Shown piece after piece: positions 1 to 39,386 of a stretch of DNA of 39,386 nt (its first letter is position 1; every line of letters begins with the position of its first letter). This DNA is from Myxococcales bacterium. GTDB lineage: Bacteria > Myxococcota_A > Polyangia > Polyangiales > Polyangiaceae. The position numbers and the translations under genes are program-made. The notes beneath the pieces were generated by a model, which did no database searches, had not been told where the DNA came from, and saw only the letters and a program-made list of their open reading frames with translations. The DNA lies in the NCBI GenBank assembly GCA_025354825.1, contig JANXMC010000485.1:1-39386 (forward strand). Reading direction: 5' to 3'.

Positions 1-396
1 GGGAAGACGATCCGCGTCCGCTTCCGCATCGGGACCGATCCCGCGTCGGGCGTCGAGGGCTGGGACATCGACAACATCGCCTTCGCAGGCATCACGAACA
101 AGCCGTTCCCCTCGGTCGTCGCGAACACCGGCGTCTGCACGGCCCTCCCGGTCGACGCGGGCACCGATTCGTCGACGTCGTCCGACGACGGCGGTGGCAG
201 CACCACCGGCGGCGCGACCACGGGTGGCAGCAAGCCGCCGCCCGTCTACAGCCCGGTGAAGGACGCCGAAGGCGAGAGCAACTGCTCCTGCACCACGGCG
301 GTCGGCCACTCGACGCAGTCCGGCGGAATGGCCCTGATGGCGCTCGGCGGTCTCGCCCTCGTCGTCGGCCGTCGCCGTCGTCGCGACGCGGCCTGA
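1..396 (+). CDS. C-terminal part of a secreted, MYXO-CTERM-like anchored protein
   Basis: The reading frame is open from the first base, so the start lies outside the window. The visible 131 residues begin in a beta-sandwich region with the pattern RVRFRIGTD...GWDIDNIAFAGI. A Ser/Thr/Gly/Asp-rich linker follows, then a short CSC motif, a hydrophobic helix (about residues 108-123) and an RRRRR cluster before TGA. That ending matches the MYXO-CTERM type of sorting tail. The same order and similar wording (IRFRAGTD...WDVDDIAFKGI, then CSC, helix, Arg) close the M36 protease at 7949-11827. The two proteins therefore share a C-terminal architecture, and this one may be a protease of the same kind. 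The catalytic part is not in the window, so the enzyme class is inference. Confidence 0.8.
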   Translation, partial: GKTIRVRFRIGTDPASGVEGWDIDNIAFAGITNKPFPSVVANTGVCTALPVDAGTDSSTSSDDGGGSTTGGATTGGSKPPPVYSPVKDAEGESNCSCTTAVGHSTQSGGMALMALGGLALVVGRRRRRDAA

Positions 397-505
397 GCGC
401 GTAGCCCGTAGCTAGAAACGCGCGCGGCGCGCGAGGAGAGGCAGTGATGCCGCTCCCGTGCGCCGTTCGCGTTTAAGACGACCGCCGCCGCGGCCCCTTC
501 GCGAG

Positions 506-541
506 CCCGAGCGCGTCGCATTCGATGGGGCCGCGCTCGGG
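506..541. terminator. 10-bp perfect hairpin between convergent genes
   Basis: CCCGAGCGCG at 506-515 pairs perfectly with CGCGCTCGGG at 532-541 across a 16-base loop. It lies between the end of a plus-strand gene (396) and the end of a minus-strand gene (610), where a bidirectional terminator is expected. There is no T-run, so intrinsic termination is not certain. Confidence 0.5.
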
Positions 542-609
542 ATCGTGAATAGCGTGCAGGCGCGGCGCGCAGCGCGCTCACCTGCGGCGGCGACACGGGG
601 CACCCGCGC

Positions 610-978
610 TCATGCGGCGCCGGGTGCCTTGTCGAGAAAGCCGTACACGCGGCTCAAGCGGTTCGCGTCGACGACGACCACGTCGAAGCCGATCGCGACC
701 GGCTCGTCGACCCCTTCGGCCATCGCGCGCCACGTGAAGCGCGCTTGGCCGTGATGGGCATCGACCTTTCCGTCGAGCACGAATGCGACGCCGGGAAACT
801 GCGCCTGCACCGCTCCGATGAAATCGCTCACGGCCGCCCGACCGGCGACCTGAGCGAGCGGATCCGTGTATTCGCACGATTCGGCGAACACGCTGTCGAC
901 GAGGGCGCGTCGCGCGGCGGGGTTCGTCGTATTGAAAATAGCAAGGTAGGACGTCACGAGCGTATCGATGGCATTCAT
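610..978 (-). CDS. SnoaL-like / nuclear transport factor 2 family protein
   Basis: The 122-residue protein has the size and layout of a single NTF2-like (SnoaL) cone-fold domain. It has an N-terminal helix (MNAIDTLVTSYLAIFN), a central YTDPLAQVAGR segment, and C-terminal strands HHGQARFTW and GFDVVVVDANRLSRVYGFLD. Members are small cyclases, isomerases or binding proteins, and the sequence does not tell which. I chose ATG at 978 because AAAGAGA sits just upstream and the domain begins there; an in-frame start at 1029 would add 17 residues of unlikely sequence. It is divergent from a truncated XRE regulator, with two palindromes in between. SnoaL-like genes next to this XRE type are a recurring pair, so the lost regulator probably controlled this gene. 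Confidence 0.8.
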   Translation of the reverse strand: MNAIDTLVTSYLAIFNTTNPAARRALVDSVFAESCEYTDPLAQVAGRAAVSDFIGAVQAQFPGVAFVLDGKVDAHHGQARFTWRAMAEGVDEPVAIGFDVVVVDANRLSRVYGFLDKAPGAA

Positions 979-991
979 GGTGAGTCTCTTT

Positions 992-1012
992 CCGTGGCAA
1001 TCGGTGCCACGG
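992..1012. promoter_or_regulatory. 8-bp perfect palindrome, candidate operator
   Basis: CCGTGGCA (992-999), a 5-base spacer, then TGCCACGG (1005-1012). It lies 14 bases upstream of the SnoaL-like start codon, in the divergent region shared with the XRE remnant. A dimeric helix-turn-helix regulator is the natural candidate ligand, but binding is inference. Confidence 0.5.
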
Positions 1013-1045
1013 GACAGAACGGTAGGCACCCGCGGAGGGCGGGGC

Positions 1046-1070
1046 GATCACCTCCGAGGTCATGGTGATC
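1046..1070. promoter_or_regulatory. Nested palindromes upstream of the XRE remnant
   Basis: GATCACC (1046-1052) and GGTGATC (1064-1070) form a perfect 7-bp inverted repeat. A second perfect palindrome, ACCTC-C-GAGGT (1050-1060), overlaps its left half. The arrangement lies 27 bases upstream of the XRE start at 1097 and could be its autoregulatory operator. Confidence 0.45.
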
Positions 1071-1096
1071 TTGGGCGCGCGGCGTAGTCTAGGTTC

Positions 1097-1258
1097 ATGG
1101 AGGCCGCGCGCATTCAGGGCTCTCTCGGCGGCAGGCTTCGCCGTTGGCGAACGCTCCGCGGCAAGAGCCAGCTCGAAACGTCGCTCGATGCGGGCGTCTC
1201 GGCGCGGCATTTGAGCTTCATCGAAACGGGGCGATCAACGCCCGAGCGCGCAATGTCT
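1097..1258 (+). pseudogene. Truncated XRE-family regulator (N-terminal HTH only)
   Basis: The first ~53 residues read RLRRWRTLRGKSQLE...DAGVSARHLSFIETGRSTPERAM, the classical XRE helix-turn-helix of the MmyB-like family. These proteins normally continue for another 200 or more residues with a ligand-binding domain. Here the similarity stops after ERAM. The frame then runs on through Arg-rich, non-protein-like translation antisense to two other genes. The break is about 25 bases before the end of another broken gene on the opposite strand, which suggests a deletion joined two damaged ends. The remaining fragment might still be translated and bind DNA, but without its dimerisation or sensor part it is probably inactive. 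Confidence 0.7.
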
Positions 1259-1280
1259 GGGCGGCGTTGCGGGGCGAAGG

Positions 1281-1578
1281 CTAATCCGCGCAGCAGCGAA
1301 CGCCGACGTAGCTACGCGTGCGGTCGCGGGGGAGCACTTCGAAGGTGTGATTGCTGTCGCAGCGGAGCGCGTTGCTTTCGTCGCCGCTCGCGCCACCGCG
1401 CGCGTGGCAGACTCCCGCCTTCGGGCCTGCGTCGGAGGGTGGGCGAGCCGTCCCGCAACGCCGTAGCGTCGACGGTCTGTTCGTCGACTTTGTCGAGCTC
1501 GTCGAGGCCGAGCAAGCTCGCACAGCCGCTCGCGCACGTCATTGCGAGCAGACCGAACGCCCCTCTTGCCAGGTTCAT
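1281..1578 (-). pseudogene. Remnant of a formylglycine-generating-enzyme-like lipoprotein
   Basis: Two pieces in different frames form one broken gene. From ATG at 1578 the product begins as a lipoprotein: signal sequence, lipobox near CASGC, then ASLLGLDELDKVDE, an opening common on Polyangia lipoproteins. After about 45 residues, near 1440-1450, sense shifts to another frame. That frame ends in CHARGGASGDESNALRC followed by RSYVGVRCCAD and TAG at 1281. The ending matches the conserved C-terminus of FGE-sulfatase (SUMF1/EgtB-type) domains, which usually finish with VGFRCC. The complete domain needs roughly 250 residues and only about 60 remain, so the middle is missing and the frame is shifted. 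It lies tail to tail with the broken XRE gene. Confidence 0.65.
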
Positions 1579-1677
1579 GTCGAGCGCTCGCGCGCGTGAT
1601 CGCGCGCAACGGCGAAGGACCCCCATCGACACAGAGACTAGCGTCTACGTCGAGGTTCGTCGCCCTCCGGCCCTTTT

Positions 1678-2712
1678 CTACGGAGCGGTCGGCGCGGGAA
1701 TGACGAGGCGCAGGGCCTTCTTTTCAACAGCTATCCGTACATGGGATGTCGTGCGCAGCTCTTCGCCGTCGATTTGCCCTGCGAGCGGCGCGCCGCTCGC
1801 GTCGTCGGGGGTGATGCGTATCTCGATTTGGGCGCCTCGGAACGGTTTCGAATGCCGAATACCGACGGCGTTCAACACGTCTTCGGTGAGCGGATTGCCG
1901 TCGAGATCGACAATCGCTTTCGACGTCCAATCCCGTTTTCCTTGGAACGGGATGACCTCGAACGCGCCGTCGTCGTGGGCCGACGTCTTGTCGAAGACCC
2001 ATGCGCCGCCGTAAATTCGTGTCCCTTTCACGATGAGATCGGTGAGGCCGGGGAGCTCGTAGACGGCCCCGTCGGCGACCACGTGCGCCGTGAACTTGTC
2101 GGATACGACATAGGACTCGAGGAACACTTTGAGCAGCGCGCCCGCGTACACCATGTGGTCGCGGTAAAGCTCTTTGACCGGGCCGAGCTTTTCGACGAAG
2201 GCGCGATCCTCGTTACGGCTTTTTAGGATTCGGGCAGAAATTCCCCAACCCGCCGAATCGAAGAATGTCGTCTTCGTAAGCACCACGCCGCCGTCGCCGA
2301 GCACCTCGATGTGGCCGGCATCGAGACGTGTTTCGTGCCCCGCCGCAATCACGGCGACGTTGCGGGCGAGGGCGTCGGGGCGCGCCTCGAGGCCGAAGCT
2401 TCGCCCCTGGTCGTTGGCCGTCCCGGTGGGCAACATGGCGAGCGCCACGCCCTCCCGCCGAGCCGACGCGAGGAGGCCCGCCGCGACTTCACGAAACGTT
2501 CCGTCGCCCCCCATCGCGATGACGGTGGTGTGGGCGCCGCGGTCCAGCGCCCCCGCGACGGCTGCGATGGTCGCGCCGCCGGGGAGCGTTGGGAGGAGCT
2601 CACTCGTGATTCCCGCGAGCGAGAGCTCGTTGCGTGCGAGTGCGATGCGCGCTTCGTTGCGCCCGCTTTGGGCGGTGGGATTCCCTACGAGGAGGTGCGT
2701 CGCATGGGACAT
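1678..2712 (-). CDS. Diacylglycerol/lipid kinase family protein (YegS/DagK-like)
   Basis: The 344-residue protein has the catalytic layout of the DAGK/YegS/sphingosine-kinase superfamily. It has an N-terminal nucleotide fold starting HLLVGNPTAQSGR, the ATP-binding GGDGT loop at residues 68-72 followed by FREV, and LPTGTANDQGRSFGL, the counterpart of the family's P-x-GT-x-ND motif. A beta-sandwich C-terminal half with GQIDGEEL follows. Such enzymes phosphorylate lipids at the membrane; the substrate cannot be read from sequence. It is the last gene of the rbfA-rtcB run, 15 bases after the rtcB stop. The Shine-Dalgarno AGGAGG ends one base before the ATG, unusually close, yet no other in-frame start is available before the conserved fold. 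Confidence 0.88.
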   Translation of the reverse strand: MSHATHLLVGNPTAQSGRNEARIALARNELSLAGITSELLPTLPGGATIAAVAGALDRGAHTTVIAMGGDGTFREVAAGLLASARREGVALAMLPTGTANDQGRSFGLEARPDALARNVAVIAAGHETRLDAGHIEVLGDGGVVLTKTTFFDSAGWGISARILKSRNEDRAFVEKLGPVKELYRDHMVYAGALLKVFLESYVVSDKFTAHVVADGAVYELPGLTDLIVKGTRIYGGAWVFDKTSAHDDGAFEVIPFQGKRDWTSKAIVDLDGNPLTEDVLNAVGIRHSKPFRGAQIEIRITPDDASGAPLAGQIDGEELRTTSHVRIAVEKKALRLVIPAPTAP

Positions 2713-2727
2713 CCCTCCTAGCGTAAG

Positions 2728-3957
2728 TCATCCTTTCAGGACGGCGAGGGGCGTGAGGCGAAGTACGGGCGTGACGAGGTCGTCTTGGTCCGCCATGACT
2801 TTGGCGATGTCGCGGTACGCCTCGGGCGCCTCTTCGACGAGGTCCCTCGCGCGTGTTCTGTCCCAAACCACGCGGCGCATCGACCCTTCGAGCGCGCGCA
2901 GAGTCACCTCGTCGCGCGCGTGCCTGCGGCTCATCACGCGCCCTGCGCCGTGAGAGCACGAGCCGAACGCGTCGACGTTTCCGAGGCCGCGCGCGAGGTA
3001 GCTCGCCGTCCCCATCGATCCGGGGATGAGCGCCATTGCGCCCACGGGCGCGGCAACGGCCCCTTTTCGATGCACGAGGAGCGGCTCACCAAACCAGCTT
3101 TCACGCGCGATGAAGTTGTGCGGAACGTCGATCGCCGACGCGCCGTCGACGCTCGCACCCAAGACGCTCTCCACGGCCCGCGCGGCCGCGAAGGCGAGAG
3201 CCTCCCGGTTCGCACGGGCGAAGTTGAGCGCATAGGCGAGGTCGTTCAGGAATGCGGCACCCATCGGCGTGCGCACGTCGAAGGCGCCGAAGCCATCACG
3301 TTTCGTGATGCTCCCCTTTGCGCTTTCTGCTGCGGCCGCCGATGCAAGGGCGCCGGCGTGGTGCTTCGCGATCGCCGCCCCGATGCCGCGCGACCCCGAA
3401 TGAACGAGCAGCCAGAACGAGCCGTCGTCCCCCCGATCGAGCTCGACGAAGTGGTTCCCCCCGCCGAGCGTTCCAAGGTGGCGTGGCGCGAGGTGAGCAC
3501 GCGCCCGTGTGAGGGCGCGCGTGGAGAGCGTCGGGTCGAGGAGCTCCGCGGGAACCGCGACGCCGGCCCCCGCGTGAGTCGCGTCGCCCACGGGAATGGC
3601 GAAAGCGAGCTCGCGAAGCGTGCGCTCGAGGGCGCGCGAGGAGAGCGACGAAGGGTCGGCGCCGCCACGGAGCTCGAGGCGGAGCGCGGACATGCCGCAG
3701 CCGAGATCGCTGCCGAGCGCCTTTGGGACGGCGTGGTGCGCCGTCGCGAAGACCGTCCCCACGGCGATTCCGTCGGAAAGGTGAGCGTCGGGCATGGCCG
3801 CGACGTGGGCGACGACGAACGGAAGGGATGCAACGGCTTCGAGCTGCCGCACGGTTTCGGGCGAGAGGTCGCGCGCCCAGACGTGGATCGGAACCCGCGG
3901 CGACGCGGGCGCGGTTGTCGAGGTGGACGCGTGCGCCGCGATGACCCGCTTGGTCAG
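2728..3957 (-). CDS. rtcB: RtcB-family RNA ligase, probable CTG start
   Basis: RtcB joins RNA 2',3'-cyclic phosphate or 3'-phosphate ends to 5'-OH ends using GTP and Mn2+. About 409 residues carry the family's landmarks: PDAHLSDG, GSDLGCGM with the metal ligands Asp84 and Cys87, GGGNHFVE, VHSGSRG, PHNF, the GSMGTASYL loop, and SCSHGAGR holding the His that becomes guanylylated. The C-terminal end is DIAKVMADQDDLV...LKG. No ATG, GTG or TTG lies between the rbfA stop and the conserved fold. A CTG at 3957 overlaps that stop (cTGa) and has AAAGGA six bases upstream, so I take CTG as the start; a longer form beginning inside rbfA is possible. No archease gene is seen nearby. A role in tRNA or rRNA repair is inferred from the family. 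Confidence 0.9.
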   Translation of the reverse strand: MTKRVIAAHASTSTTAPASPRVPIHVWARDLSPETVRQLEAVASLPFVVAHVAAMPDAHLSDGIAVGTVFATAHHAVPKALGSDLGCGMSALRLELRGGADPSSLSSRALERTLRELAFAIPVGDATHAGAGVAVPAELLDPTLSTRALTRARAHLAPRHLGTLGGGNHFVELDRGDDGSFWLLVHSGSRGIGAAIAKHHAGALASAAAAESAKGSITKRDGFGAFDVRTPMGAAFLNDLAYALNFARANREALAFAAARAVESVLGASVDGASAIDVPHNFIARESWFGEPLLVHRKGAVAAPVGAMALIPGSMGTASYLARGLGNVDAFGSCSHGAGRVMSRRHARDEVTLRALEGSMRRVVWDRTRARDLVEEAPEAYRDIAKVMADQDDLVTPVLRLTPLAVLKG

Positions 3958-4427
3958 AGCTCGTCCTTTGCATCGGGCGCATCGGGCGCATCGGGCTCGT
4001 CGTCGAAGGTCGCGGAGGCGCCGTCGAAGACGAACCTGAGATCGGGCGCGCGTTTTAGATCGAGCGAGTCGACGAGGCGTGCGCGGAAGAACGCCGCCGC
4101 ACGCACGAGAGCCCGCGTGACGCGGTCGCGTTCGGTGCCGGTCGGCTCGGAGCCGGACGCGGTGAAGTGAACGCGAGCGTTCTTGTAATCGACGGAAAGC
4201 AGAACGGCGGTGATGCGGACCCCGTCGAGGCACGGGTCGCTCACCTCATCGCGGAGCAGGCTGCGGATCTCCTCGCGGAGAAGCTGCTCGAGACGTTGGT
4301 GACGGTATCCAGAGGCTTCGGCCTGGGCCGAGGAAACGGTAACGGCAGGGGCGCGAGCCTTGGTGGCGCGCGGCTGCGGCGAGTGAGCACGGGTCGTGCT
4401 TGAACGCCGCGAATCAGACTTGGTCAT
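3954..4427 (-). CDS. rbfA: 30S ribosome-binding factor A (RbfA)
   Basis: RbfA binds the maturing 30S subunit and is needed for late 16S rRNA processing. The 157-residue protein has the KH-type core from about residue 38: YRHQRLEQLLREEIRSLL, then RITAVLLSVDYKNARVHF, with the closing RLVDSLDLKRAPDLRFVFD. A 37-residue basic, Ser/Thr/Ala-rich N-terminal extension and an acidic tail built on DAP repeats flank it. I chose ATG at 4427 because GGAG lies 11 bases upstream; the open frame extends further but is not conserved-looking. Its stop overlaps the proposed CTG start of rtcB, suggesting translational coupling. The usual neighbours infB and truB are not here. Confidence 0.9.
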   Translation of the reverse strand: MTKSDSRRSSTTRAHSPQPRATKARAPAVTVSSAQAEASGYRHQRLEQLLREEIRSLLRDEVSDPCLDGVRITAVLLSVDYKNARVHFTASGSEPTGTERDRVTRALVRAAAFFRARLVDSLDLKRAPDLRFVFDGASATFDDEPDAPDAPDAKDEL

Positions 4428-4695
4428 GATGGGAACGACTCCAGAACGAGAGACGAGTATCGCCCCTGAGTCGCCCGGACGCGTACTAGACGCGCGACGC
4501 GAGCGAGGGGCGTGGGGAGAAGCCTTCCGAAACCGCTGTCGCAATCGCAACCACCGCACACCTCCTCTCTGCGTTCGATCGACGCGCCGCGTAGGCCGCA
4601 TCTTCTTCGAAGCGCGCGGAGGATGATCCGCGAACGGGCCATCGTCAAGCGCGCGCGCTTCGCGAAATTCGCGCTACCGTCCTTGGCGATACAGC
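4428..4695. other. Divergent intergenic region without a recognised gene
   Basis: These 268 bases separate rbfA (minus) from the HAD gene (plus) and should hold both promoters. I find no convincing small gene or RNA gene in either strand, and no clear sigma-70-like hexamers. Confidence 0.5.
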
Positions 4696-5613
4696 ATGAC
4701 AGCAGGTGACGCCGCGACCCCGAATCACGAAACTCCCAAGTGCATCGTCTTCGACTTTGACGGCACGCTGACGGACGTCGAGCACCATGCACCGCTCTAC
4801 TTGGCGGCGTTCCACGACGAGCTCGCACGCCGCACCGGAATGTCCGCCGTCGCCTTCGCGGCGGCGTGGCGCGACGCCGAAGCACAAGTCTCGGCCTCCC
4901 CGGCGGAGCTCGGGTGGACCTACGAAGGGCGCGTCGTCGCGCCGGCGAGCGCCGACCCGTACCTCTTCGCGAACGCGGTGGCGCGTCTCGTTCTCGAGCG
5001 CCTGCGCGCGGGCGCTGGCGGCGACGCGAACGACGACGCCGCCCACGCGAGCGCCATCTACGAGGCTTATCGTGCCGCGTACACGCGCGTCCCCACGCGC
5101 TTTCGTACCGAGGTCGTGACGGTCATCGACGGCCTTCTCGCGAAGGGGCTTTCGGTCTTCGTCGTGACCAATGCCTATTCCGAGGACGTCGTGGCGAAGC
5201 TTGCGACGCTCCCCCTCGCGCGCCCTTGCGAAGTGCGTATTCGCGGCGACGCGCGCAAATTCCAAATATCTCCCGCGACCGCGCAAAATGCAGCGTTCGA
5301 CGCCGTTCCGGACGAGATGCACGTCGAGGGGCTAACGCGCCCCGTCTTTCTCAAACGCGGTCGCTATTTCGATATCTTGAAAGGCGTCTTCGAAGAGGCT
5401 CGGGTCACCGCGCGCCAGACGCTCGTTTGCGGCGACGTCTTCGAGCTCGATCTCGCCCTCCCGGCCGCTCTCGGCGCCCAGGTGCAGCTCGTCACGCACG
5501 CACGAACGCTCCCCCACGAGCGCGCCGCCGTCATGGCGCTTCCGGGTGGAAGCGGGCGGGTCGGCGCGGGGCTCTTGCCCGTGCTGGAACGCATGACGAC
5601 CCGCGCTATTTAA
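4696..5613 (+). CDS. HAD-superfamily hydrolase (putative phosphatase)
   Basis: The four HAD motifs are present in order. Motif I is FDFDGTLTD with nucleophile Asp20 and acid/base Asp22. Motif II is VVTNA, motif III is a Lys in LKRGRYFDIL, and motif IV is GDVFELDL. The 305-residue length, with a long cap of helices between motifs I and II, fits a soluble phosphatase acting on a small molecule; the substrate is not evident. No strong Shine-Dalgarno precedes ATG 4696, but this is the last good start before motif I. The gene converges on the PhnD-like gene, and the two coding ends overlap by 8 bases. Confidence 0.85.
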   Translation: MTAGDAATPNHETPKCIVFDFDGTLTDVEHHAPLYLAAFHDELARRTGMSAVAFAAAWRDAEAQVSASPAELGWTYEGRVVAPASADPYLFANAVARLVLERLRAGAGGDANDDAAHASAIYEAYRAAYTRVPTRFRTEVVTVIDGLLAKGLSVFVVTNAYSEDVVAKLATLPLARPCEVRIRGDARKFQISPATAQNAAFDAVPDEMHVEGLTRPVFLKRGRYFDILKGVFEEARVTARQTLVCGDVFELDLALPAALGAQVQLVTHARTLPHERAAVMALPGGSGRVGAGLLPVLERMTTRAI

Positions 5614-6442
5614 TCTTCATTCGCGTCGACGAGAGGCCGGCGCCGGGCGAATACGTCGCGCGCAGCAGGCGCAAGAGCGGCTGGTACTCGGCGGGGCGCG
5701 CCTTCTGAAACCCTTCGGCGTCCATCGCCGAGAGGAGAAACGTCGGCGCGCGCGCGCCGCGCGCGTCGGGGAAGAGGCGCGACGTGATGCGCATAGCGTC
5801 GGCCTGCGTGAGACGCGTCGTGAGGACGACGCCGTCCGTGGGCGACTCTTCGGTGACGGCGAGGGCGGCGAGCTTGTCCGCTGCGCGCCCCACGTACAAC
5901 GTGAGGGCCGCCCGAATGCTCGCCTCGTCGGCGCCGGTCGTCGTCACCGCTGCGACGTCTGCCGTGCCCATGAGAACGGCGGTCGCCGCGGCCGGGTGAG
6001 AGCCGCAGAAGGTCTGCGACGCGAGGCTTCGATCAGGGTCGATGCCGCGTCGCCTCAGAAGATCGGCCGCGAGGAGGTAGCCGCCGATCGAAAGCTTGTC
6101 GACCCACGCGGCGCGAAGCCCCGCGAGGCGCCCCACGGTGAGGTCGTCGGCCTTACGCGCGATGAGCACGGAGCGGTACGCGGAGTGGCCGTTTCGCACG
6201 ACCTTGTAGATCGCGCGAGCCGTCGGCTCGACGCGCGCGCAGATAGCCGCAGGGCTCCAGAAAATATGTGCCTCGCCGGCAAGCACGCGGGCCTCGAGCT
6301 CTTCGTAGTCGGCCGGTACCAGAATGGTCGCAGCCTCGCCGAGCTCGAGAGACAGCGATTCCTGGAGCAGCTCGGCGCGCGCAGCCGTCTTCGCCTTTCC
6401 GAGCGATGGCGGCAGCAGGAACGTGAACCCCACGATTCTCAA
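5606..6442 (-). CDS. PhnD/SsuA-type substrate-binding protein without a signal peptide
   Basis: The 278-residue product resembles the PhnD / phosphonate-binding branch of type 2 periplasmic binding proteins. Recognisable segments are RIVGFTFLLPPSLG, the helix ELGEAATILVPADYEELEARV, AHIFWSPAAICAR, VLIARKADDLTVGRLAGLRAAWVD and a central SHPAAATAVLMGTADVAAV. Binding proteins of this class are normally exported, but the fold starts at residue 2 and there is no room for a signal peptide. No ABC permease or ATPase lies nearby. It may be a cytoplasmic sensor-type domain protein, or the exported form may have lost its leader. The start is uncertain: TTG at 6442 or GTG at 6435. Confidence 0.7.
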   Translation of the reverse strand: MRIVGFTFLLPPSLGKAKTAARAELLQESLSLELGEAATILVPADYEELEARVLAGEAHIFWSPAAICARVEPTARAIYKVVRNGHSAYRSVLIARKADDLTVGRLAGLRAAWVDKLSIGGYLLAADLLRRRGIDPDRSLASQTFCGSHPAAATAVLMGTADVAAVTTTGADEASIRAALTLYVGRAADKLAALAVTEESPTDGVVLTTRLTQADAMRITSRLFPDARGARAPTFLLSAMDAEGFQKARPAEYQPLLRLLRATYSPGAGLSSTRMKIK

Positions 6443-6530
6443 GCTTACGCCATTTGGGGCGAACGCCCCTCACGGCACGCGTTTTACGAGTCCGGCGCGC
6501 GACGAACGCGCCTCGTGCGCGCCATCGCGC

Positions 6531-7760
6531 TCAGTGTACGACGAGGACGTGGGACGCCAGAGGCTTCGGCAGCGGCTTCGTCGAGGTACGCCACTCGAGG
6601 GAATTGTCCGGCAAAATACGTGCAATCTGCACATCGGCGAGGAACCCGCCCGTTTGCCCCACGCGACCGCCGGCCATGTAGATGCTTCCGTAGGCGGCCA
6701 CGGTCGCGTGGCGCCAGCGGCCGGTGGCGAAGTCGTTCTGGCGCGTCCAGGCCGACACCGTCCCGTTCGTCTGCACTGTCGCCGAGTAGACCGCGCTCGA
6801 CATCGTGTTCTGTGTGCTCGATATGCCGCCCACGATGTAGACCGTGCTGCCGACGACGACCGCGCGATCGTAGGCTGTGGGCACGGGGAGCGGCGTGAGC
6901 TTGGTCAACGCGCCGAGAGCGCCCCCCGCGCCCACGGAGAACCCGAACACGTCGGCGACGTAGGTGCCGTTCGTGTAGCCGCCGATGGAGAAAAGCGTGG
7001 AGCCGAAGCTCGCCATGGCGTGGAGCCGCGAGCCGTCCGGGTAGTTGCTGACGGTGGCGAACGCGCCGACCGACATGGAGCTCAAGGTCGCGCGTTGAAT
7101 CGGCTTGAGCGGCCCGGGCGGATCGACATCGCTGACGCCGCCGCCACCGACGTAAAGCGAGTCGCCCACGAGCGCCGCGGCGTGGTCCTTCCGCCTCGTG
7201 CCAAGGACGCCCACGAAGTCTTTCCACGGCCCGAGCTTGCCGCTGGGGAGGAACGTCGAGACGTGCACGTCCGCCGAGAGCATACCGCCCGAGTACTCGC
7301 CGCCGATGATGTAGACGTCGTCGCCGTGGACGACGGTGGCGTGGTTGCGCGTGCCCGTCGAGAGCGGCGTGGTGACGTCCCAGTCGCCGATGGAGCCGTC
7401 GGCCAGAATGGGCGCGTAGTAGATGTTGTCCTGGAAGAGGTCTTCCGTGAAGCTGCCACCGATCGCGTAGAGGTAGTGCTGCGTCTCGACGACGCTCGCG
7501 TCGACGCCGGCGTCGATCACGGTGGGCGCAGCGTCGACGACGTCGGCTTGGCCCGCGTCGAGCGCGGTGCCTGAATCGTGCGCGTCGGGCGGATTGGTGG
7601 TGGCCGTCGACGTGGGCGTGGTGGTCGCGATTGCGGGGCCCGAGTCTTCGGTCTCGGGCGCGCCGGCGAAGCCGTCGAGCGGGTGGAGCACCGAGCACGC
7701 GGTGACCGAGGCGAGGGGCCCCAAAACGGCAACGACGGTTCTGAAGATCGCGCGCTGCAT
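6531..7760 (-). CDS. Kelch-repeat lipoprotein (beta-propeller)
   Basis: ATG at 7760 is preceded by GGTAGGTG, better placed than the in-frame GTG at 7775. A lipoprotein signal ends at SVTAC (Cys22). A linker of about 80 residues rich in Thr, Asp and Ala follows (DSGTALDAGQADVVDAA). The rest is a series of Kelch-type blades marked by paired glycines: YAIGGS, YIIGGE, YVGGGG, FSIGGY, YIVGGI and YMAGGR, about six. These build a beta-propeller on the cell surface or in the periplasm, usually for binding. No catalytic residues are evident. Secreted Kelch lipoproteins with this low-complexity linker are frequent in Polyangia; the partner is unknown. Confidence 0.8.
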   Translation of the reverse strand: MQRAIFRTVVAVLGPLASVTACSVLHPLDGFAGAPETEDSGPAIATTTPTSTATTNPPDAHDSGTALDAGQADVVDAAPTVIDAGVDASVVETQHYLYAIGGSFTEDLFQDNIYYAPILADGSIGDWDVTTPLSTGTRNHATVVHGDDVYIIGGEYSGGMLSADVHVSTFLPSGKLGPWKDFVGVLGTRRKDHAAALVGDSLYVGGGGVSDVDPPGPLKPIQRATLSSMSVGAFATVSNYPDGSRLHAMASFGSTLFSIGGYTNGTYVADVFGFSVGAGGALGALTKLTPLPVPTAYDRAVVVGSTVYIVGGISSTQNTMSSAVYSATVQTNGTVSAWTRQNDFATGRWRHATVAAYGSIYMAGGRVGQTGGFLADVQIARILPDNSLEWRTSTKPLPKPLASHVLVVH

Positions 7761-7948
7761 GGCACCTACCCGCACGTTTGGTCTCGAATGGCGAGGCTCG
7801 AGGGTCAGGTACTCGTAGCTGCTGAAGCGGGACCTCGCAATGACGTGGCCCGCGGTCGGCCCCGCCAGCTACCGGTGCGTCACGAATTTCATCCTGCGCG
7901 ACCGCGCATGCGGAGCCGCCTGGGCTGCCGCGCAGGAAGGGTGGGTGC

Positions 7949-10900
7949 TCAGCCCTCGGACGACGCGCCGCGCTCGTCACGCGAGCGACGCGAGCGGCGA
8001 AGGCGCGTGAACGCGGCGGCGAGCACGCTGAGGAGGCCGAAGCCCCCCGCGGCGGCTGTCCCCGAGCTCGAGCGCGAGCCTGTCGTCGTGCAGCTGCAGC
8101 CGCCGGACGCGTCCCCCGTCGCCGTGGCGCCGGCCGTCGTGCCGCCATCGGCCGCGGGGGCGACGGGGTGGCCGCAGGCGTCACCGACGCGCGAGCTGAA
8201 GGGCGTGCCGACGATCCCCTTGAAAGCGATGTCGTCGACGTCCCAAGGCTTCACGGCCGTCGACGTCCCCTCGTCGGTGCCCGCGCGGAAGCGGATCTGC
8301 ACCGTCTGGTTCGCGTAGGTCGTGCCGAGATCGAGCGTCTCGGTGATGAACGCGGGGTAGCCCGTGCTCTCGCCGACGTATCCCGCGAGACCCTTCAACG
8401 GGTTCGAGCTCGCCTGGCCTTGGAAGGCCGCGGTGATGGTTCCGGGATAGGCCGGCGTCGCCGTAGCGCCGACGTCTTTCCAGGTCTTGCCGCCGTCGGC
8501 CGAGAGCTCGAGGACGCCGCCGTCCCAGCTGCCGTCGGCGTTCGCTTCGAACGAGTAGCGGTGCTTGAAGGTTACGACGAGGTTGCCCGTCGCGGCGACC
8601 GTCACGGCCGGCGAGACGATCGACTGATCGGAGATCTCCTCCGAGTTGGTGAGCGACCACATCGTGTTCCCCGCGTCGACGCGGCGGGTCCAGACTTGCG
8701 CCTGGCTCAGCGCCTTGTCGCTCGCGTTCGTCCAAAGCGTGTCCTTCGTCTCGACGTCGTCCGTCGCCGACGAGGCCGCCAGCGAGTCCGAGTTGTAGAC
8801 CTGATCGAGGACGCCGCGGATCTGCTTCGTCGTCGCGAGCTTCGGGTCCGTCGCGTCGATCGTCACTTCGATCGCCGCCACGGGGCCGGCACCGGCGAGC
8901 GACGCGGTGACCGTCGCCGTGACCGTTTCGTACGGCTTCGACGGGGGGAAGGTGATGGCGCCGCCGTTGTCGAAAACGAGCGACTTGTCCGACGCCGTGA
9001 CCTTGGCGGTCGTCGCGGCGAGGGGGCCCGTGCCCGAGTTCTTCAGCGTGACGGTGAGGAGCCCCTTCTCGCCGTTGTCGAGGATGCCGTCGTTGTCACA
9101 CGACTGCGTGCTGTCATCGAGCTTCGCGGAAATGAACTCGAGGTCGTTCCCCGTGATGTAGCTCTCCACGACCGGCGTCTGGTCTTGCGACGTGCGGTCC
9201 GGGCCGATGGCCCCGGTGCCTGCGCCGCGCTTGGCGAAGGCCGCCGCGAAGAGCGCGAAGTCCGTTGCGTCGGTCGCGTACGCCGCCGCGAGCACCGCAT
9301 CGCGCGCCTCGAGGATGGTCGGCGCGTTCGGCGTGAGCTTGAGCGACGCAACGAGGTACGCGCGCATGCGCTTGTTGGCTTCGTCGAACGTGAGGCGCGG
9401 GGTGTCGGCGAGGAGCGATGCGTAGCACTCCCAAAGCATGGTCGCCCAGACCTCGCCGGTGTTGTGCACCTCGGCGTTGCTGGCGCCATCCTCGCCGAAG
9501 GCGACCGGCGGGCCGACGGGAAGCGCCGTGCCGTTGCTGATGTGTTTGAACGTCAGCGGGTTCTTCAACATGTTCGTCGAGTACGGATACCGACGAACGC
9601 CGTAGTAAAACGCGTCGGGCTCTTGCCCGCCCATGGCGTAGCCGCCCGTCGCGTAGACGCCGGAGAACTTGGGGTTGGTGACGTTGTCGAGATCGTCCGG
9701 GCGCACCGTGACGGTGAGCGCCACGAAGTCGCTCCACCCTTCGCCCATGCCGCCGGCCTGCTGGCTGCTCAAGCCCGTGCCGTTGCCGACGAGGCGGTTC
9801 GAGAGAATGTGGCCCCACTCGTGGGTGATGATCGCGGTGTCGAGCGCGCCGTCGCGATCGATCGACTTATCGCGCTGAAGCGTGACCGTGACGCCGCCTG
9901 CGAGGGCGGCCTTGATCTTGGCGCCGTCGGTTTGCGAAAGCGAGAGCGTCGGGAGAGACTCCGGCGTGCCTTGGGCCGCGCCGAGCGAAGGCGCCGCGCC
10001 CGCGACGTTGTTGACGATGACCACGCCGATAGCGCCCGCGGCCTGCGCATTCGTCACCTTGGTGATGAAGTCGCAAGCTCCGCGATCGACGAGCGCGATC
10101 TTCCCCGTGATCGCCGCCGCGTTCACGAACGCTTGGCAGCCGTCCGACGGCGTTCCCGCCGTCGTGTTCGTCGACGTGGTGCTCCCGTCGTTGGCGAGGA
10201 CGAGCGTGCCCGACGTCGTGAACGACGCGGGCGCGAACGCCGCGGCTTGCGACGCATACGTTCCCGCCACGCCCGCGGGCGCAGTGACGATGACCTTCGG
10301 GTTCGACGCGCCGTCGAAGAGGTACATCTGAATGACCGGCGAAGCGCCGTCGGCGGGCGTGTTCGCGTTCGCGTTGTTGCGGCCGCTGTAGTCCTGCGCT
10401 TCGCCGAGGACCGGGTCGCCGCCCACGCCGCCGCGCCCGAGGTTGTCCACCTGCGGGTTGAACGACTTCTCGTCCCAGCCGGCGTCGTAATAGTAATCGT
10501 GCATGAAGTTGATGTCGTAGAAGAGCTGCGTCACGACGCCCTTGATGCCCTCGGTCGTCCCCGACGGGCCCGTCGTCATGTTGATCGTGCGATCGAAGAC
10601 GCCCGGCGCCGTCACTTCGGCCGTGAGGTCGCCCGTGCCGAAGCCGTCGGGCGCCTTGAGGTCGGCGTAGGCGTTGACGTTGTTGCCCGAGGTCTTCGTT
10701 GCCCCAGCGGCCAACCAAGGGTCGTTCTTGCTGAACGGCGCGTTGGCGAGGGAGACCAGATTCGGCGCGATGAACGCCGGCGCGTACTGATCGGGGATGC
10801 CCGTGGGGTGGGGCACCGCGAGGTTGCCCATCGGGCCGTCGAGGGGCTTGTTCCCCTTCGCGGCATCGGGCTCGGCCCACACACGGTACGAGAACGAATC

Positions 10901-11827
10901 GTTGGCCGAGAGGTCTTTCCTGAATAGGACCTTCCCCGAGCTCGCCGAGATGACGAACGCGACCATGCGCGCATCGGTGCCCGCCGCCGCGCCGACGTTG
11001 AGCTCGACGTAGTAGCCAGCTTCGAGCGACTTCGGCTGCGGGTAGTAGACCTTCTTCACGCGTGCCGGTCGCGCGGCGAAGCCGGGCGCGGTCTTGAACG
11101 TGTAGAGGTCGTAGGCGCCCGCCGTCGTGCCGAGCGCCGCGGCGCCGTCGATGGTTGCGCCGGTGAGCGCGTTGAATGCGTTCGCGACGGCGACGTCGCC
11201 CGCGAGTGCGAACCCCTTGGTGGCGTCGGCCTTCACGACCGTGGCGAGAAAGCCCGATGCCGCGACCGGCTCGAGGTCGCGCGTGAGCGCCATGTTCAAC
11301 GTGCTGTGAAACAGCTCGATGCCGTCGAGCTCCTGCGTGAAGCGCGCGACGACGACGCCTTTGCCGGTGTCGTGAAGCGTCGTCACCTTGGTCGCCGCGA
11401 GGGCGCGCTCGTTCAGCTTGTAGCTCTTGGCGACGCCGCGCAGGGCGCTGAAAGCGACCTGGTTGGCCGCGGCGCTGAAAGCGACCTGGTTGGCCGCTGC
11501 GCTGAAAGCGACCTGGTTGGCCGCGGCGCTGAAAGCGACCTCGTTCGCGGTGCGCGTGACGCCGTTCTTCGACGCGAGGAGGCTCGCGCCCGACGTGCCA
11601 TCGAGGCGCGAGAGCCAAGCGAAGCTCGGCACGCCGAACTCTTTGTCCACGTGGACCGCTGCGACGCGGAGCGGCATCGCGCTCGTCCCCGAGGCACCTT
11701 CGCTCGCGGCCGCGTTGGCCGTCGCATGGAGGTCGGGCGTGTCGCTCGAGCTCGCACAGGCGGCGAGAACGCCCAACGCCACAACCCCAATTCCTGCCCA
11801 CGCGTACGTCGTCTGGCGCATTCGCAT
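7949..11827 (-). CDS. Secreted M36 (fungalysin-type) metalloprotease
   Basis: A 1292-residue extracellular zinc protease. A lipobox-like signal ends at VLAAC (Cys24), then four copies of a nine-residue repeat (ANQVAFSAA type, about residues 94-128), then an FTP-type propeptide (TGKGVVVARFTQELDGIELF). The catalytic domain has HEWGH near residue 667 and GEGWSD near 694, the M36 zinc site. A PA domain (about 530-615: GKIALVDRGACDF, AIGVVIVNN) is inserted before it. Later come a CARDB-like segment (DNDGILDNGEKG) and a beta-sandwich (WDGGVLELSADGGKTW). The end is a CSC motif, a hydrophobic helix and an Arg cluster, as in MYXO-CTERM proteins. ATG 11827 has GGGAG eleven bases upstream. A nutritional role, as in predatory myxobacteria, is inference. 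Confidence 0.92.
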   Translation of the reverse strand: MRMRQTTYAWAGIGVVALGVLAACASSSDTPDLHATANAAASEGASGTSAMPLRVAAVHVDKEFGVPSFAWLSRLDGTSGASLLASKNGVTRTANEVAFSAAANQVAFSAAANQVAFSAAANQVAFSALRGVAKSYKLNERALAATKVTTLHDTGKGVVVARFTQELDGIELFHSTLNMALTRDLEPVAASGFLATVVKADATKGFALAGDVAVANAFNALTGATIDGAAALGTTAGAYDLYTFKTAPGFAARPARVKKVYYPQPKSLEAGYYVELNVGAAAGTDARMVAFVISASSGKVLFRKDLSANDSFSYRVWAEPDAAKGNKPLDGPMGNLAVPHPTGIPDQYAPAFIAPNLVSLANAPFSKNDPWLAAGATKTSGNNVNAYADLKAPDGFGTGDLTAEVTAPGVFDRTINMTTGPSGTTEGIKGVVTQLFYDINFMHDYYYDAGWDEKSFNPQVDNLGRGGVGGDPVLGEAQDYSGRNNANANTPADGASPVIQMYLFDGASNPKVIVTAPAGVAGTYASQAAAFAPASFTTSGTLVLANDGSTTSTNTTAGTPSDGCQAFVNAAAITGKIALVDRGACDFITKVTNAQAAGAIGVVIVNNVAGAAPSLGAAQGTPESLPTLSLSQTDGAKIKAALAGGVTVTLQRDKSIDRDGALDTAIITHEWGHILSNRLVGNGTGLSSQQAGGMGEGWSDFVALTVTVRPDDLDNVTNPKFSGVYATGGYAMGGQEPDAFYYGVRRYPYSTNMLKNPLTFKHISNGTALPVGPPVAFGEDGASNAEVHNTGEVWATMLWECYASLLADTPRLTFDEANKRMRAYLVASLKLTPNAPTILEARDAVLAAAYATDATDFALFAAAFAKRGAGTGAIGPDRTSQDQTPVVESYITGNDLEFISAKLDDSTQSCDNDGILDNGEKGLLTVTLKNSGTGPLAATTAKVTASDKSLVFDNGGAITFPPSKPYETVTATVTASLAGAGPVAAIEVTIDATDPKLATTKQIRGVLDQVYNSDSLAASSATDDVETKDTLWTNASDKALSQAQVWTRRVDAGNTMWSLTNSEEISDQSIVSPAVTVAATGNLVVTFKHRYSFEANADGSWDGGVLELSADGGKTWKDVGATATPAYPGTITAAFQGQASSNPLKGLAGYVGESTGYPAFITETLDLGTTYANQTVQIRFRAGTDEGTSTAVKPWDVDDIAFKGIVGTPFSSRVGDACGHPVAPAADGGTTAGATATGDASGGCSCTTTGSRSSSGTAAAGGFGLLSVLAAAFTRLRRSRRSRDERGASSEG
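11445..11546. repeat. 27-bp tandem repeat, about four copies, inside the M36 protease gene
   Basis: Units begin at 11445, 11472, 11499 and 11526 with exactly 27-base spacing. The first three are identical apart from a G/T difference, and the fourth diverges in its last third. In the minus-strand protein each unit encodes nine residues, ANQVAFSAA. The period keeps the frame, so copy-number change would lengthen or shorten the pro-region without breaking the gene. Confidence 0.95.
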
Positions 11828-11856
11828 TCGATTACCGGCTCCCAGGGAATTCAGTT

Positions 11857-12084
11857 TCAGTCGACGAAATAGCTTTGCGTCGAGAGGAAGAGACTCTCGT
11901 CGCGCACGTCGTAGCGCACGCCGTTCGGCCAAATTGCGCTTCGAAACGTCTCTTTCGACGACAATTCCGCAACGCTGTAGAAATCCTCGCGGACGTGATC
12001 GCGCGCCCACGCGCGGGGCTGCGCGACGCTATTCGAGAAGCGCGAGCAGATCGTCGCGCGTGAGCCCAACCGCTTGATCCGCAC
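11857..12084 (-). pseudogene. Possible remnant of a small DUF2442-like gene
   Basis: In the gap between the helicase stop and the protease start, the minus strand reads ...FRSAIWPNGVRYDVRDESLFL... and ends at 11857. The WPNG segment recalls the C-terminus of DUF2442 proteins (WPNGAD). The upstream half overlaps the helicase gene in another frame and does not look conserved. At most this is the tail of a lost toxin-antitoxin-associated gene. The resemblance is short and from memory, so confidence is low. Confidence 0.25.
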
Positions 12085-14998
12085 CGCCGAGGGCGACGTC
12101 TGCGAGGGCGCGTTTGCGCTCTTGAAGCGCGAGGATCCCCTCTTCGACCGTGTCCTTCGCGACGAGGCGATAGACCATCACGGGGCGGTCTTGGCCGATG
12201 CGATGCGCGCGATCGGCCGCCTGCTCTTCGACGGCCGGGTTCCACCACGGATCGAGGAGGAAGACGTGATCGGCGGCTGTGAGATTTAGGCCGGTGCCGC
12301 CCGCTTTCAGCGAGACCAACATGACGGGCGGTCCGTTCTCGGCTTGAAACTCGGCCACCACCGCGCCGCGATCGCGGGTCGATCCATCGAGCCGCGTGAA
12401 GGGCACGCCGGCCGCCTTCAAGTGCGGCTCGACGAGATCCAAGAGCGCGGTCCACTGCGAGAAGACGAGGGCCTTGTGCCCATCGGCCGCGGCGTCTTCC
12501 AGCGACTCCATGAGCCGTTCGATTTTCGACGAACCGTCGGCGCGCTGCCCCGGCAAGAGCGCCGGATGGCAGGCTGCCTGCCGCAGTCGCAACAGCGCTT
12601 CGAGGGCCGCGAGAACGCTGCCGCCGGCCTTGAGCTTCGCGACGACTTCCTTTTGCGTCGCCACGCGAACCGCGTCGTAGACGCTCCTCTCGACCTCATC
12701 GAGCTCGACGTGAAGAACGCTGTCGGTCCGCGGCGGAAGCTCGGGGGCGACCTCGCGCTTCAAGCGGCGGAGCAAGAACGGCTTCACGCGGGCGCGCATG
12801 CGGCGCGCGGCTTCGGCGTTGCCGTTGGCGATGGGCGATGCGTAGCGCTCTTGAAAGTCCGATCGGCCGCCGAGGACGCCGCGGTTCGTGAAGTGGAAGA
12901 CGCTCCAGAGCTCGTCGAGGCGGTTCTCGACGGGCGTGCCGGAGAGGGCGACTTTGAAGTCGGCTTTCACTTCGTAGGCCGCACGCGCGACCTGGCTGTC
13001 CGGGTTTTTAATCGCCTGCGCCTCGTCGAGAACCAGCGCGTCCCACCCCTCGCGGGCGAGCTCGACGGCGTCCATTCGAAGCATCGAATAGGTCGTCAGC
13101 GTGACGTCGGCGGTCTTGTCGATTTCGCGATTTGGCCCGTGGTAGAGCGCCACTTTGAGCTTCGGGCGAAACTTTTTGATTTCGTCCGCCCAGTTGTGGA
13201 CGACGCTCTTCGGGCAGACGACGAGCGTGCGCCCCCTCATCACGCAGATGGTCTGCAGCGTCTTGCCGAGGCCCATGTCGTCGGCGAGCACGGCGCCCAA
13301 ACCGGTGTCGCGAAGGAACGCGAGCCAGCTCACGCCTTGGCGTTGGTACGGGCGCAACGTCGCCGTGAGATCGTCGGGCAGGGCCGACTCGGGCACGCTT
13401 TCGAACCCTTCGAGGAGCGGCTTCAGCCGGTCCATTTCCGGCGGCCTCGGTGCGTCGAGATCGTCGCAAAGCTCGGCAAGCGTGGGCAGCATCGCGCGGG
13501 GCTGCGAGCCGTCTTCTTTGCGAGCTTCGAGGAGATCGGCGACGCGGTGGCCGTACTTCGCGAGCCAGTCTTCGGGCAACGGCGCCCAGCCGCCGCCTTC
13601 GAGCGGGACGAGGCCGAGGCCATCTTGCCATGCTCGAATGACTGCCGCCGCATCGGCGCGCTTGGTGCCGCGCTTCGGCGCGTCGTCGTCGTCGTCCTTG
13701 CCGCCGCTCCCTTCAATCTCGAAGAGCACGTCGAACCGCCCGTCGCCGACGATGATCCGGGGCGTGACCGCGCGCTTCTCGAACAGCTCGCTCTCTTCGT
13801 CCGCCTCGACGGAGCGCCCGCCGCGCCACGATTTCAATCGGCCGGCGAAGGTGATCGCGTCTTTGCCGTCGAAGTCGACACGCCGTCCGGGGATCAAATT
13901 GAGCTCGTCACGCAGGCGGTGCACGAGGCCGCGCTCGGCAGGCTCGTCGCGCACGGGCACCGCGCCGCGAATGTGCACGAGGCGCCCGTCTTCGACGCGC
14001 GCGGCGGCGGGGTCGCCGTAGACGATCGTCGGCACGACCGAGAGCGTGTGCCCCTTCTGCGTCATCTCGATCTGAATCCGCGGCTTGAGCGCGCGACCGC
14101 TCTTCGGCAGGCGCTTGGTCTCGATCGCGACGGACATGCGCGTCCCGAGCTCGGGGAGCACCGTCGTCACGAGCTCGGCGAGCTCGCCCTTCGCGAACTT
14201 CTTCACGAGCGGCAGCTTCTCGAGGCGCTCTCCCGTGAGATCGGTCTCTGAGAGCGGATGCAGCACGCCGTCGATGACGACGACGCCCCGCGCGAGCACC
14301 GTGGTCACGCGCGGATCGCGCTCGATGCGCAACGCCACGCCGGTGCCGTCGTCCGCCACCACGGCGCGCGGCTGAATGCGCTCGCCCGAGGTGCGAATCA
14401 CCTTGCCGTCGACCTTCACGTCGCCTGCGCTCGACAAGCACGCGAGCACGTCGGCCTCGCGCGACGGCGGCAGCTGCCCGCGGGGCCACGCCGACGCGAT
14501 GCGGTCGATGGTGAGATCGTCGTGGGTCGGGTCGAAGGGGAGCGGCGTTCCGCGCGCCATCATGCTCGCGAGCGACGTCGACAGCGTCTCCTCGCGGCCG
14601 TCGGAATAGACGATGGCACGCGCGAGCGTGAGCGTGCTCGTCTGCACGGTGAAGCGGTAGCCGATGTGGCCGCGGAGCTTCGCCGCGATGGGGAGCTTCT
14701 CCCCCTTCTGATCGGCCTGCGCCGCGGCGATGGCCGCCGCGGCGACGTGGGCGCACGGATCGATTTTCCCGCCGCAGTCGCAGGCCCACTCTTCTTCGGC
14801 AAGATAGAGAATGACCGTTGGCGCGACGGCTTGGCCGGGTGCCCGCACACGCACCGAAATTTCACTGTCGCTCACGCTCTCGGCGGCGACGGCGTTGTCT
14901 CGGACGAGCTTTACGCCCTGGGACCACAGTGCGGGGAGACAGGCCTTGCGAACCGCTTCGAGGAATTCTTGCACGCGAGGCCGCGCATCGTAGCGCAT
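12029..14998 (-). CDS. SNF2-family DEAD-like helicase with SWIM zinc finger
   Basis: The 989-residue protein is a bacterial SNF2/Rad54-type ATPase. A SWIM zinc finger (Cys73-x-Cys75...Cys82-x-His84) lies near the N-terminus and probably mediates DNA or protein binding. A long middle region leads to the motor. Motor motifs are [12 protein letters not shown], Walker A DDMGLGKT (about residue 574), Walker B DEAQ (about 658), [14 protein letters not shown], then in the second lobe [28 protein letters not shown] and [11 protein letters not shown] (about 928). These enzymes translocate on double-stranded DNA and remodel protein-DNA complexes; the bacterial role is usually unknown. ATG 14998 was chosen because the conserved N-terminus starts there; the frame is open up to 15304. 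It is divergent from the gene at 15075. Confidence 0.93.
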
Positions 14999-15074
14999 GT
15001 GACGCAGTCGTGCTGGACGCGGTACGTCGTTACGACACGCTCCCGTTGCTGCTTTCGGTGGTACCTTTCCTCCG

Positions 15075-16085
15075 ATGAGCGCTCCCTGCGCGCCTTCGTG
15101 GTTTTTCTTCGACCGGAGCGAGTGCGAGCTCGTCACCGCGTCGCTCGAAGCCGTCGAACGCGACAACCCCGAGCAAGGTGCGCTCTTACGCGTCAATCTC
15201 GAGATCGTCGCCGGCGCCGCGGAAGTGATTCGCAAATGCCCGTCGATCTCGCGGGAGTCCGACGCGGCGAACGGGCGTGCGCCGTTTTCGGGCGAGGCGC
15301 TCATCGATCTCCTCTGCCGCGTCCCCGACTACGATCTCGACCTCCACATCCCGACGAAGGCCGTCCTCGGGCAGGCATTCCTCATCGCCAAAATCAACTT
15401 CCTCAAGGCCCTCGGTTACGCCCTCGACGCGGGCGGCTCGCCCAACGACGCGCTTCGAGATCGCATCGTCGAAGAGACCGGCCAGTCGATCTACTCGAAG
15501 CTCGCCGAAGAGCTGTTCGTCTCAATCGTGACCGACCCCGCGGGCCGCGCCGACGTCAAGGCGAGCGCCGCGCAGTTCCTCTTTCGCATCTGGGAAGATC
15601 GCCTCGAAATCGAGATCGACGACTTCGCACCGGTGCTCGAGTCGGCCTGGCTCGCACGCAACAAGGTCCGCCCCGTCATGGGCACGCTGCTTGGCACCCA
15701 CGAGGTTTTTCAGCTCTTTCGCGAAGCGCGCGACGATCGTTTCCTCGACTACTTCGGAAACGACGACGTCCCCGAAGAGCAGCTCCTCGCCTTCGAAGAG
15801 TTCCTCTTCGGCCTCTCCCACGAGGAGATCGGCGAGCTGCGCCAGTACATGCTCGCCCACGGCGCCGATGTCGTGAGCCTCGACCAAGCCCGCGCGCTTC
15901 TCGGCGGTGGCGGGCATCGCAAGTCGTGGGCGCCCGGCCACGACGGCGCCCAGGCCCTTTACACGAGCTACAAAAAACGCCGCGTAAAGGCCCTCTATCG
16001 CGCGCTGACCGACGTGCCCGGCCCCAAGAAAACCGCGGAGGAGTATGTGATGACCGCGTTCCTTCAGCGTGGCTCCACGCCGTGA
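15075..16085 (+). CDS. Conserved-looking protein of unknown function
   Basis: I do not recognise this 336-residue protein. It is rich in acidic residues and predicted mostly helical, with no signal peptide or membrane helix. Notable stretches are [61 protein letters not shown] and, near the end, [18 protein letters not shown]. The series of helix pairs could form a repeat scaffold. No catalytic motif is visible. Codon use is typical of the window, and the translation is free of the Arg-rich look of false frames. It is divergent from the SNF2 helicase across 76 bases, and the next gene starts 30 bases downstream. No Shine-Dalgarno of note precedes ATG 15075. Confidence 0.75.
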
Positions 16086-16115
16086 CCTTCGCGCGTTCGT
16101 CGTCGCCGTGAGCCG

Positions 16116-17529
16116 ATGACGCCGCTCGTCGCGCTGCTGCTCTACCCCGTATGGGCCGTCGCACTCACGGTGGGGCTCACCGCCGTGCGCCTCGGTCGCC
16201 GCATCGACCGCGGCCTCGTCGTCCTGTGCTTCTGCCTCGCGCTCTGGGTCCTGGGGCTCGTGCTTCTTCGCACGTCGGCCACCGAAGCCGTCGGCGAGCG
16301 GACCATGCCCCTCGGAATGTTCCTCTCGGGCGCCCTCGTCCACGCAGGCGCCGACATGGCCGGCCTCACCCAACGAGCGCGACGACCCGTCCACGTCGCC
16401 TACGTGTTCTCCCTAGGCGTCGCCGCGCTCGCGATTCTCTTCCCGCGCACCCTTTACGGCGCAGGCGCTCACGGGGCGGGGCCGCCTTTTTTGCCGCTCG
16501 CCATTGTCAGCGGCGTGGGCTCGCTCCTCTGCATCACGTGGCTCACGAAGCTCGCGCTCACGGCGACCGATCCCCTCGAACGCCGCCGACGCTTCGCCCT
16601 CGCCGCGAGCTGCGTCTTTGGCGCCCTCGGCGGTGGCGGCCTCATCGGGCTTCGCGTCTGGGGCATCGCCGACGTCGAGGTAGGCGCGCCGCTCTTGCTC
16701 GCCTCCGTGCTTCTCGCCGCCTACGCAGCGCTGTACGCCGAGCACGGTCGCGATCGCGACGTGGTGATTCAAGGGCTCGCGTACGCCTTCGTGACGGCCG
16801 GTCTCTCGATGGTCGGGCTCGTCGTGTTCTTCGCGATCTTGCCGTCGATCACACCGGGCGGCGGCGCGTCGCTTCCGTGGCTCGTCTTCGTCGTCTTCTT
16901 CGCGGCGTTGCCACTCGATCCGCTTCGCCTCGTCGTCGTCGAAGCCGTAGGCCGCGTTGTCTTTCGAAGGCCGATCGGCGTGCGCGATCTCGCCGTCGAA
17001 GTCGCGAAAAGCGAGACGCGCGCCGAGCACGCGGAGCGATCTCTACTGGCGCATTCGCGGCATCGAGATCGCGCTTCCCCGTCTGGCCGACCGTGCTGGC
17101 GACATCGAGCTTCTCGCGCAGCACTTCCTGAACCAAGCGCGTGCTCTCGTGCCACGCGCCGCCGCAGCGCGCCTCTCGCCCGAGGTGGTGCGACGCCTCG
17201 AGGCGTACGCCTGGCCGGGCAACCTTCGCGAGCTTCGCCACGAGATGCAGCGTGCCCTCGTGATGGCGGCGGGGCGCGCGGAGATCCTCGAGGACGATCT
17301 CTCGCCGGCGCTGCGGGGGCGTGGACGTGCCGCTTCGCCGACCGGTGGGGCGAGTGTTCTCGATGCCGCGTCCGACGCGCCGCTCGATGTGAAAATCGAG
17401 GCGTTGGAGCGTCGCGAGATCGAAGCGGCGCTCGCTGCGACAGCGGGAAATCGCAGCCACGCGGCGACGCGTCTCGGCCTCTCGCGCCAGGGGCTGCTCA
17501 ACAAAATCGCGCGCTACGGTCTCGCGTAG
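16116..17529 (+). pseudogene. Membrane-anchored sigma-54 activator with the ATPase core deleted and frameshifted
   Basis: The first ~305 residues form an N-terminal membrane sensor with about nine hydrophobic helices, ending in VVFRRPIGVRDLAVEVAKSETRAEHAE. Near 17030-17045 sense passes to another frame, beginning DLYWRIRGIEIALPRLADRAGDIELLAQHFL. That is the stretch that closes the AAA+ domain of NtrC-type activators. AYAWPGNLREL follows, and the protein ends in a Fis-type helix-turn-helix (GNRSHAATRLGLSRQGLLNKI). Everything normally between them is absent: the linker or GAF domain, Walker A, GAFTGA loop and Walker B, roughly 200-400 residues. The product cannot hydrolyse ATP or open sigma-54 promoters. 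A genuine internal deletion and an assembly misjoin are both possible. Confidence 0.8.
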
Positions 17530-17536
17530 AACACGG

Positions 17537-20083
17537 CTACAGCTCACCGCCCTCAATCACGGCGGGCTGCGTGGGCTCTTTCGGCTTCGGCGCGTCGTCC
17601 GGACAGCCGTCTTGATCGAGGTAGCCGTTGCGCGTCTCCGGCAGCGCCGGGCACTGGTCGACCTCGTCGGGCACGCCGTCGCCGTCACGATCGCCCGACG
17701 CGCTGACGCTCGCGCGCGCGCCGCCTTCCGCGACACGCGTGAGGCCGCTCGCCGAAAAGCTCAACGTCTCGCCCGCCGTCGTCACGAACGGAAGGCCGCG
17801 CGTCGCCGCGACGGTCTCGGCACTCGTCACGCGACCCGGCGTCGACGCGTACATCGACAGGAGCAGCACGTGCCGCGGCAAGGACGCGCGCCCGAGCGAC
17901 ACGGTGACCGTGTACTCGGCGGGCACGAGGTTGCAGACTTCGAGAGACGCATCCGGCGATGCGCGAACGTCGGCGGCGATGGGCAAAAGCGCGCCGCCCG
18001 GCGTCGTCGGCTTACGTGCGAAGGTGAGGTTCACGTCCCCCTTCGACTGCGCCGAGGCCGCGAAGGTGAAGCACCCTTTCGCGGTCTCTTCGCCGATAGT
18101 CACGCCGTAGGGGATCGTCTCCAGCGCCAGCACGTCGGCGCGCCGCTCTTGGAGATCGCCCAGCAGTTTCACATCACGGCCGTTCGTCGCTTGGCGCGCG
18201 ACCTCGGTCAGCCACGATCGCGTGCCCGGCGCGACGTCGCCCACGTCGCCCTTCGTCTGCGCCTGGGCCTGCCACTTCATCAACAGTTCTTCGAGGCGCA
18301 CCATGAAGAGCGACGCGACCTTCTTGTCGACGTCGTCGGCCGACGGTGGGCGCGCGGCCTTCGCCTCCATTTTGTGCGCGGGGTCGCTCGGCAGCTCGGC
18401 GTCGGTGACGTCGAACGTGAACGCCGAGCTGGTGTCGAGCTCGACGTTCGTACCGCGCCCTTCCGACGTGACCGTCACATGAAAGACGGCGTCGCCCCGG
18501 CGTCGCGCCACCCTGGTCGAGAGGTCGAAGGTCCGCTCGTCGTCGATGGCGACGGTCGCCGGCGTCGATGCGAGACGCGCCTCCGCGTCTTTCAAATGCG
18601 CTTGTGAGGTTTTCCGCGCGGCAATCGCCGACGTCGACCACGCGGCTTCACCCCCGCGCTCCGCCATCACCACTTCGAGATCCGCGCTTGCCACGGCCGC
18701 CTTCGCGTCGAACAGCGCGGCCTCGGCGTCCACGCGCTTCGGGTTCGCGACATCGAGCTTTCCGGCGACGTAGTGATGCGTCCAGACGTCCGTCGCCGTC
18801 TCCACCGGCGGCACCGTGTAGGCGAGCTCGACGTCGATGGCGTGGGTCGCCGGCATCGCTTTCGTGATGTCCGCCGCCCGAAAAAGACGCGCTCCCGACA
18901 GGAGCCGTCGGCGGAGCCGTTCGGGCTCGGGCTTCCCCAATTCGGCGGTGAGGGCCTTCGCGAAGCCCGGCGCTTGCGACCCCTTCGAGCGCACGACCAT
19001 GTTGACGGCGGGCGCATCGGCAGGCGCAATCAGCTTCCCCGCGCGCACGTACAGCGCATCGACGATCCGCTCCCGAACGAGGCGCACGCGCGGCGGCCCG
19101 AACGGCCCGGCCTCGTTGAGGGTGACGAGCTTCACGACGGGAACGCGGCACGCGTAGGTCGGCATCGCGCTCGGCCCCCACTTCGGGCACGTCGAAGGGT
19201 CGACGCCCGTCACCCGTGCGACGAGGGCGTCCGAGATCGCAGGCGGCGCGGTGCTCTCCGGCGACGGCCCCGACAGCCACGCGTAGAACGCGTTCACATC
19301 GGGCTCCTTCGCTTCCTTCGCGTCTTTCGCGTCCTTCGCCGCGGGCGGCGCAGCGAGCGGCGTTTGCGGCGCCTTCGCCTCGACGAAGCAGCGGTCGAAG
19401 ACCTGCCCCGGGACCGTGAGCGCGCCTTCGCCCGCGTCGTGCTCGAGCCTCACCGCGACGTACGTTTTGCCGCCCCCCGCGGCGACGAGCGTCCGCCCCT
19501 TCGTCAGGTACGGGTCGAAGCCAACGTCCGCCCGTCCGCCAAAAATGGGCGACACGTCGACGCATTCGGGGTTGCTCGTCGCAAGCTCGACACGGGTCGC
19601 CGAAAGCTTTGGCATCGCCGCCATTGCAGCTTCGGATCCGACGAGACACCCCCACTTCGCTTGCGACTCGGCAGCCGTGGGCGCGGGCGTATTGCGCAGC
19701 CACGTGCGCGCTCCGGTCTTCGCGTCGCGAACACGAAGCACGCCATAGACGACGTCTTTGAAGTTCAAACGCTCGGTGTGGGGCAGGCGCTCGTCGACGG
19801 CGAGCTCGCGCCGAAAGAGCTCGTTTCGCGCCACGGCGTGCCAGTCGCTCTCGCGGGTCGGCGCCTTCTCGAGCGTCGATGCTTGCAGATCGCACGCAGC
19901 GCTCAGCTCGTAGGCACCGACAAGCGACTTCGTCTCTTTGAGGCGACCGAGCACGGTGCCGCTCTCGAGCGGTATGTACTGGTCGCACGTCGCGCCGATC
20001 GAGGCGGCGGCGAAGACGAACGGCGAAAAACGGGAGAGACGCGAGAGGCGCGAGAGGCGAGAGGGACGGGAGCGCGCGGCCAT
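17537..20083 (-). CDS. Large exported protein with thrombospondin type 3 repeat at the C-terminus
   Basis: 848 residues from ATG 20083. The N-terminus is basic, with an SRLSRLSRLSRFS repeat, then a hydrophobic stretch (FVFAAASIGATC), giving a plausible export signal; a Cys at 33 sits in a poor lipobox. Most of the chain is unrecognised. A low-complexity KDAKDAKEAKE linker occurs around residues 240-250. The end carries a Ca2+-binding thrombospondin type 3 motif, DRDGDGVPDEVDQCPALPETRNGYLDQDGCPDD, of the kind found next to OmpA domains, but no OmpA domain follows. Location is probably periplasm or outer surface. The function is unknown. Its end converges on the sigma-54 activator remnant with a 7-base gap. 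Confidence 0.75.
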   Translation of the reverse strand: MAARSRPSRLSRLSRLSRFSPFVFAAASIGATCDQYIPLESGTVLGRLKETKSLVGAYELSAACDLQASTLEKAPTRESDWHAVARNELFRRELAVDERLPHTERLNFKDVVYGVLRVRDAKTGARTWLRNTPAPTAAESQAKWGCLVGSEAAMAAMPKLSATRVELATSNPECVDVSPIFGGRADVGFDPYLTKGRTLVAAGGGKTYVAVRLEHDAGEGALTVPGQVFDRCFVEAKAPQTPLAAPPAAKDAKDAKEAKEPDVNAFYAWLSGPSPESTAPPAISDALVARVTGVDPSTCPKWGPSAMPTYACRVPVVKLVTLNEAGPFGPPRVRLVRERIVDALYVRAGKLIAPADAPAVNMVVRSKGSQAPGFAKALTAELGKPEPERLRRRLLSGARLFRAADITKAMPATHAIDVELAYTVPPVETATDVWTHHYVAGKLDVANPKRVDAEAALFDAKAAVASADLEVVMAERGGEAAWSTSAIAARKTSQAHLKDAEARLASTPATVAIDDERTFDLSTRVARRRGDAVFHVTVTSEGRGTNVELDTSSAFTFDVTDAELPSDPAHKMEAKAARPPSADDVDKKVASLFMVRLEELLMKWQAQAQTKGDVGDVAPGTRSWLTEVARQATNGRDVKLLGDLQERRADVLALETIPYGVTIGEETAKGCFTFAASAQSKGDVNLTFARKPTTPGGALLPIAADVRASPDASLEVCNLVPAEYTVTVSLGRASLPRHVLLLSMYASTPGRVTSAETVAATRGLPFVTTAGETLSFSASGLTRVAEGGARASVSASGDRDGDGVPDEVDQCPALPETRNGYLDQDGCPDDAPKPKEPTQPAVIEGGEL

Positions 20084-20164
20084 GAGGGTGCCGCCCAATC
20101 TATCGGAGCGCGAACGCCGGCCCGCACTTTCGGGAGCGCGCGTGCGTGGACTACGCTCGCTCAT

Positions 20165-20827
20165 GTGGGCGTACGCCGTACCGTCGCAGAGTCTTCGGCG
20201 TCCGACATCGCCACGCGCGGGACGCGCCTCACGCGCGTGAGGCTTCTGGTCGATCGCGACCACTACGACACGCTGGTGCTGGGCGCGGTCTCGAGGGCGC
20301 GCGTCTCGCTGTGGATCGGCACGGCGAACCTCAAAGAGGTGATGCTCGAAGCGCCCATCGGCAGCACGGCGCGCGCCCGCGGCCGCTACGTGTCGATCGT
20401 CGAGCGCTTCGTCGAGCTCACCCGCGCCGGAGTCGAGGTGCGGATCCTCCACGCAACCCCGCCGTCGCGCGCGTTTCGCGCGGCCCTCGCCGCTCGCCAA
20501 TCGACGAAGACGCTGTCTACGCCGCGCTTCGAGATGCGCCAATGCCCGCGCGTGCATCTCAAGATGATCGCGGTCGACGGCGGCCTCCTTTACCTCGGCA
20601 GCGCGAACTTCACCGGCGCGGGCATCGGCGCAAAAGGGGTCGGCCGGCGCAACTTCGAAATGGGCATCGTGACGGACGACGACGTGATGCTCGACGCCAC
20701 GCAGGCCCGCTATGAGCGCATCTGGTCCGGAAAAGAATGTGCAGGGTGCAAGCTTCGGGCGGTCTGCCCCGCACCCATCGATGGACTCGCCGCCTTACGC
20801 CCGAAGGCGCTAAAGACGAAGCGATGA
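20165..20827 (+). CDS. Phospholipase D-like protein with C-terminal cysteine cluster
   Basis: The ~220-residue product has one HKD motif, VHLKMIAVDGGLLYLGSANF, matching HxKxxxxD...GSxN of the PLD superfamily. VSLWIGTANLKEVML upstream corresponds to the usual strand before the first half of the fold. A single HKD motif suggests action as a dimer, as in Nuc-type nucleases. The C-terminus ends in GKECAGCKLRAVCPAP, with Cys spaced CxxCx5C, possibly a metal site. The start is uncertain: GTG at 20165 or GTG at 20237; I chose the first. The stop overlaps the ATG of the following lipoprotein (ATGA), so the two are translationally coupled. No signal peptide is evident. Nuclease or phospholipase activity is undecided. 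Confidence 0.78.
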   Translation: MGVRRTVAESSASDIATRGTRLTRVRLLVDRDHYDTLVLGAVSRARVSLWIGTANLKEVMLEAPIGSTARARGRYVSIVERFVELTRAGVEVRILHATPPSRAFRAALAARQSTKTLSTPRFEMRQCPRVHLKMIAVDGGLLYLGSANFTGAGIGAKGVGRRNFEMGIVTDDDVMLDATQARYERIWSGKECAGCKLRAVCPAPIDGLAALRPKALKTKR

Positions 20828-22287
20828 GACTGAGGTTCAGCCCGCGACGTGGCTCCGCTGCCGTCGCTTATGCGCTTTTCGTACCTGCGGCCGTCGCAGC
20901 GCTCGTTTTCGCAAGCGGTTGCTCGAGCAGCAACACCGACGACGCCGAGCCGCAAAAGCCAGTGGTGCCGCGCGACGACGCCGGCTGCGAAATCCACACG
21001 CGCGTCGCGACCGACGGGGGCGACGTGCGCCTCGACTTCTCCGACGGCTTCGACCGCGTCGAAAACGCGCTGATCGTGCTGAAAACGCCAGGCGCGGCCC
21101 CGCAAGCTCCGTGGAGCGACCGCACGAACGCAGAAGGGTCGGTGCAGTTCAAGGCCAAGGAACACGGAGGCGACGTCGTCCCCGCCCACTTCGACGTTCT
21201 CGCCTACGCGCCCGAGCGCGACGCCCGCACGGTGTTCGCCTTCGTCGCCATCGGCCAGCGCTTCCAAGGGCTCACGCTCAATCTCCCGCGCCGTAAGCGC
21301 CTCTGGGCGGCCGACGTCCGCACAACGGTGACCGGCGCGCCCGCCACGGTCGACACCGAAAGCTTCGTCGACTTCCTCGGCTCCGACGGGCAGCACGACA
21401 TCCGCGCCGATGCCGCCACGTCGGGCGACCCGGGGGCATCGCACGTCGCATGGGCCGGTGCCTATTCGGGCACCGCCGACTTCACGCGCCTCTTCGTTTC
21501 GCGCGCCACCGACGGGACGATCTCGGGCGCTTCCGGCTACGCGACCGCGCGCGTCTTTTTGCGCGGGGACGATTCGCCGGGCGTCTCGATGCCGTTCGTC
21601 GCCTTCGCCCCCGGCTACACGGGCGGCGCCGTTCCGCTGGCATACAAGCTCCCCATCGCCGGCGGCTTCGCCCCCGCAGCTGCCGACGTTTACCTGCAGA
21701 TGGGCGACTTGAGCAACGCGCCCCTCATCGAGCACCGCACGGCGTTTCACGCCGAGGGCGACTCGGTGCTCGTACCCAACGGGCCCAACACGTCGCTCCT
21801 GATCCTCGCCACCGCGACGAACGGCGAAGCGTCGTCGACCGACATCTACTTCCCCCTTCGTGTCCCCACGCTCGGCCTCGACGCCGGCACGCCGGGCCCC
21901 GCGACGTTTCAGTTTCCGTCGCCCCCGGTCCTCGGCCCGCTCACGGGCGACGAGCTCACGCCGGGCACCCAGGTGAGCTTCGCGATCCCCACGAACGAGA
22001 CGGATACGTCGGCTTGCATGGACGGCGTTGGCGTCTACGAGGTCACCTTCACGCCGACGGACACGACGTCGCCGCGCGTGGTCGTCGTCACGGATCAAAC
22101 GACGGCGACCCTCCCGGACGTGACGCCGTTCGGCCTCGCGATCGCGCCAGGTGCGGTCTACCGCGTGCAGGTCGTGCGGTTTCCATTTTTCCACGTCATC
22201 GACGACCTCGGCTACGTCTTCGACCGCACGCGAACGCGCTTTTCCGTCAGCGCGCCGCGCACGCTCCGCACGCTCCGCACGCCGTAG
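20824..22287 (+). CDS. Lipoprotein of unknown function
   Basis: The 487-residue protein starts MRLRFSPRRG, with a hydrophobic segment ending in the lipobox FASGC (Cys33) and a Ser/Asp-rich tether, so it is an anchored lipoprotein. The remainder looks like beta-sandwich modules of an extracellular protein (DVRLDFSDGFDRVENALIVL; GVYEVTFTPTDTTSPRVVVV). I recognise no family or catalytic motif. The C-terminus has a short TLRTLRT repeat. Its ATG overlaps the TGA of the PLD-like gene, so the two are co-translated although one is probably cytoplasmic and the other exported. It ends 9 bases before the convergent dinB. Confidence 0.78.
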   Translation: MRLRFSPRRGSAAVAYALFVPAAVAALVFASGCSSSNTDDAEPQKPVVPRDDAGCEIHTRVATDGGDVRLDFSDGFDRVENALIVLKTPGAAPQAPWSDRTNAEGSVQFKAKEHGGDVVPAHFDVLAYAPERDARTVFAFVAIGQRFQGLTLNLPRRKRLWAADVRTTVTGAPATVDTESFVDFLGSDGQHDIRADAATSGDPGASHVAWAGAYSGTADFTRLFVSRATDGTISGASGYATARVFLRGDDSPGVSMPFVAFAPGYTGGAVPLAYKLPIAGGFAPAAADVYLQMGDLSNAPLIEHRTAFHAEGDSVLVPNGPNTSLLILATATNGEASSTDIYFPLRVPTLGLDAGTPGPATFQFPSPPVLGPLTGDELTPGTQVSFAIPTNETDTSACMDGVGVYEVTFTPTDTTSPRVVVVTDQTTATLPDVTPFGLAIAPGAVYRVQVVRFPFFHVIDDLGYVFDRTRTRFSVSAPRTLRTLRTP

Positions 22288-22296
22288 CCGGCCCGA

Positions 22297-23463
22297 TTAC
22301 CGCGCGCGGTCTCGCCCCAAAAGCGTCGCGCGCGTGATCCCGGTGCCGCCGAACTTGTCGGCCACGTTCGCCACGAGCGACTCGAGCTTCCGCCGCTTTT
22401 CGGCCGCCACGTCTGGGAAAAGCGTGCGGGGCGGCGGCCCTTCGAAGAGCTCGGCCACGGACACGCCCGTGAGGCGAACGCGCGCGTGATCGAGGTCGAA
22501 TTTCTCCAAAAGCTCGCGCGCCGCTTCGTAGATCGACCCGGTGTCGGCGACGGCCTCGGGGAGCGTCACGCGGCGCGAACGGAGCGTGAAGTCCGCGTAC
22601 TTCACCTTCACGACGACGGTGCGCGCCGAGTACCCCTCGCGCACCATCCGCTGCGCGACGCGCCCGGCGTGCTGCAACAGCGTCTGCTCGATCGCCTCGC
22701 GCGTGGTGAGATCCTCCTCGTAGGTCTCCTCCGCGCCAATCGACTTCGAGAGCGTGTCGGGGTCGACGCTGCGGTCGTCGATGCCGCGCGCGAGAAGCTG
22801 AATGTGCTCGCCCCACGTGCCTAGAACACGTTCTAAGTCGAAGCGCCTTGCCTTCGCGAGGTCGCCGAGCGTCGCGTAGCCGAGCTCGCGCAGCTTGGGC
22901 GCCGTCTTCGGCCCCACGCCCCACATCCGTTCGATCGCCAGCGGCGCGAGGAACGCTTCGACGTCGGCCTCGGGCACCACGACGAGCGCGTCCGGTTTTT
23001 TCAAATCGCTCGCGACCTTCGCGACGAACTTGCACGGCGCCACGCCGGCCGACGCATTCAGCCCGAGCTCGTCGCGGATCGCCTTTTTAATCGCGCGCGC
23101 GATGGTCTCGCCGTCGCCGAAGAGCGAGCGGCTCTCGGTGACGTCGACGAACGCTTCGTCGAGCGACAGCCCCTGCACCAGCGGCGAGTAGCGGTGAAAA
23201 ATCTGAAAGACCGAACCGCTCACCTCCGCGTACCGGCCGTGCCGCGGTGGGACGACGACCGCGTCCGGGCAGCGGCGCAGCGCTTCGCCCATAGGCATCG
23301 CGGAGCGCGCGCCCGACGGCCGAGCTTCATACGAAGCCGCGCAGACGACGCCTCGGCGCGACGGCCCGCCGACCAAAACGGGGCGACCACGTAGGCTCGG
23401 GTCGTCGCGCTGCTCGACGGATGCAAAGAACGCATCCATGTCGACGTGTAGGATCTGACGCAC
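22297..23463 (-). CDS. dinB: DNA polymerase IV (Y-family)
   Basis: DinB is an error-prone translesion polymerase. The 388-residue protein shows the Y-family catalytic site: HVDMDAFFASVEQ with Asp8 and the steric-gate Phe pair, AASYEARPSGARSAMP, and SLDEAF with the catalytic pair Asp102/Glu103. The helix-hairpin-helix thumb region reads MWGVGPKTAPKLRELGYATLGDLA, and a little-finger domain follows (TLLQHAGRVAQRMVREGYSARTVVVKVKYADF). The GTG start at 23463 is supported by GAGG eight bases upstream and by homologous N-termini beginning RxILHVDMD. No C-terminal beta-clamp motif is obvious to me. It is divergent from the ArsA-like pair over 70 bases; I see no convincing LexA box there. Confidence 0.95.
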   Translation of the reverse strand: MRQILHVDMDAFFASVEQRDDPSLRGRPVLVGGPSRRGVVCAASYEARPSGARSAMPMGEALRRCPDAVVVPPRHGRYAEVSGSVFQIFHRYSPLVQGLSLDEAFVDVTESRSLFGDGETIARAIKKAIRDELGLNASAGVAPCKFVAKVASDLKKPDALVVVPEADVEAFLAPLAIERMWGVGPKTAPKLRELGYATLGDLAKARRFDLERVLGTWGEHIQLLARGIDDRSVDPDTLSKSIGAEETYEEDLTTREAIEQTLLQHAGRVAQRMVREGYSARTVVVKVKYADFTLRSRRVTLPEAVADTGSIYEAARELLEKFDLDHARVRLTGVSVAELFEGPPPRTLFPDVAAEKRRKLESLVANVADKFGGTGITRATLLGRDRAR

Positions 23464-23533
23464 GGACGCCTCGCGGAGACGATACGATAGAACGCGTCCG
23501 GGGCACGTGCTCACATCCCAGTAAAAGGACCTT

Positions 23534-24475
23534 GTGGAACACATTCTCTCGAAGCGCGTGCTGCTCATCAGTGGAAAAGGCGGCGTCGGCCGCACGACCC
23601 TCTCGGCGGCGATCGCCGTCGCAGGCGCCGCCGCGGGAAAGCGCGTGCTGCTGACCGAAATCGGCGTCCCCGGGGGCGACTACTCGCCGCTCGCGCGTCT
23701 CTTCGGGCGTGACTGCTTCGCCGGCGCGCCCGAGACTCTGAAAACAGCCGCCGTTCCGGCCGGCTCCCCCGGCCTGCTGCGGGGGTCGCTCCTCTGGTCG
23801 CGCGCTGGCCACGAGCAGTTCCTCCGTACGGTCATCCCGGTGAGCGCCCTCGTCCGTGCGGCGATGGGGTCGAAAGCGCTCTCGCGCCTGCTCGACGCAG
23901 CACCGTCGTTCAACGAGATGGGCGTCTTCTACCACCTGCTCTCGTACCTCCGCGAAACCCGAAAAGACGGCTCGCCGGAGCACGATCTCGTCATCATCGA
24001 CATGCCCGCCACGGGCCACGCTCTGGCGCTCGCGAGCCTGCCCGAGATTCTTCTCCGCCTCATGCCGGTGGGCCCCATCGCCGAGGCGCTGCGCGCAGGT
24101 CAGGGGTACTTGAACGACCCGAAACGCGCGGCGGCCTACGTGGTCACGCTCCCCGAGACGCTGCCCGTCACCGAGTCGATCGAGCTCGTCGAAGGTCTGC
24201 GGAGCGTCCACGTCCCGGTCGGCGGCGTCATCGTCAACAAGTGGGTCGACGACGAGTTCTCCGCCGAAGAGCGCGCGGCATTGGCGCCGCTTTTGGCGTC
24301 CCGCGAGTTCTACGGAACGCTCCGCTTCGGCGCCGTCGAGAAGGCGCGCGCCGAGGTGGAGCGGCTCGCCAAGTTGAGTGGTGCGCGCATCTTGAAGGTC
24401 AGCGAAGTCCCCGCCCAGGGCGACACGCTCCTCACGGCCGTCGCTTCGGCGCTGCAGATTCGGAGCGCGGCATGA
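23534..24475 (+). CDS. ArsA/Get3-family ATPase, first subunit, P-loop Lys replaced by Arg
   Basis: A 313-residue member of the ArsA/Get3 branch of deviant-Walker-A ATPases. The P-loop reads SGKGGVGRTT (residues 13-22): the signature lysine (Lys15) is present, but the usually invariant P-loop lysine is Arg20. Switch II corresponds to DMPATGHALALASLP. The GTG start has AAGGA five bases upstream. The stop overlaps the ATG of the second subunit (ATGA), so they are translated together and probably form a heterodimer. A similar adjacent pair is known in Mycobacterium (Rv3679/Rv3680, called BagA/BagB). Arsenite transport is unlikely because no ArsB and no Cys triad are seen. A chaperone-like or targeting role is inference. 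Confidence 0.87.
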   Translation: MEHILSKRVLLISGKGGVGRTTLSAAIAVAGAAAGKRVLLTEIGVPGGDYSPLARLFGRDCFAGAPETLKTAAVPAGSPGLLRGSLLWSRAGHEQFLRTVIPVSALVRAAMGSKALSRLLDAAPSFNEMGVFYHLLSYLRETRKDGSPEHDLVIIDMPATGHALALASLPEILLRLMPVGPIAEALRAGQGYLNDPKRAAAYVVTLPETLPVTESIELVEGLRSVHVPVGGVIVNKWVDDEFSAEERAALAPLLASREFYGTLRFGAVEKARAEVERLAKLSGARILKVSEVPAQGDTLLTAVASALQIRSAA

Positions 24476-25593
24476 GCGAGCGGATGTTCGATCTGATACG
24501 CAGCCGCAAGGTCATCGTCTGCTGCGGCGCAGGCGGGGTCGGCAAGACGACGACGTCGACGGGCATCGCCCTCGCGGCCGCGCGACTGGGTCGGCGTGTT
24601 CTGGCGCTCACGGTCGATCCGTCGAAGCGCCTCGCCGAAGTGCTCGGGGTGGAGCGAAATCCGAAAAACCCCGTTGCGATGGCGTCCGATCGCATGCAGG
24701 CCGCCGGCATCGTTCCGCCGGGGATCCTCGAAACGTGGATGCTCGACCCCAAGCTCGTGGCCGAACGTGCGGTGGCGCGCCTCGTGAAGGACGAGGGCGA
24801 GATGAGCCGCCTCACGCAGAACCGCATCTACAAGGAAGTGAGCCGGATGGTCGCGGGCATGCAGGAGTACACGGCCATGGAAGCGCTCCACGGCTTCCTC
24901 CGCGATGGGCGCTACGATCTCATCGTCCTCGACACGCCGCCGTCTCGAAACGCCCTCGATTTTCTCGAGGGTCCGGGCAGGCTCGCGCAGTTCATCGACG
25001 GGCGCATCTTTCAGCTTTTTGTGCCCAGCGCAGACGCGGGCCTCTTCCAACAGGGCGCCGCGAAGATCCTCTCGAAGGTCCTCTCGGCCACGTTCGGCGA
25101 AGAGACGCACCACGAGCTGCAAGAGTTCTTCGGCTCCTTCGCGAGCGTCTTCGGCAATCTCAACGAGAGCGCCGGCAGCATGCGCGCGACGCTCAGCGAC
25201 CCCAACGAGGTCGCCTTCGTCCTCGTCAGCTCACCGGCTGCCGAAGCGCTGACGGACGCCTACTTTTTCCGAAAAAAGACGCTCGATATGCACCTGCCGT
25301 TTCGCGGCTTCGTGTTGAACCGCAGCCAGGCCCGGGCCGATCGCCGCATCTGCCCGCCCGAAGAGCGTTTCCTCGGCGCGCCCCCCACGCCCCTGCAGGC
25401 GAGCGCGCTCAAGAAGCTTCAGCGCTTGGCGCAGGTCGAGCTGGCCGAGGTCGATCGCGACAAGGCGCTCCTCGAGCACCTCGGTCGCGATGCCGGCGAA
25501 GGGGCCTTCGCGATCGCGCTCCCGACCGTGCCCGGCGGCGCGAACGATATGGCGTCGCTGCTGCGAATCGCCGACGCACTCGTGGCGTCGTAG
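24472..25593 (+). CDS. ArsA/Get3-family ATPase, second subunit, lacks the signature Lys
   Basis: A 373-residue ATPase with P-loop CCGAGGVGKTTT: P-loop Lys25 is intact, but the position of the deviant-Walker signature lysine is Ala20. Other motifs are LTVDPSKRLAEVLGV, LIVLDTPPSRNALDFLEGPGRLAQFID (switch II region) and a C-terminal helical part with GFVLNRSQA. A helical insertion of about 100 residues (QEYTAMEALHGFL...) lies before switch II, the region that binds clients in Get3. The CGAGGVGKTTT wording matches my memory of mycobacterial Rv3680. Together with the upstream gene it would make a heterodimer in which each subunit lacks one of the two lysines. The cellular role is unknown. Confidence 0.88.
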   Translation: MSERMFDLIRSRKVIVCCGAGGVGKTTTSTGIALAAARLGRRVLALTVDPSKRLAEVLGVERNPKNPVAMASDRMQAAGIVPPGILETWMLDPKLVAERAVARLVKDEGEMSRLTQNRIYKEVSRMVAGMQEYTAMEALHGFLRDGRYDLIVLDTPPSRNALDFLEGPGRLAQFIDGRIFQLFVPSADAGLFQQGAAKILSKVLSATFGEETHHELQEFFGSFASVFGNLNESAGSMRATLSDPNEVAFVLVSSPAAEALTDAYFFRKKTLDMHLPFRGFVLNRSQARADRRICPPEERFLGAPPTPLQASALKKLQRLAQVELAEVDRDKALLEHLGRDAGEGAFAIALPTVPGGANDMASLLRIADALVAS

Positions 25594-25613
25594 CCGCGTT
25601 CTCTTCGGCTACG
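25589..25613. terminator. Symmetric hairpin holding both convergent stop codons
   Basis: CGTAGCCG (25589-25596) and CGGCTACG (25606-25613) form a perfect 8-bp stem with a 9-base loop. The TAG of the ATPase gene lies in the left arm, and the TAG of the convergent YchJ-like gene lies in the right arm. It is placed to act as a bidirectional terminator, although no T-run follows on either side. Confidence 0.55.
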
Positions 25614-26076
25614 CGAAGCTCGCGATCCGCATCGTCTGAAGGTCGCTCGGCTTCGGCGGCGCCGGGCGCGACGTGCCCGAGAGATACCGCCAGCCGACGC
25701 CGTCGTGGGCAAACGTCGAGAGCTCGACGAAGGACAGATTCCTCCCGTTCTCGAAGACCTTCGCCATGAAGAGGACGTGGGAAATGCCCTGGGCATCTGG
25801 CGCTTCGCGATCGAGAATCGTCAGCTCCATGTACTTGTGCGACCGCGCCGAGCGGCGGAGGCTCTCGCGCAAGTCGGCCTCGGGCATCGTCAGGTCGTCG
25901 TGGTCGGCGTGGAGCGTGCGAACGAGGTAATCGATATCCCCCACAGCGAATGCCGAATAGCGCGATCGCATGAGCGACTCGGCATCGGGCGCCTCGGCGA
26001 GCCCCTTGTGAAAGACGCCGCAGCACTCGGCATAGGGTTTCGCTTTGCCGCACGGGCACGGTGAGGAGGGCTTCAT
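25609..26076 (-). CDS. YchJ-like protein (UPF0225) with SEC-C zinc motif
   Basis: The 155-residue protein begins with a SEC-C-type motif, CPCGKAKPYAECCG (Cys7, Cys9, Cys18, Cys19), which binds zinc. The conserved YchJ core follows: ESLMRSRYSAFAVGDIDYLVRTLH and the NTF2-like strands HKYMELTILDREAP, SHVLFMAKVFENG and LSFVELSTFAHDGVGWRYLSG. The biochemical function of the family is not established. ATG 26076 was chosen because the Cys motif begins right after it; the in-frame start at 26118 adds unconserved residues. It is downstream of the PIG-L gene on the same strand, 19 bases away, so the two may be co-transcribed. Confidence 0.9.
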   Translation of the reverse strand: MKPSSPCPCGKAKPYAECCGVFHKGLAEAPDAESLMRSRYSAFAVGDIDYLVRTLHADHDDLTMPEADLRESLRRSARSHKYMELTILDREAPDAQGISHVLFMAKVFENGRNLSFVELSTFAHDGVGWRYLSGTSRPAPPKPSDLQTMRIASFA

Positions 26077-26095
26077 CGTTCGAGACCCCAGAGTC

Positions 26096-27361
26096 TTACG
26101 GCACGGCGTCGACGGCAACGCCTACGAGCGCGCCGTCGCGAAACACCTCGACTTCGACGACCGGTCCATCTTCCGGTTTCGGCGTGATTCGCAGCGCATA
26201 CGCAGGGGGCGCCGCGCCGGACGCGCTCGGCGCTTGGAGCCACGAGCGGAGCTTTCGCGGCGGCTCGCTCGCGTTCGGCGTCGTCCCGGTCGCCGCGCCC
26301 GCTTCGAGGACGAGGCTGCCCTCGTCGGTGAGGCGCAGCGCGTAGCGCCCCGCGGTCATCGCCTTCGTAAGCGGACCGCGCGGCCCATCGAGCTTCTCGG
26401 GATAGAACGGTTCGTCCGCTCGAACGAACGACGCGAGCCAGTCGTGAACCGGATCGGGCCCCGTCTGCGATGGGTACGCGGCAATGGCCCGCATTTTCGT
26501 ATTCTCCATGGGCGAGAGCGCGCGCATCGAAGCGGGCGTCGCGATGCGTTCGCGAGGCACGTAGACATCGCGTGGCGCGGGGAGCGGCGGAAGCGGCGCC
26601 CCCGGCGCAAACGGCTCGGCGGGGCAGGGCTCTACCATCTGCACGCCGTTCGGCCAGCACGGCCCCGCATGCACGACCGCCCGGTGCAGGGTGATCCCCG
26701 CCCGCGTGCTCTCGGGCAGCGTCTCGAGCGCCCGCCGCACGTACGCGTAAGTCGCCGCGTGATCCGGATGCGAGTCGATGGCGTGGGTCACGTAGACGTC
26801 CCGCGGCGACAGCCGCCCGAGGACCGCCACCATGTCGCCGAGGAGCGATGCGTCAGTGTACTCTGCAGGCTTCCCCGTTCGCGCCGTGTGCTCGTCGGCG
26901 CGGGCGGCCCCTCGGTTGCCGTAGGTCACGTTGCTCTTCACGCACGCGCCCGCCGCGTCGCGATGGGGAATCGGCGGCGTGGGGACGGCGCCGAGCTCGC
27001 CCACCCAGCCGTCGGGGTAGCCGAGGAACGTGATCGCGCCTTCGGGCACGCCCAGGACGCCCATCGCCGCGACGGCTTCCCCCTCGCGGACGAAGCCATT
27101 TCGCGCGCACGTGAAGTCGCCGTTCGTGACGATCACGACGGCGACGCGCTTGCCCGCGGCAACGGCGCTCGCCAACACGCCACCGGCGATGAGCGTCTCG
27201 TCGTCCGGGTGGGGCGCGACGACGACGAGGTCGACGGGGCCCGGCGTGTCGTGGTCGGCCGAATGCTTCGCCGAAGGTGGGCACCCGAACGACGTGGCGG
27301 CCAGCACGGCGCCGCAGGCGATGGGCGCGAGGCGAGTCGAGCGCGAGGGTGTCGTCGGCAT
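26096..27361 (-). CDS. PIG-L/LmbE-family deacetylase lipoprotein
   Basis: The 421-residue protein starts with a lipoprotein signal ending at SFGC (Cys27), then a GlcNAc-deacetylase-type (PIG-L/LmbE) domain. The zinc and catalytic motif is PHPDDE (residues 50-55), and the second zinc-binding motif is HPDH in YVTHAIDSHPDHAATY. Between them are VIVTNGDF and LGYPDGWVGELG, typical of the family. The domain closes near MRAIAAYPSQTGPD, and about 100 residues of unassigned beta-rich sequence follow. The enzyme would remove N-acetyl from an amino sugar at the envelope; the substrate is not known. GGAGG lies about 12 bases upstream of ATG 27361. It is divergent from the ECF sigma operon that precedes a polysaccharide-type glycosyltransferase, so a link to surface sugar is possible. 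Confidence 0.9.
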   Translation of the reverse strand: MPTTPSRSTRLAPIACGAVLAATSFGCPPSAKHSADHDTPGPVDLVVVAPHPDDETLIAGGVLASAVAAGKRVAVVIVTNGDFTCARNGFVREGEAVAAMGVLGVPEGAITFLGYPDGWVGELGAVPTPPIPHRDAAGACVKSNVTYGNRGAARADEHTARTGKPAEYTDASLLGDMVAVLGRLSPRDVYVTHAIDSHPDHAATYAYVRRALETLPESTRAGITLHRAVVHAGPCWPNGVQMVEPCPAEPFAPGAPLPPLPAPRDVYVPRERIATPASMRALSPMENTKMRAIAAYPSQTGPDPVHDWLASFVRADEPFYPEKLDGPRGPLTKAMTAGRYALRLTDEGSLVLEAGAATGTTPNASEPPRKLRSWLQAPSASGAAPPAYALRITPKPEDGPVVEVEVFRDGALVGVAVDAVP

Positions 27362-27519
27362 CGCGAGCGTGTACCTCCGCCGCCGGAATGGGTCAAAAGC
27401 CGCGGCATTTGAGCCCGATCGTGGCGAGCCCACGTAGGCCACGCGGCGCCAGTGTCGGGCCGACTCGTCCCCGTATTCAATACTTTCGAAAAGATTCCAA
27501 CTTTCGGTGAGCCGCTCTG

Positions 27520-27541
27520 AGGGTGTGGCGGTACTGACCCT
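27520..27541 (+). promoter_or_regulatory. Leader hairpin with the shared GGTACTGACCCT element (sigma factor gene)
   Basis: AGGGT (27520-27524) can pair with ACCCT (27537-27541). The right half is the 12-mer GGTACTGACCCT (27530-27541), directly followed by the Shine-Dalgarno AAAGGA of the sigma factor gene. The same 12-mer recurs at 30363-30374 before the glycosyltransferase gene. It also contains the small palindrome GGT-ACTG-ACC. Operator or RNA-level control is possible. Confidence 0.45.
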
Positions 27542-27555
27542 AAAGGACGAACGAC

Positions 27556-28173
27556 GTGATGGCCGCCCAGGAGCTCGAACCGATTGCAAGGATAGGCGGC
27601 CCGTCCGACGCCGCCCTTGTCGTCGCCGCGCGTGCGGGCGAGTCGTGGGCCAGCGAGGCGCTCTACCGGCGCCACATCGGAGCAACGCACGGCATCACGC
27701 GAAAGCTCATTGGTCGCGACGTCGACGTCGACGACATTCTTCAAGAGAGCTTCATCGACGCCTTCCAATCTCTCGACCGCCTCGCCGACCCCAACGCCTT
27801 CAAGGCGTGGGTCTCGAGCATCGCGGTGCGAAAAACCTGCAAGCTGCTCCGTCGTCGGCGCCTTCTCTCGCGCCTCGGTCTCCGTCGACCCGACGAGCCG
27901 TTCGATTTGGAGCGGGTGATGTCTCGAACGGTCCCACCCGACGTCGCCGTCGAGCTGCGGGCCGTCTACCGTATTGTCGAAGCGCTCCCTGCAGATGTGC
28001 GGGTGGCCTTTCTCTTGCGGCGGGTCGAGGGGCTGACCCTCGAAGAAGTAGCGGAGCTCACGGGCGCGTCACTCGCCACCGTGAAGCGCCGGGTTGCAAA
28101 GGGGGGCGAGATGCTCGCGACTGCCACGGGGATGACTGGGATGTCTGAAACTGCAGAAGGAGGCGAGGAATGA
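27556..28173 (+). CDS. ECF-family RNA polymerase sigma factor
   Basis: The 205-residue protein has region 2 (GESWASEALYRRHIGATHGITRKLIG, then DVDVDDILQESFIDAFQSLDRL) and region 4 (LPADVRVAFLLRRVEGLTLEEVAELTGASLATVKRRVAKG). The regions are joined by a short linker, as in extracytoplasmic-function sigma factors. Both GTG 27556 and ATG 27559 are possible; AAAGGA eight bases before the GTG favours it. The ATG of the FecR gene overlaps the stop (ATGA), so sigma and anti-sigma are made together. No promoter of the form used by this sigma can be named from the sequence. The 12-bp element shared with the glycosyltransferase leader is a candidate control site. Confidence 0.93.
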   Translation: MMAAQELEPIARIGGPSDAALVVAARAGESWASEALYRRHIGATHGITRKLIGRDVDVDDILQESFIDAFQSLDRLADPNAFKAWVSSIAVRKTCKLLRRRRLLSRLGLRRPDEPFDLERVMSRTVPPDVAVELRAVYRIVEALPADVRVAFLLRRVEGLTLEEVAELTGASLATVKRRVAKGGEMLATATGMTGMSETAEGGEE

Positions 28174-29318
28174 ATCGCTCCACACCTACGAAGCCGCTCG
28201 GCCGCTACCTTCAGACGTCCATCTCGCCCGACCGCATCGACCGCAACTGGGATGCGATCTCGCGGGCCCTTCCGTCGTCGCGTCGCAAGCTCCCGTTCGC
28301 ACCGCTCCTCGCGGCCGCCGCGCTGTGCGCCCTCGCGGCGCTGCTCGTGATCCGCCCCTGGGGGGCCAACAACCCCGCCATCGAGGGGGCGCTCCTACGT
28401 ACCGGTGTCGGCGAAGAGCAAACCGTGGAGCTGGGCGACGGCTCGCGCATCGTCCTCGAGGCGATGACGCAGCTCCGCCTCGTCCGCGCCTCGGCCCGTG
28501 ACGTTCGCCTGCAGCTCGAAAAAGGCGGAATCGATCTCGAAGTGACCCACGTCGACGGCCGCAAATTCACGGTCGCGGCGGGCGGCGTCGAGGTCGGCGT
28601 CGTCGGCACCAAGTTCCACGTGGGGATGGATACGGACGACAACGAAGTCACGGTCACCGTGGTCGAAGGCAAGGTCCTCGTGACCCGCAAGGACGGGAAG
28701 GACGACGCCAAGCCGCGCTATCTCGTGGGCGGCGAATCGTGGACGGCTCCGGCCAACCTGCTCGCCGTAGCGGCGCCTCAAATGCTCAACCCGCCGGCCG
28801 TTCCGTCGGCGAAGGCGCCCGTGGCTCCGAAGACGCCGGCACGCTCCAAGGCGAAGCTCTCGCGCCACTTCCACCAGCTGTTCGACGCGGGCAAATACGG
28901 CGAAGCCTTCGCCGACGTCTCGCCCGATCAGCTCGCGTCGCTCGGCACGCTCGACGCAGACGACCTGTTCCGCCTTGGCGAAGTCGCGCGTCTGAGCAGC
29001 CACCCGCAAGAAGCAGCGCTCGCCTTCGACGCCGTGCGTACCAAGCACCCCGACGACGCGAACGCGGGGCTTGCAGCTTTCCAGCTCGGGCGGCTTCGCC
29101 TCATCGATCTCGACGATCCGGCGGCGGCGAAGGAAGCGCTCGACGACGCGCTTCGCCTCAATCCCGCGGCCTTTTACCGAGAAGACGCGCAGGCGCGGCA
29201 AGTTCAAGCCCTGGACGAGATGGGCGATCGCGACGGCTGCATCGCGGCCCGCGACGCGTACTTGGCCAGTTACCCACAAGGCATTCGTGCGGTAAACATC
29301 GCCAGGAGATGCCGCTGA
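28170..29318 (+). CDS. FecR-domain anti-sigma factor with TPR-like C-terminus
   Basis: The 382-residue protein has about 40 cytoplasmic residues that could hold the sigma factor, one membrane helix (about 43-62, FAPLLAAAALCALAALLVI), then a periplasmic FecR domain. FecR-type strands include EEQTVELGDGSRIVLEAMTQLRL, KFTVAAGGVEVGVVGTKFHV and NEVTVTVVEGKVLVT. A Pro/Ala/Lys linker leads to TPR-like helical repeats at about 230-375 (YGEAFADVSPDQL; EAALAFDAVRTKHPDDANAGLAAFQLGRL; AAKEALDDALRLNPAAFYREDAQARQVQALDEMGD). FecR proteins pass envelope signals to ECF sigma factors. No TonB receptor is present here, so the signal differs from the iron-citrate system. The end overlaps the next gene by 10 bases. 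Confidence 0.9.
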   Translation: MNRSTPTKPLGRYLQTSISPDRIDRNWDAISRALPSSRRKLPFAPLLAAAALCALAALLVIRPWGANNPAIEGALLRTGVGEEQTVELGDGSRIVLEAMTQLRLVRASARDVRLQLEKGGIDLEVTHVDGRKFTVAAGGVEVGVVGTKFHVGMDTDDNEVTVTVVEGKVLVTRKDGKDDAKPRYLVGGESWTAPANLLAVAAPQMLNPPAVPSAKAPVAPKTPARSKAKLSRHFHQLFDAGKYGEAFADVSPDQLASLGTLDADDLFRLGEVARLSSHPQEAALAFDAVRTKHPDDANAGLAAFQLGRLRLIDLDDPAAAKEALDDALRLNPAAFYREDAQARQVQALDEMGDRDGCIAARDAYLASYPQGIRAVNIARRCR

Positions 29319-30343
29319 CCGAACCCGCCCCGCGCACGCTCGTCGCGGGAGTTTTGGGTGCGTTGCTCCTCGCGCGTGCGGCTACGGCCACCGCCGAGGA
29401 GCATCGTTGCGTTCGGGGTGCGCCTGTTCGAATCGACGTCGCGCCGTCCGAGGCCGATCCGGCCCTCGCGCGCCGCGTGATGGAGCAGATGTTTTCGGAG
29501 GTCTCGCCTCCCGAGGACAAAGACTGCGTCGGCGATGGGGCGAACGCGACCGCGCCCGCGAGCACGCTCCACGTGGCGGCGACGGTGACGGTGAGCTGGC
29601 TCGCGCCGCTCAAGGCGCATATCGCCCTCGAGCTTAAGACCGACAAAAAGCCGTACGCGGCGGCTCGCGACGTCGACCTCGAGCCCATCGACGACGAAGG
29701 GCGCCCCCTTGCGCTCGGCATCGCCGCCGCCGAGATGCTCGAAGCGCTCACCGAGCGCGCCGAGGCCGACGCCGTCGAAAAGCCTGTCCTCGCGGCACCA
29801 CCGCCCTCCGTCGTCGTCCACATCGACGATCCAGTGCCCGTCGCGCCAACGCCCCGTGCCACGATGGGGAGCCTCCTCGCGGTGGAGCACTACACAGCTG
29901 GCCTCACGCTCATTGGCCCCGACCTGCGCGCCTCGGCGCCGGTCTCGTCCCACGTCGAAATCGGCGCGCGCGTGGGCATTCGCAGCCCGTCCCTCACGCT
30001 GGTCGAGGCGAGCGAGCTGCGGCTTGCCCCCGTCTACGTCACGGGTCTCGGCGCGCAGGTGGGCTCGGACCAGTCGTCGCCACGCGGCTTCGCGGCGAAG
30101 GCCGCCGTCGATGCGGTCTGGGTCAGCAGCACCCAGCCGGGGTCGAAAAAAGAGGTCGGCGTCGTCGCCCGGGTTGGCATGGGCGCGTGGGAAACTCTCG
30201 CGCCGAGGGTGAAATTCGTTGTCGAAGGGAGCGTTGGCCTGCCCCTTAAGGACGTTGATCTCATTGGCAATTCAGGTGAATCGCACACCGTCGTCGGGGG
30301 TGCCGTGTTCGGCTTCGGGGTAGGAATCGTCGTTTCGTTTTGA
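29309..30343 (+). CDS. Exported protein with possible outer-membrane beta-barrel
   Basis: 344 residues with a cleavable signal (LVAGVLGALLLARAATATA, cleavage before EEH). The first half has a small mixed domain (PVRIDVAPSEADPALARRVMEQMF, then THVA-type strands), followed by a Pro/Val linker (PPPSVVVHIDDPVPVAP). The second half alternates strands with Gly and aromatics (LLAVEHYTAGLTLIGPDLRAS; HVEIGARVGIR; AVFGFGVGIVVSF). It ends in Phe, as outer-membrane barrels do. The family is not recognised. It is the third gene of the sigma-FecR operon, overlapping FecR by 10 bases, with AGGAG almost touching the ATG; coupling to FecR translation is likely. It may be the sensor or target of the sigma circuit. 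Confidence 0.75.
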   Translation: MPLTEPAPRTLVAGVLGALLLARAATATAEEHRCVRGAPVRIDVAPSEADPALARRVMEQMFSEVSPPEDKDCVGDGANATAPASTLHVAATVTVSWLAPLKAHIALELKTDKKPYAAARDVDLEPIDDEGRPLALGIAAAEMLEALTERAEADAVEKPVLAAPPPSVVVHIDDPVPVAPTPRATMGSLLAVEHYTAGLTLIGPDLRASAPVSSHVEIGARVGIRSPSLTLVEASELRLAPVYVTGLGAQVGSDQSSPRGFAAKAAVDAVWVSSTQPGSKKEVGVVARVGMGAWETLAPRVKFVVEGSVGLPLKDVDLIGNSGESHTVVGGAVFGFGVGIVVSF

Positions 30344-30352
30344 GCCGGTCTT

Positions 30353-30393
30353 GGGCCCTGGGGGTACTGACCCTTCGCACCACGCGAGGGCCC
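30353..30393 (+). promoter_or_regulatory. Leader hairpin covering the ribosome binding site of the glycosyltransferase
   Basis: GGGCCCT (30353-30359) pairs perfectly with AGGGCCC (30387-30393). The right arm contains the Shine-Dalgarno GAGGG (30386-30390), seven bases before ATG 30398. The loop carries GGGT-ACTG-ACCC (30362-30373), a second small palindrome that includes the 12-mer shared with the sigma factor leader. If formed in RNA, the outer stem would hide the ribosome binding site. A DNA operator or a terminator of the previous operon are alternatives. Confidence 0.5.
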
Positions 30394-30397
30394 ATAG

Positions 30398-31774
30398 ATG
30401 TCGAATCCGAAACCACCGTATCGCGCTCCTTCAGCTTCCGTTCTGCTCCAGTCGGTCGTCACCCGGCCGTCCCGCGCAGACGTGTTCTGGAAGGCGCTCA
30501 TCGGCGGAGCGTTCCTGCTCATGCTGGGCGTCTGCGTCCACTATCAAAAGCAGCCGATCCAGCTCGATCTCTTCGGCGTTTTCCACCACGTCACGATCGG
30601 CTCGATCCTCTGGTCGACGATCTCGGCGCTGAGCCTCGCGTACGGCGCGACCACGCTCTTCTACGCGCTCAAGTACAAGCCGGTCGCGTCGCCGACGGAC
30701 GCGAACCTCCCGACCTGCACCGTGCTCGTGCCTGCCTACAACGAGGGGCACATGGTTCGCATCGCGCTGCTCTCGGCGCTCGCGAACGACTACCCGCGCG
30801 AGAAGCTGCACATCATCGCCGTCGACGACGGGTCGACGGACGACACGTGGAAGTACATCGACGAGGTCGCCCGCGCGAACCCCGATGTCGTCACGGCCGT
30901 TCGTATGGCGAAGAATGGTGGCAAGCGTGAGGCCCTTCGTGAAGGCTTCCTCCGCGCCCGCGGCGAGGTCGTCGTGACTGTCGATTCGGACTCGAAGCTC
31001 GAGCCCGACGCTCTCCGACAGATCGTCGCGCCGATCGTGAAAGACCGCGACGTCGCCTGCGTCGCCGGCAAGGTCCTCGTGTTGAACCGCTACGACTCGG
31101 TGCTCACGCGCCTTCTCGCCGCGCGCTTCTTCATCACGTTCGACTTCACCCGTGCCGTGCAATCGCGCTTCGGCGCGGTGCTTTGCTGCCCGGGCGCCCT
31201 CACGGCGTACCGCCGCACGGCCGTTCTCGAAGTGCTCGACAAGTGGTCGGCGCAGACGTTCATGGGTTCGCCCTGCACCATCGGCGAAGACCGCGCGCTC
31301 ACCACGTGGCTCCTCCGCGCGGGCTACCGCTCGGTGTACCAGGCGTCGGGTATGGTCCACACCGTCGTCCCCACGACGATCCGCGGCGTCGTCAAGATGC
31401 TGATCCGCTGGGAGCGCGGCAACGTTCGCGAGAACATCGTTCTCCTCCCGCTGCTCTTCACGAAGTGGCGCCCGCGCGACCGCTTCTGGCCCACGTTCGA
31501 AGTCGCTTTCGAGCTCATTCAGTACCCGCTCGGTTATGCGGTCATCGCCATCTCGGCGGCTCGCTTCATCGACAACCCGATGACGTTCCTCCGCGTCGGT
31601 GCAATCACGATGGGCTGCTTCCTCCTCGTGCAATCACTCTGCTGCCTCCGCTCGGAACGGAGCACCGACTTCGTCTACAACATCGGCTTCGGCTTCTTCG
31701 CCCTCATCGGCCTGCAGTGGGTCTTCCCCTACTCGTGCTTCACGATTCGTGACGGCCGCTGGATGACGCGCTAG
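30398..31774 (+). CDS. Processive family 2 glycosyltransferase (hyaluronan-synthase/NodC-like)
   Basis: The 458-residue membrane enzyme has two N-terminal helices (about 28-45 and 65-85) and a GT-A domain. Motifs are VLVPAYNEG, VDDGSTDDTW, VDSDSKLEPD (DxD metal site) and GEDRALT. A C-terminal block of membrane helices follows (about 365-450). These features place it with NodC, HasA and poly-GlcNAc synthases, which polymerise and export sugar chains through the inner membrane. The product-binding Q(Q/R)xRW motif appears as MLIRW followed by ERGNVRE: Arg-Trp is kept but the first Gln is Met. The polymer cannot be named. The gene follows the sigma-FecR-OMP operon after a 54-base leader and precedes a GT-C-like protein. 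Confidence 0.92.
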   Translation: MSNPKPPYRAPSASVLLQSVVTRPSRADVFWKALIGGAFLLMLGVCVHYQKQPIQLDLFGVFHHVTIGSILWSTISALSLAYGATTLFYALKYKPVASPTDANLPTCTVLVPAYNEGHMVRIALLSALANDYPREKLHIIAVDDGSTDDTWKYIDEVARANPDVVTAVRMAKNGGKREALREGFLRARGEVVVTVDSDSKLEPDALRQIVAPIVKDRDVACVAGKVLVLNRYDSVLTRLLAARFFITFDFTRAVQSRFGAVLCCPGALTAYRRTAVLEVLDKWSAQTFMGSPCTIGEDRALTTWLLRAGYRSVYQASGMVHTVVPTTIRGVVKMLIRWERGNVRENIVLLPLLFTKWRPRDRFWPTFEVAFELIQYPLGYAVIAISAARFIDNPMTFLRVGAITMGCFLLVQSLCCLRSERSTDFVYNIGFGFFALIGLQWVFPYSCFTIRDGRWMTR

Positions 31775-31806
31775 CCCGGGCTCTCACGCGTCGCTCGAGT
31801 CGCGGC

Positions 31807-33708
31807 ATGGCCGCTCTCTGTTTCTCCCTCGCGGCGGTGGTGATCCTTGCGGTCACCGCCGCCGCGCGCCTTTTGTCGGCGTCGCCCTCGTCGGTGCCGT
31901 CACCAAGCCGCCTCCACGAGCGGGCGCCGGTCGCCGCGGTCATCGCTCTCGTCGCGCCCGTCGTCCTCGTGCGCGCACTTGCCGCGGTGCACCTTCTCAA
32001 CGGCCCCGCGGTCGTCCTCGCGACGCTGCTCCTTGCAATTGCAACGGTCATCGCGGTCGGTCGGCGGGCCCGCGCGCAAGCGGCGCAGGACGCGCGAACG
32101 CTCGCGCGCGCGCTCCGCGAAATCTCACGCGCAGGCGCCGCGATCGCCGTGCTCGCCGTCGGGGTCGTCGGCCTTCTCCTCTCTGCGACGTCCGCCGTGC
32201 TTCTGCCCATCTGGTCGTGGGACGCCCTCGGCTACCACTTGCCGATCGTCTACGACGCGATGCAGACCGGCGAGCTCCGCTGGGTGCCGACGAGCGTGCC
32301 GTTCGTCAACGTCTACCCGCGCGCGACCGAGCTCTACTTCCTCTGGTGCCGCTTGCAGCTTGGCGACGACGCACTCGTAGATTTCTGCCAGGCCCCCTTC
32401 GGCATCGCGGCGGTCGTCGCGAGCGCGTCCCTCGCCCGCCGGGCCGGCGCATCGGCACCGCGCGCGATTGCGTACGGCGTGGCCTACCTCGCCGTGCCCC
32501 TCGTCGTCTTGCAGCTCGCCACTTGCTACGTCGACGTCGCCTACGCGGCCGCGCTGCTTCTCGCCGTCGTCTTCGTCACAGGCCCCGTCACCGAGCGCAC
32601 TGCGCTCTTCGCGGGCGTCGCAATTGCGCTTCTTCTCTCGACGAAACCTACGGCGCCGCCGTCGGCCGCGCTCCTCTGCGCCGTGATGATCGTGCGGGCC
32701 CATCGCGCGCGGCGCGCGCGCCTCGGCGTCTTCGCCGCGTCGGTCGCCGTCGTCGGTGCCGAGGCCTACGTGCGCAACTTGCTCCGCTTCGGCAATCCGA
32801 TTTGGCCCATCAACGTGAGCGTCGGGCCGTTCACGTTGAGCGGGCCCGAGCTCGCCGCCCCTCTGTTCACGCAAGGGCTTCCCGATGTCTACGCGCGCGC
32901 GTCGTACCCGGTTCGCGTCGCGGCCTCGTGGTTTCTCGAGCCGGTCCCGTACCTCTACGACATGCGCATGGGCGGGCTCGGGCCGCTCTTCGCCTACGTG
33001 CTGCTGCCCGTGGCCGTCGTGCTCGTCGTGCGTCGTGATCCGCGCGTGCGCGGTGCGCGCCTCGCGGCGCTTCTCGTCGCCGCGTGTGTTCTCGCCACGC
33101 CTGCCGCGCACTGGAGCCGCTTCACCCTCGCGCTCCCAGCGGCGCTCCTCGCACTGGCCGCCGCGGCTTCCGAACGCTTCTCCCCACGCGCACGTGTTGG
33201 CCTCGACAGCGCCGTTGCGATCGCCGCGCTCGTCGGTTTCGTTCGCACGGTTCCCGGGCTCACGGGCGAGGGGCCACCGCTATCGGAGATGCTCAGGATG
33301 CCCGCCGCCGCGCGCGCGACGGCCGTGAGCGTCGACGGTCGCGAGCCGCAGTGGGCAAAGGCTCGCAACGCGCTCTCGCCCGGCGACGCTGTCGCCTACG
33401 ACCGCGTGTTCGAGCTCCCCGGCCAGCTATGGCGCCCCGACGGCGCGACGCGCGTCGTGTACCTCGACGACACGCGCGACGACGTCCGCGACGCCGCCGC
33501 GCTGCTCGCCGGGCTCGATCGCGAGCACGTGCGCGTCCTGGTGGCGGGTGACGATCTCCCTACGGCCGGCGCGGTCGCGCGCGAGCCGTGGCGCTTCACC
33601 TCGCTCTTCCGATGCCCTCTCGATCCGTGCACCGTCTACGCCGTCGCGCCCGCGGCTACACCAGCGGCTGTCGCACCGCCGGTTTCGGGCGGAGCGCGTA
33701 TGCCGTGA
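31807..33708 (+). CDS. Polytopic membrane protein, GT-C-type glycosyltransferase-like
   Basis: A 633-residue protein with about ten or more hydrophobic helices, a large first loop and a soluble C-terminal part (about 490-600). The loop after an early helix reads LLPIWSWDALGYHLPIVYDAMQTGELRWVP. An acidic residue in this position, followed by YH.P, is typical of GT-C enzymes that use polyprenyl-phosphate sugars (ArnT/PMT type). VRNLLRFGNPIWPIN later in the chain is also a pattern seen in that group. The acceptor is unknown. It starts 32 bases after the glycosyltransferase gene and is probably in the same operon. Its last 17 codons overlap the convergent gene at 33656-34078. Confidence 0.75.
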   Translation: MAALCFSLAAVVILAVTAAARLLSASPSSVPSPSRLHERAPVAAVIALVAPVVLVRALAAVHLLNGPAVVLATLLLAIATVIAVGRRARAQAAQDARTLARALREISRAGAAIAVLAVGVVGLLLSATSAVLLPIWSWDALGYHLPIVYDAMQTGELRWVPTSVPFVNVYPRATELYFLWCRLQLGDDALVDFCQAPFGIAAVVASASLARRAGASAPRAIAYGVAYLAVPLVVLQLATCYVDVAYAAALLLAVVFVTGPVTERTALFAGVAIALLLSTKPTAPPSAALLCAVMIVRAHRARRARLGVFAASVAVVGAEAYVRNLLRFGNPIWPINVSVGPFTLSGPELAAPLFTQGLPDVYARASYPVRVAASWFLEPVPYLYDMRMGGLGPLFAYVLLPVAVVLVVRRDPRVRGARLAALLVAACVLATPAAHWSRFTLALPAALLALAAAASERFSPRARVGLDSAVAIAALVGFVRTVPGLTGEGPPLSEMLRMPAAARATAVSVDGREPQWAKARNALSPGDAVAYDRVFELPGQLWRPDGATRVVYLDDTRDDVRDAAALLAGLDREHVRVLVAGDDLPTAGAVAREPWRFTSLFRCPLDPCTVYAVAPAATPAAVAPPVSGGARMP

Positions 33709-34078
33709 GCGTCATTGCCAAGATCACCTGCAGCACCATGCCGACGCCGAGCTGCGAGAACTTCATGTCGCCGCTCGCGCAGACGAGCACATCGGCGCCG
33801 ATGTTCACCGCGCACCAAACGGACGCGAGCTGGAGCAGCCACGGGTTCTTGTCCGGGTCGTAAGCGATCATCGCCGACGTGAGCCCGCTTCCGAACAGCA
33901 GCCCGCCGAACATGCGAATGAGCGCGCTGATCGCCATCGCCGCCTCGGGGCTCGCGCGGAAGCCCGCATCGAGCCTAAAGAGGACGGCGGCGTACGCGGG
34001 GGTGGCGATGGCGATGCCGCCGACGAGGCACTGGAAGACGGCGTTGAGCGTGGCGATGCGTCGGACGAAGGGGAGCAT
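33656..34078 (-). CDS. Small integral membrane protein (DUF4345-like)
   Basis: 140 residues with four hydrophobic segments: ATLNAVFQCLVGGIAIATPAY, MAISALIRMFGGLLFGSGL, LASVWCAVNIGADVLVC and GVGMVLQVILAMTLTAYAL. The size, four-helix layout and the R(M/I)FGGL signature recall DUF4345-type membrane proteins; this match is from memory and tentative. Function unknown. Codon use is normal for the window. It converges on the GT-C-like gene with a 53-base coding overlap, in which the GT-C protein shows only a low-complexity Ala/Pro tail. Confidence 0.7.
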   Translation of the reverse strand: MLPFVRRIATLNAVFQCLVGGIAIATPAYAAVLFRLDAGFRASPEAAMAISALIRMFGGLLFGSGLTSAMIAYDPDKNPWLLQLASVWCAVNIGADVLVCASGDMKFSQLGVGMVLQVILAMTLTAYALRPKPAVRQPLV

Positions 34079-34157
34079 GGCGTGGCGGTGAGCGTACTAC
34101 GCGCAATGCGGCGCGGCGTTCCGAGAGGCCGCGCCTCGCTGTGTGGGGGGCGACGAC

Positions 34158-34441
34158 TCAGCTTCGAACGCCTGGCGCAGAGAGCGACTCGTCGAGCGTG
34201 AGAATGCAGGTGCTCCCAGGCCGGTAGAAGTCCGTCTTGCCCGTGCAGACACGCGGACGTGCTCCGATGCCCTTCAAGATCTTCCCCGCCTTGATTCGCG
34301 AGTCCATCTGCTCGGTGCCGCACTGGAGCAGAGCGGACGTCGACGCCATCGTGTCGAGCGCGTCGAGCGCGTGGTCCATCAGGTCTGTGTGCTCAAGCTT
34401 GTCGTAGACGGTGCGCCGCGCGATATGTCTTTGCGCGTCAT
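34158..34441 (-). pseudogene. Small gene broken by an apparent AT duplication, divergent from tetR
   Basis: From ATG 34441 the frame reads MTRKDI and soon stops at 34379. If one AT of the ATAT in codons 6-7 is removed, a continuous 93-residue protein results: MTRKDIARRTVYDKLEHTDL, then MDHALDALDTMASTSALLQC and on to TFYRPGSTC-like sequence ending at 34158. The downstream part has the normal codon bias of the window (GAC, CTC, AAG and GAG dominate), so it is or was coding. Translation could also restart at ATG 34379, which overlaps the stop (TGATG), giving a 73-residue product. I do not recognise the protein. The alternatives are a true frameshift, a sequencing error, or two coupled small frames. 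Confidence 0.5.
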
Positions 34442-34484
34442 GGTACCGCGTGGTAGCACGCAGGGTACCAGATGGTAGGACGTA
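34441..34484. promoter_or_regulatory. Two-copy 22-bp direct repeat, candidate TetR operator
   Basis: 34441-34462 and 34463-34484 are direct repeats matching at 16 of 22 positions, each containing GGTACC and TGGTAG blocks. TGGTACC (34441-34447) and GGTACCA (34464-34470) also form a perfect inverted repeat. The array covers the Shine-Dalgarno and start codon of tetR and the start of the small divergent frame, so a bound repressor would block both. Confidence 0.6.
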
Positions 34485-35176
34485 AGCCCGAGCGTAAAAG
34501 CGCGCCTCCGACGGATGTTCGAGCCCACGTGCTCGCGTCTGCGACGCGCCTCTTTGCGGCGCGCGGCTTCGACGGCACGTCGCTGCAAGCGATCGCCGAC
34601 GAGGTCGGTGTGGCGAAGCCCTCGGTGCTCCACCACTTCCCGTCCAAAGAAGCGCTTCGCGCGAGTGTCCTCGACAACATGCTCGCCCACTGGAGCGAAG
34701 CGCTCCCGCGCCTCCTGCTCGCGGCGACCGCCGGCGAAGGGCGATTCGACGCGCTGGTCGGCGAGTTGATCTCGTTCTTCGCGGCCGACACGGACCGCGC
34801 GAAGCTCCTCGTGCGCGAGGCGATGGACCGCCCCGACGAAGTGCGCCTGCTTCTCACCGCGCAGGTGCGCCCGTGGCAAACCGCTATTTCGGAATACATC
34901 CGAAAAGGGCAAAGGCACGACGAGCACTTCGCCGACGTCGATGCCGAGGCGTACGTGCTTCACGTCATCAACTTGGTCATCGCCGGGCTCGCGGTGTTCG
35001 ACACGTTTCGGGTGCTTCTCCCCGATGCGAGCGTCGCCGAATCGCGCGCGCGGTACGTCACCGAGATCATTCGCATCGCGAAATCGAGCCTATTCGCCGG
35101 GCCGGCGCTCTCCGCCGAGCCCCGCGACCCGTCGCTCGAGGGCGCACCCAATCGTCGAAACGGAACAACGAGGTAA
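34472..35176 (+). CDS. TetR-family transcriptional regulator
   Basis: The 234-residue protein begins MVGRKPERKS, a basic arm typical of TetR proteins. The helix-turn-helix domain follows at about 15-62: VLASATRLFAARGFDGTSLQAIADEVGVAKPSVLHHFPSKEAL. The C-terminal helical ligand domain is variable. ATG 34472 is supported by AGGG six bases upstream and by the basic arm. The start lies inside the direct-repeat array, which suggests autorepression. The gene ends 6 bases before the acyl-CoA dehydrogenase, so it belongs to the fatty-acid operon. An acyl-CoA or fatty acid is the likely inducer by analogy with FadR-like TetR proteins; this is inference. Confidence 0.92.
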   Translation: MVGRKPERKSAPPTDVRAHVLASATRLFAARGFDGTSLQAIADEVGVAKPSVLHHFPSKEALRASVLDNMLAHWSEALPRLLLAATAGEGRFDALVGELISFFAADTDRAKLLVREAMDRPDEVRLLLTAQVRPWQTAISEYIRKGQRHDEHFADVDAEAYVLHVINLVIAGLAVFDTFRVLLPDASVAESRARYVTEIIRIAKSSLFAGPALSAEPRDPSLEGAPNRRNGTTR

Positions 35177-35182
35177 GTGACC

Positions 35183-37111
35183 ATGGCGAGCTTCTTCAAA
35201 GACAACGACGATCTCCTCTTTTACTTCGACAAGGGGATCGACTGGGCAAAGCTCACCGAGTTGACGGAGCTCGGGTTCAAGTCGAAGGGGGGATTCGGGA
35301 CTGCCGACGAAGCGGTGCAGTTCTATCGCCAGGTCGCCGAGATGATGGGCGAGTTCGTGGCGAGTGAGGTCGCGCCCCACGCCGCCGAGATCGACCGCGA
35401 AGGGGTCGACTTCAAGAATGGCGAGGCCGTGTTCCCGCCTCGGCTCGCGTCGATCTTCGAACAAATCAAAGGGCTCGAGCTTCACGGCATGTGCCTCCCG
35501 CGCGAGCTCGGCGGCCTCAACGCGCCGCTCATGCTCTATCTGATCAACTCCGAGCTTCTGGCCCGCGCCGACGTCTCCGTGATGGCGCACCACGGCTTTC
35601 ACGGCGGCATGGCGATGGCCATGCTCATCTTCTCGATTCAAGAGGGGACAACGGTCATCGACCCTTCGACTCTCGAAATCAAAGAGACGCGCTTTCGCGA
35701 TTACATCTCTGAGATTGCGACGGGCGCGGCCTGGGGCTGCATGGACATCACCGAGCCCGACGCCGGCTCGGACATGGGCAAGCTCCGCGCAAAGGGAGAG
35801 CAAGACGCGAACGGCAACTGGTTCGTCACGGGCCAGAAGATCTTCATCACCTCGGGCCACGGCAAGTACCACTTCGTCATCGCGCGCACCGAAGAGGCGG
35901 CCGATCCGAACGACTCGTTCGCGGGGCTAAAAGGGCTCTCGATGTTCCTCGTGCCGACCTATGAGGAGAACGCCGACGGCAGCCGCAAGCGCATCGTGAG
36001 CCTCGATCGCATCGAGGAAAAGCTCGGCCACCACGGCTCGGTGACTGCCGCGTTGAGCTTCGAGCGCGCGCCCGCCCATCTCGTTGGCAAACGAGGCGAG
36101 GGGTTCAAGTACATGCTGATCCTCATGAACAACGCCCGCCTTGGCGTTGGCTTCGAGTGCATCGGCCTGTGCGAAGCCGCTTATCGCGCGGCCGTCGCGT
36201 ATGCCGAAGACCGCGGCTCGATGGGGAAGAAGATCGCCCGTCACGAGATGATTGCCGATTATCTCGACGAGATGAAGACCGATATCCAGGGCATTCGCGC
36301 CCTCGCGATGTACGGCGCCTACCACGAGGAGATGAGCCACAAGGTCGGCCTAGCGCAGAAGTTCCAGGTGAAAGACGAGCGACTCGACGGCAAGGCCGGA
36401 GAGCGCATGCTGAAGAAGCACCAGGCGAAGGCCCGCCGCGTGACGCCGCTTCTCAAGTATCTCGGCGCCGAAAAGGCCGTCGAGATGTCGCGCCGCTGCA
36501 TTCAGATTCACGGCGGTAATGGGTATACGAAAGATTACCCGGGCGAGAAATTGCTCCGAGATGCCCTCGTGATGCCGATCTACGAAGGGACGAGCCAGAT
36601 TCAGTCGCTCATGGCGATGAAGGACTGCCTCGGCGGAATCATCAAGGCGCCCCAGGCCTTCGTGAAGCGGTTCGCCCAGGCGCAGTGGCGCGCGCGCACG
36701 TCGCGCGATTCGCTCGAGCGCCGCGTCGCCAAGCTGCAGGCGCTGTCGATGAGCACGCAGCAGTTTCTCACGACGCGCACCGCGGCGGGGAAATTCAAGG
36801 CCCTCGCTGACAAGCCGGTCTCGGAGTGGGCGGGCGAAATCACGAAGAGCTGGGACCCGAAGAAAGACTTCGCTTTCGCGATGCTCCACGCCGAGCGCCT
36901 CACGAAGATCCTGACGGACGAAGCTGTGTGCGAGCTGCTCCTCGAGCAAGCCAAGAAGTTCCCCGAGCGTCGCGAAGTGCTCGAGCGGTACCTCGATCGT
37001 GCCGAGCCGCGCTGCCGTTTCTTGAACGACGAGATCACCACCACGGGCACGCGCATTCTGCAAAAGCTCGCCGACGACGAAGGCGCCAAGCGCGCCGTGG
37101 CCGCCGAATAG
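35183..37111 (+). CDS. Long acyl-CoA dehydrogenase (FadE5-like)
   Basis: The 642-residue flavoenzyme would introduce the alpha-beta double bond in acyl-CoA. The central ACAD core is clear: CMDITEPDAGSDMG (substrate and FAD loop), WFVTGQKIFITSG, HHGSVTAALSFERAP, RGEGFKYMLILMNNARLGVG, IHGGNGYTKDYP and PIYEGTSQIQ, whose Glu is the catalytic base. An N-terminal segment of about 60 residues and a C-terminal helical domain of about 150 make it longer than classical ACADs (about 380) and similar to the FadE5/DmdC-type long class. ATG 35183 has GAGG nine bases upstream; GTG 35177 is less likely. It is followed after 19 bases by the hydratase gene. Chain-length preference cannot be read from sequence. 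Confidence 0.93.
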   Translation: MASFFKDNDDLLFYFDKGIDWAKLTELTELGFKSKGGFGTADEAVQFYRQVAEMMGEFVASEVAPHAAEIDREGVDFKNGEAVFPPRLASIFEQIKGLELHGMCLPRELGGLNAPLMLYLINSELLARADVSVMAHHGFHGGMAMAMLIFSIQEGTTVIDPSTLEIKETRFRDYISEIATGAAWGCMDITEPDAGSDMGKLRAKGEQDANGNWFVTGQKIFITSGHGKYHFVIARTEEAADPNDSFAGLKGLSMFLVPTYEENADGSRKRIVSLDRIEEKLGHHGSVTAALSFERAPAHLVGKRGEGFKYMLILMNNARLGVGFECIGLCEAAYRAAVAYAEDRGSMGKKIARHEMIADYLDEMKTDIQGIRALAMYGAYHEEMSHKVGLAQKFQVKDERLDGKAGERMLKKHQAKARRVTPLLKYLGAEKAVEMSRRCIQIHGGNGYTKDYPGEKLLRDALVMPIYEGTSQIQSLMAMKDCLGGIIKAPQAFVKRFAQAQWRARTSRDSLERRVAKLQALSMSTQQFLTTRTAAGKFKALADKPVSEWAGEITKSWDPKKDFAFAMLHAERLTKILTDEAVCELLLEQAKKFPERREVLERYLDRAEPRCRFLNDEITTTGTRILQKLADDEGAKRAVAAE

Positions 37112-37130
37112 AACGCCAGAGGAGATCCTC

Positions 37131-38042
37131 ATGTCCGTATCGAGCACGCATATTTTCTCGCAAGGGCCGATGCTCCGCACGCTGGGCGCGACGGCTCTCT
37201 CGGCGCTCCTCGACAAGCCGTCTGGAGCGGGCGGCAGCACGACCACGCCGGGCCCGACAATCAGCCGCGTCTTGCCGCCGCGCCCCGAGGCGCTCGTACG
37301 CGATTACATTCGGCATGTCGGCGGCGATGCCGGCGCGTACAAGGGCGCGCTGCCGCCTCACATGTTTCCGCAGTGGGGCTTTTCCCTCGCCGCCGAGACT
37401 CTGCGGGGGATTTCGTATCCGATCCTCAAAGTGATGAACGGCGGCTGCAAGCTCGAGATCAAAGGGCGCATCCCTTCGAACGAGCCGCTTCACGTTTCGG
37501 CGCGCCTCGAGGACATCGACGACGACGGCCGCCGCGCGGTTCTTCATCAGCGCATCGTGACGGGGACGGAGAAGAACCCCGAGCTGCTCGTCGCCCACCT
37601 GTATGCGATCGTGCCGCTCGCAAAAGAGAAGAAGAGCGGCGACGCGCAGACTGCGCGCGAATCCAAGCCGAAGCCGCGCGTCCCCGACGAGGCGAAGGAG
37701 CTTGCGTTCTTGCGCCTCGGGAGCGACGCCGGGCTCGAATTCGCAAAGCTCACGGGCGACTTCAATCCGATTCATTGGATTCCCGCCTACGCCCGCGCGA
37801 TGGGCTTTCGCAGCACAATCCTCCACGGATTCTCGACGATGGCGCGCGCCTTCGAAGGGCTCGCGAAGGGGAAGCTCTCGGGCTCCGTGTCCCGCATCTC
37901 GACCTTCGACGTGCGCTTCACGAAGCCTCTCACGCTCCCCGCGCGGGTTGGCATTTACGTGGCGGGCGACCGCAAGATCTACGTGGGCGACGCGCCGGGC
38001 GGCGGGGCGTACCTCGAAGGGTCCTACGAGATTACCAAGTAA
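37131..38042 (+). CDS. MaoC-like (R)-specific enoyl-CoA hydratase, double hotdog
   Basis: The 303-residue protein contains two hotdog halves. The N-terminal half (about 60-165) is degenerate and probably shapes the acyl tunnel. The C-terminal half carries the hydratase motif GDFNPIHW...AYARAMGFRSTILHG, with Asp and His as catalytic residues. Such enzymes hydrate trans-2-enoyl-CoA to (R)-3-hydroxyacyl-CoA. The overall design matches the mycobacterial HtdX type. GAGGAG precedes ATG 37131. It sits between the acyl-CoA dehydrogenase and the FabG gene, the order of reactions in beta-oxidation or its reversal, except that the R stereochemistry fits a FabG-type rather than FadB-type reductase. Confidence 0.92.
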   Translation: MSVSSTHIFSQGPMLRTLGATALSALLDKPSGAGGSTTTPGPTISRVLPPRPEALVRDYIRHVGGDAGAYKGALPPHMFPQWGFSLAAETLRGISYPILKVMNGGCKLEIKGRIPSNEPLHVSARLEDIDDDGRRAVLHQRIVTGTEKNPELLVAHLYAIVPLAKEKKSGDAQTARESKPKPRVPDEAKELAFLRLGSDAGLEFAKLTGDFNPIHWIPAYARAMGFRSTILHGFSTMARAFEGLAKGKLSGSVSRISTFDVRFTKPLTLPARVGIYVAGDRKIYVGDAPGGGAYLEGSYEITK

Positions 38043-38120
38043 CGAATCGCGATTCGCGCCCGCGCGCCGGTCACGTGATTTCGACATCCATTCGACGTTC
38101 GCAGACAGAGGTCTTGAGCC

Positions 38121-39386
38121 ATGGGCGATTTTCTCCTCGATATCGGGCAAAACCCGCAGGCGCGTAAACTCATCAAGAGCCTCGGGCTCCCGATTCCGCT
38201 TCCCGAGAAGCTGCGTCGAGCGCGCGGCCCGTGGGAAGAGCGTCCGCTCGCCGACGTGAGCGTCGTCTTCGGCGCGGGGCCCGAGGCGTCCCTCGCCAAC
38301 GTCGTCGCCGAGACGCTCGCCGCCGCGGGCGCGAACCCCTACGTCGTCGGCGACGAGGGCGCGCTCGCCCCGTTCAAGGCGCCGGGTGAGAGCTACGGGC
38401 GCCCCGCGAAGCTGCTCGCGAAAGACGCGGCCGATTCCGAAGCGACCGCGAAGCTTCGCGCCGGCGCCCTCGTGTTCGATGCGACCGGCATCGAAGACCC
38501 GGCCGGGCTCCGCGGCCTCTACGACTTCTTCCACCCGTGGATCACCAAGCTCGGTCGCTCCGCGCGCGTGGTTGTTCTCGGCCGTCCACCGCAGGGGGCG
38601 TCGTCACCTGCGAAGGCAGCCGCGCGCACGGCCCTCGAAGGGTTCGTCCGCAGCATGGCGAAAGAGGTCGGTCGCAGCGGCTCGACGGCGCAGGTCGTCT
38701 ACGTCGAAGAAGGCGCCGAGTCGCGCCTCCCCGCGGTTCTCCGCTTTTTGCTCTCGCCTCGCTCGGCGTTCATCACCGGGCAACCGATCACGGTGACCTC
38801 GCGTGTTCGCGCCCCCGCGGCGTCGCCGTTCACGCGCCCCCTCGACGGCAAGGTCGCCCTCGTCACCGGGGCCGCGCGCGGCATCGGCGCCGCCACCGCC
38901 AAGCTCCTCGCGGCCGAAGGCGCCCGCGTCGTGTGCCTCGACAGACCCGCCGACGACGGCCCGACGAGCCAGCTCGCCCGCGAAATCGGCGGCGCCGTGC
39001 TCCTCGCCGACGTGTCGGACGCCGAAGCGCCCAAGCTCATCGCAAGCGAGCTCCTCGCACGCTTCGGCGGCGTCGACATCGTCGTGCACAATGCAGGCAT
39101 CACGCGCGACAAGACGATGGCGCGCATGTCGCCCGAGCTCTGGGACCAGACGCTCGACATCAACCTATCGGCCCTCGTGCGCATCACCGACGCCCTTCGC
39201 GAGAAGGCGCTTCACGACTTTGTGCGCATCATCTGCCTCTCGTCCATCGCCGGCATCGCCGGCAACATGGGGCAGACGAACTACGCGGCGTCGAAGGCCG
39301 GCGTCATGGGCTTCGTCCGCGCCCTCGCCGCGACCGACAAGCTGAGCGAGCGCGGCATCACCGTGAACGCCATCGCGCCCGGCTTC
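38121..39386 (+). CDS. High-molecular-weight 3-oxoacyl reductase (FabG4-like), 3' end cut by the window
   Basis: 422 codons are visible and the frame is still open at the right edge. The C-terminal half is a classical short-chain dehydrogenase: TGAARGIG cofactor loop near residue 250, NAGITRD, and catalytic Ser with YAASK near 388. The first ~210 residues form a second, degenerate Rossmann-like domain (VSVVFGAGPEAS...). That two-part layout defines the high-molecular-weight FabG class such as mycobacterial FabG4, which is NADH-dependent and acts on CoA esters. It follows the HtdX-like hydratase by 78 bases. By analogy an acetyl-CoA acyltransferase (FadA2-like) may come next, outside the window. 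Confidence 0.92.
   Translation, partial: MGDFLLDIGQNPQARKLIKSLGLPIPLPEKLRRARGPWEERPLADVSVVFGAGPEASLANVVAETLAAAGANPYVVGDEGALAPFKAPGESYGRPAKLLAKDAADSEATAKLRAGALVFDATGIEDPAGLRGLYDFFHPWITKLGRSARVVVLGRPPQGASSPAKAAARTALEGFVRSMAKEVGRSGSTAQVVYVEEGAESRLPAVLRFLLSPRSAFITGQPITVTSRVRAPAASPFTRPLDGKVALVTGAARGIGAATAKLLAAEGARVVCLDRPADDGPTSQLAREIGGAVLLADVSDAEAPKLIASELLARFGGVDIVVHNAGITRDKTMARMSPELWDQTLDINLSALVRITDALREKALHDFVRIICLSSIAGIAGNMGQTNYAASKAGVMGFVRALAATDKLSERGITVNAIAPGF

Follow-up and report, generated by a model that had tools for sequence, protein, structure and literature searches.

Get3, MinD and ArsA are treated as machines with two sites, each subunit completing that of its partner. Eukaryotic and archaeal Get3/TRC40 is a symmetric homodimer whose subunits each carry the signature (intersubunit) lysine, the P-loop lysine and the switch-I Asp, and many members have a CXXC zinc motif. 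The two-domain arsenite ATPase ArsA is a pseudo-dimer with two composite sites and keeps Lys in both halves. Get3d forms homodimers in which both trans lysines are present, and it has an alpha-crystallin domain at its C-terminus. The described proteins closest to the gene pair reported here are mycobacterial BagA and BagB (Rv3679-Rv3680; PDB 6BS3-6BS5), and the entry 6bs3, titled 'ADP-bound bacterial Get3-like A and B', contains both Mtb proteins solved together. In M. smegmatis and Mtb, bagAB has been connected with citrate tolerance, with survival under glycerol and nitric oxide (PMC10597346) and with streptomycin survival (PMC12216072).

We analysed a window of 39,386 nucleotides, corresponding to contig C701 of an 8.98-Mb Myxococcales assembly, which contains a bagA-type gene followed by a bagB-type gene (Table 1). 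Both open reading frames and their motifs, GKGGVGRT in the first protein and GAGGVGKT in the second, are exactly as an earlier sequence-only reading had given them. The two genes overlap in the sequence ATGA and are therefore probably co-translated. The pair stands alone, with a divergent dinB gene upstream and a convergent YchJ-like gene downstream. Across the lineages examined we found no shared genomic partner gene, since every lineage has other neighbours, among them genes for a RecD-like helicase, a beta-barrel protein, a chalcone isomerase-like protein, Ppx/GppA, a 3-beta-HSD, an SSF symporter, an ABC permease and enolase; a thioredoxin-like gene lies downstream of bagAB in two lineages. 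Elsewhere in the window, two long open reading frames (17537-20557, minus strand, 1006 aa; 31807-33708, plus strand, 633 aa) have no Pfam match, and a fungalysin-type M36 metallopeptidase of 1353 aa with an inserted PA domain is encoded at 7949-12010 on the minus strand.

Table 1. The bagAB-type gene pair and the active-site positions compared in this study (window coordinates)
Feature	Position	Strand	Remarks
bagA-type gene, protein 1	23534..24475	+	313 aa; GKGGVGRT; signature-lysine donor subunit; GTG start, AAAAGGA just 5'
BagA signature (intersubunit) lysine K15	23576..23578	+	codon AAA; invariant, 86/86 BagA-type
BagA P-loop residue R20 (canonical Lys position)	23591..23593	+	codon CGC; R 48, K 38, none other in 86 BagA-type
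BagA G44 at catalytic switch-I Asp position (Get3 D57; BagB D49)	23663..23665	+	same +24 distance from P-loop K/R
BagA switch-II D156 (DMPATGH), retained	23999..24001	+	48/48 Arg-type, 38/38 Lys-type
BagA N235, position of adenosine-selecting Asn, Get3 strand beta-7	24236..24238	+	48/48 Arg-type, 38/38 Lys-type; equivalence inferred from position
bagB-type gene, protein 2	24472..25593	+	373 aa; GAGGVGKT; putative catalytic subunit
BagB A20 at signature-lysine position	24529..24531	+	codon GCA; never K in 76 BagB-type
BagB P-loop lysine K25, retained	24544..24546	+	codon AAG; 76/76 BagB-type
BagB switch-I D49, retained	24616..24618	+	76/76 BagB-type

Both proteins exceed the curated cut-off of Pfam ArsA_ATPase (PF02374; 84.4 and 71.4 bits against 24.3), and their sequence and fold matches lead to the chains of 6bs3, which bears out their initial assignment to the Get3/ArsA family. 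The top PDB sequence match of protein 1 is 6bs3_A (Rv3679; E 3.7e-17), and that of protein 2 is 6bs3_B (Rv3680; E 7.4e-53). The AlphaFold models (mean pLDDT 92.0 and 87.9) match the same chains in fold, with a Z score of 28.7 over 301 residues for protein 1 and of 32.2 over 345 residues (rmsd 5.5) for protein 2. BagA (NF053622) is also the best NCBIfam match of protein 1, yet its score of 87.1 bits falls far below the equivalog cut-off of 400; protein 1 is therefore a distant homologue of Rv3679 and not an equivalog. Protein 2 is likewise a distant relative of BagB (best match NF053621, 221 bits against a cut-off of 521). The two-gene arrangement, gene order and folds are all the same as in mycobacteria, and the signature-motif stretch CCGAGGVGKTTT is identical in protein 2 and Rv3680. 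Rv3679 and protein 1 both lack the switch-I Asp, with Glu at this position in Rv3679; however, Rv3679 keeps the P-loop Lys (GKGGTGKS), whereas protein 1 has Arg.

Comparison with the other systems places the pair apart from each of them. It shares with Get3/TRC40 the nucleotide-binding fold with a deviant Walker A motif and the helical subdomain, but not the symmetry: neither of its two proteins has the full set of two lysines and a switch-I Asp, and no conserved Cys pair of the CXXC type was found, the only columns with Cys at 40% or more being a CC just before the BagB P-loop. Get3d, especially NosGet3d from Nostoc (All4481; PDB 3IGF, 8EGK), resembles protein 1 in having Arg for Lys in the P-loop, a kept signature Lys and a degenerate switch I (PMC10248533). 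In contrast to Get3d, the pair here is a putative heterodimer, and both predicted structures finish in a helix, with no beta-rich C-terminal domain of the alpha-crystallin kind predicted. Arg at the same P-loop position also occurs elsewhere in the class, in the KGGVGR-motif variant AAA ATPases of NCBIfam NF047398, a family whose cut-off of 90 bits the window protein does not reach (26.4 bits).

Relatives were gathered from 60 genomes of the same bacterial family, from 235 genomes of the phylum, of which 30 gave a match at E<=1e-40, from the GTDB contig collection and from the phyla of two more MAGs (144 and 198 genomes), yielding 86 BagA-type and 76 BagB-type sequences, counting Rv3679 and Rv3680. 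Neither lysine position was fixed in the motif search, and BagA pieces lacked the motif only where a contig end had cut them. For loci from MAGs, the organism labels may be wrong.

The asymmetry between the two sites is real and not due to chance: the lysines of the BagB-side composite site never change, and the replaced lysines are those of the BagA side. The sequence-only reading had proposed that a single complete composite site lies in protein 2, to which protein 1 contributes its Lys, and that the signature loss resembles that of Rv3680. Both proposals agree with the survey, in which the signature Lys is present in 86/86 BagA and the P-loop Lys in 76/76 BagB, while Lys occurs at the BagB signature position in 0/76. 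This BagB position is occupied by A (47), G (9), C (6), S (5), T (5), P (3) or V (1), with at least 13 changes on the BagB tree, and behaves like a lost function limited only in size. No conserved replacement for the signature Lys was found elsewhere in BagB, where Arg53 is the sole invariant among the other basic residues. The BagA P-loop position, judged by the same comparison, appears to be a specific, selected replacement. Random change, the outcome that the earlier reading had named as speaking against it, is ruled out at this position, where K and R are the sole residues in 86 sequences. Nor is Arg20 a sequencing error, because its CGC codon differs from AAG in all three bases and Arg recurs in 48/86 BagA-type sequences, encoded by CGN in 45 of the 47 for which DNA was read.

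A third loss on the BagA-side site, one that the earlier reading did not contain, is that of the switch-I Asp, which in yeast Get3 (D57) aligns the attacking water (PMC10248533). Asp is found at this position in 0/48 Arg-type BagA (G 20, E 17, others), in 1/12 Lys-type BagA that are linked or actinobacterial, and in 1/26 solo BagA. The solo BagA (L023-L038, L111-L128) mostly have Asn here, the same change as in the Get3 D57N trap mutant. Thus, three of the residues checked are lost on the BagA side, whereas all of those checked on the BagB side are kept. Other parts of the BagA site are invariant among Arg-type sequences, namely the P-loop glycines, T/S21, D156 and N235, the last at the position of the beta-7 Asn that selects adenosine in Get3 (PMC10248533). 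Given this conservation and the invariance of Arg within its clade, BagA probably still binds nucleotide.

On the same grounds, the original description of the BagA side as a dead site was too strong. NosGet3d, which has the same Lys-to-Arg change and a switch-I Glu, is an active ATPase, with a kcat of 0.28/min compared with 1.10 for Arabidopsis Get3d (PMC10248533), and the ATPase activity of MSMEG_3743 survived K-to-A mutation at both lysines (PMC10482377). Residue loss alone is therefore no proof of an inactive site. A further point against inactivity is that Mtb BagA reportedly requires an intact ATP-binding motif in vivo.

In the BagA tree, 46 of the Arg sequences group together, with linked Lys-type pairs from the same bacterial family as nearest neighbours, and a tree constrained to keep these 46 together was no worse than the unconstrained one (AU p 0.80). 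A single origin for all 48 Arg sequences was rejected (AU test, p 0.016). The other two, L092 (G279) and L093 (G277), appear to have gained Arg separately, a result that rests on the model because both are long branches. Each belongs to a second, divergent bagAB pair in its genome, and in L093 the open reading frame for BagB is short (151 aa) and perhaps broken. The Arg thus appears to be a mostly single-origin step with at least one further origin, distributed in Myxococcota, Bdellovibrionota and allied MAGs. Since Rv3680 and every other BagB lack the signature Lys, the signature loss is ancestral and the older event, common to Rv3680, and the Arg a later, extra step, as had been suggested at the outset.

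Gene linkage is equally consistent. In 46/46 assessable Arg-type loci, the gene immediately after bagA is bagB, in the same orientation (L010 stops at a contig end), and BagA and BagB distances are correlated in a mirror-tree comparison (r 0.82; highest value among 2000 permutations 0.24), to which shared species history contributes. In L055, from a MAG labelled Bdellovibrionales, BagA and BagB are fused in one protein of 694 residues with GKGGVGRS and GAGGVGKT, a layout like that of ArsA. With the joint crystallisation of the Mtb relatives, these observations support the earlier view of the two as partner genes, and in a broad sense the locus is a BagAB-type pair: adjacent, A then B, with the signature Lys in BagA and not in BagB. 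The L055 fusion and the title of 6bs3 also lend indirect support to a physical heterodimer. In the fusion (L055:2957-5038; also L086), a Pro/Ala-rich linker joins the two parts. Most genomes of the same family also have one more gene of each type, a BagA-type gene with GKGGVGKT and a BagB-type gene with A, C or S in place of the signature Lys. These are non-adjacent even in single-contig genomes and so constitute a split BagAB, in some cases beside a linked pair (L005 in G000:C484, L003 in G000:C656, L023-L038, L103-L122).

We infer, with a probability of roughly 0.65, that BagA and BagB of this locus are obligate partners in a heterodimer of the Get3/ArsA (SIMIBI, MinD-type) class and that this dimer has a single hydrolytic site. 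In BagB, the bound ATP would be held by the P-loop residues Lys25 and Thr26, the switch-I Asp49 and the switch-II Asp154, and the composite site would be completed in trans by BagA Lys15. The mirror site on BagA would be without a trans lysine (BagB Ala20), a switch-I Asp (Gly44) and a P-loop Lys (Arg20). It most likely binds nucleotide, with very slow or no hydrolysis, and may have a structural or regulatory role. The helical subdomains would hold a client and move it as the dimer closes and opens, a cycle powered by one hydrolysis event in BagB; by analogy with Get3, our guess is that such a client may be a tail-anchored or other hydrophobic protein. More tentatively, and with considerable doubt, Arg20 may permanently retain a nucleotide in the BagA site, where it would serve as a structural cofactor, with single BagB hydrolysis events cycling an obligately one-site dimer; the locking of that nucleotide by Arg may be the reason why this residue was selected on at least two independent occasions.

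These readings have to be weighed against others that differ in the state of the BagA site. It is unlikely that both sites hydrolyse ATP at different rates, with Arg20 standing in for Lys as in cyanobacterial Get3d. The kcat of 0.28/min of NosGet3d with its P-loop Arg and switch-I Glu (PMC10248533) would fit such a scheme, as would the restriction of the BagA P-loop position to K or R, which suggests selection for positive charge, and the Glu at the switch-I position in 17/48 Arg-type BagA. However, NosGet3d keeps its trans lysine, whereas the BagA site receives none from a BagB that lacks it in 76/76 sequences, and protein 1 has Gly, not Glu, at switch I. At the other extreme, a BagA site that is fully dead and empty, with Arg merely stabilising the loop that bears the signature lysine, would account for the three missing catalytic residues; we find this still harder to accept, as an empty site should drift, yet 48/48 Arg-type BagA retain T/S21, D156 and N235, the residues that serve to bind nucleotide and Mg.

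Two further alternatives concern the assembly and identity of the pair. BagA alone shares its lysine pattern with the homodimeric NosGet3d, but strict gene coupling, one fusion and the joint Mtb crystal make it very improbable that BagA and BagB act as separate homodimers, and a BagB homodimer would have a signature lysine at neither site. The suggestion that the pair is an arsenite pump ATPase draws on the Pfam ArsA_ATPase scores of both proteins and is hardly credible: NCBIfam TIGR04291 gives only 52.9 and 38.7 bits against a cut-off of 650, the neighbouring dinB and YchJ-like genes provide no ars operon context, and a separate ArsA-like gene pair is present in the same genome. That pair (L001/L002; G000:C378) consists of two overlapping open reading frames resembling ArsA halves, with GKGGVGKT, and hence a P-loop Lys, in both.

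In summary, a natural heterodimer with one-sided catalytic residues would make it possible to test directly whether the open/closed cycle can run on a single hydrolysis event. For the mycobacterial system, the one-sided residue pattern suggests catalytic roles for the BagA and BagB subunits of Mtb.
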